Below, in pieces: positions 1 through 64,000 of a stretch of 64,000 nt of DNA. Position 1 is the first letter of the stretch. Each line of letters opens with the position of its first letter. The translations under genes and the position numbers were made by a program. Origin of the DNA: Anaeromyxobacter oryzae (GTDB lineage: Bacteria > Myxococcota > Myxococcia > Myxococcales > Anaeromyxobacteraceae); assembly GCF_023169945.1 (NCBI RefSeq), contig NZ_AP025591.1, positions 6,556,501 to 6,620,500 on the forward strand, read 5' to 3'. Under the pieces are notes generated by a model that had not been told where the DNA came from, ran no database searches, and was given only the letters and a program-made list of their open reading frames with translations.

Positions 1-828
1 AACGACCAGCGGGACGACACGAAGCCGTACTGGCTCGTCGGCCTCGACGTCACCTTCCCGACGGCGCCCCTCTACGACCCCGCCGAGAACCGCGGCTCGA
101 ACTGGCAGTCGCCGCACGCGGTCGAGGCGAAGCGCGGCGCGAGCGGCGAGAAGGTCTGGCGGTACGATCTCTACACGGCGCTCTCCCGGCGGTTCGGCGT
201 GGTCGATCCGTACTTCAAGGCACACGTCACCGCCGTCCTGCCCTCGTCCTCCACCTACTCGAACTGCGATCACGTGGCCGAGCTCGCGAACCCGACGAAC
301 GGGGCGCCGGCGCAGATGACGCTCGCGGCCGTCACGAACTGCGCAGATCCGCGGTGGAAGGACGACGCGAAGGCGAAGCTGCCGTTCGTGGCCGGCCTCA
401 CCTTCGGGACCGAGCTCGTGCCGTTCGAGGACACGAAGGAGGACCAGAAGGTCACCTTCGACTTCCGGGTCTGGGCCGACTACACGTCGAGCAGCCGCTT
501 CTACAACGAGCTCACCGACGCCTCGGGGAAGCTGCACGACACGGAGGCGTACCTCACGATGGGCGCGTACATGGGGCTCTACCTGCGCGCGTCGCGCTGG
601 GTGTCGCTCCAGGCGACCGCCTCGCTCGCGACCCGGAGCTCCCACTGGCTCTCGGGCGAGTCGCTCGGGAAGGGCGGCCAGCCCCCCTCCGGCGACCTGT
701 CCGGCGCGACCCCGAATCCCGACCTGAACCCGAACTTCGACTGGCGCTACGACGCGCCGGGCAACCGGTTCCGGATCTCGGAGGTGTCGGTGTTCTCTCT
801 CGGCGTCGCGGGCGTGTTGACGTTCTAG
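1..828 (+). CDS. Outer-membrane beta-barrel protein, 3' part only
   Basis: The reading frame is open from the first base of the window to the TAG at 826-828, so the gene starts upstream and only about 275 C-terminal residues are visible. They show alternating hydrophobic/polar strands rich in Tyr, Trp and Gly, and the protein ends in a terminal Phe (GVAGVLTF), the usual last-strand signature of an outer-membrane beta-barrel. Two Cys lie in a long loop-like stretch around residues 80 and 110 of the visible part. No enzymatic motif is seen; a porin-like or structural role is possible. It converges on rsmI with a 4-base gap. Confidence 0.6.
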   Translation, partial: NDQRDDTKPYWLVGLDVTFPTAPLYDPAENRGSNWQSPHAVEAKRGASGEKVWRYDLYTALSRRFGVVDPYFKAHVTAVLPSSSTYSNCDHVAELANPTNGAPAQMTLAAVTNCADPRWKDDAKAKLPFVAGLTFGTELVPFEDTKEDQKVTFDFRVWADYTSSSRFYNELTDASGKLHDTEAYLTMGAYMGLYLRASRWVSLQATASLATRSSHWLSGESLGKGGQPPSGDLSGATPNPDLNPNFDWRYDAPGNRFRISEVSVFSLGVAGVLTF

Positions 829-832
829 CGCT

Positions 833-1720
833 TCACCGCCCCCGCAGCTTCTCCACGAGATCGTAGACGTCCGCGCGCTTGAGCCCCCGCGCCCGCGCGA
901 CCTCCTTCGCGATCGCCGACGGCCCCTCCCCCGCCGCGATGCGCCGGCGCAGCTCGTCCTCGAGCGGCTCCGCGTCCGCCGTCGCGGGCGGCGGCGCGCC
1001 GGCGGGCGGCCCGGAGACGACCAGCGTCACCTCGCCCCGGACCTCGCCGGAGAACCGCTCCGCGAGCGCGGACAGCGGTGCGCGCGCGAGCTCCTCGTGG
1101 AGCTTCGTGAGCTCGCGCGCGACGAGCGCCGGCCGATCGCCCAGCGCCGCCGCGAGGTCGAGGAGGGTCTCGCGGGTCCGGTTCCCCGCCTCGTAGAGCA
1201 CGATCGTGCACGGCGCCGCGGCGAGCCAGGCCAGGGCCTCGGCGCGCCCGCCGCCCTTGCGCGGCAGGAACCCGGCGAAGACGAAGCGGTCGGCCGCGAA
1301 CCCGGAGGCGGCGAGCGCCGCGAGCCCCGCGCTCGGGCCCGGCACCGGCACGACCCGCGCGCCCGCGTCCCAGGCCGCCGCGACGAGGGCGGCGCCTGGA
1401 TCCGAGACGCCGGGCGTCCCGGCGTCCGTGCAGAGCGCCACCGCCTCGCCGGCGCGGAGCCGCGCGACGAGCGGCTCGAGCCGGCCACGCTCGTCGAACG
1501 CGGGCAGCGACACGAGCGCGGGCGCGGGCGCGCCGAGGTGCGCGTAGAGCTTGAGCGTCCGCCGGGTGTCCTCCGCCGCGACCGCCCGCACCGTCCGGAG
1601 CACCTCCGCGGCGCGAGGCGAGAGGTCCGAGAGATTCCCGATCGGCGTGGCGAGGACGTACAGCGTCCCCTCCCCGCTCGCGCCGCGCGACTCCCGCGCG
1701 CCCTTTCCGCCGTCGCTCAT
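833..1720 (-). CDS. rsmI: 16S rRNA (cytidine-1402-2'-O)-methyltransferase
   Basis: The 295-residue product has the RsmI/tetrapyrrole-methylase fold signature near its N terminus (LYVLATPIGNLSDL), followed by AAEDTRRT and the SAM-pocket motif CTDAGTPGVSDPG. Length fits the family (about 285). It 2'-O-methylates C1402 in the decoding centre of 16S rRNA. It lies 4 bases after yraN, an association common in bacteria. The last roughly 60 residues form a basic helical tail (DELRRRIAAGEGPSAIAKE) of the type that ends many RsmI proteins. Confidence 0.95.
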   Translation of the reverse strand: MSDGGKGARESRGASGEGTLYVLATPIGNLSDLSPRAAEVLRTVRAVAAEDTRRTLKLYAHLGAPAPALVSLPAFDERGRLEPLVARLRAGEAVALCTDAGTPGVSDPGAALVAAAWDAGARVVPVPGPSAGLAALAASGFAADRFVFAGFLPRKGGGRAEALAWLAAAPCTIVLYEAGNRTRETLLDLAAALGDRPALVARELTKLHEELARAPLSALAERFSGEVRGEVTLVVSGPPAGAPPPATADAEPLEDELRRRIAAGEGPSAIAKEVARARGLKRADVYDLVEKLRGR

Positions 1721-1724
1721 CGAC

Positions 1725-2129
1725 TCACCCGAGCCACGGCTTCGCGTCGCCGTCGAACGCCGCCGGGAAGTGCTCGATGCGCGGTCCGGCCTCCCCGAAC
1801 GTCACCGCCACGACGTCGAACCGGATGGCGCGCTCGAGCGCGTCGTGCCGTGCGGCCCAGTCGGTCGCGGCCTTGATGACGCGGCGGCGCTTGCCGCGGT
1901 CGACCGTCTCCTCCGGGCCGCCCTGCGCATCCGACGAGCGGCTCCGCACCTCGATGAAGCAGAGGACGTCTCCGTCCTCGCAGACGAGATCCACCTCCCC
2001 GCGTCGCACCGCGTGGTTGCGCTCCAGGACCCGCAGCCCGCGCCCGCGGAGGAAGGCCTCGGCGAGCGCCTCCGCCTCGCGCCCGCGCGCCCTCCGCCCG
2101 CCGTCGGCGTCCTCGCCGGCCGTGCTCAC
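1725..2129 (-). CDS. YraN family (UPF0102) nuclease-like protein
   Basis: The 134-residue product begins at a GTG (2129-2127) that overlaps the TGA of the upstream gene in a GTGA arrangement, which argues for translational coupling and fixes the start. It carries the restriction-endonuclease-like core of UPF0102: AEAFLRGRGLRVLERNH, then GEVDLVCEDGDVLCFIEVRSR, with the acidic E-x-D and E-x-R positions of a PD-(D/E)xK fold, and RIEHFPAAF near the end. Function in bacteria is not established; a Holliday-junction-resolvase-like nuclease is suggested by the fold. It sits directly before rsmI, the usual neighbour. Confidence 0.88.
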   Translation of the reverse strand: MSTAGEDADGGRRARGREAEALAEAFLRGRGLRVLERNHAVRRGEVDLVCEDGDVLCFIEVRSRSSDAQGGPEETVDRGKRRRVIKAATDWAARHDALERAIRFDVVAVTFGEAGPRIEHFPAAFDGDAKPWLG

Positions 2130-3988
2130 GCGGAGTGGTCCGCCGCCTCGCGGAAGGCGGAATCCGTCGTCGCGTGCACGATCTGGCCGGGCCGCGCGAT
2201 CTGCTTCAGGAACCGGGCGGCGACGCGACGCGCGCCGTCGGAGAGGCCCGCGAACGCCTCCTGGTCGAGGACCGCGACGAGCTTCCCCGCGGCGAGCGCC
2301 TGCTCGAGGAGCGCGAGCTTCAGCGCGACGTACACCACGTCCCGGTCCGCGGGCGGCAGAGTGAGCGCCGGGACGGGACGTCCGCCCGTGACCGCGTGCA
2401 CGCCGCCGCGATCGTCCACCTGCGCCGCGGTGATGCGCTGGAAGGTGAGCCCGGTGAGGAGCTGCGACGCCTTCTGCGCGACGGCGCGACCGGCGGCAGC
2501 CGGCGAGCCGCCGAGCTCCGCCGCGGCGCGCTCGAGCAGGCCTCGGAGCGGCTCCGTGCCCCCGGCCGCGGGCGCCACGGGCCGGGGCGGCGGCGCTGCG
2601 GCGGGCGGAAGCGCCGTCGCGAGCTCGCCCTCGAGGCGCTGGATCTCCATCTCGACCGAGCGGACGTCGCGGACGAAGCCGCCGACGTCGGCCGCCATCC
2701 GGGCCTCGAGCGCGCGTTGCGCCTCGTCGACCTCGACCCGCTCCTCGGCCGCGGCGCGGATCTCGGCCGACCCCTCCCACTCGGCGAGCCGCCGCCGCCA
2801 CTCGGCGACCACGGCGTCCGCGTCCGCGATCCGCCCGAGCGCCTCGCGGAGCTCGGCCGGGCTCCGGACCTCGATCGCCCGGATCGCGGCCCGGACATCG
2901 CCGGCGTCCTTCTCGTACTGCCCCTCGATCTTCTTCTCCCAGTCGTCGACGACCTTCCTGCGGCGCGCCACGCGCTCCCAGGCCTCGACGGCGCCGATCC
3001 ACCGCAGCGCGATCCACGCCGCGCCCCCGAACGCGGGGACGTCGAGGAGCGCGAGGTAGCGCGCCCCCGGCGCCACGCCGGACAGCGCGGCGCCGCCGAG
3101 CGCGAGCACGGCGCCCGCGCCAACGCCGCCCCAGAACAGCGGGTCCGTCCAGAGCGGGCGCGGCGCACCGCGCGCCTCCGCCTCGGCGAGGGCCCCGCGC
3201 TCGGCCGCGACCTTCGCGACGGCCTCGTCGTGCTTGGCGGTCGCCCGGTCGAAGGCCGCGAGCCGAGCCTCGGGGTCGTCGCCGAGGAGGGTGGCCGCGG
3301 CCGCGACGGGCGCGAGGTCGGCGCGGGCCGCCTCGGCGGTCTCGAGCCCGTCGCGCAGGTTCGCGCTGCCGCGGAGCGCCTCGTCGAGCTTGAAGGCGCG
3401 CGCCTGGAGGCCGTCGAGCTGGACCTGGAGCTTCTCGGCAGCTCTGGCCTTCTCGAGCTCGGCCTGGAGCTGAGCCAGGCGCTTCCGCGCCTGCTCCGGG
3501 CTGAGGGCCTGCCGCGCGGGGGCGAGCGAGGCGCCCCCGCCCACCCCTGAAGCGCCCTGCCTCGACGGCAGCTCGGCCGCGCCCAGCGCGAGCACGGCGG
3601 AGAGCCTGGCCGGCGGCGGCGCGCCGACGGTCTCGCGGAGGAACGCGGAGATCTCTGCGAGGTCCTGGGCGACGAGGGCGAAGGAGCGCTTCTCGGCGTC
3701 GAAGCGGTGGAGCTGCGCGCCGGCCGCGAAGTCGCGCACGAGCCGGTAGGTCACGCGGTCGTTGCCGACCAGCGTGAGCCCAGCGCGGAGGGCCGCGCCC
3801 GCGGGGCCGCCCGCCGCGCGCGGGAGCGAGTCGCCGTCGCGCGGATCCGGGTAGAGCAGCGCCTCCACGACGCGACGGAGCGTCGCGCCGTCGGCGGCGA
3901 CCACGTTGTAGCCGGGACGGAGCGTGGCGCGGCCGCCGGCCGGCGCCACGCCACGGACTCCCTGGGCTGCGAACTCGAGGAGGATCAC
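2126..3988 (-). CDS. Degenerate SMC/YhaN-like ATPase with coiled coils and a membrane hairpin
   Basis: GTG at 3988 is chosen because the protein then starts with VILLEFAAQGVRGV, the first strand of a RecF/SMC-type head; an ATG at 4090 would add an Arg-rich stretch that looks untranslated. The 620 residues read: N-terminal head half, coiled coil (about 165-260), a hydrophobic hairpin at about 283-330, a second coiled coil, and a C-terminal head half. The C-terminal part matches the YhaN/AAA_27 pattern: LPPADRDVVYVALKLALLEQ where LSxGTRDQ is expected, LVAVLDQEAF as Walker B, then IVHATTD. The Walker A site is not recognisable (NVVAADGATLR instead of GxNGxGKS). A role in DNA or envelope processes cannot be assigned. 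It is coupled to yraN. Confidence 0.65.
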   Translation of the reverse strand: MILLEFAAQGVRGVAPAGGRATLRPGYNVVAADGATLRRVVEALLYPDPRDGDSLPRAAGGPAGAALRAGLTLVGNDRVTYRLVRDFAAGAQLHRFDAEKRSFALVAQDLAEISAFLRETVGAPPPARLSAVLALGAAELPSRQGASGVGGGASLAPARQALSPEQARKRLAQLQAELEKARAAEKLQVQLDGLQARAFKLDEALRGSANLRDGLETAEAARADLAPVAAAATLLGDDPEARLAAFDRATAKHDEAVAKVAAERGALAEAEARGAPRPLWTDPLFWGGVGAGAVLALGGAALSGVAPGARYLALLDVPAFGGAAWIALRWIGAVEAWERVARRRKVVDDWEKKIEGQYEKDAGDVRAAIRAIEVRSPAELREALGRIADADAVVAEWRRRLAEWEGSAEIRAAAEERVEVDEAQRALEARMAADVGGFVRDVRSVEMEIQRLEGELATALPPAAAPPPRPVAPAAGGTEPLRGLLERAAAELGGSPAAAGRAVAQKASQLLTGLTFQRITAAQVDDRGGVHAVTGGRPVPALTLPPADRDVVYVALKLALLEQALAAGKLVAVLDQEAFAGLSDGARRVAARFLKQIARPGQIVHATTDSAFREAADHSA

Positions 3989-4128
3989 GCTCGCGCCGGA
4001 TCTTACCGGAGGCCCGGCGCGGGCGGAACGGCCTCGCGCGCGGAACGCGCGGAGACACGGACGGCGGCGCGGGTCGCGAGGGCCCGCCACCGCCGCCGGA
4101 TCCGACCGCGCGCCGCGCGGAGGCTTCG

Positions 4129-4536
4129 CTACGCCGGGGTCGGCGTCGCAGGGGCGGCAGGCGCCGCGGCGCCGTCCGTCGGACCGCGCTCCTCCTGATG
4201 GAGGCGGGCGGCCTTCCCCTGCAGCTCGCGGAGGTAGTACAGCCGGGACCGGCGGACCTCGCCGTGGCCGACGACCTCGATCTTGTCGATGCGGGGGCTG
4301 TGAACCGGGAACATGCGCTCGACGCCCACGCCGTAGCTCACCTTCCGCACGGTGAACATCGAGGAGCCGGGCTGGCCCTTCCGGTAGGCGATCACGACGC
4401 CCTCGAAGACCTGGATGCGCTCCTTGTCGCCTTCCTTGATCTTCGTGTGGACGCGGACCGTGTCACCCGACCGCATCTCGGGGAGGTCGTTGCGAACGTA
4501 CTTCGCCTGGATGTCGGCAATCGCCTTGCGCAGCAT
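4129..4536 (-). CDS. rplS: 50S ribosomal protein L19
   Basis: The 135-residue product contains the L19 core ([19 protein letters not shown], then [20 protein letters not shown]) and ends in a 20-odd residue Ala/Pro/Thr tail absent from the roughly 115-residue standard protein. L19 sits at the 30S-50S interface. It is the last gene of rpsP-khpA-rimM-trmD-rplS and follows trmD by 15 bases. Confidence 0.97.
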
Positions 4537-4551
4537 GGGTCTCTCTCTCCT

Positions 4552-5295
4552 TTACAGCTCGTCGTCTCCGGCGTCGATGAGTCGGAGGTCGCTCTCCGAG
4601 AGCGCGAGGCTCGCGAACAGATCCGGCCTCCGGTCCCGCGTGGCGCGGAGCGCCTCGCGGCGCCGCCACCGGTTGATCCGCCGGTGGTCCCCTGACGTGA
4701 GGACCTCCGGAACCTTCATCCCCCGGTACTCCGGGGGCCTCGTGTAGTGCGGGTGCTCGAGGAGCCCGTCCTCGCCCGCGAAGCTCTCGGCCTCCGCGGA
4801 GGCCGTGTTGCCGAGGACGCCGGGGACGAGGCGCGCGGAGGCGTCGACGACGCAGAGCGCCGCCAGCTCACCGCCCGTGAGGACGAAGTCTCCCAGCGAG
4901 ACCTCTGTGTCCACCGCCGCCATCACCCGCTCGTCCACTCCCTCGTATCGACCGCACGCGAGGATCAGCCTGCCGTGCTCCGCGAAGCGCCGGGCGAGGG
5001 GCTGCGTAAGCCGCTCGCCCCGCGGGCTGGTCAGCACCACCAGGGCCCCGGGGAGCCGCGCCTTCGCGGCCTCGATGGCCTCGGTGAGCGGCTCCGGCTT
5101 CATCACCATCCCGGCGCCGCCGCCGTAGGGGGCGTCATCCGCCACCTTGTGCTTGCCCGCGGCGTGATCCCGGATGTCCGAGATCCGCACCTCGAGGAGG
5201 CCGCTCTCCCGCGCCTTCCCGAGGATGCTCTCCTCGAGGTACCCCGCGATCATCCGCGGGAACAGCGTCAGGATCTCCACCTCGAGCTTCGCCAC
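4552..5295 (-). CDS. trmD: tRNA (guanine-37-N1)-methyltransferase
   Basis: At 247 residues it is full length. SPOUT-family motifs are clear: [10 protein letters not shown] at the N terminus, [27 protein letters not shown] and [12 protein letters not shown], which form the knotted SAM site, and the C-terminal [20 protein letters not shown]. It makes m1G37 in tRNAs reading CNN codons, suppressing +1 frameshifting. The gene lies between rimM and rplS, its standard location. Confidence 0.97.
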
Positions 5296-5327
5296 GTCCG
5301 TCCTCTCGTCCTGCGGCCTCCTTCTTC

Positions 5328-5819
5328 CTAGTCCAGCAATCCTTCCGGCGGGTCCACCACGATCCGGCCCGCCGCGCGATCCACCTCGACGTACGGCGCG
5401 AGCGGCACCAGCTTCTCGCCCCGCTCGCCCGTCACCACCAGCACGTCCACGCCGCCGGTGGCGTACAGCCCGGTCACGGTGCCGACCGGCTCACCGGCGA
5501 CCGTCACCACCGGCAGGCCCTCGAGGTCGGACCACCAGTGCGCCGCCTCGCCCGCGTCGCCGAGCGCGTCGCGCTCGGCGAGGACCTCCGCCCCGACCGC
5601 CGCCTCCGCGGCGGACCGATCGGCGATCCCCTCCACCAGGACCGCCCAGAGGCGGCCCTGCGGCCTCGCCTCCAGTACCCGTCGGACCTCGGGCTCGCCG
5701 CCCTCGGTCCTGAGCACGATCGCGTCGAGCGCGCCGAGCGCGCCCTCCGATCCCCCCACGCCCAGGTGGCCCTTGAGGCCCACCGCCCGGACGACCTTCC
5801 CGATCCGGACGAGAGCCAC
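5328..5819 (-). CDS. rimM: Ribosome maturation factor RimM
   Basis: The 163-residue product starts at a GTG ([19 protein letters not shown]) and shows the RimM N-terminal beta-barrel followed by the PRC-barrel domain ([18 protein letters not shown], then [17 protein letters not shown]). It is a little shorter than the E. coli protein (182). RimM binds S19 and assists 30S head maturation. It is 9 bases downstream of khpA and 32 bases upstream of trmD. Confidence 0.93.
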
Positions 5820-5828
5820 GGCCTAGGC

Positions 5829-6059
5829 CTAGTCGAGGATGTCGAGGACGGCCCGCTTGCCCTCGTGCCGCGCGGCGGCGTCGAGGACGGTGCGGAGCGC
5901 CTTGGCGGTCTTGCCGCCCCGCCCGATGACGCGCCCGAGATCGTCGGGGTCCACCGTGAGCTCGTAGACGCTCGAGCGATCGCGCTCGATGGCGTCCACC
6001 TTCACGGCGTCCTTCTTCTCGACGAGCTCGCGGGCGAGCCAGAGGACGAGGTCGCGCAC
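5829..6059 (-). CDS. khpA: KhpA-type KH-domain RNA-binding protein
   Basis: The 76-residue product is a single KH domain with the GxxG loop in GRVIGRGGKTAKALRTVL. It starts at GTG. In other bacteria KhpA binds RNA, often with KhpB. Its place between rpsP and rimM is the conserved one for this small protein. The start leaves 7 bases to the rpsP stop. Confidence 0.93.
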   Translation of the reverse strand: MRDLVLWLARELVEKKDAVKVDAIERDRSSVYELTVDPDDLGRVIGRGGKTAKALRTVLDAAARHEGKRAVLDILD

Positions 6060-6066
6060 GGGACGC

Positions 6067-6333
6067 CTAGGCCTTCTTCTCGACCGCCGGCTGGGCCTTC
6101 TGGGCCTTCTTCAGGATCATCGCGACCGTCTGGCTCGGCTTCGCGCCGACCTTCAGCCAGTGCTCGATGCGCTCGGCCTTGAGCTCGATCCGCTCCGGGC
6201 GCTTGGTCGGATCGTAGATGCCGACGTCCTCGATGTACTTGCCGTCCCGCGCGTTGCGCGAGTCGGTCGCCACCACGTGATAGAAGGGCGCCTTGTGCGT
6301 GCCCGCGCGCGACAGCCGAAGAACCACCGCCAT
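6067..6333 (-). CDS. rpsP: 30S ribosomal protein S16
   Basis: The 88-residue product has the typical S16 start (MAVVLRLSRAGTHKAPFYHV) and the ADSRxxRDGK-like segment VATDSRNARDGKYIEDVG. The last dozen residues form an Ala/Lys tail. It is the first gene of the rpsP-khpA-rimM-trmD-rplS operon, preceded by GAGGAGGC as ribosome binding site and by a promoter that overlaps the previous gene's stop. Confidence 0.97.
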   Translation of the reverse strand: MAVVLRLSRAGTHKAPFYHVVATDSRNARDGKYIEDVGIYDPTKRPERIELKAERIEHWLKVGAKPSQTVAMILKKAQKAQPAVEKKA

Positions 6334-6421
6334 GAAGTCTGCCTCCTCGAAAACCTAAGCTCTTGGAACGTGAGGACTTCTCTCAGCGCGGCGCGCCGGA
6401 GCCCACCACGAAAAGTGGGTT

Positions 6422-6450
6422 CCTTTACGCCAACTTAGCAGTCGTGTCAA
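6422..6450 (-). promoter_or_regulatory. Sigma-70-type promoter of the rpsP operon
   Basis: On the minus strand TTGACA lies at 6450-6445, a 17-base spacer follows, and TAAAGG at 6427-6422 is the -10 candidate. The -35 is consensus and the -10 has two of six strong matches. The TGA stop of the upstream PAP2-like gene (6449-6447) lies inside the -35 box. A short hairpin (CCCAC/GTGGG) follows in the leader before rpsP. Confidence 0.6.
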
Positions 6451-7046
6451 GACGCAGGACGCTCCGCCTCCGCCTCCGGGGGCGCTGACGGAGCCCGCCG
6501 GGCGGCCCGGAGCCGCGCCAGGTGCCCCTCCGGGAAGAGCCGCACGGCGATCAGGTAGGCGACCGCCCCGAGGAGCGCGCCCGCCGCGCCGCCCCCCGCG
6601 AGGTCGGACACCCAGTGCGGGCTGGCCCAGACCCGCGCCGCCCCGCCGAGGCCCGCGAGCCCGATCGCGGCCGGCGCCGCGCGCCGCCCGTAGGCGAGGA
6701 GCGAGTACGCCACGAACACGCCCAGCCCCACCACCTGCGCGCCCGGCAGGACGCGATGGAGCAAGGGAGCGAGGCCTTCGCCTGCGCCGGCGAGCCGCGG
6801 CGCCGCCCAGGCGAAGCGCGCCGCGAACGCGAGCCCGCCGCCGGCCGCCAGCGCAGCCACCAGCGGGGCCGCGGCCTTCAGCACCGCCGGCACCTCGCGC
6901 TCGAGCCACGAGTAGACCGCCACGCCGATGAGCGCGAGCGCCCAAGGCTCGCACGCGACCGTCACGGCCGTGAGGGCCACGTCGAGCCAGCGCGGCGCGC
7001 CCGGAGCGAGCGCGTCGAGCGGCGGCTGCGGGAAGAAGGGCGGCAT
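6447..7046 (-). CDS. PAP2-superfamily-like membrane protein with altered active site
   Basis: ATG at 7046 is preferred: it follows an AGAGGGG ribosome-binding sequence, whereas the open frame upstream is Pro/Arg-rich. The 199-residue product has about five or six hydrophobic segments and a region like PAP2 motif 3, ARVWASPHWVSDLAGG (SR-x5-H-x3-D with Ser replaced by Ala). The expected PSGH motif 2 appears as PGAQ, so the catalytic acid His is lost, and the K-x6-RP motif is not clear. It may be a non-catalytic or altered lipid phosphatase relative. It stands alone between the rplQ terminator and the rpsP promoter. Confidence 0.55.
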   Translation of the reverse strand: MPPFFPQPPLDALAPGAPRWLDVALTAVTVACEPWALALIGVAVYSWLEREVPAVLKAAAPLVAALAAGGGLAFAARFAWAAPRLAGAGEGLAPLLHRVLPGAQVVGLGVFVAYSLLAYGRRAAPAAIGLAGLGGAARVWASPHWVSDLAGGGAAGALLGAVAYLIAVRLFPEGHLARLRAARRAPSAPPEAEAERPAS

Positions 7047-7154
7047 CGGGACGGCCCCTCTTGTATCAGCGGTCCCCCGGGGCGGAAAGGGAGCGCGGAG
7101 CGGCGATCCAGGCCGGGCGGCGAGCGGGCGCCCGGCGAGCGGCGGAAACGACGA

Positions 7155-7182
7155 GGGCCGCGTGCGGTCGCGCACGCGGCCC
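7155..7182 (-). terminator. Hairpin terminator after rplQ
   Basis: A perfect 12-bp GC stem (7155-7166 with 7171-7182) encloses a GTCG loop, 28 bases after the rplQ stop. On the minus strand it is followed by GTCGTTTCC, a weak T tract. It separates the alpha operon from the PAP2-like gene. Confidence 0.65.
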
Positions 7183-7209
7183 CCTTCGGTGAAACCTCCG
7201 GCAGGCGGA

Positions 7210-7689
7210 CTACTCCGCCTTCTCGGCCTTCTTCTTGGCGGGCTTCTTCTCGGCCTTCGGCGCCTTCTCCGCGGCCTTGCCCTTCTTCGCGGTCTTCTCG
7301 CCCTCGGCGTCGCCCGCGGCCTCGGCGGGCGCGGCGCGCTCGACGAGCTCGATCATCGCCATCTCCGCGTTGTCGCCGGCGCGGCGGCCGACGCGGACGA
7401 TGCGGGTGTAGCCACCCGGGCGCTTCTCGAAGCGGCCGGCGAGATCGCCGAAGAGCTTGTTCAGCACCTCGACATCGCGCACGTCCCGGTTCGCCTGGCG
7501 GCGAGCGTGCGGCGTACCCTTCTTCGCGAGCGTGATCACCTTGTCGGCGAAGCGCTTCAGCTCCTTCGCCTTCGGGGTGGTGGTCTCGATCCGCTCGTGG
7601 CGGAAGAGGCTCGTCACCATGTTCCTGAACATGGCCGTGCGGTGCTCGGTGGTGCGATCGAGCCGGCGGCCGACGACGCGGTGCTTCAT
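7210..7689 (-). CDS. rplQ: 50S ribosomal protein L17
   Basis: The 159-residue product has the L17 core ([20 protein letters not shown], then ALFRNM-like [17 protein letters not shown], and [20 protein letters not shown]). The standard protein is near 120-130 residues; the surplus is a Lys/Glu/Ala tail of about 40 residues. It is the last gene of the alpha operon, after rpoA. Confidence 0.97.
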
Positions 7690-7718
7690 CTGGTTGGTCT
7701 CCTGTCCCTGCCCTGGGG

Positions 7719-8738
7719 CTAGACCTTGGGCGCGCCCTGCGGCGGCGCCTTCGGCGGCCAGTTCTCGAGCTTCATGCCGAGGGAGAGGCCCATCTCGGCC
7801 AGGATCTCCTTGATCTCCTTCAGCGACTTCCGCCCGAAGTTCTTGGTCTTGAGCATCTCGGCCTCGGTCTTCTGCACGAGGTCGCCGATGGTCTTGATGT
7901 TCGCGTTCTGCAGGCAGTTCGCGCTGCGAACGGAGAGCTCGAGCTCGTCGACGGACCGGAAGAGGTTCTCGTTGAGCTTCTGCTCCTCGACCGGCTTGAT
8001 CTCCTCGGCGGGCTCCTCGGCCTCGTCGAAGTTGATGAAGATCGAGAGCTGCTCCTTCACGATCTTCGCCGCGTACGCCACCGCGTCCGCCGGGGCGACC
8101 GAGCCGTCGGTCCAGACCTCGAGCGTGAGCTTGTCGTAGTCGGTCTGCTGCCCGACGCGGGCGTTCGTGACCTGGTAGTTCACCTTCCGGATCGGCGAGA
8201 AGAGCGCGTCGATCGGGATGGTGCCGATGGGGGCGCCGGGGACCTTGTTCTTCTCGGCCGGCACGTAGCCGCGGCCGCGCCGCGCCGTCATCTCCGCCCG
8301 GACCCGCCCGCCCTCGCTGATCGTGAGGACGTGGTGACCAGGGTTCAGGACCTCGACCTGGGCGTCGGCGATGATGTCACCGGCCTTGATCTCCTTCGGC
8401 CCGTCCGCCTCGATCCGGATCGTCTTGACCTCGTTGGTGTGGATCTGGAGGAGGACCTCCTTGAGGTTCAGGATGATGTCGGTGACGTCCTCGGCCACCT
8501 CGGGGATCGTCATGAACTCGTGCTCGACGCCCTCGATCTTCACCGAGGTGATCGCCGCGCCCTGCAGGCTCGAGAGGAGCACGCGGCGGAGCGAGTTGCC
8601 GAGCGTGATACCGAAGCCGCGCTCGAGCGGCTCGGCGACGAACTTCCCGTAGGTGTTCGAGAGGCTCTCCTGGTCCACGACCAGGCCGCGGGGCTTGATG
8701 AGGTCCCGCCAGTTCTTCGTGACGATGGGATCGACCAT
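7719..8738 (-). CDS. rpoA: RNA polymerase alpha subunit
   Basis: The 339-residue product has both alpha domains: the N-terminal assembly domain ([36 protein letters not shown]) and the C-terminal DNA- and activator-binding domain ([20 protein letters not shown], then [18 protein letters not shown]). It ends in a short Pro-rich tail. The gene order rpsD-rpoA-rplQ is standard. The 185 bases between it and rpsD hold a REP-like sequence. Confidence 0.98.
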
Positions 8739-8897
8739 GGGCTGTCTCCTCGGCCGCCGCCCCCTCCCCGCTTCCGCTCAGCCAGTGCCGGTGCGGGGCT
8801 CCGTGGGACGCGCGACCATCTGAAAAGGGGCGGGCCGGGGGCTCGTGGCCACCGCGCCCGCCCGCGACCTGGCTGGGCGGCAAGGCGGATCACCCGC

Positions 8898-8923
8898 CCG
8901 GTCGCCCTGAGCCTGCCGAAGGG
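8898..8923 (-). repeat. REP-like sequence directly after rpsD
   Basis: Read on the minus strand the 26 bases begin CCCTTCGGCAGGCTCAGGGC and end GACCGG, immediately after the rpsD stop codon. This resembles the TTCGnCAGGCTCAGGnCGAACGG sequence dispersed between genes in many GC-rich bacteria. A degenerate second copy is at 49164-49185. Confidence 0.5.
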
Positions 8924-9550
8924 CTACTTCGAGTACAGCTCGACGATGAGCTGCTCCTGGATGGGCATGGTGATGTCCTCGCGCGCGGGCGAGGTCTTCA
9001 CGGTGCCCTTGAAGGCGCCCTTGTCGAGCTCGAGCCAGGCCGGGACCTGGCGGCGATCGACGGCCTCGAGCGCCTCGTTGATCCGGACGACCTTCTTCGA
9101 GCGGTCCTTCAGCTCGACCTTGTCGCCCGGGCGGCACATGTAGCTCGGGATGTTCACCTTGCGGCCGTTCACCTTGAAGTGGCCGTGGCGGACGAGCTGG
9201 CGCGCCTCGTTGCGCGTGTCGGCGAAGCCGAGGCGGAACACGACGTTGTCGAGCCGGAGCTCGAGCGTCTGCAGCAGGTTCTCGCCCGTCTTGCCCTTCG
9301 CGGCGGCGGCGTTCTGGTAGGCGTGGCGGAAGCCGGCCTCGAGGAGGCCGTACATCCGCTTCACCTTCTGCTTCTCACGGAGCTGGACGCCGTACTCGGA
9401 GAACTTGGTCCGGCCCTGGCCGTGCTGGCCAGGGGGGTACGGGCGGCGTTCGATGGCGCACTTGTCGGTGTAGCACCGATCGCCCTTGAGATACATCTTG
9501 AGGTTCTCGCGGCGGCAGAGCCGGCACACGGATTCGCTGTAACGAGCCAC
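8924..9550 (-). CDS. rpsD: 30S ribosomal protein S4, zinc-binding form
   Basis: At 208 residues it is full length. The N terminus carries four Cys (C9, C12, C26, C31 in [10 protein letters not shown]...CYTDKC), the zinc-ribbon (C+) form of S4. The S4 RNA-binding domain follows ([35 protein letters not shown]). S4 starts assembly of the 30S body. It lies between rpsK and rpoA. Confidence 0.97.
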
Positions 9551-9571
9551 GTCGATTCTCCTGGAAGGTGA

Positions 9572-10066
9572 TCAGACCCGGCGACGCTTCGGAGGCCGGC
9601 ACCCGTTGTGCGGGATCGGCGTGACGTCGCGGATCAGGGTGATCTTGAGGCCGGCGGCGGACAGGGCGCGGAGGGCCGACTCGCGGCCGGCGCCCGGCCC
9701 CTTCACGAGCACGCTCACCGTCTTGAGCCCGTGCTCCATCGCCTTCGCGGCGGCGTCGCCGGCGGCGACCTGGGCCGCGAACGGCGTCGACTTGCGCGAG
9801 CCCTTGAAGCCGCGCGCGCCGGCGCTGGACCAGGCGATGACGTTCCCCGAGGCGTCACAGATGGTGATCTGCGTGTTGTTGAAGGTCGAGGCGATGTGGA
9901 CGATGCCGGTCGCCACGTTCTTCTTCACCCGCTTCTTCCCCTTCTTCGGGGTGACGGGCGAGGCGGTCACCGGCTCGATGCCGCCGAGGTTCGGCGCCGC
10001 GGGCGCGGTCGCCTCCTCCTTCTTCGGCTGCTCAGCTGCGGGCTTCGTCTGCTTCTCGTCGGCCAC
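9572..10066 (-). CDS. rpsK: 30S ribosomal protein S11 with N-terminal extension
   Basis: The C-terminal 128 residues are a standard S11 ([47 protein letters not shown]). About 35 extra residues precede them, rich in Glu, Lys, Pro and Ala ([18 protein letters not shown]). The extension is in frame and no ATG lies near the usual start, so it is probably translated. It follows rpsM by 29 bases. Confidence 0.96.
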
Positions 10067-10095
10067 TCTGGAATCTCCGGTTGGCTATCTGTGGA

Positions 10096-10485
10096 TTAGG
10101 CCTTGGGCGCCGGGGCCGCGCTCGGCTTCCGGACGAGCCCCTTCTTCGGGCCCTTCCGCGTGCGCGCGTTGGTGTGCGTGCGCTGGCCGCGGACGGGCAG
10201 GCCCTTGCGGTGACGGAGGCCGCGGTAGCAGCCGAGGTCCATGAGCCGCTTGATGTTGAGCGAGATCTCGCGGCGGAGGTCGCCCTCCACCTTCAGGTTC
10301 TGCTCGATGGTCTCGCGGATCCGACGAACCTCGTCGTCGGTGAGATCCTTCGTGCGCGTGACGGGCGAGACGTTCGCCTTCTCGAGGATCAGCTTCGAGG
10401 TCGTCTTCCCGATGCCGTAGATGTACTGGAGGCTGACCTCGATCCGCTTCTCACGGGGAAGGTCGACGCCGGCGATGCGAGCCAT
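10096..10485 (-). CDS. rpsM: 30S ribosomal protein S13
   Basis: The 129-residue product is a complete S13 ([56 protein letters not shown]). A short Ala/Pro tail follows the basic C-terminal segment that contacts tRNA in the P site. It follows rpmJ by 27 bases at the start of the alpha operon. Confidence 0.97.
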
Positions 10486-10512
10486 TCGTCTCTCCGAAAA
10501 ACGCGCGGGGCC

Positions 10513-10629
10513 TTAGCCCTGGCGCTGCTTGTGGCGGGGGTTGGCCGGGCAGATGATCCGCACGGTGCCCTTGCGCTTGATGACCTTGCACTTGTCGCAA
10601 ATCTTCTTGACCGACGCGCGGACCTTCAT
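10513..10629 (-). CDS. rpmJ: 50S ribosomal protein L36, zinc-binding form
   Basis: A 38-codon gene reads [16 protein letters not shown] and ends [10 protein letters not shown]11, C14, C27 and H33 form the zinc ribbon of the C+ form of L36. The start at 10629 has GGAGG eight bases upstream. It is the first gene of the alpha operon here; infA, which usually precedes it after map, is absent. Confidence 0.97.
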
Positions 10630-10657
10630 GACCTACGCCTCCGATGCTCGATGCTGC

Positions 10658-10707
10658 CCAAAAGACAAGAACGCCCGCCGCGACCGCCGGCGGGGATTGG
10701 CGGCGGG
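10658..10707 (-). terminator. Attenuator-like hairpin in the rpmJ leader
   Basis: On the minus strand CCCGCCGC (10707-10700) pairs with GCGGCGGG (10681-10674). Then comes CGTTCTTGTCTTTT, a T-rich tail. It lies about 30 bases upstream of the rpmJ start and downstream of a promoter candidate, so it could act as an attenuator of the alpha operon or as the end of transcripts from map. Confidence 0.5.
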
Positions 10708-10793
10708 AGCCCCAGAGCCCCCTTCATAGCCGCCCGAATTCTCCGGGATTTCCGGAGGGCCGCCCCTCACCGAGCGGCCGTTGCGAAGCGGGC

Positions 10794-10822
10794 CCTATAA
10801 CACAGGAGATTTTGGGGTGCAA
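10794..10822 (-). promoter_or_regulatory. Promoter candidate for the rpmJ (alpha) operon
   Basis: Minus-strand TTGCAC (10822-10817), a 17-base spacer and TATAGG (10799-10794) form a good sigma-70-like pair, in the 241-base gap between map and rpmJ. A GGCCGC/GCGGCC hairpin lies between this promoter and the attenuator-like hairpin. Confidence 0.5.
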
Positions 10823-10870
10823 GCGGAAGCCCCGGGCCCGCCGGGTCTCCCCTCCCTCCTTCGGCCGTCC

Positions 10871-11662
10871 TCACTCCACGCGGAACTCCACACCTGGCGG
10901 CAACGTCAGGATTTCCGGACCGTTTTCCGTAACCGCGATCGTGTGCTCGAAATGCGCGGAAAGAGATCGGTCGAGCGTGCGCGCCGTCCACCCATCGTCG
11001 AGCGTCTCCACCTCGCAGCCGCCCGCGTTCACCATGGGCTCGATGGCGAGCACCATCCCGACCCGCAACGACGCCCCCGACCCGGCGCGACCGTAGTTCG
11101 GCACCTGCGGCGGCTCGTGCAGTCGGCGGCCGATGCCGTGGCCCACGAAGTCCCGGACCACCGAGTAGCCCCGCTCCTCGACGTACCGCTGGACCGCCGC
11201 GCCGATGTCCCCGATGCGGTGACCGGCGCGCGCAGCAGCGATCGCCGACGCGAGCCCGTTCCGCGTGGCGGCGAGCAGGCGGGCGGCCTCCGGGGGCGGC
11301 TGCCCGACCGCGACCGTCCTCGCCGAGTCGGCGTACCAGCCGCGGAGGACGACGCCGTAGTCGAGGCCCACCACGTCTCCGGCGCGCAGCACGCGCTTCG
11401 AGGGGATCCCGTGGATCACCTCGTCGTTCACGGACGCGCACAGGCAGGCGGGATAGCCGTGGTAGCCGAGGAACGCCGGCTCCGCGCCGAGGGCGCGCGT
11501 GCGATCCGCGGCGAGCCGGTCGAGCTCCAGCGTGGTGGTGCCGGCGACCGCCGCGGCCGAGAGCGCCTCGAGGACCTCCCAGACCACGAGCCCCGCCTCG
11601 CGGATCCGCGCGATGTCGTCCGCGCTCCGCGTCGCGATCCTCTCGCGGGTCGTGCCGTCCAT
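10871..11662 (-). CDS. map: Type I methionine aminopeptidase
   Basis: The 263-residue product begins MDGTTRERIATRSADDIARI and has the pita-bread metal ligands in order: the Asp pair in GLDYGVVLRGWYADSARTV, His in GHGIGRRLHEPP, Glu in LAIEPMVN and Glu near EHTIAVTENG. It removes initiator Met from nascent proteins. It lies 14 bases after adk, in the usual secY-adk-map order. Confidence 0.97.
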   Translation of the reverse strand: MDGTTRERIATRSADDIARIREAGLVVWEVLEALSAAAVAGTTTLELDRLAADRTRALGAEPAFLGYHGYPACLCASVNDEVIHGIPSKRVLRAGDVVGLDYGVVLRGWYADSARTVAVGQPPPEAARLLAATRNGLASAIAAARAGHRIGDIGAAVQRYVEERGYSVVRDFVGHGIGRRLHEPPQVPNYGRAGSGASLRVGMVLAIEPMVNAGGCEVETLDDGWTARTLDRSLSAHFEHTIAVTENGPEILTLPPGVEFRVE

Positions 11663-11676
11663 CGAGTGCGTCGGCG

Positions 11677-12321
11677 CTAGCGGCCGAGCGCCTTTCGCGT
11701 GGCGGCGAGGATGCCCTCGGGCGTGCCGACGCCCTCGATCTCCGCGACGAGCCCGCGCTCGCGGTAGAAGCGCTTCAGGGGCTCGGTCTTGGTGCCGTAC
11801 TCCTGCATCCGCTTGCGGACATTCTCCGGCTTGTCGTCCTCGCGCTGCACGAGCGGCGTCACGTCGCGGTCGCAGTACCCCGACCGCTTCGGCGGGTTCT
11901 GCGAGACGTGGTAGACGGCGCCGCACTTCGGGCAGCTCCGGCGCCCGCTGATCCGCTCGATGACGGTCTCCTCGGCGACCTCGTAGGAGACGACCTTGTC
12001 GATCGTCCGGCCGAGCGACCGGAGGAGCAGGTCGAGGTACTGGGCCTGGTTTACCGTCCGCGGATAGCCGTCGAGGATGAAGCCGGGCGCGACGTCGGGC
12101 TGCGAGAGGCGGTCCTTCACCATCTCGTTCGTGACGTCGTCCGTCACGAGGCCGCCCGCGTCCATGATGGCCTGGATCTTCTTGCCGAGCGGCGTGCCGC
12201 GCGCCTTGTGATCGCGGAACATGTCGCCGGTCGAGATGTGCGGGACGCCGTACTGCTGGGCGAGGAGCTTCGCCTGCGTGCCCTTGCCGGCGCCGGGCGG
12301 GCCGAGGAGGATGAGGATCAT
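11677..12321 (-). CDS. adk: Adenylate kinase with zinc-type LID
   Basis: The 214-residue product has the P-loop GPPGAGKGTQAKLLA, DGYPRTVNQA and a long LID domain. The LID carries CPKCGAVYHV and later CDRD, a Cys-Cys-Cys-Asp zinc site as in several Gram-positive adenylate kinases. It interconverts ATP, AMP and ADP. The gene lies between secY and map. Confidence 0.97.
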   Translation of the reverse strand: MILILLGPPGAGKGTQAKLLAQQYGVPHISTGDMFRDHKARGTPLGKKIQAIMDAGGLVTDDVTNEMVKDRLSQPDVAPGFILDGYPRTVNQAQYLDLLLRSLGRTIDKVVSYEVAEETVIERISGRRSCPKCGAVYHVSQNPPKRSGYCDRDVTPLVQREDDKPENVRKRMQEYGTKTEPLKRFYRERGLVAEIEGVGTPEGILAATRKALGR

Positions 12322-12378
12322 CGTCGTGTCTCCGAGGTGCGAAGGGCCCCGCCGTCGGCGAGGCCCCTCGTACGCGAT

Positions 12379-13719
12379 CTACGCGTTGACCGCGGTGCCG
12401 GTCGCCAGCCGCCGCCCGCGGATGCGCGGGCCGCGAGGGCCGGTGAAGCCCTCGTAGTGGCGGGTGATGAGGTGCCCCTCGATCTGCTGCACCGTGTCGA
12501 GCGCGACGCCCACCACGATGAGCAGCGACGTGCCGCCGAAGTAGAAGGAGACGCCGAACTTGTCGGTGATGACGGTGGGCAGCACGCAGATCGCGGCGAG
12601 GTAGATCGCGCCGCCGAACGTGATGCGCGAGAGCACGAAGTCGATGTAGTCGGCGGTCTTCTTCCCCGGCCGGATGCCCGGGATGTACCCGCCGTACTTC
12701 TTGAGGTTGTCTGCCACGTCGACCGGGTTGAACGTCACGGCCGTGTAGAAGTAGGCGAAGAAGATGATGAGGACGACGTAGAGCGTGTTGTAGATCCAGC
12801 TGCCCGGCCGGACCTCGTTCGACAGCGTCGACAGCATCGGGAACCAGCCCGCGAGCGTCGCCGGGAAGAGGAGCAGCGAGGAGGCGAAGATCGGCGGGAT
12901 CACGCCCGACGTGTTCACCTTGAGCGGCAGGTGGGTCGACTGGCCGCCGTACAGCTTCCGGCCGACCATCCGCTTCGCATACTGGATCGGGATGCGGCGC
13001 TGGCCGCGCTCGACGAACACGATCGCGCCGACCACCACCACCATGAGCGCGCCGAGCACGAGCAGTCCCACGCCGGAGAGCGAGGAGCTGCCCGACGCCT
13101 GCATCTGCTTCCAGGTGGTGACGACGGCGGCGGGCGCCCGCGCCACGATGCCCGCGAAGATGATGAGGGAGATGCCGTTCCCGATGCCGCGCTCGGTGAT
13201 CTGCTCGCCCATCCACATGATGAAGGCGGTGCCGGCGGCGAGCGAGATCATCGTGAGCAGGCGGAAGCCCCAGCCCGGATCCGCGACGACCATGACGCCG
13301 GCGCTGGTGCGCTGCGCCTCGAGGAAGGTCGCGATCCCGTAGCCCTGGATCCCGGCGAGGACGATGGTGAGGTAGCGGGTGTACTGCGTGATCTTCCGCC
13401 GCCCCATCTCACCCTCCTTCTGGAGGGCCTCGAGCTTCGGGACGACGACGGTGAGGAGCTGCAGGATGATCGACGCGGACACGTACGGCATGATGCCGAG
13501 CGCGAAGATCGAGAGCTGCTCGAAGGCGCCGCCGGAGAAGAAGTTCAGCAGGTTGAAGAGGCCGCCCTGCGCCACGACCTCCTGCATCGCGCGCCGGTCC
13601 ACGCCCGGCGTCGTGACGAAGATGCCGAGCCGGTACACGGCGAGCATGCCGAGACTGAACAGCAGCCGCTTCCGGAGCTCAGCGACCCGGAAGATGTTGA
13701 ACAGCCCGCTCGCAGCCAT
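12379..13719 (-). CDS. secY: Protein translocase subunit SecY
   Basis: ATG at 13719 is chosen: it follows AAAGGGG and gives the usual [20 protein letters not shown] start; an upstream ATG would add an Arg-rich stretch. The 446 residues hold about ten membrane segments, the plug region after the first ([12 protein letters not shown]), [16 protein letters not shown] in cytoplasmic loop C4, and [19 protein letters not shown] in the lateral-gate region. It forms the SecYEG channel. It follows rplO. Confidence 0.97.
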
Positions 13720-13801
13720 GCCGACCCCTTTCGCACCCTTCGTTCGACGAGCCCGGGGCGACCGGTCGGCCGCCCCGAGCACGTGGATCCGTCGAACGCC
13801 C

Positions 13802-14296
13802 CTACTTCGCCTGCGCCGCCTTCTTCGCGGCCTTCGCCTTCTCGTGCATCGTCACCGGCGCCGGGATGAGCTCCACCTTCCCGCCCGCCTTCTCGATCGT
13901 CGCCCGCGCGCCCGCCGTGATCCGGTGGACCAGCACGCTGACGGCGCCCTTGAGCTCGCCCTGGCCGAGGACGACGACGCCGTCCCGGTTGCCGCGGACG
14001 AGCCCCGCCGCCTTGAGCGCGGCCGGGTCGACGGTGCCGGTGAGGCCCTCGAGGTCGGCGACCTGCACCTCCTCGAACTCCCGGCGGAAGACGTTGTGGA
14101 AACCGAACTTCGGCAGGCGGCGCTGGAGCGGCATCTGGCCGCCCTCGAACCCCTCGAAGTGCATGTTGCCGGTGCGGGCCTTCTGGCCCTTGCCGCCGCG
14201 GCCCGCGGTCTTGCCGAGGCCGGAGGCCTGGCCACGACCGACGCGCACCTTACGGCGGTTGGCGCCCTTGGGCGCCTTGAGCTTGGAGAGCGACAT
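13802..14296 (-). CDS. rplO: 50S ribosomal protein L15
   Basis: The start at 14296 gives [20 protein letters not shown], the canonical L15 beginning, with AAGGAGAATC just upstream. The 164-residue product contains [20 protein letters not shown] and [17 protein letters not shown]. An Ala/Lys tail of about 20 residues makes it longer than the standard 144. It is the last ribosomal gene before secY. Confidence 0.97.
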
Positions 14297-14331
14297 GAAG
14301 GATTCTCCTTTTATCACGCGGGGGGCGCGTG

Positions 14332-14565
14332 TCACGACCGCGCGGCCGCCGCCTTCTTGGCCTTCCGGCCCACGGGCGGCGGAGCGTCGACCCGCTCCCA
14401 CTCGACGAGGTAAGCGACCTTCGCGATCATCCCGAGCGTCTGCGGGGTGTCGGGGAGGATCTTGGTCGAGTCCCGCTTCTTGAGCCCGAGGCCCTGGACG
14501 ATGACCCGGTGCGGCGCAGGGCAACCCGCGAGCCCGCGGACGAGCTTCACCTTGATGGCAGCCAC
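14332..14565 (-). CDS. rpmD: 50S ribosomal protein L30
   Basis: The 77-residue product matches L30 (KVKLVRGLAGCPAPHRVIVQ, LGLKKRDSTKILPDTPQTLG). The standard protein is about 60; the last 20 residues are a Pro/Lys/Ala extension. It lies 10 bases after rpsE. Confidence 0.95.
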   Translation of the reverse strand: MAAIKVKLVRGLAGCPAPHRVIVQGLGLKKRDSTKILPDTPQTLGMIAKVAYLVEWERVDAPPPVGRKAKKAAAARS

Positions 14566-14575
14566 GATGTTCTCC

Positions 14576-15082
14576 TTACGCCCCGGTGATCTCGGCGGCC
14601 TGCTTGCCGCGGAGCCGGGCGCTGTCCTCGAGCGCGCGGAGGCGCTTGAGGCCCGCCACGGTCGCCTTGAGGACGTTGTGGGGGTTGCGGGAGCCCTGGC
14701 ACTTCGTGAGCACGTTCCGGATGCCGGCGGCCTCGAGGACCGCGCGCACGGAGCCGCCCGCGATGACGCCGGTACCCTCGCCGGCGGGCTTGAGGAGCAC
14801 CCAGCCCGCGCCGAAGTGGCCGAGCACCTCGTGCGGGATGGTCGTCCCGACGAGCGGAACCTTGAACAGGTTCTTCTTCGCCTGGTCGCCGCCCTTGCGG
14901 ATCGCCTCGGGGACCTCGTTCGCCTTCCCGAGGCCGACGCCGACGTGACCCTGGCCGTCGCCGACGACGACGAGCGCCGAGAAGCTGAACCGGCGGCCGC
15001 CCTTCACGACCTTCGCGACGCGGTTGATGTGGACGACCTTGTCCTGAAGCTCGAGGTCGTTTGCGTTGATGGGAGTAGCCAT
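14576..15082 (-). CDS. rpsE: 30S ribosomal protein S5
   Basis: At 168 residues it is full length. It has the S5 double-stranded-RNA-binding region ([39 protein letters not shown]) and the C-terminal [21 protein letters not shown]5 contributes to decoding accuracy and helicase activity at the mRNA entry. It lies between rplR and rpmD. Confidence 0.97.
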
Positions 15083-15111
15083 TCGGTCCCTCGAAACCCT
15101 TTCGATCAGCC

Positions 15112-15471
15112 CTAGAACTTCAGCCCGGCCTCGCGCGCGGCGGCGGCCACCGCCTCGACGCGGCCGTGGTAGTCGAAGCCATTGCGGTCGAAGACGACGG
15201 CCTCGATGCCCTTGCCCTTCGCCGCCTTCGCGAGCGCCTCGCCGACCTTCTTCGCGGCGCCGGTCTTGTCGTCTTCCTTGACCTCGTCCTTGAGCGCCTT
15301 GGAGTTGGTGCCCACCGAGACGAGGGTCTTGCCCGCGACGTCGTCGACGAGCTGGGCGTACATGTGCTTGAGGCTCTTGTAGACCGTGAGCCGCGGACGG
15401 GCGGACGTGCCCGTGACCTTCCGGCGGATGCGGGCCTTGCGCTTCTCGCGCGCGGTGACGTGCTTCGCCAT
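15112..15471 (-). CDS. rplR: 50S ribosomal protein L18
   Basis: The 119-residue product matches L18 ([52 protein letters not shown]). L18 binds 5S rRNA. It lies between rplF and rpsE. Confidence 0.97.
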
Positions 15472-15537
15472 GATCGTTCCTCCGTGCGGCGGCGACGGCT
15501 CAGCCGCCGCATGAGCGGGTTTCGTTCACCAGCGCGA

Positions 15538-16080
15538 CTACGCGGCGCCGGTCTTGCCTTCCTTGCGACGGATCGTCTCTTCCGCGTACTTGATGCCCTT
15601 GCCCTTGTAAGGCTCGGGCGGGCGGAGCGCGCGGATCTTCGCGGCCGTGAGGCCGAGGAGGTGCTTGTCCACGCCCTTCACCGTGAGCTTCGTCTGCTTC
15701 GCGTCGACCTCGGCCGTCACGCCCTCGGGGAGCTTGAAGACGACCGGGTGCGAGAAGCCGAGGGTGAAGTGGATGTCCTTCCCCTTCACCTCGGCCTTGA
15801 AGCCGACGCCGCTGATCTCGAGGCCGCGCTCGTAGCCCTTCACGACGCCGTCGAGCGCGTTCTTGACCATCGTGCGCGTGAGGCCGTGCAGGCCCTTCGC
15901 GATGCGGGTGTCGTCCGGGCGGGTGACCTTCACCTCGCCCTTGTCGACCTGGACCTTCACGATGGGATTCGTGTTGAAGGACATCTTGCCCTTCGGCCCC
16001 TCGACCTTCACGAGGTGGCCGTCCACGGAGACCTTCACCTTCTCCGGGATCTTGACGGGCATCTTGCCGACTCGGGACAT
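15538..16080 (-). CDS. rplF: 50S ribosomal protein L6
   Basis: The start at 16080 gives MSRVGKMPVKIPEKVKVSVD, the standard L6 beginning. At 180 residues it is full length. The C-terminal signature RPPEPYKGKGIKYAEETI is intact. L6 sits near the sarcin-ricin loop and factor-binding site. The start lies 15 bases after the rpsH stop. Confidence 0.97.
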   Translation of the reverse strand: MSRVGKMPVKIPEKVKVSVDGHLVKVEGPKGKMSFNTNPIVKVQVDKGEVKVTRPDDTRIAKGLHGLTRTMVKNALDGVVKGYERGLEISGVGFKAEVKGKDIHFTLGFSHPVVFKLPEGVTAEVDAKQTKLTVKGVDKHLLGLTAAKIRALRPPEPYKGKGIKYAEETIRRKEGKTGAA

Positions 16081-16094
16081 GACCTGAGGCTCCC

Positions 16095-16493
16095 TTACCA
16101 GACGGTGCAGATCAGCTCGCCGCCGACCTTCTGCTTGCGGGCCTCGCGGTCCACCAGCACGCCCTTGGACGTGGAGAGGATCGCGATGCCCATCCCGTTC
16201 AGCACGCGCGGGATGGAGTCGGTCGGGACGTAGCGGCGCAGCCCCGGCTTCGAGACGCGCTTGATGTCGCTGATCGCCGGCTCGCGATCGGCGCTGTACT
16301 TGAGGACGATGGTGATCGCGCCCTGGACGCCGTCCTGGTGGACGACGAAGTCCTTGATGAAGCCCTCGTCGCGGAGGACCTCGGCGATCCGGACCTTGAG
16401 CCGGGACTTCGGGACGAGCACCTTCTCGTGCCGCGCGCTCGAGGCGTTCCGGATGCGCGTCAGCATGTCGCCAATGGGATCGGTGAAGCTCAT
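16095..16493 (-). CDS. rpsH: 30S ribosomal protein S8
   Basis: The 132-residue product matches S8 ([59 protein letters not shown]). In E. coli S8 binds spc mRNA near rplE as the operon's autoregulator; no comparable site was checked here. Confidence 0.97.
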
Positions 16494-16505
16494 CGATCGT
16501 GTCTC

Positions 16506-16691
16506 CTACCAGCTCGACTTGATGACGCCGGTGATCTCGCCCTGCAGCGCGCGCTTGCGGAAGCAGATGCGGCACATCTGGAACTTGCGGAGGAACGCCC
16601 GCGGGCGGCCGCACAGGGGGCAGCGGTTGTACTGGCGCACCTTGAACTTCAGCTTGCGCTTGGCCTGCGCCATCTTCGAAAGCTTCGCCAT
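16506..16691 (-). CDS. rpsZ: 30S ribosomal protein S14, short zinc-binding form
   Basis: The 61-residue product is the short type Z S14 with a zinc ribbon: C24 and C27 ([11 protein letters not shown]), C40 and C43 ([11 protein letters not shown]). The long zinc-free form is about 100 residues. It lies between rplE and rpsH, the usual place. Confidence 0.97.
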
Positions 16692-16700
16692 GGTCTCTCC

Positions 16701-17243
16701 TTACTGACGGAACGGCATGCCGAGGTGGCGCAGCAGCGCTCGGCCCTCTTCGTCGTTCCGGGCGGTCGTCACGACCGTGATGTTCAAGCCCTTGATCTTC
16801 TCGACCTTGTCGTAGTTGATCTCGGGGAAGATGATCTGCTCGCGGACGCCGAGCGTGTAGTTCCCCTTCCCGTCGAACGCCTTCGGCGACACGCCCTTGA
16901 AGTCGCGCACGCGCGGCAGCGCGATCGAGACCAGGCGGTCGAAGAACTCGTACATCCGGTCGCCGCGGAGCGTGACCATCGCGCCGATCGACTGGCCCTG
17001 CCGCAGCTTGAAGTTCGCGATGGACTTCCGCGCGCGCGTCACGACCGGCTTCTGGCCCGTGATCGCGGAGAGCTGCTCCACCGAGGCGTCGATGATCTTG
17101 CCGTTGTTGATCGCCTCGCCGAGGCCCATGTTCACCACGATCTTCTCGAGGCGGGGGGCCTGCATCGGGTTCTTGAACCCGAACTCCTTCATCAGCTCGG
17201 AGCGGACTTCCTTCTCGAACCGCTCCTTCAGTCGCGCTGCCAT
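16701..17243 (-). CDS. rplE: 50S ribosomal protein L5
   Basis: The 180-residue product matches L5 ([58 protein letters not shown]). L5 binds 5S rRNA in the central protuberance. About 90 bases separate it from rplX, more than elsewhere in the operon; no motif was recognised there. Confidence 0.97.
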
Positions 17244-17334
17244 CGTTCTCTCCTTGCCTTCGGCCGGCGCCTTCCGAGTGCCGGGCGATGCGTTCTCTTA
17301 CGGTTGCTGCGATACCGCCAGTTTTCGGATGCGA

Positions 17335-17652
17335 CTACTTCGCGGCCGCCCTCTTCTCGGCCCGGGCCTTCTCCTTCGCCCCGAGCTCACGGCCGATCTT
17401 CTCGCGGCGGACGGGCGCGCCGTCCTTGCCGACCACCATCACGTTCGAGAGGGCGATCGTGCCGTCCTTCTCGAGGATCCCGCCCTCGGGGTTGGCCTGG
17501 CTCCGGCCCTTCTTCATGTGGCGCTTCACGGTCATGAGCTTCTCGACCCGGACGCGCCCCTTCTCCCGGAGGACCTCGAGGACCTTGCCCTGCTTCCCCT
17601 TCTCCTTGCCGGCGATGACCTTGACGGTGTCGCCCTTGCGGATCTCCGCCAT
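17335..17652 (-). CDS. rplX: 50S ribosomal protein L24
   Basis: The start at 17652 gives MAEIRKGDTVKVIAGKEKGK, the KOW motif region. The 105-residue product also has TVKRHMKKGRSQANPEGGI and ends in a Lys/Ala/Glu tail. L24 is an assembly initiator near the exit tunnel. The start lies 2 bases after the rplN stop. Confidence 0.97.
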   Translation of the reverse strand: MAEIRKGDTVKVIAGKEKGKQGKVLEVLREKGRVRVEKLMTVKRHMKKGRSQANPEGGILEKDGTIALSNVMVVGKDGAPVRREKIGRELGAKEKARAEKRAAAK

Positions 17653-17654
17653 GA

Positions 17655-18023
17655 CTAGAGGACCTCCGGCGCGAGCGAGATGATCTTCATGAACTTCCGG
17701 GCGCGGAGCTCGCGGGCGACCGGGCCGAAGATGCGGGTGCCGATGGGCTCGAGATCCTTGTTGATGAGGACCGCCGAGTTGCCGTCGAACCGGATGTAGC
17801 TGCCGTCCGGCCGCTTCACCTCGCGGCTCGTGCGGACGATGACGGCCCGGGCGACCTCGCCCTTCTTCACCTTCGCCTGCGGGATCGCCTCCTTGATCGA
17901 GACGACGATGACGTCGCCGATCGAGGCGTACCTCCGCTTGCTGCCGCCGAGCACCTTGATGCACATGACCTTCTTGGCACCCGAGTTGTCGGCGACATCG
18001 AGCATCGTCTGCTGCTGGATCAT
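17655..18023 (-). CDS. rplN: 50S ribosomal protein L14
   Basis: The 122-residue product matches L14 ([58 protein letters not shown]). It sits at the subunit interface next to L19. The gene lies 3 bases after rpsQ. Confidence 0.98.
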
Positions 18024-18026
18024 GGC

Positions 18027-18296
18027 CTAGACCTCCGCCGCCTTCTCGAGAGTCTCGGCGACGCGCCAGCGCTTGTCCTTGGACATGGGCCGGGTCTCGA
18101 CGATCCGCACGCGGTCGCCGATGTTGCACGCCTGATTCTCGTCGTGGGCCTTGTACTTCTCGGCCTTGGTCACGATCTTCCCGTACTTCCGGTCCGCGAC
18201 GCGGCGCTCGACCTTGACGACGACCGTCTTCGTCATCTTGTTCGAGACCACCACGCCGATGCGGGACTTCCGGTTGCCGCGCTCCATGTCGGTCAC
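18027..18296 (-). CDS. rpsQ: 30S ribosomal protein S17
   Basis: The 89-residue product matches S17 ([55 protein letters not shown]). The ATG at 18296 overlaps the rpmC stop by four bases, which suggests translational coupling; an internal ATG three codons on is an alternative. Confidence 0.96.
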
Positions 18297-18517
18297 TCCT
18301 TCGCCTTCCCGGCCTGCGCCGCGGCGGCGAGCTCCTTCTCGCGGGCCACCGTGAGGCAGCGCGCGATGTCGCGCTTCGTCTTCTGGAGGTCGGCGGTCGA
18401 GTCGAGCACGCCGGTGTTCAGCTTGCTCTGGAGCTCGAACATCGTCCCCTTCAGCTCCACCGCGCGAGCCTTGAGCTCGGTCGCGGACAGCTCGCGCAGC
18501 TCCTGGATGGTCGCCAT
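18293..18517 (-). CDS. rpmC: 50S ribosomal protein L29
   Basis: The 74-residue product matches L29 ([52 protein letters not shown]) with a short Ala/Lys tail. L29 forms part of the exit-tunnel rim where SRP and trigger factor dock. It overlaps rpsQ by four bases. Confidence 0.96.
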
Positions 18518-18530
18518 GTCCGAAGCCTCC

Positions 18531-18947
18531 TTACAGCGTCGTGCCGCGCTTCACCATCTTGGTGGAGACCGGCAGCTTGTGGGCGGCGAGGTGGAACGCC
18601 TTCTTCGCGATGGCGTCGTCCACGCCCGACATCTCGTAGAGGATCCGGCCCGGCTTGATCACGGCGACGTAGTACTCGACGTTGCCCTTGCCGGTGCCCA
18701 TTCGCGTCTCGGCCGGCTTCTTCGTGATCGGCTTGTCCGGGAAGACGCGGATCCAGAGCTTCCCGCCGCGCTTCACGTAGCGGGTGATCGCGACGCGGGC
18801 CGCCTCGATCTGGCGGGCCGTGATCCAGCCGCACTCGGTGGCCTGCAGGCCGTACTCGCCCTGGTTCAGGTCGGAGCCGCGGTACGCCTTGCCGCGCATG
18901 CGGCCCTTCATCATCTTGCGGTACTTCGTTCGCGCCGGCTGAAGCAT
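18531..18947 (-). CDS. rplP: 50S ribosomal protein L16
   Basis: The 138-residue product matches L16 ([59 protein letters not shown] as shortened core). L16 helps position A-site tRNA. It lies between rpsC and rpmC. Confidence 0.97.
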
Positions 18948-18984
18948 GTCCTTCTCCTGGTGTCGCTAGGCGTCCGCCGGGGCA

Positions 18985-19659
18985 CTAAGGCCGGGCGCCG
19001 CCGGTGTTCCGGGGGGCGCGGGCGGCCGCAGACTGGGGCAGCACCTCACCGCGCATGATCCAGACCTTGCAGCCGATCTTGCCGTAGGTGGTCTTCGCCT
19101 CGGCGAACCCGTAGTCGATGTCCGCGCGGAGCGTGTGGAGCGGCACGCGGCCCTCGCGGTACCACTCGTACCGCGCCATCTCGGCGCCGCCGAGGCGGCC
19201 CGAGCAGGCCACGCGGATCCCCTTCGCCCCGAACTTCTGGGCGGTCTGGACCGCCTTCTTCATCGCGCGGCGGAAGGCGATGCGGCGCTCGAGCTGGGTC
19301 GCGATGTTCTCGGCGACGAGCTGCGCGTCGGTCTCGGCCTTCCGGACCTCGACGACGTTGAGGAAGACCTCGTTGTCGGTGAGGGCCTGCAGCTCCTTCT
19401 TGATGCCCTCGATCCCCGCCCCCCGCTTCCCGATGACGATGCCCGGGCGCGCGGTGTGGACGTTGATCTTCACCTTGTTCGCGGCGCGCTCGATCTCGAT
19501 GCGGGAGATGCCGGCCTGGCCGAGCTTCTCCTTCACGAACTCACGGAGGTGGATGTCCTCGTGGAGCCACTTCGCGTAGTTCTTCTCTTCGTACCACTTC
19601 GATTCCCAGGACCGGATGACCCCGAGGCGGAAACCGATAGGATGAACTTTCTGTCCCAC
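18985..19659 (-). CDS. rpsC: 30S ribosomal protein S3
   Basis: The 224-residue product has [20 protein letters not shown], the KH domain with [18 protein letters not shown], and the C-terminal [20 protein letters not shown] and [14 protein letters not shown]. It is part of the mRNA entry helicase. The gene lies between rplV and rplP. Confidence 0.98.
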
Positions 19660-19673
19660 GTTCGTCTCCTTGG

Positions 19674-20114
19674 CTAGCCGCGGGCGGCGGTGCCGAGCTC
19701 CACGTACACGTGGCTGGTCTTCTTCTCGACGCGGTAGGCCCGGCCCATCGCGCGTGCCATGAAGCGGCGCATCTTCGGCCCCTGGTCGACGGTGAGCGTC
19801 TTCACGAACAGCGCGTCGACGTCCACCCGGCCGCCCTTCTGCTCGGCGTTCGCGACCGCGGAGCGGAGGAGCTTGGCGAGCGGCTTCGCCGCGGCCTGGG
19901 GGGTGTACTTGAGGGTCGCGAGGGCGTCGCCCACGGGCATCCCGCGGAGCCCCTCGGCGACGAGGCGGACCTTGCGCGGCGCCACGCGGAGGAAGCTCAG
20001 CGACGCGTGCGGGCCCGGCGCGGGCAGCGCGGGGCGGTTCGGCTTCGAGCGGCGCGCGGGCACCGGGGTGCGCACGCGCTTCGAGCCCTTCTTGGTGGTC
20101 TGGGTCTCGGCCAT
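19674..20114 (-). CDS. rplV: 50S ribosomal protein L22 with N-terminal extension
   Basis: The last 110 residues are a typical L22 ([57 protein letters not shown]), including the hairpin loop that lines the exit tunnel. About 35 basic, Pro-rich residues precede it ([20 protein letters not shown]). The extension resembles the S11 N-terminal extension in composition. Confidence 0.96.
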
Positions 20115-20125
20115 TGTCGTCCTCG

Positions 20126-20425
20126 CTACTTCTTCGGGCCCGGGGCCGGGGCCGCCGCGACCTTCTTCTCGGCCGAGTGGCCGTGGAAGGTCCGCGTCGG
20201 CGCGAACTCGCCGAGCTTGTGGCCCACCATGTTCTCGGTCACGAACACCGGGACGAACTTCCGCCCGTTGTGCACGGCGAACGTGTGGCCCACGAAGTCG
20301 GGGAGGATCGTGCTCCGCCGCGACCAGGTCTTGATGACCGACTTCTTGTTGCCCTTGTTCGCGTCCTCGACCTTCTTCGTGAGGTGCTTGTCCGCGAACG
20401 GGCCCTTCTTGATCGAACGCGCCAT
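20126..20425 (-). CDS. rpsS: 30S ribosomal protein S19
   Basis: The 99-residue product matches S19 ([57 protein letters not shown]). A short Ala/Pro tail follows. S19 is in the 30S head. It lies between rplB and rplV. Confidence 0.98.
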
Positions 20426-20446
20426 GAGTGCCTGTCCCTTCCCGCG

Positions 20447-21295
20447 CTAGTGCGGCGTGTTCCGGATGCCGGGCTTGCGCCGGGAGACGATGAACTTGTC
20501 GGTCCGCCGGTTGTTGCGGGTCTTGAGGCCCTTGGTCTTCTGGCCCCAGGGCGAGACCGGGTGCGGGTTGCCCTGCCCCGACTTGCCCTCGCCGCCGCCG
20601 TGCGGGTGATCGACGGGGTTCATGGCGAGGCCGCGGACGGTCGGCCGGATGCCGAGCCAGCGGCTCTTGCCCGCCTTGCCGACGCGCACGGAGGAGCTCT
20701 CGACGTTCGAGAGCTGACCGATGGTCGCCTTGCAGTCCTGCATCACCTGCCGGACCTCGCCGGAGGGCATGCGGATCTGGGCGTAGGCGCCCTCCTTCGC
20801 CATGAGCTGGCCGAAGGACCCGGCGGTCCGGATCATCTTGCCGCCGGAGCCGGGCTGCGTCTCGACGTTGTGGATCACGGTGCCGAGCGGGATCGACCGG
20901 ACCGGCAGCGTGTTCCCGGGGCGGATGTCGACCGTCTCGCCGGAGACGAGCACGTCGCCCACGTTCACGCCGACCGGCGCGAGGATGTAGCGCTTCTCGC
21001 CGTCCCGGTAGTGGAGGAGCGCGATGCGCGCCGTGCGGTTCGGATCGTACTCGATCGCCGCGACCTTCGCCGGAACGCCGTCCTTGTCGCGCCGCCAGTC
21101 GATCACGCGGTAGCGGCGCTTGTGGCCGCCGCCGACGTGGCGCGTGGTGATGTGGCCGTGGGCGTTGCGGCCACCGCTCTTCTTCACCGGCCGGGTGAGC
21201 TTCTTCTCCGGCTTCGACTTCGTGATCTCCGCGAAGTCCGACACCGTCATGTGGCGTCGGGCCGGGCTCGTCGGCTTGTACTCCTTGAGTGCCAT
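20447..21295 (-). CDS. rplB: 50S ribosomal protein L2
   Basis: The 282-residue product is complete: [40 protein letters not shown], and the C-terminal [20 protein letters not shown] with the conserved His near the peptidyl-transferase centre. It lies between rplW and rpsS. Confidence 0.98.
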
Positions 21296-21317
21296 GTTCG
21301 ATCTCCCGTCCCGGCTG

Positions 21318-21611
21318 CTACGTCCCCTCGAAGAGGGCGATGGTCTCGCCTTCCTTGAGGGTCACGAAGGCCTTCTTCCAGTTGGGCCGGCGGCCGATGT
21401 TGCGGCCGACGCGCTTGGTCTTTCCGCGGGCGATGGCGGTGCGCACGGCGAGCACGTGCACGTTGAAGAGCTTCTCGACCGCCTGCTTCACCTGGATCTT
21501 GGTCGCGTCCCGGTGCACCTCGAAGGCGTACTGGCGGGCCGCCTCGCGGTTCCGCTCCGCCTTCTCGGTGATGAGCGGACGCTTCACCACTTCCTGGTTC
21601 GCGAGGTTCAC
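21318..21611 (-). CDS. rplW: 50S ribosomal protein L23
   Basis: The start is a GTG at 21611 overlapping the rplD TGA as GTGA, preceded by GGAGGTGCTCGC. The 97-residue product matches L23 ([59 protein letters not shown]). L23 is the trigger-factor docking site at the tunnel exit. Confidence 0.96.
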
Positions 21612-22228
21612 GCGAGCACCTCCTCGAGCTTCTTCGCCGTGTCGGCCGTGAGCACGAGGATGTCGTGCTTCAGGATGTCGTACACGTTGAGGCCCTCGAC
21701 CGCGAGGAAGTCGGAGCCGTCCAGGTTCCGCACGCTCTTCGCGAGCGCCTCGTTCGCGCCGGCGTCGACCACGAGGGCCTTCTTCGCGCCGAGCTTCGCG
21801 AGGACCTTGGCCGCCGCCGAGCTCTTCGGCGCGGCGGGCTTCCACTCCTGCACGATCACGAGCTTGCCATCCTGGTTGCGGAGCGCGAGCGCCGAGCGGA
21901 GGGCCGCCTTCCGGACCTTCTTCGGCACGTCGTAGGAGTAGTCGCGCGGCTTCGGCCCCATGGCCTTGCCGCCGCCCACCCACTGCGACGCACGCGTCGA
22001 GCCCTGGCGGGCCCGGCCCGTGTGCTTCTGCTTCCAGGGCTTCTTGCCGCCGCCGGAGACGAGCGACCGGTTCTTCACTGCGTGGGTGCCCGAGCGATCG
22101 GAGGCGAGCTTCGCCTTCACCACCTCGTAGAAGAGGTGCTCGTTCACCTCGCCGGCGAAGATGGCGTCGGCGAGCTCGAGCTCGCCCACCTTCTTCTTCT
22201 CGAGGTCGTAGACGTCGAACTTGGCCAT
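21608..22228 (-). CDS. rplD: 50S ribosomal protein L4
   Basis: The ATG at 22228 gives [20 protein letters not shown]. The 206-residue product has [20 protein letters not shown], the loop reaching the exit tunnel, and [20 protein letters not shown]. In E. coli L4 also represses the S10 operon. It lies only 11 bases after the rpsJ stop, where rplC is normally found. Confidence 0.98.
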
Positions 22229-22239
22229 GGTGTCCTCGA

Positions 22240-22545
<306 letters not shown>

Positions 22546-22583
22546 CGGAAAGCCTTCTCTCCGTCACGCGGCGCGGCGCGGAA

Positions 22584-22614
22584 CCTCCCGATGCCCGTCC
22601 TGCGGGCCGGGAGG
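22584..22614 (-). terminator. Hairpin between tuf and rpsJ
   Basis: CCTCCCG (22584-22590) pairs with CGGGAGG (22608-22614), with inner GCCCG/CGGGC pairing. On the minus strand it ends in GTTCCGCG, without a T run, so it may be a weak terminator or an mRNA stability element between the str and S10 gene sets. Confidence 0.5.
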
Positions 22615-22641
22615 CTCCGCCGTTCGCCCGTGGTGAAACCT

Positions 22642-23832
<1,191 letters not shown>

Positions 23833-23868
23833 GACTCCCTCTCTTCCTTTCGAGTCCGTGCGGCGGTC

Positions 23869-25962
<2,094 letters not shown>

Positions 25963-26119
25963 CTTTCGTTCCTCGAAACCTTCGTACGTGCGCAGAGCCG
26001 GCCCGCCGAAGCGGCGCCGAGACCAACGACCGAGCTGTCAAAGAGCGAAGGGGTCCTTCCCTGCGACCCCGGCCGACCGAGCCGGCCTCTTGCTCTCCCT
26101 CGATCCTCCTCTTCCTTGC

Positions 26120-26590
26120 TTACCAGCGGTAGTGGGCGAAGGCCTTGTTGGCCTCGGCCATCTTGTGCGTGTCCTCGCGCTTCTTCACCGCGTTCCCGCG
26201 GTTCGAGGCCGCATCCATGATCTCTCCGGCGAGCTTCTCGACCATCGTCTTCTCGCCGCGGCCCTTCGAGTACTCGATGAGCCAGCGCATCGCCAGCGCC
26301 GTGCGGCGGTCCTGACGGACCTCGACCGGCACCTGGTAGGTCGCGCCGCCGACGCGGCGGCTCTTCACCTCGACGACGGGCTTCACGTTGTCGAGGGCCT
26401 TCTTGAACACCTTGAGCGGATCGTCCTTGAGCTTCTGCTCGACCTGGTCGAAGGCGCCATAGATGATGCGCTCGCCCGTCGACTTCTTGCCCTTGCGCAT
26501 CAGGTTGTTGACGAACTTCGCCACGATCCGGTCCTGGAACTTCGGATCAGGGAGGATCTTCCGCTTCTCGACTTCGCGACGACGAGGCAT
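26120..26590 (-). CDS. rpsG: 30S ribosomal protein S7
   Basis: At 156 residues it is full length ([60 protein letters not shown]). S7 starts 30S head assembly and is the str operon translational repressor in E. coli. It lies 24 bases after rpsL. Confidence 0.98.
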
Positions 26591-26614
26591 CGGCCGTTTC
26601 CTTGATTCGAGAGG

Positions 26615-26986
26615 CTAGCTCGGGCGCTTCGCGCCGTACTTCGAGCGGCCCTGCTTGCGGCCCTGCACGCCCACGGCGTCGAGGGTCCCGCGGATGATGT
26701 GGTAGCGAACGCCCGGGAGGTCCTTCACGCGGCCGCCGCGGATGAGCACCACCGAGTGCTCCTGCAGGTTGTGGCCGACACCGGGGATGTAGCTCGTCAC
26801 CTCGAAGCCGTTGGTGAGGCGGACGCGCGCCACCTTGCGGAGCGCGGAGTTCGGCTTCTTGGGCGTCGTGGTGTAGACGCGCGTGCAGACGCCGCGCTTC
26901 TGCGGCGACTCCTTGAGCGCAGGCGCCTTCTTCTTCACCTCGAGCTTCTCGCGCCCCTTGCGCACCAGCTGGCTGATCGTCGGCAT
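26615..26986 (-). CDS. rpsL: 30S ribosomal protein S12
   Basis: ATG at 26986 gives the standard [16 protein letters not shown] start and 123 residues. The decoding-centre segments are intact: [19 protein letters not shown], with the Lys pair whose changes give streptomycin resistance, and [18 protein letters not shown], with the Asp that RimO methylthiolates in other bacteria. It is the first gene of the str set. It is preceded by a promoter with consensus hexamers and a terminator-like leader hairpin. Confidence 0.98.
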
Positions 26987-27010
26987 CGTGTGCGAGCTCT
27001 TTTTCTCAAC

Positions 27011-27042
27011 AAAAACGCCCCGCTCTGCTGTTCTGGGGGCGT
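27011..27042 (-). terminator. Terminator-like hairpin in the str operon leader
   Basis: On the minus strand ACGCCCC (27042-27036) pairs with GGGGCGT (27021-27015), with a 14-base loop, directly followed by a run of T (27015-27011). It lies between the promoter at 27073-27100 and the rpsL start at 26986, so transcripts must pass it to reach rpsL. Confidence 0.65.
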
Positions 27043-27072
27043 CGGTGAACAAACCCGTCGTAAGGGCGGCGA

Positions 27073-27100
27073 ATTATACGGATGTGCCCTCTCGTGTCAA
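27073..27100 (-). promoter_or_regulatory. Consensus-hexamer promoter of the str operon
   Basis: On the minus strand TTGACA (27100-27095) and TATAAT (27078-27073) both match the sigma-70 consensus fully, with a 16-base spacer. The mutY stop codon TGA (27099-27097) lies inside the -35 box. It should drive rpsL-rpsG-fusA-tuf and possibly the downstream ribosomal genes. Confidence 0.9.
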
Positions 27101-28260
27101 GCCCGAACGCGATCCCGGAACTTGGCTCCGGGAGGACCACGCCGGAGGGGGCGCTTCTTATCCTGAACCCCGCGACACGTCGAGAAAAATGTGTCGATCA
27201 GCGCCGCGAAGGCGGTCGGTAGCCCGCTCCTCCGCCCGGCCGCCTCCCGGATCCACGCCCCCTCCGCGCCCCGGGGAATGCGGGCGGCCTCGCATCGGAA
27301 CCCCCGCAGCGTCAGCTCCCGGTGCGTGAGCACGCGGCGAACGACCGCCGCCTCCTCCCCCACCGCGAGGTCGATCCCGTGCTCCGCCCGGACGGTGCGG
27401 GCGAGCGCCGCGCGCACGTCGTCGCCGCCCGCGACCTCGACCGCGGGCGGACCGAGGAGCCCGCCGAAGAGCCCCCGCGCGCGCCGCGGCAACACGAGCA
27501 CCGCGCCGCGGCGCTCGACGAGCGCGCACGCGAGGACGAGCGGCCGCCGCGCCGGGCGAAGCCGCGCCGGCGGGACCTCCCGCTCGCGGCCGCCCGCACG
27601 CGCCGCGCAGAGCGCCGCGACGGGGCACCGGTCGCAGCGAGGCGCCGGCTTCCCGCACACCGTCGCCCCGAGCTCCATCAGCGCCTGGTTGAGATCGCCG
27701 GGCCGCGCCGGATCCACGAGGTCCGCAGCGAGCGCCCACAGGCGCGCGCGAGTCCGGGCGTCCCCCGGCGCGCCGTCCACGAGGAACAGCCGCGCGAGCA
27801 CGCGCGCGACGTTGCCGTCCACGACGGGCGCGGGGATCGCGAACGCGATCGACGCGACGGCGCCCGCGGTGTACGGGCCGAAGCCCGGGAGCGCGCGGAG
27901 CGCCTCGACCGACGCCGGCAGGCCGCCGTGGCGCGCTCGGGCCGCCCGCGCGGCGGCGAGCAGGTTCCGGCCGCGCGCGTAGTAGCCGAGCCCGCTCCAG
28001 AGCGCGAGGACGTCCTCCTCCCGCGCCGCCGCGAGGGCGTCGAGCGTCGGGAACCGGGCGAGGAACCGCTCGAAGTACGGGATCACCGCCTGCACCTGCG
28101 TCTGCTGCAGCATCACCTCCGCGAGCCAGACGCGGTACCCATCCGCCGCGCGCTGCGGGAAGCGCCAGGGCAGCTCCCGGTGCCCGCCGTCGTACCAGGC
28201 GAGGAGCCGGCGGCGGAGCGCGGCGCGGCGAGCAGGCGGGATCCCGGACACGCGCGGCAC
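27097..28260 (-). CDS. mutY: A/G-specific adenine glycosylase
   Basis: The 387-residue product has the HhH-GPD core (WLAEVMLQQTQVQAVIPYFE, LPGFGPYTAGAVASIAFA, PVVDGNVARVLARLFLVDG with the catalytic Asp). The [4Fe-4S] loop reads CGKPAPRCDRCPVAALC. A NUDIX-like C-terminal domain for 8-oxoG recognition follows. The last 25 residues are basic and run into the str promoter. It removes A mispaired with 8-oxoG. The GTG start at 28260 is the first possible; a GTG three codons later is an alternative. Confidence 0.93.
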   Translation of the reverse strand: MPRVSGIPPARRAALRRRLLAWYDGGHRELPWRFPQRAADGYRVWLAEVMLQQTQVQAVIPYFERFLARFPTLDALAAAREEDVLALWSGLGYYARGRNLLAAARAARARHGGLPASVEALRALPGFGPYTAGAVASIAFAIPAPVVDGNVARVLARLFLVDGAPGDARTRARLWALAADLVDPARPGDLNQALMELGATVCGKPAPRCDRCPVAALCAARAGGREREVPPARLRPARRPLVLACALVERRGAVLVLPRRARGLFGGLLGPPAVEVAGGDDVRAALARTVRAEHGIDLAVGEEAAVVRRVLTHRELTLRGFRCEAARIPRGAEGAWIREAAGRRSGLPTAFAALIDTFFSTCRGVQDKKRPLRRGPPGAKFRDRVRA

Positions 28261-28306
28261 GGTAGCGGCCCGCCCGCGCGCCGGTCAAACGCGCCCAGGA
28301 TGCGGC

Positions 28307-28339
28307 GGGGGCCCGGCCGCGCGTCGCGGTCGGGCCCCC
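28307..28339 (-). terminator. Hairpin after the SodB-family gene
   Basis: A 14-bp stem with one mismatch (28307-28320 with 28326-28339) and a GCGTC loop lies 25 bases after the sodB-like stop. No T run follows on the minus strand. Confidence 0.5.
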
Positions 28340-28363
28340 GGAAGACCTGCGCCTTCCGCGTGG

Positions 28364-28969
28364 CTAGGCGATGCGCTTCTCGAGCGCCTCCCAGTTCACG
28401 TTCTTGAAGAACGCGTCCACGTACTTCGCGCGCTCCGTCGCGAGGTAGTCGCGCATGAACGCGTGCTCCCAGCCGTCCATGACGAGGATGGGCTTGAAGC
28501 CGACGGGGACGTTGTCCTGGTGGAGCTGCACGAAGTGGTTCGACAGCCAGCCGGTGGACGGGTCCTGGAACAGCATCGCCCAGCCGACGCCCGGCATCGT
28601 GGCCACCGCGCGGAAGTCGGCGAGCCAGGTCTCGAACTTGCCGAACGACGCCTCGATCGCCTTGCGGACCTTCGAGCCCGCCGGCGGCTCCGCCTGCGCG
28701 CCGCCCACCATGTTCTCGAAGTAGTACTCGTGGTTCACCATCCCCGAGTACTCGAACCCGAGCCTGCGGGTGAGCTCGGCGTAGACCGGATCCGCGCCGG
28801 ACGCCTTCCCGTCGTTGCAGAGCGCGAAGAGCTTCTCCGTGAGCGTGTTCGTGCGCTTCACGTAGCCCTCGTAGAGCTTCAGGTGCTCCTCGATCTGCTT
28901 GTCGGAGATGCCCGTCAGGCCGCGGACCTTCGAGTAATCCCTGGGCGCGTACTTCTTCGTGTCTGCCAT
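28364..28969 (-). CDS. Fe/Mn superoxide dismutase family protein
   Basis: ATG at 28969 gives 201 residues, with GGAGG upstream. The family pattern is visible: NHEYYFENM (second metal His, H80), GVGWAMLF, and DGWEHAFMRDY (D165 and H169 as metal ligands). The first His ligand appears displaced: the region aligned with HYGKHHQTYV reads EHLKLYEGYV, with H29 one position off. Either the spacing differs in this subgroup or metal binding is altered. Probable role: cytoplasmic superoxide removal. It is a single gene with its own promoter. Confidence 0.8.
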   Translation of the reverse strand: MADTKKYAPRDYSKVRGLTGISDKQIEEHLKLYEGYVKRTNTLTEKLFALCNDGKASGADPVYAELTRRLGFEYSGMVNHEYYFENMVGGAQAEPPAGSKVRKAIEASFGKFETWLADFRAVATMPGVGWAMLFQDPSTGWLSNHFVQLHQDNVPVGFKPILVMDGWEHAFMRDYLATERAKYVDAFFKNVNWEALEKRIA

Positions 28970-29020
28970 GTTCCCTCCGTGGGGCCGAGCGGCCGCGAGA
29001 TCGGTGCTGCTGGTGGCCGG

Positions 29021-29049
29021 GAAGTAGTGACCAGCCCCGGATGTGTCAA
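29021..29049 (-). promoter_or_regulatory. Promoter candidate for the SodB-family gene
   Basis: Minus-strand TTGACA (29049-29044), a 17-base spacer and TACTTC (29026-29021) lie about 52 bases upstream of the start. The -10 is weak. No iron-box or oxidative-stress operator was recognised. Confidence 0.45.
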
Positions 29050-29238
29050 GGAGCCGATCGGGGTCCCGGGCGGGCAACCGTGTTCACGTACAGATAACGG
29101 GTCAGCCCTGCGACGGCGCGAACCCGTCGCGAGCGCGATCGTCGCGACGTCGCCGGTGCGCGGCCGCCGCGAACCCGGCGCGCGGCTCCGCACGACGTCC
29201 CTCCTCCTGGCGGCGACCCTGGTGGTAGATTGCGCGCG

Positions 29239-30243
29239 ATGCCAGCGGGCCGAACGCCGCTCCGGCGCCGCCTGCGCGGCGCCCTCCTCGCCGCCACCGC
29301 GCTCGTCGCGTCGGGCGCGATCGCGCTCGCGCTGCTGTGGGCCGCGCTCCCGGACCCCGCCCCGCTCGCCCGCGTGAACCCGCGGACCACCGCGCTCATC
29401 GAGCAGCGCCGGGGCGAGGCGCGCGCGCGGCGCCGCGCCTACCGCCCCCGGCAGGTCTGGGTCGGCCTCGAGCGGATCTCCCCGCGCCTCGTCGAGGCGG
29501 TGCTGCTCTCCGAGGACGCGAACTTCTGGGGGCACGACGGGATCGACTGGGACGCGATCCAGGAGGCGGCGCGCCGCGACCTCACGCAGCGCCGCTTCGC
29601 GGTGGGCGCCTCGACCATCACCCAGCAGCTCGCGAAGAACCTGTGGTTCGGCACCGAGAAGAGCCTCTGGCGGAAGGCGAAGGAGGCGATCCTCGCGCGG
29701 AAGCTCGAGCGCGCCCTCACGAAGCGCCGGATCCTCTCGCTCTACCTGAACGTGGCGGAGTGGGACGACGGCGTGTTCGGCATCGAGGCGGGTGCGCGCG
29801 ACAGGTTCGGGACGAGCGCGGCGGGGCTCGACACGGCCCAGGCGGTCGTGATGGCGAGCATGCTCCCGGCGCCGCGCCGGGTGGACCTCGGGAACCCGTC
29901 GACCTGGGTGAAGCGCCGCTCGCGCCGGCTCCTCGATCGGCTGCGCGCCGCCGGACGGATCTCCGCGGACGAGCACCTCCACGCGAGCGCCGAGCTGGAC
30001 CGCATCCTCGCCGGGCCGACTCCCGGCGACGACCGCGAGGAGCCGCCGGAGGAGGAGGCCGCCCCGACGGCGCCGGCCCCGCCCACCGTCTCGCCACCGC
30101 CGGTCGCCGCCGCGCCGGCGAGCGAGGCCGAGGCGGCGCCTGCGCGCGGCAGCGAGGACGCCGATCATCAGAACGGCGGCGCCGGCACGGCCGGGCAGGC
30201 GGTCATGGCGCCAAACGAGCAGGGCGCGGCGCCGCACGAGTAG
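29239..30243 (+). CDS. mtgA: Monofunctional peptidoglycan glycosyltransferase
   Basis: ATG at 29239 is chosen; a TTG three codons upstream is also possible. The 334-residue product has a membrane anchor (about 14-36) and the GT51 motifs: SEDANFWGHDGIDW with catalytic E92, GASTITQQLAKNLWF, RKAKEAILARKLERALTKRR and ILSLYLNVAEWDDGVFGIEA. It polymerises lipid II into glycan chains at the inner membrane. A tail of about 90 residues rich in Pro, Ala and Glu follows the catalytic domain and overlaps the convergent lipoprotein gene by 76 bases. Confidence 0.92.
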   Translation: MPAGRTPLRRRLRGALLAATALVASGAIALALLWAALPDPAPLARVNPRTTALIEQRRGEARARRRAYRPRQVWVGLERISPRLVEAVLLSEDANFWGHDGIDWDAIQEAARRDLTQRRFAVGASTITQQLAKNLWFGTEKSLWRKAKEAILARKLERALTKRRILSLYLNVAEWDDGVFGIEAGARDRFGTSAAGLDTAQAVVMASMLPAPRRVDLGNPSTWVKRRSRRLLDRLRAAGRISADEHLHASAELDRILAGPTPGDDREEPPEEEAAPTAPAPPTVSPPPVAAAPASEAEAAPARGSEDADHQNGGAGTAGQAVMAPNEQGAAPHE

Positions 30244-31124
30244 CTCGCCGGGTCGTCGACGTAGACGAGGCACGCCGCCGGATCCCAGCACTGGCGGAAG
30301 CCCCCGGAGGCGCCACCCGCGGCCTGGAACGCGACCTGCGCGCGCCCGCCGCCCGCCGCGTCGAACCCCGCCTGCACCGTGAGCAGATCGCCCGCGGCGT
30401 TCCGGAACGCATAGTCGAACGCGCCGCTCCGGTCCTCGTAGCCGGCGAAGCGGTAGCCGAACCGCTGGAGGCCGTAGCCGTCGCGGTCGAGCACGAGCGA
30501 GACGGTGACCGGCGTCGTGGTGCGGTCGTACTGCGCCACGAGGACGCCGCGCGGCGCGTCGGCGTCGGCCATCGCGAGGCTCCAGAGCGCGTCGAAGTCG
30601 AGGCGGAGCTCTCCCGCGCCGCTGCGCGCCGAGGCGCCGTGGAACGTACCCGCGAGCACCGGCGTCCAGGTGGCGCTCCCGGCGACGCGCGCGTCGACCC
30701 GGTACGCGAACTCCGGCGCGCCGTCCTGGCCCGCGGGGAACGTGCGGACCATGATGACCCGCAGCTCGCGGCCGGGGTGCCGCGCGTCCGGGAACGGCCC
30801 CCACCCGCGCGCGTCGGCCTGGCGCCACGAAGGCTCGTGGCTCCGGATGAAGTCCACGTGGCCGACGAGGACGTCCACCGTGGCGTTCAGGTGATCCGAG
30901 GTCGGCTTCGCCCAGAGCCAGGTGTCCGCCGTCCCGCCCGCGCACGCCGACACGGCGCTCGCGGCCGACGTGGCGGTTGCGGTCGCGGCGGGGAGCTCGA
31001 CCTGCAGCTCGTCCCGGGACGGCACCGCCGCGAGGAAACGGAGGTCCTCCGTCGAGTAGTTCCCGCACGCCGTGAGCGCGAGCACGACCGCCGTCGCGAA
31101 CGTCTGCCTATTCACCGAGCGCAT
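30168..31124 (-). CDS. Predicted lipoprotein of the caspase/sigma module
   Basis: The 318-residue product has a lipoprotein signal (TFATAVVLALTACGN, Cys about 20). The rest looks soluble with no family recognised; it contains several HVDFIRSHEPSW-like conserved-looking segments and a Cys-rich C terminus (CWDPAACLVYVDD, then CGAAPCSFGAMTAC) that could form disulfides outside the cytoplasm. Its start lies inside the 3' end of the caspase gene (17-base overlap), so it belongs to that operon. Its 3' end overlaps mtgA by 76 bases on the other strand. Confidence 0.7.
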   Translation of the reverse strand: MRSVNRQTFATAVVLALTACGNYSTEDLRFLAAVPSRDELQVELPAATATATSAASAVSACAGGTADTWLWAKPTSDHLNATVDVLVGHVDFIRSHEPSWRQADARGWGPFPDARHPGRELRVIMVRTFPAGQDGAPEFAYRVDARVAGSATWTPVLAGTFHGASARSGAGELRLDFDALWSLAMADADAPRGVLVAQYDRTTTPVTVSLVLDRDGYGLQRFGYRFAGYEDRSGAFDYAFRNAAGDLLTVQAGFDAAGGGRAQVAFQAAGGASGGFRQCWDPAACLVYVDDPASYSCGAAPCSFGAMTACPAVPAPPF

Positions 31125-32688
31125 ACTCCACCCCGACGATCCCCTCGGCGAACCCGAGGCTCCGGTTCCGGTCGACGTTGTAGAAGAGGTACGAGATCCG
31201 GGCGCGCGCGACCGCCGAGAGGCGCGGCGTCGCCCGCCACGAGACCGCGCCGACGAGGCCCGGCGTGGCCGTGAAGAAGTACTGGGACGGGAGGCCGGCC
31301 TCCGCCGGGAAGCTCCGGGCGAGCCACGTGAAGGCGACGCGTCCGCCGGCCGAGAGCGTCACCGGGCCGACGCGGAAGTCCTTCCAGAGCGACGCGCCCG
31401 CGGCGACCTCGACGAACTTGACGGGGACGGGCTCCACTCCCGGCATCCGGAGGTCGCCGTTCCCTCCGCCGAGCGCGGCGTCGAGCCCCCACGCGAGCCC
31501 GTGCCCGAGGTCGTCGCGCACCGCGAGCTCGGCGCCGAGCAGGGTCGCGGGCGGGAAGAGGCCGTCCCGCGCGGCGCGGTCGAAGAACCGCTGCGCGCCG
31601 AGGCCGCCGAGCAGCGACCACCGCGCGCCGCCGTAGCCCTTCTGCGGATCCCGCTCGAGCGCCACCCGGTCCATCCGCGCGTCGTCGACCGCGACCGCGC
31701 CCCCGCCGAGCGACACCGGCGTCACGAGCAGCCCCGACTCGTCCGCGAGCCGCTTCTTCACGACGTAGCGCCCGGGCGGGAGCGCGACGCGCCGCTCGGC
31801 GCCTGCGCCCTTCGCGACCTCCGCGACGGCCCGGCCGCCGCCGTCGAGCACGACGTACAGCCCCTCGGCCGCGGGCGGGAACACGAGCCCGCCGCCGACG
31901 GGCGTCAGGTCGGAGAGCACCACGTCTCCGGCGCCGCCGAGGTCGTAGAGGAACACCGGGTGCTGCACGCCGCCGGAGCTCGACGCGGTCGAGCCGACCG
32001 TGCGCGCGTAGGCGTACGCGTACGCCTCGGACAGCGTGACCTTCCCGTCGCCCGAGGCATCGGCGCCGCCGAGGAGCCCCGAGGCCAGGTGGTGGGTGAA
32101 CCAGCTGGCGCCGATGAGGTCCGACTCCTGCGAGTCCTCGTCGGCGGCCGAGGACGCGATGAGGACGAGGCCGCGGGGCCCCTCCCCCGCCGCGCTGGCG
32201 ACGTCGAAGGCGGGCGCGGGCCGCGCGCCCTTCGCGCGCGCGATCGCGCCGGAGCGACACGAGTCCACGAGCCCGATCCGCACGTCCGCCGGCGCGCGCT
32301 CCAGGGCGGCGCGGAGGTCGTCGAACGGCAGGCGGCCACTGCCGAGGCGGAGCGCCCCGTCGCGCGCGTGGCCCGAGTAGTAGACGAGCAGCACGGTCGT
32401 TTCGCCGCGGGCACGGGCCGCCTCGGCGCGGGCGGAGAGCTCGGCGAGCGCGTCCATGAACGCGCGGACGCCCGCGGAGAGGAGCAGCCGGGCGTCCTCG
32501 GGCCGGACGCCGCCGACGCGGAGGAGGATGTCGTGGATGCGCCGCGCGTCTCGCTCCGCGTAGCGCAGGCGCACCGCCCCCGGGCCACCGTCGGGCTCTC
32601 CGGCGACGAGCGCGAACCGGTGCGGCTCCGCCGCGCCCGCCCCGGCGGCGAGCGCGAGCAGCGCCGCGGCGACGCCCGCGCGGCTCAC
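31108..32688 (-). CDS. Exported caspase-like protease fused to a beta-barrel-like domain
   Basis: GTG at 32688 overlaps the anti-sigma stop as GTGA, and gives 526 residues with a signal peptide (1-20). Residues 20-235 are a caspase (peptidase C14) domain: YYSGHARDGALRLG with catalytic His107, and IGLVDSCRSGAIA with catalytic Cys144. A Ca-binding-like loop DASGDGKVTLSE follows (210-221). Next come a small beta domain with PPGRYVVKKRL (PEGA-like) and about 190 residues of alternating strands with many Gly and aromatic residues, resembling an outer-membrane barrel. It should act in the periplasm or at the outer membrane. The substrate is unknown. Confidence 0.8.
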   Translation of the reverse strand: MSRAGVAAALLALAAGAGAAEPHRFALVAGEPDGGPGAVRLRYAERDARRIHDILLRVGGVRPEDARLLLSAGVRAFMDALAELSARAEAARARGETTVLLVYYSGHARDGALRLGSGRLPFDDLRAALERAPADVRIGLVDSCRSGAIARAKGARPAPAFDVASAAGEGPRGLVLIASSAADEDSQESDLIGASWFTHHLASGLLGGADASGDGKVTLSEAYAYAYARTVGSTASSSGGVQHPVFLYDLGGAGDVVLSDLTPVGGGLVFPPAAEGLYVVLDGGGRAVAEVAKGAGAERRVALPPGRYVVKKRLADESGLLVTPVSLGGGAVAVDDARMDRVALERDPQKGYGGARWSLLGGLGAQRFFDRAARDGLFPPATLLGAELAVRDDLGHGLAWGLDAALGGGNGDLRMPGVEPVPVKFVEVAAGASLWKDFRVGPVTLSAGGRVAFTWLARSFPAEAGLPSQYFFTATPGLVGAVSWRATPRLSAVARARISYLFYNVDRNRSLGFAEGIVGVEYALGE

Positions 32689-33416
32689 GGGCGGCCCCGC
32701 GCGAGCGGCCGGACGACGACCTCGGCGGCGCGGCCCGGCGCCGCCGCGCCGATCCCGCCCGCCGCGAGCCGCCGCGCGAGGGCCGGCCCATCGACGGGCG
32801 CGTCGTCGAGCACGAGCACGAGCCGCCCCGCGCCGCTCCCGGTCCACTCGAACGCGTCGGCGAGGACGCCCGCGCCCGCCGGTCCCGCGTAGAGGATCGC
32901 GACGCCGTCCGCGTCCACGAGCGCGAGCGCCGCGTGCCGCCGCCCCGCCGGGTCGATCCCGACGCGCAGGGCCGCGCCGGGCGGGACCGGCTCGCCGGGG
33001 GCGAGGACGCGCGCGCCGTCGCGCTCGCGCACGTAGACCGTCAGCTCGGCGCCGCCCTTGGTGCGCTCCACCGGGCCGGGGCGGACGGACCGGAGCACGA
33101 GCGGGACCGCGGCCGCGACCACGAGCCCGGCGGCGAGCGCGAGCGCGCGCGCGAGGCGTCGGGCGCGGCGCGGCGCGGGGCGCTCGGCGGCGGCGAGCCG
33201 CCCCGCGACGCCGGCCGCGAAGTCCTCGAACGGCAGCGACGCCGCGAGCGCGCGCGCCTCCGCGGCGAGCTCGCGGCGGGAGGACTGGCATCGATCGCAG
33301 CCCTCCACGTGCGCGGCGACCCGCGCGCGCTCCTCGCCCGAGAGCTCGCCGGCCTCCAGCCGGCGGAGGCGGGTGATGGAGCAGGCGACGCCGGGGCCGC
33401 CGAGCGTCGGCGTCAT
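32685..33416 (-). CDS. Zinc-finger anti-sigma factor with C-terminal extracytoplasmic domain
   Basis: The 243-residue product has the ZAS-type cytoplasmic motif C12...H36-x3-C40-x2-C43 (AAHVEGCDRCQ), a membrane segment at about 90-108, and an outer beta-rich domain (ELTVYVRERDGARVLAPGE, ALALVDADGVAILYAG) like the GW/DUF4384 sensory domains found next to bacterial caspases. Its start overlaps the sigma-factor stop (ATGA), and its stop overlaps the caspase start (GTGA). It probably holds the ECF sigma factor inactive until an envelope signal arrives. Confidence 0.8.
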   Translation of the reverse strand: MTPTLGGPGVACSITRLRRLEAGELSGEERARVAAHVEGCDRCQSSRRELAAEARALAASLPFEDFAAGVAGRLAAAERPAPRRARRLARALALAAGLVVAAAVPLVLRSVRPGPVERTKGGAELTVYVRERDGARVLAPGEPVPPGAALRVGIDPAGRRHAALALVDADGVAILYAGPAGAGVLADAFEWTGSGAGRLVLVLDDAPVDGPALARRLAAGGIGAAAPGRAAEVVVRPLARGRP

Positions 33417-34000
33417 GGCAGCACCTCCGGATCGGGGAGGATCACGTCGGGGAACGCGTCGCGCAGCGCGCCGCGCGTCGCGGCGAGGAACTCGCGGAGT
33501 CGCTTGCGGACCGTCGGGAGGCTCCGCCCGGTCACCTCCGCCACCTCCGCCTGCGTCAGCTCGTCGACGAAGTAGAGCACGGCGATCTCCTGGGCCTCCG
33601 CGGGCGCCGCGCCGAGCAGCGCCCGGACGAGCTCGCGGGCGTCCGGCTCGATGCCGCGCTCGTGGCGGTCACGGGCGAGCCGGACCACCTCGTCCCGCCA
33701 CGCGGCTCGCGCGGCGCGGAGGTGGTTCAGGCAGTGGTTCGTGGCGGCGCGGAGCAGGAACGCGGTCGGGGACGCCGCCGCCTCGAGCTCGACCGACGCG
33801 CGCAGGGCGCGGCAGAAGACCTCCTGCGTCGCGTCCCGGGCGGCCTCGTCGTCGCGGAGGAGGTAGCGGCAGCGCGCGAGCACCGCCGCGGCGTGCCGCC
33901 GGTAGAGCTGCTCGACCAGGCCCGCCGGCGCGTCGACGTGGGACGGCGAAGCGGCGGCCTCGCCGCCGCGTCCGCCCGGGATGACGGCCAGCCGCGCCAC
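33413..34000 (-). CDS. ECF RNA polymerase sigma factor
   Basis: The 195-residue product starts at GTG. Region 2 is at about 28-95 (LVEQLYRRHAAAVLARCRYL, DATQEVFCRALRAS) and region 4 at about 130-180 (EAQEIAVLYFVDELTQAEVA, TGRSLPTVRKRLREFLA). It is the first large gene of an operon with its anti-sigma factor, a caspase-like protein and a lipoprotein. It probably transcribes its own operon; a matching promoter was not identified. Confidence 0.9.
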   Translation of the reverse strand: MARLAVIPGGRGGEAAASPSHVDAPAGLVEQLYRRHAAAVLARCRYLLRDDEAARDATQEVFCRALRASVELEAAASPTAFLLRAATNHCLNHLRAARAAWRDEVVRLARDRHERGIEPDARELVRALLGAAPAEAQEIAVLYFVDELTQAEVAEVTGRSLPTVRKRLREFLAATRGALRDAFPDVILPDPEVLP

Positions 34001-34006
34001 GCCGCG

Positions 34007-34093
34007 TCAGGCGACCGCGAGATCGAGGTCGCGCGGTGGCCGTCCGGGTGCGCCGGCGGCCGGCGTCATCGGACCGGCGGTCGTGTCGCTCAT
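34007..34093 (-). CDS. Possible 28-residue peptide in front of the ECF sigma gene
   Basis: A 28-codon frame begins at ATG 34093 with GGAGGAACACCGAC upstream, a strong ribosome binding site. It reads MSDTTAGPMTPAAGAPGRPP and ends RDLDLAVA. Its stop is 6 bases before the sigma-factor GTG, which has no comparable binding site, so translation of the peptide may help to initiate sigma synthesis. No homology is recognised; it may be only a leader frame. Confidence 0.5.
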   Translation of the reverse strand: MSDTTAGPMTPAAGAPGRPPRDLDLAVA

Positions 34094-34264
34094 GTCGGTG
34101 TTCCTCCGGATCGGCGCCGTGGCCGCTCCCTGGAGGATGACACCGCGCCCCCTCCTGGATGGAAAGGGTGCCATCGCCGCGCGCCGGAGTCGATGTGCGA
34201 CAGCCCCGGGGGCGGACTCGAAGGACGCGGCGCGCCCCTCGAGCTCGCGGGGCGAGCGAATCGC

Positions 34265-35200
34265 TCAGCCGCCGCGCCGCGCCTTGAACCACTCGAAGGT
34301 CCGCGCGAGGCCGTCCGCGAGCGGCACCTCGGGGCGCCAGCCGATGGCGCGCGCCGCGGCCGCCGGCGAGATGCACGAGCGCTTCTGCTCGCCCAGGCGG
34401 GCCGGCCCGTACTCCGGTGGTCTCGACGTGCCCGCCGCGCGGGCCAGGTGATCGTAGAGCGCGTTCACGTCGGTCTCGACGCCGGTGCCGACGTTGATCG
34501 GGCCGTCGAACCGCTTCTCCGCGGCGAGCAGGTTCGCCCGGGCCACGTCGCCGACGAAGACGTAGTCGCGCGTCTGCTTCCCGTCCCCGTAGATCGTGCA
34601 GTCGCGACCCTCGAGCAGCCGGCCGCAGAAGATCGCCACGACCCCGGCCTCACCGTGCGGATCCTGCCGCGGCCCGTAGACGTTCGCGTACCGCAGCGCG
34701 GTGAACGGGATCCCGAAGTTGGCGCGGTACACGCCGAGGTAGATCTCGCTCGCCGCCTTCGCCGCGCCGTAGTGCGACACGGGACGTTGCGGGTGCTCCT
34801 CCGGCGTCGGGATCACGTCGGTGTCGCCGTAGGTGGCGCCGCCGGAGGACGCGAACACGACGTGCTCGACCGATCGCGCCTCCACCGCGGCCTGCATCAC
34901 GTTGAGGAGCCCGCCGACGTTCACGTCGGCGTCGAACCGCGGATCGGCCATGGACCGGCGGACGTCGATCTGCGCCGCCTGGTGGCAGATCACCTGCGGC
35001 CGCTCCTTCTTCACCGCCTCGATCGCGGCGGCGCTGCGCACGTCGACCGGATAGAACCGCGCGCCCGCCGGCACGTTCTCGCGCTTCCCGGTCGAGAGGT
35101 CGTCCAGGATCGCGACCTCCCAGCCCGCGTCGAGGAACCGATCGGCGATCGTGGAGCCGATGAAGCCTGCGCCGCCCGTGATCAGGATCCGCCTCGCCAT
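34265..35200 (-). CDS. NAD-dependent sugar-nucleotide epimerase (UDP-glucose 4-epimerase type)
   Basis: The 311-residue extended SDR has the Rossmann GGAGFIGSTIADRFLDAG, the substrate-side DVRRSMADPRFDADVNVGG, SSGGATYGD, the catalytic HYGAAKAASE (Tyr-x3-Lys) and RYANVYGPRQDPHGEAGVVA. The pattern fits short bacterial GalE-like UDP-glucose/GlcNAc 4-epimerases; the exact sugar cannot be told. It follows the UDP-glucuronate decarboxylase gene on the same strand and probably supplies polysaccharide precursors. Confidence 0.82.
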   Translation of the reverse strand: MARRILITGGAGFIGSTIADRFLDAGWEVAILDDLSTGKRENVPAGARFYPVDVRSAAAIEAVKKERPQVICHQAAQIDVRRSMADPRFDADVNVGGLLNVMQAAVEARSVEHVVFASSGGATYGDTDVIPTPEEHPQRPVSHYGAAKAASEIYLGVYRANFGIPFTALRYANVYGPRQDPHGEAGVVAIFCGRLLEGRDCTIYGDGKQTRDYVFVGDVARANLLAAEKRFDGPINVGTGVETDVNALYDHLARAAGTSRPPEYGPARLGEQKRSCISPAAAARAIGWRPEVPLADGLARTFEWFKARRGG

Positions 35201-35287
35201 CTGTCTCTCCCCGGCGCGCCGCGCGCGCCCCCGCGGCGGCTCACGCCGCCGCCGCTTCTCCCGGAGCTGCCGCTCGCGCGGAGGCGC

Positions 35288-36229
35288 TCAGACCTGCTGC
35301 TCGAACCATGCGATCGTGCGGCGCATCCCCTCGTCGAAGCCGACCTTCGGCTCCCAGCCGAGGAGCTCCTTCGCGCGCGTGATGTCCGGCCGCCGCACCC
35401 GCGGATCGTCCTGCGGAAGCGGCCTCGACACGATCGGCACGTCCGAGCCGACGAGCCGCTGCACCGCCTTCGCGAACTCCAGGATGGTGAGCTCGTGCGG
35501 ATTCCCGATGTTGACCGGGTCCTCGTACGAGGAGTGCAGCAGGCGCCACATGCCCTCGACGTTGTCGTCGACGTAGCAGAAGCTCCGCGTCTGCGAGCCG
35601 TCGCCGAACATCGTGATGGGCTCGCCTCGCAGCGCCTGGGCGACGAAGGTGGGCACCACCCGACCGTCGTCGAGCCGCATCCGGGGCCCGTAGGTGTTGA
35701 AGATCCGGGCGATGCGGACCTGCACCTTCTCGTAGCGCCGGTAAGCCACCGTGATCGCCTCGGCGAACCGCTTCGCCTCGTCGTAGACCGCGCGGGGACC
35801 GATGGGGTTCACGTTCCCCCAGTAGGTCTCCCGCTGCGGGTGCTCGAGGGGATCGCCGTAGACCTCCGACGTCGAGGACAGGAGGAACACCGCGCCGGTC
35901 CGCTTCGCCAGCTTGAGCGCGTTCTCGACGCCGATCGAGCCCACGTGGAGGGTCTCGAACGGATGCTCGAGGTAGTCGATGGGCGAAGCGGGCGACGCGA
36001 AGTCCAGGACCGCGTCGACGGTCCCCTGGATCGCGTCGAGGGAGCCGCAGACGTCGGCCTCGAGGAAGTCGAACCGCGTCTCGCGAGAGAGGTGCTCGAT
36101 GTTCCGGAGCGTTCCCGTGATGAGGTTGTCCACCCCGGTGACGCGCCAGCCCTCGGCGAGGAAACGGTCCACGAGGTGACTGCCGATGAAACCTGCCGCG
36201 CCGAGGATGACGGCTCTCTTCTCGCTCAT
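35288..36229 (-). CDS. uxs: UDP-glucuronate decarboxylase (UDP-xylose synthase)
   Basis: The 313-residue product has [19 protein letters not shown] and signature stretches of the UXS family: [50 protein letters not shown] and [13 protein letters not shown]. It converts UDP-glucuronate to UDP-xylose with NAD. It precedes the epimerase gene by 87 bases, so the pair may provide UDP-pentoses for surface glycan. Length matches soluble bacterial UXS. Confidence 0.9.
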
Positions 36230-36251
36230 GTCGCTCCGGTCCGGAATGTAG

Positions 36252-36443
36252 CTACTTCTTGCCGCTCACGTCTTCGAGCGTGAGCTGGCCGGGAAGGGCG
36301 CCGCGGTACTTGTCGAGGACGAGATCGATGCCCTGCCGGATGTACTCGGCGACCGGGACCTTCGTGCGCTCGTGCAGGATCTTGAGCCGCTCGTTCTGCT
36401 CGGGCGTGATGTAGACGGTCGTCGAGATCTTCTTGCGGGCCAT
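36252..36443 (-). CDS. Ribbon-helix-helix DNA-binding protein
   Basis: The 63-residue product reads [20 protein letters not shown] and [18 protein letters not shown], a beta strand and two helices typical of CopG/Arc-type dimers. A short C-terminal tail follows. It lies 22 bases upstream of the uxs gene and could regulate it or itself. A loose TGAC-N12-GTCA inverted repeat covers the -35 region of its promoter and is a possible operator. Confidence 0.8.
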
Positions 36444-36476
36444 GAGCGTCCCGGCGGTTCGGTAGATCGCCTCCGG

Positions 36477-36505
36477 AAGCTATGTGACGACTGATATAGT
36501 GTCAA
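36477..36505 (-). promoter_or_regulatory. Promoter of the ribbon-helix-helix gene
   Basis: Minus-strand TTGACA (36505-36500), a 17-base spacer and TAGCTT (36482-36477). The -35 is consensus. The spacer is AT-rich compared with the surroundings. Confidence 0.65.
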
Positions 36506-36525
36506 ATACCGCCACGCGCCCGCGG

Positions 36526-36555
36526 TTGAGCCCGTTCGGAGCGCGCGGCTAGAAT
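36526..36555 (+). promoter_or_regulatory. Promoter candidate for the Ca-motif lipoprotein gene
   Basis: TTGAGC (36526-36531), an 18-base spacer and TAGAAT (36550-36555) lie 30 bases before the ATG. It diverges from the promoter at 36477-36505. Confidence 0.5.
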
Positions 36556-36584
36556 CCCGCTCCCGTCCCGGAGGGTCCCCACGC

Positions 36585-37205
36585 ATGCGCCGTCTGCTCG
36601 CCGTCACCGCCGGTCTTCTCGCCCTCTCCTGTGCCGGGCGGACGAAGGCGCCCGCGGTCAGCTCCGCCACCGCTCCGGCCGAGGCGCCTCGCGCCCCCAT
36701 CCCGGGGATGGAGCACAAGCCGGGCGAGATCGTCGCGGAGTACGACCTGAACCGGGACGGCCGCCCGGACGTCTGGAAGTACGTGACGAAGGACGCGGAC
36801 GGGAAGGAGGTCCTCCTCCGGAAGGAGAAGGACCTGAACGGCGACGGCCGGATCGACACATGGGAGGCGTACGGCGCCGACGGCGCGCTCACGCTCGTGG
36901 TGTACGACCTCGACTTCGACGGCAAGCCGGACGTGACGCTGACGTACGAGAAGGGCCAGCTGGTGAAGAAGGAGTACGCGCTCGGCTTCGACGGCGCGTC
37001 GCGCAGCTCGAGCTTCTTCGAGAAGGGCAAGCTGGTCCGCAAGGAGCGCGACACGAACGGCGACGGCAAGGTCGACTACTGGGAGTACTGGGAGAACGGC
37101 GAGATCGACCGCATCGGCGTCGACCTCGACGGCGACGGCCAGGTCGATCGCTGGGAGACGCGGAAGGCCGTCGAGGGGGGCGAGACGACCGCCGCTCAGA
37201 AGTAG
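36585..37205 (+). CDS. Lipoprotein with five DxDxDG calcium-type repeats
   Basis: The 206-residue product has a lipoprotein signal (LLAVTAGLLALSCAG, Cys about 17). Five short repeats match Ca-binding EF-hand or dockerin/thrombospondin-3 loops: DLNRDGRPDVW, DLNGDGRIDTW, DLDFDGKPDVT, DTNGDGKVDYW and DLDGDGQVDRW. The protein is probably anchored in the periplasm or outer membrane and binds Ca. Its 3' end overlaps the convergent outer-membrane gene by 10 bases. Confidence 0.75.
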   Translation: MRRLLAVTAGLLALSCAGRTKAPAVSSATAPAEAPRAPIPGMEHKPGEIVAEYDLNRDGRPDVWKYVTKDADGKEVLLRKEKDLNGDGRIDTWEAYGADGALTLVVYDLDFDGKPDVTLTYEKGQLVKKEYALGFDGASRSSSFFEKGKLVRKERDTNGDGKVDYWEYWENGEIDRIGVDLDGDGQVDRWETRKAVEGGETTAAQK

Positions 37206-37693
37206 GCGGCGAGCGCGGCCGTCAGATCGAGCCGCGCGCCCGGGCCGGCGGGCGCGCGGCGCACCGCCGCCGCGAGCGCCACCGAGAGATCCCGCGCGTA
37301 GAACCACTCGAGCGCACCCCCGCCGCCGAGCGCGAGGCGATTCGCCCCGCCCGGCCCACGGCCGCGCGTCCACCCAGCCTCGACGAGGAGCTGCGGGCGG
37401 AGCGGGCCAGGCGCCAGCGACCACCGGAGCGCCGCCGTGCCCGCCATCCAGCCGGCCGCCGGGCGGCCGGAGGTCCGCGGCGCGGTCCCGAGCGCGAGCC
37501 GGAGCACGAGGTCGAGGTCGCCGTCGAGCCAGAGCGCGGCGGCCACCGCCGCAGGTGCGTGAGCGCCGGGGCCGGACCCGAGCGGCGTGGAGGCGCCCGA
37601 TTCCAGGGCGATCATCCGCGTGGAGAGCTGCGCGCGCGCCGGCGCGGCGGCGAGGGCGAGGAGCGCGGCGGAGAGGAGCAGGAGCGTTCGCAT
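37196..37693 (-). CDS. Small outer-membrane beta-barrel-like protein
   Basis: ATG at 37693 gives a clear signal peptide (RTLLLLSAALLALAAAPARA). The 165-residue product has Gly-rich amphipathic strands and ends in Phe (LTAALAAYF), typical of an outer-membrane barrel. No family was recognised. It converges with the Ca-motif lipoprotein gene. Confidence 0.6.
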   Translation of the reverse strand: MRTLLLLSAALLALAAAPARAQLSTRMIALESGASTPLGSGPGAHAPAAVAAALWLDGDLDLVLRLALGTAPRTSGRPAAGWMAGTAALRWSLAPGPLRPQLLVEAGWTRGRGPGGANRLALGGGGALEWFYARDLSVALAAAVRRAPAGPGARLDLTAALAAYF

Positions 37694-37722
37694 GCGGCAC
37701 GTCCGTAGCAACCCGCGTGCGC

Positions 37723-38526
37723 ATGACCTTCCCCGATCCCCTGCGTCGTGCCGCGCCCTACCTGTCGCTCCTCTGGCTCGCCCTCCCCTTCGCAGCCCTC
37801 CTCGCCTGCGCCGTGCGCCACGCGGTGCCTCCGCGCGCCGCCGAGGAGGTCCGCCGCGGCTACGGGCACCTGGCGTCCGGCGACGCGGAGCGCGCCGAGA
37901 TCGCGTTCGCGCACGCGCTCGCGTTCGACCCCGATCTTCCGGAGGCCGAGAACGGGCTCGGCATCGTGTGGCGAACCCGGGGCGACCTCGACCGGGCGCG
38001 CCGGCGCTTCGAGCGCGCCGTCCGCCTCCGCCCCGACTTCGCCGAGGCGCACGCGAACCTGGGCGAGCTGCTGCTCTCCGAGGACCGGTTCGCCGACGCG
38101 GAGGGCGCGCTCCGCGCCGCGCTCCGGATCGATCCGGACCTCGCCGACGCGCGCCTCAACCTCGCGCGGGCGCTGCTCCGGCGCGGTCTCGTCCCAGGAG
38201 CGGATCGCGCGTCGTCGTTCGCGGCGGCGCGCACCGAGTACCTCCACCTGCTCGAGGCGACGCCCGACAGCGCCGCGGCGAACCACGACCTCGGGTTCAT
38301 GGACTACGTGGAGGGACGGTTCGAGCGGGCGGAGGCGAGCTACCGGCGCGCGACGGAGCTCGCGCCCGGGTCGCAGGAGGCGCAGCACGGGCGGTGCATC
38401 GCGCTGGTCCGGCTCGGGCGGTGCGCGGAGGCGGCGAAGGTGTGCGAGCGCTGCCTCGAGCTCGCGCCGGGCGCCGACCGCTGCCGCACCAGCCTCGCCG
38501 GCGCGCTGGCGTGCGCCGGCGAGTGA
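37723..38526 (+). CDS. TPR-repeat lipoprotein
   Basis: The 267-residue product begins with a hydrophobic segment ending in a lipobox-like LLAC (LPFAALLACAVRHAV). At least five TPR units follow (for example GYGHLASGDAERAEIAFAHA, NGLGIVWRTRGDLDRARRRF, NLGELLLSEDRFADAEGALR). Such proteins scaffold complexes in the envelope; a pilus- or secretion-associated role is possible but not shown. The ATG has no strong binding site; a GTG two codons upstream is possible. A divergent arrangement with the outer-membrane gene leaves 29 bases between starts. Confidence 0.75.
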   Translation: MTFPDPLRRAAPYLSLLWLALPFAALLACAVRHAVPPRAAEEVRRGYGHLASGDAERAEIAFAHALAFDPDLPEAENGLGIVWRTRGDLDRARRRFERAVRLRPDFAEAHANLGELLLSEDRFADAEGALRAALRIDPDLADARLNLARALLRRGLVPGADRASSFAAARTEYLHLLEATPDSAAANHDLGFMDYVEGRFERAEASYRRATELAPGSQEAQHGRCIALVRLGRCAEAAKVCERCLELAPGADRCRTSLAGALACAGE

Positions 38527-38541
38527 CCCCGAGAACGAAGA

Positions 38542-38569
38542 CGGCCGGCGCCCCGAGGGGCGCCGGCCG
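38542..38569 (-). terminator. Terminator after korC
   Basis: A near-perfect GC palindrome (CGGCCGGCGCCC paired with GGGCGCCGGCCG) lies between the convergent TPR gene and korC. On the minus strand it is followed by TCTTCGTTCTC, so it best terminates korDABC; it may also serve the TPR gene. Confidence 0.7.
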
Positions 38570-38592
38570 CCGAAACGACCATCGAGAGAAGG

Positions 38593-39147
38593 CTAGGCCT
38601 TCGCCGCGACGAGCTTCTTGCCGTACTCGAAGCCGCGATCGAACGCCTTCATGTTGAGGTCGATCGTGGCCGGCGGGACCGAGTCCTTCACGGCCTCGCG
38701 GGCGGCGTTCTCGCTGACGAGCCCCGTGACGGCGGTGAAGAACCCGACCATCACGATGTTCAGCACCATCTTCCGCCCGAGCTCCTCCGCGATGCGGGTC
38801 GCCGGGACGGCGAACACCTTCACGCCCTTCGGGAGGTTCGTGGGCTTCACGAGGTCCTCCTCGATGAGGAGCATGCCGTCCGGGCGCAGCTCCGGCGCGA
38901 ACTTGGCGAACGCGTCCTGAGAGAGCGTCACCATGATGTGCGGGTTGTGGACGTACGGGTAGAGGATCGGCTCCTTGTCCACGACCACCTGCGCGCTGCA
39001 AGCGGAGCCGCGCGCCTCGGGGCCGAACGCCTGCGTGAGGCAGGAGAACTTCTCGTCGAAGAGCGCGGCGGCCTTCCCGACGATGATGCCGCCGAGGATG
39101 ACGCCCTGCCCGCCCAGCCCGCCGAACTTGATCTCAGTGGGACCCAT
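38593..39147 (-). CDS. korC: 2-oxoacid:ferredoxin oxidoreductase, gamma subunit
   Basis: The 184-residue product has the gamma-domain start KFGGLGGQGVILGGIIVG and LTQAFGPEARGSACSAQV. It is the last gene of a D-A-B-C set; the order and sequence fit 2-oxoglutarate:ferredoxin oxidoreductase, though another 2-oxoacid is possible. It follows korB by 18 bases. Confidence 0.87.
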   Translation of the reverse strand: MGPTEIKFGGLGGQGVILGGIIVGKAAALFDEKFSCLTQAFGPEARGSACSAQVVVDKEPILYPYVHNPHIMVTLSQDAFAKFAPELRPDGMLLIEEDLVKPTNLPKGVKVFAVPATRIAEELGRKMVLNIVMVGFFTAVTGLVSENAAREAVKDSVPPATIDLNMKAFDRGFEYGKKLVAAKA

Positions 39148-39165
39148 GTTCGTGTCCTCTCTCGC

Positions 39166-40044
39166 TCAGGACCACGCCGGCTTCTTGCCCGGCGATTCGT
39201 AGGGGACGTACTTGGAGCCGAGCGCCTGCTTCATCTGCGTCTCCATCGCCTGCTCGAGCGTCGGCCGCTCGCGATCGACGAACTTCCCGACCGTGATCTC
39301 CTTGCGGTAGTCGAGGAAGACCTCGCGCGTGTCGGCGCCGTTCTTGATGACGCTCTTCTCCTGGTAGAACTTCATCTCGTCGAGGCCGTCGCCGAGCTTG
39401 TTCCGGCGCAGGTACAGCGTCGGGCACGGGGCGAGGATCTCGATGAACCGGAAGCCCTTCTTGTTGAGGGCCTCGCCCATCGACTTCGCGAGCTGGCGGA
39501 CGTGGTACGCGGTCCAGCGGGCCACGTAGACCGCGCCCGACGAGTCGGCGAGCATCGGGAGGTTGAACGTCTCCTCGTAGGCGCCGTACGGCGTCGTCGA
39601 GGCGATCGCCGGCCGGAACGTGGTCGGCGTCACCTGCCCGCCCGTCATGCCGTACGTGAAGTTGTTCACGCAGACCACGAGCATGTCGGCGTTGCGGCGC
39701 GCCGCGTGGATCAGGTGGTTGCCGCCGATCGCCGTGAGGTCGCCGTCACCGGAGTAGACGATGACCTTCAGGTCGGGGTTCGCGAGCTGGAGCCCGGTCG
39801 CGAACGGGATCGCGCGGCCGTGCGTGGTGTGGAACGAGTCGAGCTTGAGGTAGCCCGCCACGCGGCCGGTGCACCCGATGCCGGAGACGATCGCGACCTT
39901 GTCGAGATCGAAGCCGGAGGCGTCGAGCGCGCGCGTGAAGCAGTTCACCGTCGTGCCGATGCCGCAGCCCGGGCACCAGATCGACGGCATGCGCTCGGTG
40001 CGCAGGTACTTGTTGACGGGGTTCTCCTTGACCGGCGCGCTCAT
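39166..40044 (-). CDS. korB: 2-oxoacid:ferredoxin oxidoreductase, beta subunit
   Basis: The 292-residue product binds thiamine diphosphate: WCPGCGIGTTVNCFTRA, GIGCTGRVAGYLKLDSFHTT, and the ThDP motif GDGDLTAIGGNHLIHAARRN with NNFTYGMTGGQ. The Cys pair near the N terminus is typical of the beta-subunit cluster ligands. ATG overlaps the korA stop (ATGA). Confidence 0.88.
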   Translation of the reverse strand: MSAPVKENPVNKYLRTERMPSIWCPGCGIGTTVNCFTRALDASGFDLDKVAIVSGIGCTGRVAGYLKLDSFHTTHGRAIPFATGLQLANPDLKVIVYSGDGDLTAIGGNHLIHAARRNADMLVVCVNNFTYGMTGGQVTPTTFRPAIASTTPYGAYEETFNLPMLADSSGAVYVARWTAYHVRQLAKSMGEALNKKGFRFIEILAPCPTLYLRRNKLGDGLDEMKFYQEKSVIKNGADTREVFLDYRKEITVGKFVDRERPTLEQAMETQMKQALGSKYVPYESPGKKPAWS

Positions 40045-41207
40045 CGAACCGCTCCCAGGATGGCGTTGAGGATGACGTCGGGGTTGTGGACCGTGCCGCC
40101 GACGTGCGGGACGAGGACGGTCTTGGTCTTCCCGCCGACCACGCGCTCCACCTCGAGCGCCATCTGGCCGAGGTTCAGCTCCGGGACGACGAAGGCCTTC
40201 ACCTTGGGGGCGAGCGCCTTGATCTGCTTCTCCGGGAACGGCCAGGCGGTGATGAGCCGGAACGAGCCGACCTTCACGCCCTTCTCCCGGGCGGCCTGGA
40301 TCGCCTTCTCGGCGACGCGGGAGGTGATGCCGTAGGAGACGACCACCACCTCGGCGTCGGCCAGGTTCTTCTCCTCCCACCGGACGATCTTGTCGACGTT
40401 CTTCAGGATCTTGTCGAACATCCGGTTCTGCATCTTCTCGTGCATCGGCACCGTCATCATCGGGTAGCCGCGCTCGTCGTGCGTGAGGCCGGTGACGTGG
40501 ATCCGGTAGCCGTCGCCCGCCTTCACCATCTCCGGCACGAGGCTGCCGGCCGGCGCGTCGAAGAGCTTGAACCCCTCGCCCGGCTTCTTCTTCGTGTACC
40601 GCCGGGGCGTGACCTCGAGCTTGTCGTCGGACGGGATGACCACCTTCTCGGTCATGTGCCCGACCACCTCGTCGAGCATCACGAGCACCGGGACGCGGTA
40701 CTCCTCGGCGAGGTTGAACGCCTCGAAGGTGAGGTCGAAGCACTCCTGCGGCGAGTTCGGGCAGAGCGCGATGAGCCGGTAGTCGCCGTGCGAGCCGAAC
40801 CGGGCCTGCATCATGTCGCCCTGGGCCGGCTGCGTCGGGAGGCCGGTCGACGGGCCCGCGCGCTGCACGTTGATGTACACGCAGGGCGTCTCGGTGATGG
40901 CGGCGTAGCCGATGTGCTCCATCATCAGCGAGAAGCCGGGGCCGGACGTGACGGTCAGCGCCTTCGCGCCGCCCCAGACGCCGCCGAGCAGCGCGATGGA
41001 CGCGGCGAGCTCGTCCTCGAACTGCTGGAACCGGCCGCCCACGTGCGGGAAGCGCTGCGAGAGCCGCTCGACCACCTCGGTCGACGGCGTGATCGGATAA
41101 CCGGAGGCGAACCGGCAGCCGGCGGCGATGGCGCCCTCGCTGCAGGCGTGGTCGCCGTCCAGGTAGTGACTGCCAGTGAGGGTACCGCTGGAATTGGCGT
41201 TGGACAT
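40041..41207 (-). CDS. korA: 2-oxoacid:ferredoxin oxidoreductase, alpha subunit
   Basis: The 388-residue product has GDHACSEGAIAAGCRFASGY, PITPSTEVVERLSQRFP, QFEDELAASIALLGGVWGGA and SGPGFSLMMEHIGYAAITE, the pyrimidine-binding half of the oxidoreductase. It is overlapped by korB and follows korD by 12 bases. In combination the complex oxidatively decarboxylates a 2-oxoacid to acyl-CoA with ferredoxin, or runs in reverse. Confidence 0.88.
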   Translation of the reverse strand: MSNANSSGTLTGSHYLDGDHACSEGAIAAGCRFASGYPITPSTEVVERLSQRFPHVGGRFQQFEDELAASIALLGGVWGGAKALTVTSGPGFSLMMEHIGYAAITETPCVYINVQRAGPSTGLPTQPAQGDMMQARFGSHGDYRLIALCPNSPQECFDLTFEAFNLAEEYRVPVLVMLDEVVGHMTEKVVIPSDDKLEVTPRRYTKKKPGEGFKLFDAPAGSLVPEMVKAGDGYRIHVTGLTHDERGYPMMTVPMHEKMQNRMFDKILKNVDKIVRWEEKNLADAEVVVVSYGITSRVAEKAIQAAREKGVKVGSFRLITAWPFPEKQIKALAPKVKAFVVPELNLGQMALEVERVVGGKTKTVLVPHVGGTVHNPDVILNAILGAVR

Positions 41208-41219
41208 GAGTGCGTGCTC

Positions 41220-41489
41220 CTAGGCCGCCTGCTCGAGCTTCTCGCGGTAGCCGTAGATCGAGAAGTCGGGGCAGAAGAGGCCGCACATGTCGCAGCCGTT
41301 GCACAGCTCCGGCTTCGCAAGGTACGGCGGGTGATAGCCCTTGGCGTTGTATTCCTTCTCGAGCTCGAGCGCGCCGAGCGGGCAAAACTCGACGCAGAAC
41401 GCGCAACCCTTGCAACTCTCGCGATTGATCACCACGACGCCCTGGAACTTCTTGTCCTTCTTGGGCGCGGGCGTTGACGTCGTCGTCAT
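41220..41489 (-). CDS. korD: Ferredoxin-type delta subunit of the oxidoreductase
   Basis: ATG at 41489 follows GGGGAG; 89 residues. Two [4Fe-4S] motifs: C26-x2-C29-x2-C32-x3-C36 (CKGCAFCVEFCP) and C63-x2-C66-x2-C69-x3-C73 (CNGCDMCGLFCP). It passes electrons from the ThDP site to ferredoxin. It is the first gene of korDABC. Confidence 0.9.
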   Translation of the reverse strand: MTTTSTPAPKKDKKFQGVVVINRESCKGCAFCVEFCPLGALELEKEYNAKGYHPPYLAKPELCNGCDMCGLFCPDFSIYGYREKLEQAA

Positions 41490-41596
41490 TATGGCTCCCC
41501 GGAGTCCGCCCGCCATGGGCGGTCCCGCAGCAAGGGTGCCTGACTACTACACGCGGGGCCTGCGCCGCTTGGACCGCGATCAATCATGTGCTTTTT

Positions 41597-41620
41597 TGTG
41601 TCGGCGTGATTGCCGACGCA
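41597..41620. promoter_or_regulatory. Inverted repeat upstream of korD
   Basis: TGTGTCGGC and GCCGACGCA form 9-base arms (8 of 9 matched) around a 6-base centre, 108-131 bases upstream of the korD start. No T run follows on either strand, so an operator is more likely than a terminator. The regulator is unknown. Confidence 0.4.
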
Positions 41621-41636
41621 GATACTCCATGATTGG

Positions 41637-41684
41637 TCGACCCGAGCGCTCGACGATTCGTCGACGCGAGCGCTCGACGGTTCA
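41637..41684. repeat. Two tandem 24-bp repeats upstream of korD
   Basis: Units 41637-41660 and 41661-41684 are identical at 21 of 24 positions. Each contains the palindrome CGAGCGCTCG, and their centres are 24 bases apart. They lie in the gene-free 41490-41794 stretch between the two oxidoreductase operons, together with the inverted repeat at 41597 and the terminator at 41738. Confidence 0.6.
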
Positions 41685-41737
41685 CGGAGAGCACGGGCTC
41701 CCCCGGCTCGGATCGCCCGTCCAGCACTGAAAACGAA

Positions 41738-41770
41738 GAGGCCCTCCCCCCGGACCGGGGAGAGGGCCTC
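41738..41770 (-). terminator. Terminator after the two-subunit oxidoreductase operon
   Basis: GAGGCCCTC (41738-41746) pairs with GAGGGCCTC (41762-41770), with further inner CCCC/GGGG pairing. On the minus strand it is followed by TTCGTTTTCAG, a T-rich tract. It lies 25 bases after the korB stop. Confidence 0.85.
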
Positions 41771-41794
41771 GTTCATTGCGGGACCGGCGCGGTC

Positions 41795-42844
41795 CTACTT
41801 GATCGTCCAGGTATCGGCGCCGGCGAGCAGCTTCTCGAGGCTCGAGGCCTTCTTCGCCTTGGTCTGATCGATGATCTGCCAGGTCAGCTCCTCGCCCGTG
41901 GGCTTCCGCACGTCGCGGAAGACACCGATGGGCGTCGGGAAGCCGGCGCGGTTCGACAGGTTCGCGAGCATGAACGCGACGGTCGGATCCTCGCGCTTCG
42001 CGTCGTGCACGAGGATGTCCTTCTCGGTCACGCCGTTCTCGCCGATGGTGACGACCTCGAGCTCCGCCGACTGCGCGTTGAAGCGGATGCCCTTCTTCCC
42101 GTCCTTCCCGAAGAGGAGCGGCTTGCCCTGCTCCATCCGGAGGAGCGCGTCGGCCTTGACCGCCTTCTCCGTGAGGAACGTGTAGGCGCCGTCGTTGAAC
42201 ACCGGGCAGTTCTGGAAGACCTCCACGAACGTGCTGCCCTTGTGCTCCGCGGCCGCCTTGATCACGCCGCCCATGTGGATGCCCTCGACGTCGATCGTCC
42301 GGGCGACGAAGGTCGCGCCGGCGCCGAGCGCGAGCGCGGGCGGGTTGAACGGGTAGTCAGGGGAACCCTGCGGCGTCGACTTGGTCTTCTTGCCGAGCTC
42401 GGAGGTCGGCGAGACCTGGCCCTTCGTCAGGCCGTAGATGCGGTTGTTGAACATCAGCATCTTGAGGTCGAGGTTGCGCCGCATCGCATGGATGAAGTGG
42501 TTGCCGCCGATGGCGAGCGCGTCGCCGTCACCGGTGATGATCCACACCTGCAGCTCGGGCCGGGAGACCTTGAGGCCCGACGCGAAGGACGGCGCGCGGC
42601 CGTGCAGCGTGTGCATCCCGTAGTTGTTCATGTAGTACGGGAAGCGGGAGCTGCAGCCGATGCCGGAGATGAAGACGATGTTCTCGCGCTTCACGCCGAC
42701 CGCGGGCAGCGTCTTCTGGACCTGGTTGATGATCGAGTAGTCGCCGCAGCCGGGGCACCAGCGGGGATCGACGCCCGACTCGAAGTCCTTCTTCGTGTAG
42801 ACCGGGAGGGCGGTGTTGGTCGTCTGACCGTTCGTCGTGCTCAT
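41795..42844 (-). CDS. korB: Second 2-oxoacid:ferredoxin oxidoreductase, beta subunit
   Basis: The 349-residue product has WCPGCGDYSIINQVQKTLPA, GIGCSSRFPYYMNNYGMHTL and the ThDP motif GDGDALAIGGNHFIHAMRRN with NNRIYGLTKGQ. It is longer than the first beta subunit and belongs to the two-subunit KorAB type known from Mycobacterium and others. It lies 27 bases after the fused alpha subunit. Confidence 0.88.
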   Translation of the reverse strand: MSTTNGQTTNTALPVYTKKDFESGVDPRWCPGCGDYSIINQVQKTLPAVGVKRENIVFISGIGCSSRFPYYMNNYGMHTLHGRAPSFASGLKVSRPELQVWIITGDGDALAIGGNHFIHAMRRNLDLKMLMFNNRIYGLTKGQVSPTSELGKKTKSTPQGSPDYPFNPPALALGAGATFVARTIDVEGIHMGGVIKAAAEHKGSTFVEVFQNCPVFNDGAYTFLTEKAVKADALLRMEQGKPLLFGKDGKKGIRFNAQSAELEVVTIGENGVTEKDILVHDAKREDPTVAFMLANLSNRAGFPTPIGVFRDVRKPTGEELTWQIIDQTKAKKASSLEKLLAGADTWTIK

Positions 42845-42871
42845 GTTCGTTCTCGTCCTTTCCGGGTCGAC

Positions 42872-44737
42872 CTACAGGGCCTCGACGACCTTGCCGACGA
42901 GCTCCGCGATCTTGATGGGCTTGCCGTTGATCCGGTTGTACTGGAGGGGGTTCACGCCGGGGAACATGCCGCGCAGGTAGAACGCGAGCTGTCCGTCGTT
43001 CACCTCGGGCACCAGGACCTTCTTGAACCCCTTCAGCACGTCGCCGAGGTTCTTCGGCAGCGGGTTGATCCACCGGAGGTGCACGTGGGAGACCTTCTTC
43101 CCCTGCGCCTGGAGCTCCTCGGCGGCGCCGCGCACGGAGCCGAAGGTGCCTCCCCAGGAGACGAGGAGCAGGTCGCCGGTCTTCGCCCCGAACACCTCGA
43201 CGTCCGGCACGTCCTCCACGACGTTGCGGATCTTCTGGGCGCGGGTCTTGACCATCTTCTCGTGGTTCATGCCGTCGTACGACACCATGCCCGAGAGCGA
43301 GTCCTTCTCGAGGCCACCGACGCGGTGCTCGAGCCCCGGCGTGCCCGGAATGGCCCAGGGCCGGACCAGCTTGGCGTCGCGGAGGTACGGCATGTACTGG
43401 GTCGCGTTCGCGTAGTTGAGCTCGGTCTGGTACTTCACCTCGAGTTTCGGCAGCTCGGACGGCGCCGGGATCTTGAACGGCTCGGAGCCGTTGCCGAGGT
43501 AGCCGTCCGTGAGCAGCAGGACCGGCGTCATCCACTTGTAGGCGATCTTCATCGCCTCGATCGCGGACCAGAAGCAGTCCGCCGGGCTCTGCGCCGCGAT
43601 GATCGGCATCGGCGCCTCGCCGTGGCGGCCGAAGAGCGCCATGAGGAGGTCCGCCTGCTCCGTCTTGGTCGGCATGCCCGTCGACGGGCCGCCGCGCTGC
43701 ACGTTCACGATGACGAGGGGCAGCTCGGTGATGACCGCGAGGCCCATCATCTCCGACTTGAGCGCGAGGCCCGGGCCGGAGGTGGAGGTGCAGGCGAGCG
43801 CGCCGCCGAAGGCCGCGCCGATCGCGGAGCCGACGCCGGCGATCTCGTCCTCCGCCTGGTACGTGACGACGCCGTGCTCCTTGAAGTTCGCCATCTCCTG
43901 GAGGATCTCGGTCGCCGGAGTGATCGGGTAGCTGCCGAGGAAGACCTGGCGGCCGGTGAGCCGGGCGACGGTCGCGAAGCCGAGGGCGGTCGCGAAGTTG
44001 CCGGTCACGTTCCGGTAGGTGCCGGGGGCGAGCTTCGAGGGCGGCACGTGGTACCGCTGGAAGAAGAGCTCGGAGGTCTCGCCGAAGGCGTAGCCCGCCT
44101 TGAAGACCTTCTGGTTCGGCTCGACGAACTCGGGCTTCTTCACGAACTTCTGCGCGATGGCCTCGAGCTGCTGCTCCATCGGCCGGCTGTAGAGCCAGTA
44201 CAGGAGCCCGAGCGCGAAGTAGTTCCGGCAGCGGCCGACCTCCTTCGACGACAGGCCCGAGCCGTCGAGGGCGGACTCGGTGAGCTTCGTCATGTCGACG
44301 AGGAACACCTTGAAGTTCGCCTTGAGCGTCGCGTCCTCGAGCGGGTTCGTCTTGTAGCCCGCCTTCTCGAGGTTCGAGGCGGTGAACGCGCCGGCGTTCA
44401 CGATCAGCATGCCGCCCTGGCGCAGGTCGGCGAGGTTCGTCTTGAGCGCCGCAGGGTTCATCGCGACGAGCACGTCCGGCGCGTCGCCGGGCGTGTGGAT
44501 CTCCCGCGAGCCGAAGTTCACCTGGTAGCCGGAGACGCCGGCCAGCGAGCCCGCGGGGGCGCGAATCTCGGCCGGGTAGTCCGGGAAGGTCGCGAGGTCG
44601 TTGCCGGCGAGCGCGCTCGCCTTCGTGAACTCGGTGCCCGTCAGCTGCATGCCGTCGCCGGAGTCGCCGACGAAGCGGATGGTGACGGTATCGACCTGCT
44701 GGACCTTGTTCTTGGTCGCGGAAACTTGCGTGGACAT
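42872..44737 (-). CDS. korA: Second 2-oxoacid:ferredoxin oxidoreductase, fused gamma-alpha subunit
   Basis: The 621-residue product joins a gamma domain (TVTIRFVGDSGDGMQLTGTE, about 1-200) to an alpha domain (VFLGSYPITPATEILQEMAN, YQAEDEIAGVGSAIGAAFGG, TSTSGPGLALKSEMMG). The fusion and length match KorA of two-subunit 2-oxoglutarate:ferredoxin oxidoreductases. No ferredoxin subunit accompanies it. Confidence 0.88.
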   Translation of the reverse strand: MSTQVSATKNKVQQVDTVTIRFVGDSGDGMQLTGTEFTKASALAGNDLATFPDYPAEIRAPAGSLAGVSGYQVNFGSREIHTPGDAPDVLVAMNPAALKTNLADLRQGGMLIVNAGAFTASNLEKAGYKTNPLEDATLKANFKVFLVDMTKLTESALDGSGLSSKEVGRCRNYFALGLLYWLYSRPMEQQLEAIAQKFVKKPEFVEPNQKVFKAGYAFGETSELFFQRYHVPPSKLAPGTYRNVTGNFATALGFATVARLTGRQVFLGSYPITPATEILQEMANFKEHGVVTYQAEDEIAGVGSAIGAAFGGALACTSTSGPGLALKSEMMGLAVITELPLVIVNVQRGGPSTGMPTKTEQADLLMALFGRHGEAPMPIIAAQSPADCFWSAIEAMKIAYKWMTPVLLLTDGYLGNGSEPFKIPAPSELPKLEVKYQTELNYANATQYMPYLRDAKLVRPWAIPGTPGLEHRVGGLEKDSLSGMVSYDGMNHEKMVKTRAQKIRNVVEDVPDVEVFGAKTGDLLLVSWGGTFGSVRGAAEELQAQGKKVSHVHLRWINPLPKNLGDVLKGFKKVLVPEVNDGQLAFYLRGMFPGVNPLQYNRINGKPIKIAELVGKVVEAL

Positions 44738-45059
44738 GTCGCCCTTCGTCTCCTTCGAGAGTGCGCAGCGCTGAACGACCGCAGGCCTGGAGCGAACTCG
44801 CCCCTCGGCGAGTCGCTGGCCTGAAAGCTCGGATCGAGGCCTGCTGGTATGCCCGGTCCCTACCTGGAAGTCAATGGACCGTGGTGCGTCAAGAGCCGGA
44901 AAGCACTGAGGAATGTAGACCCGCCTTGTCCCGAATCAGGTCCGGAATGGGGCGGGTTTCCCCAGACCTCGGCGCTTGCAAGAACGCGCGGACGAGTGGC
45001 GATATGCCGCGATCCGTTGGGGATCCGCGAGGTTGTCCCAGATCAGGCGCTGACGGAGA
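44738..45059 (-). other. Gene-free stretch between glcD and korA
   Basis: The 322 bases hold no supported gene. Visible elements: an ACCCGCC...GGCGGGT hairpin around 44920-44960 that may end glcD transcripts, and a weak promoter pair for korA on the minus strand (TTGACT at 44874-44869, 17 bases, CATACC at 44851-44846). Confidence 0.4.
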
Positions 45060-46448
45060 TCAGGCCGGCGGGAACATCTTCCCGGGGTTCAGGATGCCGA
45101 GCGGATCGAAGACGGCCTTGAGGCGCCGCTCGAGCGCGACGACCTCCGCACCCTGCTCGTACTCGAGGAAGTCGCGCTTCGCGAGCCCGACCCCGTGCTC
45201 GCCAGTGATCGTGCCGCCGAGGTCGACGGCGATCCGGAGGATCTCGCCGACGGCCTCGTCCACCCGCGGCCGCTCCTCGGCGCGGTCGAAGAGCACGTTG
45301 CAGTGGAGGTTCCCGTCGCCGGCGTGCCCGTAGGTCGCCACGACGAGCCCGAGCCGGGCCCCGACCGCCTTCGCCCGCTCGACCATCTCCGGGATCCTCG
45401 ACCGCGGCACCGCGATATCCTCGGAGAGCTTCATCGGGTGGAGCGCCTTCAGGTTCACCGACAGGTACCGGCGCGTCTCCCAGATGTCCCGGCGCTGGGA
45501 CTCGTTCTGCGCGACGATCACCTCGCCCTGCGCGTCCTCCTGCACGACCTCCGCGAGGCGGACGATCTCGCCGAACGTGCCCTCCTCGTCGTTGCCGTCG
45601 GTCTCGACGAGCAGCGCCGCACCGGCGCCGGCGGGGAACTTGTAGGGCGAGGTCTTCGCGGCCGCCGCGAGCGAGATGTCGTCGAGGAGCTCGAGGCAGC
45701 GCGGGAGGATCCCGGCGGTGAGCACCTTCGTCACCGCGCGCGCCGCCGCGGCGACGGACCCGAACACCACGAGCGCCGTCGACACGTGGCGGGGCCGCGG
45801 CAGGAGCTTCAGCGTGATCTCGGTCACGACGGCCAGCGTCCCCTCGCTGCCGACGAGCAGCGCGGTGAGGTCGTAGCCCGCGACGCCCTTGATGCTCCGC
45901 TTCCCGACCCGCACGATCTCGCCGGTCGGGATGACCGCGGTGAGCCCGAGGACGTATTCGCGGGTGACCCCGTACTTGAGCGCGCGCGGACCGCCGGCGT
46001 TCTCGGCGACGTTGCCGCCGAGCGTGCACATCTCGAGGGAGTTCGGGTCCGGCGGGTAGAAGAGCCCGTGCTTCTCGACCTCCGCCTGGAGGACGCCGGT
46101 GACGACGCCGGGCTGGACGCGGGCGACCAGGTCCTCCGGCGAGATCTCGAGGATCCGGTTCATCCGCTCCAGCGAGACGGCGATGCCGCCCGAGAGCGCG
46201 AGGACGCCGCCCGACTTGCCGCTCCGCGCCGCGACCGGGATCACCGGGACGCGGTGCCGGCTCGCGACGGCGAAGATCGTCCGGACCTCCTCGGCGCTCT
46301 CCACCGCCACCGCCAAGTCCGGCGGGAAGGTCCCGAGGTCGGACTCGTCGCGGCCGTACGCCTCGAGCTTCTCGCGGTCGAGCGTCAGGCGCTCCCGCGG
46401 GAAGGCCGCCTCGAGCTCCGCGATCGCGGCCCGGATCGGCGCGGTCAT
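45060..46448 (-). CDS. glcD: FAD-linked oxidase, glycolate oxidase GlcD type
   Basis: ATG at 46448 overlaps the SDR stop (ATGA) and gives 462 residues. The FAD-binding PCMH fold is clear: PVIPVAARSGKSGGVLALSG, PPDPNSLEMCTLGGNVAENA, GGPRALKYGVTREYVLGL and SIKGVAGYDLTALLVGSEGT. The C-terminal VVATYGHAGDGNLHCNVLF and TITGEHGVGLAKRDFLEYE are family marks. Likely substrates are 2-hydroxy acids (glycolate or D-lactate). Its partners GlcE and GlcF are not nearby. Confidence 0.85.
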   Translation of the reverse strand: MTAPIRAAIAELEAAFPRERLTLDREKLEAYGRDESDLGTFPPDLAVAVESAEEVRTIFAVASRHRVPVIPVAARSGKSGGVLALSGGIAVSLERMNRILEISPEDLVARVQPGVVTGVLQAEVEKHGLFYPPDPNSLEMCTLGGNVAENAGGPRALKYGVTREYVLGLTAVIPTGEIVRVGKRSIKGVAGYDLTALLVGSEGTLAVVTEITLKLLPRPRHVSTALVVFGSVAAAARAVTKVLTAGILPRCLELLDDISLAAAAKTSPYKFPAGAGAALLVETDGNDEEGTFGEIVRLAEVVQEDAQGEVIVAQNESQRRDIWETRRYLSVNLKALHPMKLSEDIAVPRSRIPEMVERAKAVGARLGLVVATYGHAGDGNLHCNVLFDRAEERPRVDEAVGEILRIAVDLGGTITGEHGVGLAKRDFLEYEQGAEVVALERRLKAVFDPLGILNPGKMFPPA

Positions 46449-47122
46449 CCGAACACCTCCACGTTCGAGCCGGTCATCGCGTCCGGCGCGTCGAGGGCGG
46501 CGAACACGATCACCTTCGCCACGTCCTCCGCCGTCATGAGCGGCTCGAACGGCGTCTGGGCGAGCATCTCGGTGTCCACGCTCCCGGGCGAGACGGAGAG
46601 GCACGACACGCCGTCGCCGCGCAGCTCCTCGGCGAGGCACTTCGTGAGCCCGATGAGCCCCCACTTCGAGGCGTTGTAGGCGCTCGCCTCGGGCGTGCCG
46701 AGCGTACCGGAGATCGACGCGACGTTCACGATCCTCCCGCGCCGGCGCGCCCTCATCCCCGGGATCACCGCCCGCGCGCAGAGGAACGGGCCGACGAGGT
46801 TCACGTCGAGGACGGCGCGGAAGGTCGCCGGCGAGATGGCCTCGACGCGGCCGCGCGCCAGGATCCCCGCCCCGTTCACGAGGACGTCCACCGGGCCGAG
46901 CTCCCGCTCGTGCGCCATCACCACGCGTGCGACGTCCTCCTCGCGGGAGACGTCGCCGGCCACGGCGAGCACCGCCCCACCCTCGCGGACGACACGCTCG
47001 AGCTGCACGGCGGTGCGGGCGCAGACCGTCACGGAGACGCCGCGGGCCGTGAGCGCGCGAGCGACCGCCGCGCCGATGCCCCGTCCGCCGCCCGTGACGA
47101 TGGCGGTCCGCGCCGCGCTCAC
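46445..47122 (-). CDS. Short-chain dehydrogenase/reductase
   Basis: GTG at 47122 overlaps the folE stop (GTGA) and gives 225 residues. It has the cofactor motif TGGGRGIGAAVARAL, VNGAGIL (NNAG region altered), Ser in VNVASISGT, and catalytic YNASKWG. Tight coupling to folE and queD suggests pterin-related or cofactor work, for example a sepiapterin- or dihydromonapterin-reductase-like step. Sequence alone supports only an SDR. Confidence 0.8.
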   Translation of the reverse strand: MSAARTAIVTGGGRGIGAAVARALTARGVSVTVCARTAVQLERVVREGGAVLAVAGDVSREEDVARVVMAHERELGPVDVLVNGAGILARGRVEAISPATFRAVLDVNLVGPFLCARAVIPGMRARRRGRIVNVASISGTLGTPEASAYNASKWGLIGLTKCLAEELRGDGVSCLSVSPGSVDTEMLAQTPFEPLMTAEDVAKVIVFAALDAPDAMTGSNVEVFG

Positions 47123-47865
47123 CGGCCGCGCCTCCGCGGCACCGCGGACCCGGCGCGCCGGCCCGACGCGGCGGGGACCCGCCCTTCGCCCGCGCGCCGG
47201 GGCTCCGCCCGGGCGCCACGCTCGGGGTGAACGGAGCGCGGCGCGCGCACGATCGCGGCCTCGAACCGGCGCCGCACGCTGCCGTCCCGGGCGAGCACGC
47301 CCGCGAACGCCTCGGCGTGAGCGCGCGCCCGGGGACGGCGCTCGCCCCGCACCGTCATGCAGAGCTGCTCGGCGTCGAGGACGCAGGCGGCGCCTCGCGC
47401 GCCCACGTGGTGCACGAGGGCGTCCGCGATGCCGCGGGCGAGGTCCTCCTCGAGCACGAGGCGATGCGCCAGGCAGTCCACGAGCCGGACGATCTGACCG
47501 AACCCGACCACGCGTCCGCCCGGGACGTACGCGACGTGCGCGACGCCACGCGAGGGCAGCAGGTGGTGCGGGCACACCGAGTGGAAGTCGATCCCGGTGA
47601 CCGCGACGAGATCCCGGCTCGCGCTCGGGATCGTCTCCGCGAGGATCTCCGCCGGGGCGTGTCGGTATCCGTCGACCAGGTCCTCGAGCCACGCCTCCGC
47701 CACGCGGCGGGGCGTGTCCGCGAGATCGTCGGCGCCGCGCACGGCGGCCGGAAGGCCGAGCGCGTCGAGGAAGCGGGACACCGCCTCGGCCGCGGCGGAC
47801 GGCGCGGGAGGGGTCGGCGCGGCGCGAGGGCGCGCGGGGCGGAGCGCGCGGATCCTAGCGGCCAC
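47119..47865 (-). CDS. folE: GTP cyclohydrolase I
   Basis: The 248-residue product starts at GTG. It has the GTP cyclohydrolase core: DLVAVTGIDFHSVCPHHLLP (zinc Cys and His), VGFGQIVRLVDCLAHRLVLE and DAEQLCMTVRGERRP (third zinc ligand). It converts GTP to dihydroneopterin triphosphate, the precursor for folate, queuosine and biopterin. The last 35 residues are basic, outside the family core. The start overlaps the queD stop by 11 bases. Confidence 0.9.
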   Translation of the reverse strand: MAARIRALRPARPRAAPTPPAPSAAAEAVSRFLDALGLPAAVRGADDLADTPRRVAEAWLEDLVDGYRHAPAEILAETIPSASRDLVAVTGIDFHSVCPHHLLPSRGVAHVAYVPGGRVVGFGQIVRLVDCLAHRLVLEEDLARGIADALVHHVGARGAACVLDAEQLCMTVRGERRPRARAHAEAFAGVLARDGSVRRRFEAAIVRAPRSVHPERGARAEPRRAGEGRVPAASGRRAGSAVPRRRGR

Positions 47866-48244
47866 CCGGCCCCCGGTAGGTCACGCAGGAGTCGGGGATC
47901 TCGTACAGGCGGACCTCGCACAGCCCCGGCACGTGCGGCTGGAGCACCTCCCAGATCCAGCGCGCGATGTTCTCGGCCGTCGGGTTCTCGAGGACGTCGT
48001 TCAGCGTCCGGTGATCGACGCGCGCGAGCACGTGCTCCAGGACGATCCGCTTCACCTCGCCGAAGTCCGCGATCATCCCCGTGGCGGGATCGACGTCCCC
48101 CTCCAGCGCGACGAAGAACTTGTAGTTGTGGCCGTGCATGCGGAAGCACGGACCGTCGTATCGCGGGAGCCGGTGGGCGGCCGCGAAGTAGAACTCGACG
48201 TCGAGCCGCATGCGCCGGCGATCCGTGTAATCGATGGCCGCCAT
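47855..48244 (-). CDS. queD: 6-carboxytetrahydropterin synthase / PTPS family
   Basis: The 129-residue product has FYFAAAHRLPRYDGPCFRMH followed by GHN: zinc ligands in AHR and HGH, and the catalytic Cys four residues before HGH, as in QueD and 6-pyruvoyltetrahydropterin synthase. DFGEVKRIVLEHVLARVDHR and LENPTAENIARWIWE are family stretches. With folE it suggests queuosine precursor or biopterin synthesis; queC, queE and queF are not in the window. Confidence 0.9.
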   Translation of the reverse strand: MAAIDYTDRRRMRLDVEFYFAAAHRLPRYDGPCFRMHGHNYKFFVALEGDVDPATGMIADFGEVKRIVLEHVLARVDHRTLNDVLENPTAENIARWIWEVLQPHVPGLCEVRLYEIPDSCVTYRGPGGR

Positions 48245-48369
48245 GCGGCCTTTATAGCTCTACCGAGACGTCGCCGCCCTCGGCGTGCACCAGCCGCGGA
48301 AAGGTCGACGAGACTTCCGAGCCGGGAGGCGCACACCGGCGCGGCGTCCCCGCCGACGCCTCGTCCGCG

Positions 48370-48606
48370 CTACGGGGCCGTCGCCTCTGCCGGCACGCAG
48401 CCCGTCGAGCAGTACGTGCGGCCCCCGGCGACGTGTCCCCGCCCCAGCACCTTCGTACCGCACGCGAAGCAGGCCGGTGCCGCCTGGACGACCGCACAGC
48501 CGAACGAGCAGAAGACGCTCTCGCGTCCGCGATACCGGAGCCCGACCGGGTTCGTTCCGAGGGATCCCCCGCAGCACTCGCACCGTTCCGTCGATGTCTC
48601 ACGCAT
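48370..48606 (-). CDS. Small protein with two TRASH-like Cys fingers
   Basis: The 78-residue product consists of two similar units: C9-x2-C12 with C33-x3-C37 (CECCG...FCSFGC) and C46-x2-C49 with C66-x3-C70 (CFACG...YCSTGC). This C-x2-C plus C-x3-C spacing resembles TRASH or MYM-type metal fingers, used for heavy-metal sensing or trafficking. The start ATG at 48606 has only a modest AGGG site. It is divergent from the Fis-type gene, with 139 bases between starts. Confidence 0.65.
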   Translation of the reverse strand: MRETSTERCECCGGSLGTNPVGLRYRGRESVFCSFGCAVVQAAPACFACGTKVLGRGHVAGGRTYCSTGCVPAEATAP

Positions 48607-48745
48607 GGTCGTTACCCTGGAGAGGAAGCTAGGCCCTGCTTCGCCCCGGCGGGAGGGGCTGGGGGCACCCTTGGCGGGTCGGGAGCCAGGCAAGGATCCG
48701 ATGTAACCGTTCGCTTTCGCCCCCGTCCCTGAGTAGGGGCCCATC

Positions 48746-49099
48746 GTGGACAACAATCGAACGCTGGTCGTGGACGCGGATCCCGAGCGCCGCGCCCGCC
48801 TGGAGCGGTTGCTCCGGGACGCCGGGCTTGAGGCCGTGGTGGCGAGCGACCTCGCGGACGCGCTCATCCAGGCGGCGCGGGCAGATGCGCGCGCCGGCCC
48901 GGGCGCGGAGCCGCGCCGTCCGACGCTCGCGGAGCTCGAGCGCAGGTACGCGCGAGAGATCCTCGACGCGCTCCACGGCAACAAGACGCGCGCGGCCGAG
49001 GTGCTGGGGATCGACCGGAAGACCCTGTACCGGCTCGTCGGACCGAGCACGAGCGAGGGGTCGACGCGCGGCCCCGGCGCGCGGATCGGGACGGTCTGA
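48746..49099 (+). CDS. Fis-type regulator with a receiver remnant
   Basis: GTG at 48746 follows TAGGGGCCC. The 117-residue product begins like a response-regulator receiver ([20 protein letters not shown], acidic pair D10/D12). The receiver stops after about 45 residues, with no phosphorylation Asp or later Thr/Lys. A Fis-type helix-turn-helix follows ([20 protein letters not shown], then [15 protein letters not shown]). It could act as a constitutive DNA-binding protein. Confidence 0.75.
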
Positions 49100-49163
49100 G
49101 CCGGCTGCTCGCCCTACCGCAGGGCGCAGGGCGAACGGGGCGCGACGCTCGGGGCTGACCGGA

Positions 49164-49185
49164 TCCCGAGGCTCAGGACGAACGG
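49164..49185 (+). repeat. Degenerate copy of the REP-like sequence
   Basis: TCCCGAGGCTCAGGACGAAC plus GG in the convergent gap between the Fis-type gene and ihfA matches most of the CAGGCTCAGGnCGAACGG type also seen at 8898-8923. Confidence 0.45.
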
Positions 49186-49194
49186 CGTGACGAC

Positions 49195-49533
49195 CTACTC
49201 GTCGCCGTCGTCGCCCTCGTCGTTGTCGTTGTCGTCCTCGACCTCAGGGCCGGTCGGCCCGCCGTTGAGGGCGTTCTTGAGGACCTGGCTGGGACGGAAG
49301 GTCAGCACGCGCCGCGCGCTGATCTCGATCTCCTCGCCGGTCTGCGGGTTCCGGCCAACGCGGGACTTCTTGTCCCGGACGATGAAGTTCCCGAAGCCGC
49401 TGATCTTGATCTTCTCGCCGCGCTCGAGGGTCTCCTTGATCGTGTCGAAGACCATCTCGACGATCTCAGCGGCCTCCTTCTTGGAGAAGCCAACCTTCTC
49501 GTAGACGCTCTCGATGATGTCGGCCTTGGTCAC
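49195..49533 (-). CDS. ihfA: Integration host factor alpha with acidic tail
   Basis: The 112-residue product is an IHF/HU protein: MTKADIIESVYEKVGFSKKE, IKISGFGNFIVRDKKSRVGR, NPQTGEEIEISARRVLTFRP. The IHF-alpha assignment rests on its place downstream of pheT. The last 20 or so residues are almost only Asp, Glu, Asn and Gly (EVEDDNDNDEGDDGDE), unlike standard IhfA (99 residues). Confidence 0.9.
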   Translation of the reverse strand: MTKADIIESVYEKVGFSKKEAAEIVEMVFDTIKETLERGEKIKISGFGNFIVRDKKSRVGRNPQTGEEIEISARRVLTFRPSQVLKNALNGGPTGPEVEDDNDNDEGDDGDE

Positions 49534-49603
49534 GTTCGCTCCCGTGGACGCGGCTAAGTGTCGATTTCGTTAGCTGATTTCCAGGGCGCTGTCAAACGGT
49601 CCG

Positions 49604-50020
49604 TCACCGCCCTGGCGCGCTTTCGCGCGGCTTGCCGCCCGCCGGCTTCCCGTCGATCTGGTCGAGCTCGGTCCGGGCACGCTCCCGGGCTGCGCGGGTG
49701 CGCTCCGCGGCCGCGTCGAGCGTCCGGGTCGCCTCCTCGCGTGAGGGGCCGGCGACGACGGGCTGTCCGGAGAGATCCCGCCCGATGCCGGCGGTGAGCG
49801 CGAGGACGAGCGCGCTCGCGCCGACCGCCAGGACCGAGAGCGCGAGGCCGGCCGCGGCGAACGGCCGCCGGACACCGCGCCGCAGCGCCCGGACCGACAG
49901 CACGACCGAGGCGAGCCCCACCACGAGCCCGAAGGGCGCGGCGAGGGGGTTCCAGCAGGCGAGGGCGGCCGCGAGGCCGAAGCCGAGCGCCGCGTACGCG
50001 AGCCGGCTCTCCCTCGCCAT
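49604..50020 (-). CDS. Small membrane protein between pheT and ihfA
   Basis: The 138-residue product has two or three hydrophobic segments in its first 80 residues (LAYAALGFGLAAALACWNPL, AGLALSVLAVGASALVLALT), like DUF4190-type proteins. A charged helical tail follows (TRTLDAAAERTRAARERART). The start lies 3 bases after the pheT stop, so it is probably co-transcribed. Function unknown. Confidence 0.65.
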   Translation of the reverse strand: MARESRLAYAALGFGLAAALACWNPLAAPFGLVVGLASVVLSVRALRRGVRRPFAAAGLALSVLAVGASALVLALTAGIGRDLSGQPVVAGPSREEATRTLDAAAERTRAARERARTELDQIDGKPAGGKPRESAPGR

Positions 50021-50023
50021 GCC

Positions 50024-52441
50024 TTAGCCTCGAAGCTCCGCCCCGACACCGGCGGCGAGCCGCTTCACGATGCGCGCGTGGGCGTCCTCCGCCTCCGCGT
50101 CGGTGAGGGTCCGGTCCGGCGCGCGGTAGCTGATCGCCAGCGCGAGGTTCTTCTTGCCCGCAGGCAGCGGCGCCCCCCTGTACACGTCGAAGAGGGTGAC
50201 CGCCTCGACGAGCGGCTCCTGCCGGACGAGAGCCTCGACGCTCGCGGCGGTCACCGCCTCGTCGACGACGACCGCGAGATCGCGGAGCACGGCCGGCATG
50301 CGCGGGATGGGGCCGTAGCGCGGCACGAGCGTCGCGGCGCGGACGAGCGCGTCGAGGTGGAGCTCGAAGGCGAGCACGCCGCGCGGCAGGTCGAACGCCG
50401 CGGCGACGCGCGGGTGGAGCTCGCCCACGTCGCCGAGCAGGTCTTCGCCGAGCCTCACGGCGGCGGAGGTGCGCGGGTGCAGCCAGGATCCGCCGGGCGC
50501 GTCGAACCGGGCGCCGCCGAGCCCGAGCTCCTCGAGCAGCGCCACGACGGCGGCCTTCGCGTCGTAGAAGTCGACGGCGTCCCCCGGGGCCGCCCAGCCC
50601 ACCGGCGAGCGGCGGCCGAGGAGGACGCCCGCGACGTGGAGCGACTCGGACGAGGGCGCGTCCTTCGGCTGCGGGTTCGGCCAGTAGCCCCGGGCGATCT
50701 CGTACAGGCGCAGGTCGTCGACGCGCTGGCGCCGGTTGTGCGCGGCGTTCCGGAGCAGCGACGGGACGAGGCTCGTCCGCATCACCGCGAGGTCCGCGGA
50801 GATCGGGTTCTTGAGGGCGATGCCCAGGGCGCGTCCGGAGCCGTCGCCGGTGTGGACGTGGTTGTCGAAGGGCTCGAGCTCGCGCGCCGCGACGAAGCTG
50901 AAGTTCACCGCCTCGCTGAAGCCGGAGCCCTCGAGCGCGGCGCGGCAGCGGGCGATCACCTGGGCGTCGACCGGCTCGGCGGGCGTCTCGACCGCGTTCG
51001 CCGGGAGCGTCTCGGGGATGGCGTCGTAACCCTTCGTCCGGACGATCTCCTCGACGAGATCCTCCTCGATGGACACGTCGACGCGCCAGCTCGGGACGCG
51101 GAACGTCGCGCCCTCGGCGTCGCTCCCCTTCTCCTCGAAGCCCAGGCCGACGAGGATCCGGCGCGCGTCCTCGCGCGCCACGTCCATCCCGAGCAGCTCG
51201 GTCGGGCGGCGCCACCGGAGACGCACCTCCGGCGCCTCGACGGCGCGGGGGTGCGCGTCGACGATCCCGGGGCGGACCGTGCCGCCCGCGAGCTCGGCGA
51301 TGAGCGCCGCGCAGCGGTCCACCGCCGGGATGACCATCCCCGGATCCGCGCCGCGCTCGAACCGGTAGGACGCCTCGGTCTTGAGCCCTTGCCGGCGCGA
51401 CGTCCGGCGGATCGTGGAGGGCTGGAACCAGGCGCTCTCGAGGAGCACCCGCGTCGTGCCCGCCGAGATCTCGGAGTCGCCGCCGCCCATCACGCCCGCG
51501 AGCGCGCTGCCGCGATCGCGGTCCGCGATGAGCAGATCGTCGGGCTCGAGCGCGCGTTCCTTGCCGTCGAGCGTCGTGAGCTTCTCGCCCGGGCGCGCCG
51601 TCCGGACCACGATCTCGCGGCCGGCCACCTTGTCGAGATCGAACGCGTGGAGCGGATGACCGAGCTCCAGCAGGACGTAGTTCGTCGCGTCCACGACGTT
51701 CGAGATGGACCGGACGCCGCACGCCTCGAGGCGGCGGGCGAGCCACGCCGGCGACGGGCCGATCTTCACCCCTTCGACGACGCGCGCCGCGTACCGGGCG
51801 CACTTGTCCGGCGCCTCGATCCGGACCTTCACGGCGTCGGACGCCGGGCCACCCTGCTCCGCGATCCGCGGCGCGGGCATGCGGACGCGCTGCCCGAGGA
51901 TCGCCGCGACCTCGCGCGCGATCCCGACGTGGGACAGGCAGTCCGGCCGGTTCGGCGTGACGTTCACCTCGAGCAGCACGTCCTCGAGGCCGAGCGCCTG
52001 GGCGATGGGCGTGCCGGGCTTCACGTCCTTCGGGAGGATGAGGAGGCCGCTCGCATCCTCGGCGAGACCCAGCTCGCGCGCGGAGCAGAGCATGCCGAAC
52101 GACTCGGTGCCCCGGAGCTTCGCCTTCTCGATCTTGGTGCCGCCGGGCAGGGTCGTGCCGACGGTCGCGAGCGGCACGACGTTCCCCACCGCGTAGTTCT
52201 TCGCGCCGCACACGACCTGGAGCGGCTCGGCGCCGCCCGCGTCGACGCGGGTGACGGACAGCTTCTCGGCGTTCGGGTGCTTCTCGGACGCGACGATGCG
52301 CGCGGCCACGACGCCGCCGAGCCCCTGCCCCGTCCGCTCGATCGCCTCCACCTCGAGACCGACCGCGGTGAGCTTGCGCGCGACCTCCTCGGGCGAAGGG
52401 AGGTCGACGTACTCCGAGAGCCACTTGAGCGAGATGCGCAT
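50024..52441 (-). CDS. pheT: Phenylalanine-tRNA ligase beta subunit
   Basis: The 805-residue product is full length, with the N-terminal tRNA-binding domain (GVVAARIVASEKHPNAEKLS), the B3/B4 editing domain (KPGTPIAQALGLEDVLLEVN), B5, the catalytic-like core (FNFVAARELEPF-type region) and the C-terminal anticodon-binding FDX-ACB domain (PAVLRDLAVVVDEAVTAASV). It lies 18 bases after pheS. Confidence 0.97.
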   Translation of the reverse strand: MRISLKWLSEYVDLPSPEEVARKLTAVGLEVEAIERTGQGLGGVVAARIVASEKHPNAEKLSVTRVDAGGAEPLQVVCGAKNYAVGNVVPLATVGTTLPGGTKIEKAKLRGTESFGMLCSARELGLAEDASGLLILPKDVKPGTPIAQALGLEDVLLEVNVTPNRPDCLSHVGIAREVAAILGQRVRMPAPRIAEQGGPASDAVKVRIEAPDKCARYAARVVEGVKIGPSPAWLARRLEACGVRSISNVVDATNYVLLELGHPLHAFDLDKVAGREIVVRTARPGEKLTTLDGKERALEPDDLLIADRDRGSALAGVMGGGDSEISAGTTRVLLESAWFQPSTIRRTSRRQGLKTEASYRFERGADPGMVIPAVDRCAALIAELAGGTVRPGIVDAHPRAVEAPEVRLRWRRPTELLGMDVAREDARRILVGLGFEEKGSDAEGATFRVPSWRVDVSIEEDLVEEIVRTKGYDAIPETLPANAVETPAEPVDAQVIARCRAALEGSGFSEAVNFSFVAARELEPFDNHVHTGDGSGRALGIALKNPISADLAVMRTSLVPSLLRNAAHNRRQRVDDLRLYEIARGYWPNPQPKDAPSSESLHVAGVLLGRRSPVGWAAPGDAVDFYDAKAAVVALLEELGLGGARFDAPGGSWLHPRTSAAVRLGEDLLGDVGELHPRVAAAFDLPRGVLAFELHLDALVRAATLVPRYGPIPRMPAVLRDLAVVVDEAVTAASVEALVRQEPLVEAVTLFDVYRGAPLPAGKKNLALAISYRAPDRTLTDAEAEDAHARIVKRLAAGVGAELRG

Positions 52442-52459
52442 GGCGCGGTGAGCCCGGGG

Positions 52460-53638
<1,179 letters not shown>

Positions 53639-53983
53639 CTACGCCTGGGCGGACTTCACGACCGCGGCGAAGTCGCCGGGGAACGCGAGCGCGAGCTCCG
53701 CGAGGATCTTCCGGTCGAGGCCGACGCCGGCCTTCTTCATGGCGGCGACGAGCTTCGAGTACGTCGTGCCGTTCTGGCGGGCGGCGGCGTTGATGCGGAC
53801 GATCCAGAGCGCGCGGAAGTCGCGGCGCTTCTGGCGGCGATCGCGGGTGGAGTAGTTGAGGGCCCGCTCCACCGCCTGGTTCGCGCGGCGGTAGCAGTTC
53901 TTGCGGCGGCCGCGGAAGCCCTTCGCGAGCTTCAGTACGCGGTTGCGACGACGGCGAGCCTTGAATCCCTTCTTGACGCGCAT
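53639..53983 (-). CDS. rplT: 50S ribosomal protein L20
   Basis: The 114-residue product matches L20 ([59 protein letters not shown]). L20 also represses its own operon in E. coli and B. subtilis. It lies 12 bases upstream of pheS and 107 bases after rpmI. Confidence 0.97.
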
Positions 53984-54090
53984 CTTCCTTCTCCTTGCCG
54001 GCGGGAGGCGCCGCGGGACGTCACACCACGTGACGGACCGCTCACTCTTCTGGACCCCGCTTGGGCGTTACGTGCCTTCCCGGAGATGCC

Positions 54091-54294
54091 CTACCGGGCG
54101 TACGGGAAGCACTCCTTGATCTTCTTCGCGTCCTCCGGCGTCAGGTGATCCGTCCCACGCAGGTGGACCTTCTGCTTCTTGGTCTTCCCGAACGTCGCGA
54201 GGTGGCGGACGCCGGCGCGGCGGAACTTCACCTTGCCGCTCTTCTTCGGCACGAAGCGCTTCTTCGCGCCGCTCTTCGTCTTCAGCTTGGGCAT
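54091..54294 (-). CDS. rpmI: 50S ribosomal protein L35
   Basis: The 67-residue product matches L35 (MPKLKTKSGAKKRFVPKKSG, KVHLRGTDHLTPEDAKKIKE). It lies between infC and rplT in the standard order. Confidence 0.96.
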   Translation of the reverse strand: MPKLKTKSGAKKRFVPKKSGKVKFRRAGVRHLATFGKTKKQKVHLRGTDHLTPEDAKKIKECFPYAR

Positions 54295-54323
54295 CGTCGT
54301 TGTTTCCTTCGTTCACTGCGGGT

Positions 54324-54353
54324 GCCCGGCCCCCGTCGGCGACGGGGCCGGGC
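54324..54353 (-). promoter_or_regulatory. Hairpin between infC and rpmI
   Basis: GCCCGGCCCC (54324-54333) pairs with GGGGCCGGGC (54344-54353), extended by GTC/GAC. No T run follows on the minus strand. It may be a processing or attenuation element; in other bacteria L20 regulation acts in this interval. Confidence 0.45.
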
Positions 54354-54370
54354 GCTTCGAGACCTTTCGG

Positions 54371-55075
<705 letters not shown>

Positions 55076-55108
55076 GCTCCTCCGACAAGTCCTGAAAAAA
55101 GACAGCGA

Positions 55109-55136
55109 AGAATAAGGATTTGGGACGAAATGTCAA
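55109..55136 (-). promoter_or_regulatory. Promoter of the infC-rpmI-rplT-pheST operon
   Basis: Minus-strand TTGACA (55136-55131), 16-base spacer and TATTCT (55114-55109). The leader to the infC start is about 30-odd bases. Confidence 0.75.
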
Positions 55137-55151
55137 CGCAAGAGGGGCCGG

Positions 55152-55177
55152 ACCCGTTCCGCGGCTGCGGAGCGGGT
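55152..55177 (-). terminator. Hairpin after ilvC
   Basis: ACCCGTTCCGC and GCGGAGCGGGT form an 11-bp stem with one G-T pair and a GGCT loop, 64 bases after the ilvC stop. A T run is missing. It lies just upstream of the infC promoter. Confidence 0.5.
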
Positions 55178-55240
55178 GCCGGCTCGTCCGCGGGCGCCGT
55201 CCGGCCGGACCGCCGGACCAGCGCCCTTTCCCTCTGTTTC

Positions 55241-56815
<1,575 letters not shown>

Positions 56816-56823
<8 letters not shown>

Positions 56824-58522
56824 CGTCGATCATGTCGTTGAGGGGGGCGCCGGCCGGGACCATCGGGTACACCTTCTCCTCCCGCCGGACACGGACGTCC
56901 ACGATGGTCGGGCCGCTCTTGTTCGCGAGGGCCTTGTCGATCGCCTGATCGAGCTCCGCCGGGGTCTTCGCCCGGAGCCCGAGGCACGAGTACGCGTCGG
57001 CGAGCTTCACGAGGTCGGGCAGGTCGGCGAGCGGCGTCTCCGCGAACCGCTCGTCGTAGAACAGCTCCTGCCACTGCCGGACCATGCCGAGGAACAGGTT
57101 GTTCAGGATGAAGATCTTGATGGGGAGCTTCAGCTCCACGGCCGTCGCGAGGTCCTGCAGGGTCATCTGGAACGACCCGTCGCCGTCGAACCCGATGACG
57201 AGCGCGTCGGGCTTCCCGAGCTGGATCCCGATCGCCGCCGGGAGGCAGAACCCCATCGTGCCGAGGCCGCCCGAGGTGATGAACGCGCGGGGCTCGGTGG
57301 TCTTCCACCACTGCGCGGCGAACATCTGGTGCTCGCCGACGCCGGTCGTGACGATGGCCTTGCCGCCCGTCTTCTTCCAGACCGTGTCGATGACGTACTG
57401 CGGGAGGAGCTGGTCCTTGCCCTCCTGCTGGTACTTCATCGGGTGCTTCTCGCGCCAGTCGGCGACGCGCTTCCACCAGAGCGACAGGTCCGGCCGCCCG
57501 TGATCCTTGAACGCGTGGCGGACCTCCTCGTGCAGCTGCGGGAGGAGCGTCTTGAGGTCGCCGACGAGCGGGACCGTCGCGGTGACGAGCTTCGAGATCT
57601 CCGCCGGGTCCACGTCGAGGTGGACGACCTTCGCCTCCGGGGCGAACGTCGAGAGCTTCCCGGTGACGCGATCGTCGAACCGCGCGCCGAGCGCGACGAT
57701 CAGGTCGGAGTTCTGGACGGTGTAGTTCGCGTACCGCGAGCCGTGCATGCCGAACATGCCGAGGCAGAGCGGGCTCGTCTCGGGGAACGCGCCCTTCCCG
57801 TGGAGCGTCGTGACGACCGGCGCGCCGAGGAACTCGCAGAACGAGAAGACCTCGGCGTGCGCGTTGCCGTGACGGACGCCGCCGCCGAGGTACACCACCG
57901 GGCGCGACGCGGAGCGGATGAGCAGCGCCGCGTCCTTGAGCCGCGGCTCCTCGCGGACCGGCGGATGGTACCCGGGGATCTCCACCTTCTCCGGGTACTC
58001 GAACTCGACCTCCGCGTTGAGGACGTCCTTCGGGATGTCCACGAGCACGGGGCCGGGCCGGCCGGTCCGGGCGATGTAGAAGGCCTCCTTCAGGATCCGG
58101 GGCAGCTCCCGGACGTCCGTGACGAGCCAGTTGTGCTTCGTCACCGGCATGGTGATGCCGGTGATGTCCGCCTCCTGGAACGCGTCCGTGCCGATGAGGC
58201 TCGACGACACGTTGGCGGTGATCGCGACGAGCGGCACCGAGTCCATGTACGCGTCGGCGATGGCGGTGACGAGGTTCGTCGCGCCCGGGCCCGACGTGCC
58301 CATGCACACGCCCACCTTGCCGGTCGCGTGCGCGTAGCCCTCGGCGGCGTGCCCGCCGACCTGCTCGTGGCGGACGAGCACGTGCTTCGGCTTGTCGCAG
58401 CCGTACAGGGCGTCGTACAGCGGCAGGATCGCGCCGCCGGGAATGCCGAAGAGGACGTCCACCCCCTCGGCCTCCAGGGCCCGTCGGACCGCCATCGCGC
58501 CGGTCATCTTCTCCTTGGCCAT
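56816..58522 (-). CDS. ilvB: Acetolactate synthase large subunit
   Basis: The 568-residue product has GIPGGAILPLYDALYGCDKP, the ThDP-activating Glu in HEQVGGHAAEGYAHATGKVG, GTSGPGATNLVTAIADAYMD and the ThDP-binding GDGSFQMTLQDLATAVELKL. It makes acetolactate and acetohydroxybutyrate. It is the first gene of the ilvBNC group, 46 bases after the ilvD stop. Confidence 0.97.
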
Positions 58523-58568
58523 GTCTTCACCTTCAGTCTTGCTTCGTTCGAAGAGGAACTCTCGCTCG

Positions 58569-60407
58569 CTACCGGCTGCGCGGCGCCTTGCGCCGCCCGC
58601 GTACTCGACCTACGCCCGCGGCCGACCGGCGCGCCGGCTTCGCCGCCGCGCGGACGGCCCGCACCTCCGGGCGTTCCGCCCGTCCCCCGCTTCTCCTCTT
58701 CTTCGTCTTCGGAGCGCCGGCCGCGCCCACGGGCGGCGCAGTCACCGCGCCCTCCGCCGCCGAGCCCACCAGCGCCGCGTACTTCGCGAACACGCCCGAC
58801 GCGTACCGCGGCGCCGGCGGCTCGAAGCCCTTCAGCCGCCGCGCGAGCTCCGCCGGCGACAGGCGCGCCTCGAGCCGGCGCTTCTCGACGTCGATGGTCA
58901 CGACGTCGCCGGTGCGGAGCGCGGCGATGGGCCCGCCCGCCGCCGCCTCCGGCGCGACGTGGCCGATCATGAGGCCGCGCGTGGCGCCGCTGAACCGGCC
59001 GTCCGTCACGAGCGCGACGGACTCGCCGAGCCCCTGCCCCACGAGCGCCGCGGTGACCTGCAGCATCTCTCGCATCCCGGGGCCGCCCTTCGGCCCCTCG
59101 TGGCGGATCACGACGACCTCGCCCGCGCGGACCTTCCCCGCCTTCACCGCGGCGAAGGCGTCCTCCTCGCGATCGAACACGCGCGCCGGGCCTTCGTGGA
59201 AGGTCCGCTCGTGCCCGGCCATCTTCACGACGGCGCCGTCGGGCGCGAGGTTCCCGCGCAGGATCACGAGGCCGCCGGTCGCCTTGAACGGGTTCCCGGC
59301 GGTCGAGACGACCTCCTGGCCGTACCGCTCCTTCGCCTCGGCGGCGTGCTCGGCCCAGGTGCGCCCGTCGGCGGCGCGCTGCTTCCCGTCGAGCTTCCCG
59401 GCCTCGAGGAGCCGCTTCGCGACGAGCGGCACGCCGCCCGCGGCGTGCAGGTCCGGGGCGGTGAAGCGGCCGCCCGGCATCAGGTCCGCGATGATGGGCG
59501 TCCGCCGCGACACGCGATCGAAATCGTCGAGGGCGAGCGGGATCCCCGCCTCGCGCGCGAGCGCCGTCAGGTGGAGCACCGCGTTCGTGGAGCCGCCGGT
59601 CGCGGCGACCCCCGCGATGGCGTTCTCGAACGACCGGCGCGTCACGACGTCGGCCGGGCGCTGCCCCCGCCCGAGCAGCTCGACCGCGAGCCGGCCCGCG
59701 GCGCGGGTCGCCTCCTCCTTCGCGGGGTGCAGGGCGGGGATGGTCGCGTAGCCCACCGGGGAGAGCCCGAGGAACTCGAGGGCGAGCGCCATGGTGTTGG
59801 CGGTGTACTGGCCGCCGCACGCGCCCGCGCCGGGACAGGCGTGCGCCTCGAGGTCGTCGAGCTCGCCCGCCGTCATCTTCCCGGCGGAGACCGCGCCGAC
59901 CGCCTCGAAGACGTGCTGGATCGTGACGTCGCGCGCCTGGAACCGCCCGGGCGCGATGGATCCGCCGTAGAGAATCAGGCCCGGGACGTCGAGGCGCAGG
60001 AGCGCCATCGCCGCGCCCGGGATGGTCTTGTCGCAGCCGACCAGGGCGACGACCGCGTCGAACGCGTGGCCGCGCCCGACGAGCTCGATGGAGTCGGCGA
60101 TCACCTCGCGCGAGACGAGCGACGCCTTCATCCCCTCCGTGCCCATCGCCACCCCGTCGGAGATGGCGATGGTGTTCACCTCCATCGGCGTCGCGCCGGC
60201 GGCGCGGATGCCTTCCTTCACCACCTCGGCGAGGCGGCGCAGGTGGAGGTTGCACGGCATGGTCTCGACCCAGGTGCTCGCGACGAGCACGACGGGCCGT
60301 GCGAGGTCCTCTCGCGAGAACCCCACGGCGCGCATCATCGCGCGCGCGGGGGCCCGCTCGAAGCCGTCGTAAAGCGCGCGGCTCTTGTGCCTGGGATCGA
60401 ACGCCAT
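58569..60407 (-). CDS. ilvD: Dihydroxyacid dehydratase with basic C-terminal tail
   Basis: The 612-residue product has the Fe-S ligands and family motifs [17 protein letters not shown] and [20 protein letters not shown], and later [20 protein letters not shown]. The catalytic part ends near [20 protein letters not shown]. About 55 Lys/Arg/Ala/Pro-rich residues follow ([20 protein letters not shown] and on). The gene lies 27 bases after leuD. Confidence 0.95.
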
Positions 60408-60434
60408 GGACTGCTGGGGCCCTCCGCTCCGCGC

Positions 60435-61010
60435 CTAGCGGCGCTTCGCCTCGTAGGCGGCGATGCTCTCCTCCTGCTTGAGGAGGAAGCCGAGCTCGTC
60501 GACCCCATTCAGCAGGCAGTACTTGGAGAAGCCGTCGATGGGGAAGCTCGCGGTCGTGCCGTCGGGGAGCGAGACCGTCTGCGCCTCGAGGTCGATCCGG
60601 ACCTTCGCCCCCGGCGCCGCGAGGAGCTTCTGGACGCTGTCCCCGTCGAGCACGATGGGCAGGAGCCCGTTCTTGAGGGAGTTGTTCCGGAAGATGTCCG
60701 CGATGCGGGTGGAGATGACGGCCTGGAAGCCGTAGTCCACGAGCGCCCACGGCGCGTGCTCGCGCGACGAGCCGCAGCCGAAGTTGTCACCCGCGACGAG
60801 GACCCGGCACCCCTCCGCCTCGGGGCGGTTCAGGACGAAGTCCTTCTTCGGCGCGCCGTCGGCCTCGTAGCGCCAGTCGGTGAAGAGGACCTTCCCGAGC
60901 CCCTTCTTGTCGGTCACCTTGAGGAACCGCGCGGGGATGATCTGGTCCGTGTCGACGTTCTCCCGCGGGAGGACGACGGTCTTGCTCTCGATGATCCGGA
61001 TCGGGTCCAT
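60435..61010 (-). CDS. leuD: 3-isopropylmalate dehydratase small subunit
   Basis: The 191-residue product has [40 protein letters not shown] and [18 protein letters not shown], the aconitase swivelling domain. Its ATG overlaps the leuC TGA by one base (TGATG). Together with LeuC it isomerises isopropylmalate. Confidence 0.97.
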
Positions 61011-62431
61011 CACCGGCCCTCCAGCACGCGGCGCGGATCGGCGACGGCGCCCGCCACGGCCGCCGCGGCCGCGGTGAGCGGGCTCGCGAGGAGCGTGCGT
61101 CCGCCGGGGCCCTGGCGGCCCTCGAAGTTGCGGTTGGACGTCGAGACGCAGTACTGGCCGGGCTCGAGGCGATCGCCGTTCATGGCGATGCACATCGAGC
61201 AGCCCGGCTCGCGCCACTCGGCGCCGGAGTCGCGGACGATGCGGTCGATGCCCTCGGCCTCCGCCGCGCGCTTCACGGCGTGAGACCCCGGGACGACCAG
61301 CGTCCGGGTCTGGACGCGGCGGCCCTTCAGGACCTTCGCGGCCTCGCGCATGTCCTCGAGCCGGCCGTTGGTGCACGACCCGATGAACACGACGTCCACC
61401 TTCTGGCCGGCGATGGGCTTCCCCGGCGTGAGCGACATGTACCGGAGCGCGGCCTCGAGCGTGGAGCGCGCCTGGGCGTCCTTCTCCGCCGCGGGATCGG
61501 GCACGAGGCCGGTGACGGCGATGCCCTGCCCCGGGTTCGTGCCGAACGTGATCATCGGCTCGAGCGCAGAGGCGTCGAGGACGATCTCGCGGTCGTAGCG
61601 CGCGCCCGGATCCGACGGGAGCTGCCGCCACGCGGCGACGGCCTTCTCCCACTCGGCGCCCTTCGGCGTCCGGGGACGGCCGGCGAGCCACTGGAACGTC
61701 ACGTCGTCCGGCGCCACCATGCCGGCCCGCGCGCCCGCCTCGATCGACATGTTGCAGAGGGTCATCCGGCCCTCCATCGAGAGGGCGCGGATCGCCGGGC
61801 CGAGGTACTCGATGACGTGGCCGGTGCCGCCGCCCATCCCGAGCTTCGCGATGATCGCGAGGATGAGGTCCTTCGCCGAGAGGCCGGCGCCGAGCGCCCC
61901 GTCGACGCGGACCGCGAGCGTCTTCGGACGGCGCTGCAGGAGGCACTGCGAGGCGAGCACGTGACCGACCTCGGACGTGCCGATGCCGAACGCGAGGGCG
62001 CCGAACGCGCCGTGCGTCGCGGTGTGGCTGTCGCCGCAGACGACCGTCATGCCCGGCTGCGTCGCGCCCTGCTCCGGCCCGAAGACGTGGACGACGCCCT
62101 GCGCGTCGTCGCCGAGCCCGTGGAGCTCCACGCCGAAGTCCGCGCAGTTCTTCTCCATCTGCGCGACCTGCGCCGCCGCCATCGCGTCGACGAACGGCCA
62201 CTTGCCGTCGGCGCCGCGCGGGAGCGTCGGCGTCGAGTGATCCATCGTCGCGAGCGTCCGGTCGGTGCGGCGGAGCTTCAGGCCGCGCTCGCGCAGGACG
62301 GTGAACGCCTGCGGGCTCGTCACCTCGTGCACGAGGTGGAGGTCGATGTAGATGACGGCGGGCGTCTCCGGCGTCTCGGGCCGGACGACGTGCGCGTCCC
62401 AGACCTTCTCGAACAGCGTCTTCTTCTGCAT
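61010..62431 (-). CDS. leuC: 3-isopropylmalate dehydratase large subunit
   Basis: The 473-residue product has the aconitase-type Fe-S ligands in [20 protein letters not shown] and [15 protein letters not shown], plus [20 protein letters not shown]. It starts directly after the leuA stop. Length is standard. Confidence 0.97.
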
Positions 62432-64000
62432 CTAGGGCGTCCCCATCTCGGTGCGGGCCTCGCTCTCCCTCGGCGGGCCGATCTTGAGCGCGATTCGGTT
62501 CACGACGTCGAGGAACGCGCGCGCGCTCCCCTCGATGATGTCGGTCGAGAGGGCCCGGCCGCGGTACACGCCGGTCGGGTGCTCGACCTCGATCGTCACC
62601 TCACCCTGGGCGTCCTCGCCGGTCGAGACGCTCGCGATCTGGTAGTCGCGGAGCTTGACCGAGACGCCGGTGACCTTCTCGATGGCGCGGTACACGGCGT
62701 CGACCGGGCCGTCGCCGGCGGCGACCTCCTGGAAGCGCCCGCCGCCCGCGGCGCGGAGCGCGACCGACGCGCACGGGAGCGTGCCGGTGCCGGACGTCGT
62801 CGAGAGCGCCTCGAGCTCCCAGGCGACGCTGCCCTTCCCGAGGATCTGCCCGTGGACGACGAGCGCCTCGATGTCCGCGTCGTAGATGTCCTTCTTCTTG
62901 TCCGCGAGGATCTTGAAGTCCTGGAACACCTTGTCGATCTGCGACTCGTCGAGCTGGTACCCGAGCGCGACCAGGCGGTCCTTCAGCGCGTGGCGGCCGG
63001 AGTGCTTGCCGAGGACGAGCGAGCTGTGCGCGAAGCCGACCTCCTCCGGGCGCATGATCTCGTAGGTCTCGCGGTGGGTGAGCATCCCGTGCTGGTGAAT
63101 GCCCGCCTCGTGGGCGAAGGCGTTCTGGCCGACGATCGCCTTGTTCCGCTGCACGTGGAGGCCCGTCACCTGCGAGACGAGGCGGCTCGTCGGGTACAGG
63201 CGCTCGGTCTTCACGCCCGTCTTCACCGCGAGGACGTCGTGGCGCGTGCGGAACGCCATCACGACCTCCTCGAGGGAGGCGTTCCCGGCGCGCTCGCCGA
63301 TGCCGTTGATGGTGCACTCGACCTGCCGCGCGCCCGCCATCACGCCCGCGAGGCTGTTAGCGACGGCGAGGCCGAGGTCGTTGTGGCAGTGGACCGAGAT
63401 GATCGCCTTGTCGATCCCGCGGACGTGCTTCACGAGGTAGCGGATCGTCTCGGCGTACGTCACCGGCAGCGCGTAGCCGACGGTGTCCGGGATATTCACG
63501 GTGCGTGCGCCCGCCTCGATGGCGCGCTCGACGACCTCGGCGAGGAACTCGAGCTCGGTGCGGGCGGAGTCCTCGGCGGAGAACTCGACGTCCTCGAAGC
63601 GCTCCCGGGCGTACTTCACGCCGTCGATGGACCGCTTGATGATCTCGTCCTTCGCCATCTTGAGCTTGAAGTCGCGATGGATCGGGCTCGTGGCGAGGAA
63701 GACGTGGCAGCGACGGCGGGGCGCGTCCTTCAGCGCCTGCCAGGACGCGTCGATGTCGCCCTTGTTGCAGCGGGCGAGGCTCGCGATGACGGGGCCCTCG
63801 ACCTGCTGCCCGACGGCGCGGATGGCCTCGAGATCGCCGGGGGATGCGGCGGCGAAGCCCGCCTCGATCACGTCCACGCCGAGATCGCGCAGGGCGCGGG
63901 CGACCTGCAGCTTCTGCTCGAGGTTCATCGAGGCGCCGGGCGACTGCTCACCGTCGCGGAGGGTGGTGTCGAAGATCACGACACGATCGGCGGACTCACT
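62432..64000 (-). CDS. leuA: 2-isopropylmalate synthase, 5' end cut by the window edge
   Basis: The frame remains open to base 64000 and reads [20 protein letters not shown], so only the start codon and perhaps a few residues are missing. It has [40 protein letters not shown] with metal-binding His residues, [20 protein letters not shown] and the C-terminal leucine-binding LeuA dimer domain ([20 protein letters not shown]). It makes 2-isopropylmalate from 2-oxoisovalerate and acetyl-CoA. It leads the leuA-leuC-leuD-ilvD group. Confidence 0.96.

Follow-up and report, generated by a model that had tools for sequence, protein, structure and literature searches.

What can an SMC-type protein do when the parts of its head that handle ATP appear to be gone? 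SMC, Rad50, and YhaN are thought to work by ATP-driven head engagement, and an ORF between rplS and yraN in Anaeromyxobacter oryzae seems to encode a relative of these proteins that should not work in this way. The ORF lies on the reverse strand of the DNA analyzed here (the window, 64,000 nucleotides at its full length); it starts with GTG at 3988, stops with TGA at 2128–2126, and encodes 620 amino acids. An initial annotation had described the product as an SMC/YhaN-like ATPase that has lost its Walker A and signature motifs and carries a membrane hairpin. The relevant features are located in Table 1.

Table 1. Location of the 620-aa gene, its neighbors, and the predicted parts of its product in the window
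Feature	Coordinates	Strand	Basis
Whole gene, 620-aa membrane-anchored YhaN/Rad50-like pseudo-ATPase (predicted)	2126..3988	-	ORF, family spread, dN/dS
yraN (UPF0102), 4-base overlap with the 620-aa gene	1725..2129	-	PF02021, E 1.9e-24
rplS (ribosomal protein L19), adjoining upstream	4129..4536	-	PF01245, E 8.5e-47; linked in 73/74 loci
N-terminal head lobe, residues 1–140	3569..3988	-	VIA best Z 7.2; YhaN-like profile-profile probability 89.7%; low-confidence model
Place of lost Walker A, residues 26–40, GYNVVAADGATLRRV	3869..3913	-	Aligned with GYSVFVGGPGSGKTSIV of a P-loop relative
Ascending coiled-coil arm, residues 163–278	3155..3502	-	AlphaFold helices 164–223, 226–235, 239–272; pLDDT 78–95 per ten-residue block
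Hydrophobic hairpin, residues 283–340	2969..3142	-	Two hydrophobic segments; second helix R-[YW]-x-A-L-L-D-I-P-A-F-G
Descending coiled-coil arm, residues 341–459	2612..2968	-	AlphaFold helices 316–372, 377–406, 408–435, 442–459
C-terminal head lobe, residues 480–620	2129..2551	-	Rad50 Z 9.9; profile to Rad50; YhaN probability 98.7%
Degenerate signature LPPADRD, residues 544–550	2339..2359	-	Aligned with LSRGTRE / MSDGTRD of YhaN-like proteins
Walker B-like AVLDQEAF, residues 572–579	2252..2275	-	Aligned with LVVDDILV of YhaN-like proteins

The ORF is a real gene of a constrained family. With the 620-aa protein as query, matches were found in 137 of the 145 genomes of the host order, its own included, and the host class gave 139 of 147, the same genomes plus two. 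The A. oryzae genome, one contig of 6.72 Mb, contains a single match. Five named relatives were found, four from Anaeromyxobacter and one from a Myxococcales MAG, and identity to the window protein ranged from 26% to 63% across 31 aligned relatives. Seven pairs gave dN/dS ratios of 0.09–0.44 (Nei-Gojobori script). A chance ORF or an antisense artifact was rejected because of the spread of the family through the order. Eight genomes of the order had no match: two from a genus with reduced genomes (g37), 99% and 94% complete; one that is 96% complete; and five that are 61%–88% complete.

The 75 host-order loci were brought down to a set of 64 near-full-length rows by leaving out 10 fragments and one locus (L011) with the same score and length as another (L003). 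The set still contains near copies, with one gene present twice (L031 and L068, both from G110), and the locus counts for neighbors are not all independent; some loci may come from the same genome. Thirty-one representatives of the 64 rows entered the combined alignment. Of the 37 loci outside the host order, it excludes nine that duplicate a gene already included and three split or edge frames (L151, L153, and L156).

Neither Pfam nor NCBIfam recognized the window protein (best E values 0.3 and 1.1, respectively). Among nine host-order relatives, Pfam returned SMC_N for four, weakly (0.0062–0.093) and below the 40-bit cutoff, and these matches stand among unrelated weak ones. NCBIfam, run on five relatives, returned Rad50/SMC models for the three that bear a P-loop, far below the cutoffs and largely on the coils. 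Nothing about the protein was found among the titles and abstract openings listed by searches of the open literature. A known defense protein was also rejected, LmuB at 0.58 being the sole match of the window protein. The P-loop-bearing relatives had many SMC/AAA-type matches to defense models (L133 to mad3 at 2.6e-10; L121 to LmuB at 8.1e-8), and most of these fell on the P-loop region or on the coils.

Profile comparisons place the protein with Rad50 and YhaN. A profile built from 32 members and run against PDB sequences found Rad50 ATPases best (5f3w, 1.7e-9; 3qkr, 6.5e-9; 3aux, 9.7e-9; 3qf7, 1.1e-8). The 5f3w alignment covers both lobes in order, with a five-residue gap in the query opposite the GSGKS of Rad50; the C-lobe stretch accounts for 2.2e-6 and the N-lobe piece alone for 7.5 bits. 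In HHalign, both lobes matched 12 YhaN-like proteins of the phylum (probabilities in Table 1), and after members outside the host order were added the values were 99.1% for the C-lobe and 97.4% for the N-lobe. E. coli SbcC, used as a single sequence, matched weakly, reaching 6% against the combined profile and 87% on the N-lobe against the P-loop clade. Weak matches to SMC and SMC-like proteins (1e69, 0.015; 5xei, 4.8e-4) point to the same superfamily.

Structure prediction gave modest agreement. The AlphaFold model of the whole protein, built on six close sequences, had a mean pLDDT of 68.7, with good arms, a fair C-lobe, and a poor N-lobe (pLDDT mostly below 50). Many rows of the VIA list for this model, the top ones included, were unrelated coiled coils matching the arms, and only head rows were used. 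The C-lobe of the model aligned with Rad50 (1f2u_D) at an rmsd of 3.2 Å over 121 residues of a 142-residue target. When the N-lobe was folded alone (mean pLDDT 61.5), all 50 matches listed by VIA were Rad50, SMC-type, or RecN heads, the best of them with an rmsd of 5.4 over 108 aligned residues and none of the 50 with a Z of at least 8; Foldseek gave no match for this low-confidence model at 0.001. The Z values are modest, and the case for the N-lobe, whose predicted membership in the Rad50/SMC-type heads is less well supported than that of the C-lobe, lies in the consistency of the VIA list. A two-lobed head of the Rad50/SMC type, with the lobes correctly ordered on either side of a coiled coil, was nevertheless found by profile and, modestly, by predicted fold, which bears out the family order of head halves and coils in the initial annotation and its expectation of an ABC-type head. 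It is very likely that the protein has a Rad50/YhaN-type head that would not bind ATP.

The motif strings named in the initial annotation are all present at the expected places: GYNVVAADGATLRRVV at the P-loop position, LPPADRD at the signature, and VAVLDQEAF at Walker B. The Walker A place reads GYNVVAADGATL in the window protein and GYLVLKPPTAEVSPL in members of a large family (f6); in one locus of another family (L053, f5) it reads GLNAVVGAPANG, which looks like a remnant. The initial annotation had asked whether the loss is shared; within the host order it is, with Walker A gone in all 64 rows. A strict GxxxxGK[ST] was absent from the entire sequence in each of the 64, so the idea of a P-loop moved elsewhere in the protein was rejected. 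Homology to P-loop ATPases indicates that this state is a loss and not a gain. At the signature, no SGG-type pattern was matched in any of 56 aligned rows, P-loop-bearing members included, and no S-x-G was seen by eye in the window protein or in nine P-loop-bearing proteins.

Walker B is better kept. The window protein retains the aspartate as D575, and of the 31 host-order representatives 18 have D at this position, 12 have E, and one has G; the next residue is D in 23 and E in 6. The window protein has a one-residue insertion here (LDQEAF), which is absent from the other 55 aligned rows and present in L007. In four YhaN-like rows of the phylum the signature is LSRGTREQ, LSDGSRDQ, or MSDGTRDQ, whereas Walker B reads VDDIL, MDDVL, or LDDVL; the D-D of these four proteins makes the same pair in the 620-aa family look like an inherited trait and not a loss. 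What was lost appears to be Walker A together with the signature's S-x-G.

P-loops were found only outside the host order. Searches with a divergent member, followed by L121, over 50 such genomes detected the family in 28. A GK[ST] stood at the gap position in nine of the 28, and these nine are exactly the genomes of the set that belong to one family, f13; the motif was absent from the remaining 19, and P-loop homologs with the motif at another place were not found. The f13 P-loops include GGPGSGKT, GGSGSGKT, and GPSGAGKS, and seven of the nine have the strict motif. No P-loop was found in the three split or edge frames that had been left out. Four of six f13 proteins tested passed the Pfam cutoff for AAA_23; AAA_27, run on six, listed only L132, at 14.8 bits against a cutoff of 22. 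The f13 proteins form one side of a branch with a support of 100, and a tree made after removal of the Walker A columns requires one change of state. The base was left unsplit both in this tree and in a YhaN-rooted tree, so one loss of Walker A and several losses are indistinguishable.

The closest family found is YhaN (AAA_27, PF13514). We take the 12 long proteins of the phylum, whose computed match is to PF13514, to be YhaN (COG4717). They share with the 620-aa protein the lobe order, a profile match of both lobes, and the D-D of Walker B; in four YhaN-like rows the signature region LSxGTRxQLxLxxRLA corresponds to LPxxDRDLxYLALRLA of the 620-aa family. They differ in having a Walker A and an SxGT signature and in their length of 1010–1271 aa (898 for L108, which is cut by its contig), compared with 620 aa here. 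A central hydrophobic hairpin, like that of the 620-aa protein, is present in part of the YhaN-like family. In a tree with 11 of the 12 YhaN-like proteins, the 620-aa family formed one side of a fully supported branch (100) and the 11 YhaN-like rows the other. The AAA_27 profile had no match in the window protein and none at E 0.001 among the 15 of 91 candidates scored in its genome. Since it does not pass this profile, the 620-aa protein is treated as the closest relative found of AAA_27 and not as a member.

Rad50/SbcC shares the head fold, both lobes in order, and the antiparallel coiled coil. The 620-aa protein differs from it in its short arms, the hydrophobic hairpin at its apex, and the lack of ATP motifs; it contains no cysteine at all and thus no Zn hook, unlike the CxxC apex of Rad50/SbcC, and the partner Mre11/SbcD is absent among the named neighbors of the gene. 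It differs from SMC in that a hydrophobic hairpin replaces the hinge and, again, in the missing ATP motifs. With no ATP site, the 620-aa protein should work unlike YhaN or Rad50.

The hydrophobic pair of helices that had been noticed where a hinge or Zn hook would be is found throughout the family. In the window protein, it spans residues 283–302 and 311–331, approximately, between the two coiled-coil arms, and AlphaFold predicts a helix at 283–302. Two hydrophobic 17-residue segments (Kyte-Doolittle of at least 1.0) occur in all 64 host-order rows, with both at least 1.3 in 60, and in each of the 64 the better segment scores above every 19-residue window in the rest of the sequence. The segments are also present in all 25 proteins tested from outside the host order. 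The hairpin is the region of highest mean pairwise identity, by a small margin only (0.321, compared with 0.311 for the N-lobe, 0.293 for the C-lobe, and 0.260 and 0.231 for the arms). Its second helix contains Asp in 37 and Pro in 37 of 56 rows (D316 and P318 in the window protein); a membrane helix that served only as an anchor would not usually have an acid and a proline within it.

The flanks give a hint of topology. Across the 64 rows, the 15 residues before the hairpin contain a mean of 1.66 K+R and the 15 after it 3.78; the loop has 2–12 residues and a mean of 1.08, no sparser than the N-terminal flank. A descending arm in the cytoplasm would agree with the K+R-rich C-terminal flank; the short loop, however, is not charge-poor, so the charges leave the orientation unsettled. 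The 620-aa protein is probably membrane anchored, with insertion predicted from hydropathy and an orientation that is itself conjectural. Of the 12 YhaN-like proteins, 7 also have strong hydrophobic segments at their center (two segments in six of these), so the hairpin may predate the 620-aa family; five of the seven are near relatives of one another. The view of the protein as a non-ATP-binding, membrane-anchored relative of these ATPases is well supported at the level of sequence.

We propose that the 620-aa protein is a short, degenerate SMC-type relative of the YhaN/Rad50 branch, in which the two head lobes would meet via an antiparallel coiled coil with a hydrophobic two-helix hairpin at its apex. 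Most likely, the apex would be embedded in the inner membrane, and the arms, which are acidic (pI 5.5 and 4.9 in the window protein), would extend into the cytoplasm together with a weakly basic pseudo-ABC head (lobe pI 9.5 and 9.8). With neither P-loop nor signature, the head is not expected to go through an ATP-driven cycle of opening and closing; the protein would act as a passive tether or scaffold of fixed length that keeps a cytoplasmic partner close to the membrane, the partner being DNA or an enzyme that acts on it, for example YraN. The protein is shared by nearly all host-order relatives searched and is therefore probably functional and structural, which would agree with the structural role suggested in the initial annotation. 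The homology, layout, motif losses, constraint, and gene order can be read from the sequences themselves. From these we infer the role, the membrane insertion, and the lack of ATP binding, with the partner a guess, and we give a membrane-tethered pseudo-ATPase scaffold a probability of roughly 0.6.

The gene order raises the narrower idea of a scaffold specific to the nuclease YraN, which would serve the recombination of incoming or damaged DNA by analogy with SbcC/Rad50-type proteins and their nuclease subunit. In the window, GTGA at 2126–2129 holds both the stop codon of the 620-aa gene and the likely GTG start of yraN, and rsmI also lies downstream (PF00590, 2.9e-27). A scan for promoters and terminators at the locus found none. 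Separately, a loss of RNase HII to make room for the 620-aa gene was rejected, with rnhB present elsewhere in the genome. The next gene downstream on the same strand was yraN in 57 of 64 host-order loci with room for it, and five of the eight host-order genomes without the 620-aa gene also lacked a yraN match, four of the five being only 61%–87% complete. YraN is placed among the PD-(D/E)XK nucleases (PMC1189080), and another paper cites it as a nuclease associated with a helicase in natural transformation (PMC12455585). However, yraN was not found downstream in the other seven host-order loci (L037 has rsmI there instead), and of the 28 genomes outside the host order only 8 have it downstream in the same orientation. 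In the P-loop clade, the two genes shared a contig in six of nine genomes and were on opposite strands in all six, which makes YraN a hypothetical partner only. It is also common in genomes without the 620-aa gene (17 of 22 outside the host order, compared with 27 of 28 with the gene; 3 of 8 within the order), which argues that yraN is independent of that gene. Proximity of rplS and yraN is, moreover, seen in many bacteria. The tie to YraN drawn from the overlap therefore holds in the window and most of the host order but is weak outside it; a tight link is mainly a host-order trait, and a YraN-specific scaffold seems doubtful. The best-kept neighbor is a ribosomal protein gene, so DNA work is not suggested by the neighborhood: all host-order loci with room except L056 (73 of 74) have rplS upstream in the same orientation, and it is the immediate upstream neighbor in 21 of 28 genomes beyond the order. 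This could point to a role in translation, or alongside the ribosome, at the membrane, but the rpsP-rimM-trmD-rplS block is an old operon, the position may be chance kept by co-transcription, and no feature pointing to RNA or the ribosome was noticed in the sequence; we consider such a role very unlikely.

Other readings concern the head itself. Inactive halves are known among ABC-type proteins, and the protein might bind nucleotide in a non-canonical way or be the inactive half of a heterodimer with a P-loop partner. The poor N-lobe models mean that structure leaves room for an unusual nucleotide site; of 56 rows, 98% retain Q602, which precedes the last strand, and most have the Walker B acid. 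We still regard this as quite unlikely, given the complete loss of Walker A in the host-order rows, a signature that is degenerate in every aligned row, the variation of the Walker B acid among the representatives, and the lack of an AAA_27 match among the candidates scored in the A. oryzae genome. The degenerate catalytic motifs and the eight host-order genomes without a match might also be taken for a gene in decay, a scarcely credible reading that was rejected on the observed constraint (dN/dS) and is at odds with retention of the gene in 137 of 145 genomes. The preferred reading is still the passive membrane-tethered scaffold.

A gene that has no family name in Pfam or NCBIfam is thus present in nearly every host-order genome searched, Anaeromyxobacter included. 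A constrained, near-order-wide family in which the ATP site was lost and the hairpin kept suggests that the architecture can be useful without the motor. We speculate, with low confidence, that the host order may have turned an SMC/YhaN-type ATPase into an ATP-free mechanical part of the membrane, with the f13 proteins as a living intermediate that kept the P-loop and lost the signature, and that the hairpin with its conserved Asp-Ile-Pro may be a functional site and not just an anchor, so that the protein links something in the membrane with cytoplasmic DNA, or with an enzyme acting on it, without ATP. The f13 proteins and the rest of the family form a natural before-and-after pair for testing the purpose of the ATP cycle.

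The second helix of the predicted membrane hairpin contains a conserved motif, whose Asp and Pro are each found in 37 of the 56 rows of the combined alignment of family members from inside and outside the Myxococcales, the host order.

Conserved feature of the hydrophobic hairpin.
Feature	Window coordinates	Residues	Source
R-[YW]-x-A-L-L-D-I-P-A-F-G, predicted second membrane helix	3026-3061	310-321	alignment of 56 rows

Central hydrophobic segments also occur in seven of the long YhaN-like ATPases of the same phylum (L110, L111, L112, L115, L116, L118 and L119), all of which have an intact P-loop; six of these seven have two such segments each.

The rnhB gene is frequently located between rplS and yraN. 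In the window's own genome, rnhB sits away from both (L159, G000:C1:3319004-3319534). No downstream yraN was found at seven loci (L037, L038, L039, L041, L043, L045 and L074), where the SMC-like gene is still beside rplS. The small genomes of genus g37, within the order (G125, G126 and G127; 2.1-2.7 Mb), have yraN, and the SMC-like gene was unmatched in them.

Two members from outside the order are encoded by open frames longer than the 620 codons of the window's member, L126 (G169) at 1048 aa and L143 (G155) at 986 aa. The profile match of L126 is broken in two by a long insert, with hmm position 467 at residue 558 and position 471 at residue 902.

Computed kinship places family f10 (L125 and L141) inside the window's class. 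The gene tree nevertheless groups both loci (support 94) with f13, the clade outside the order that keeps GK[ST] at the Walker A place. In L125 the P-loop place is full-length with its letters changed, reading PTPGQPPL.
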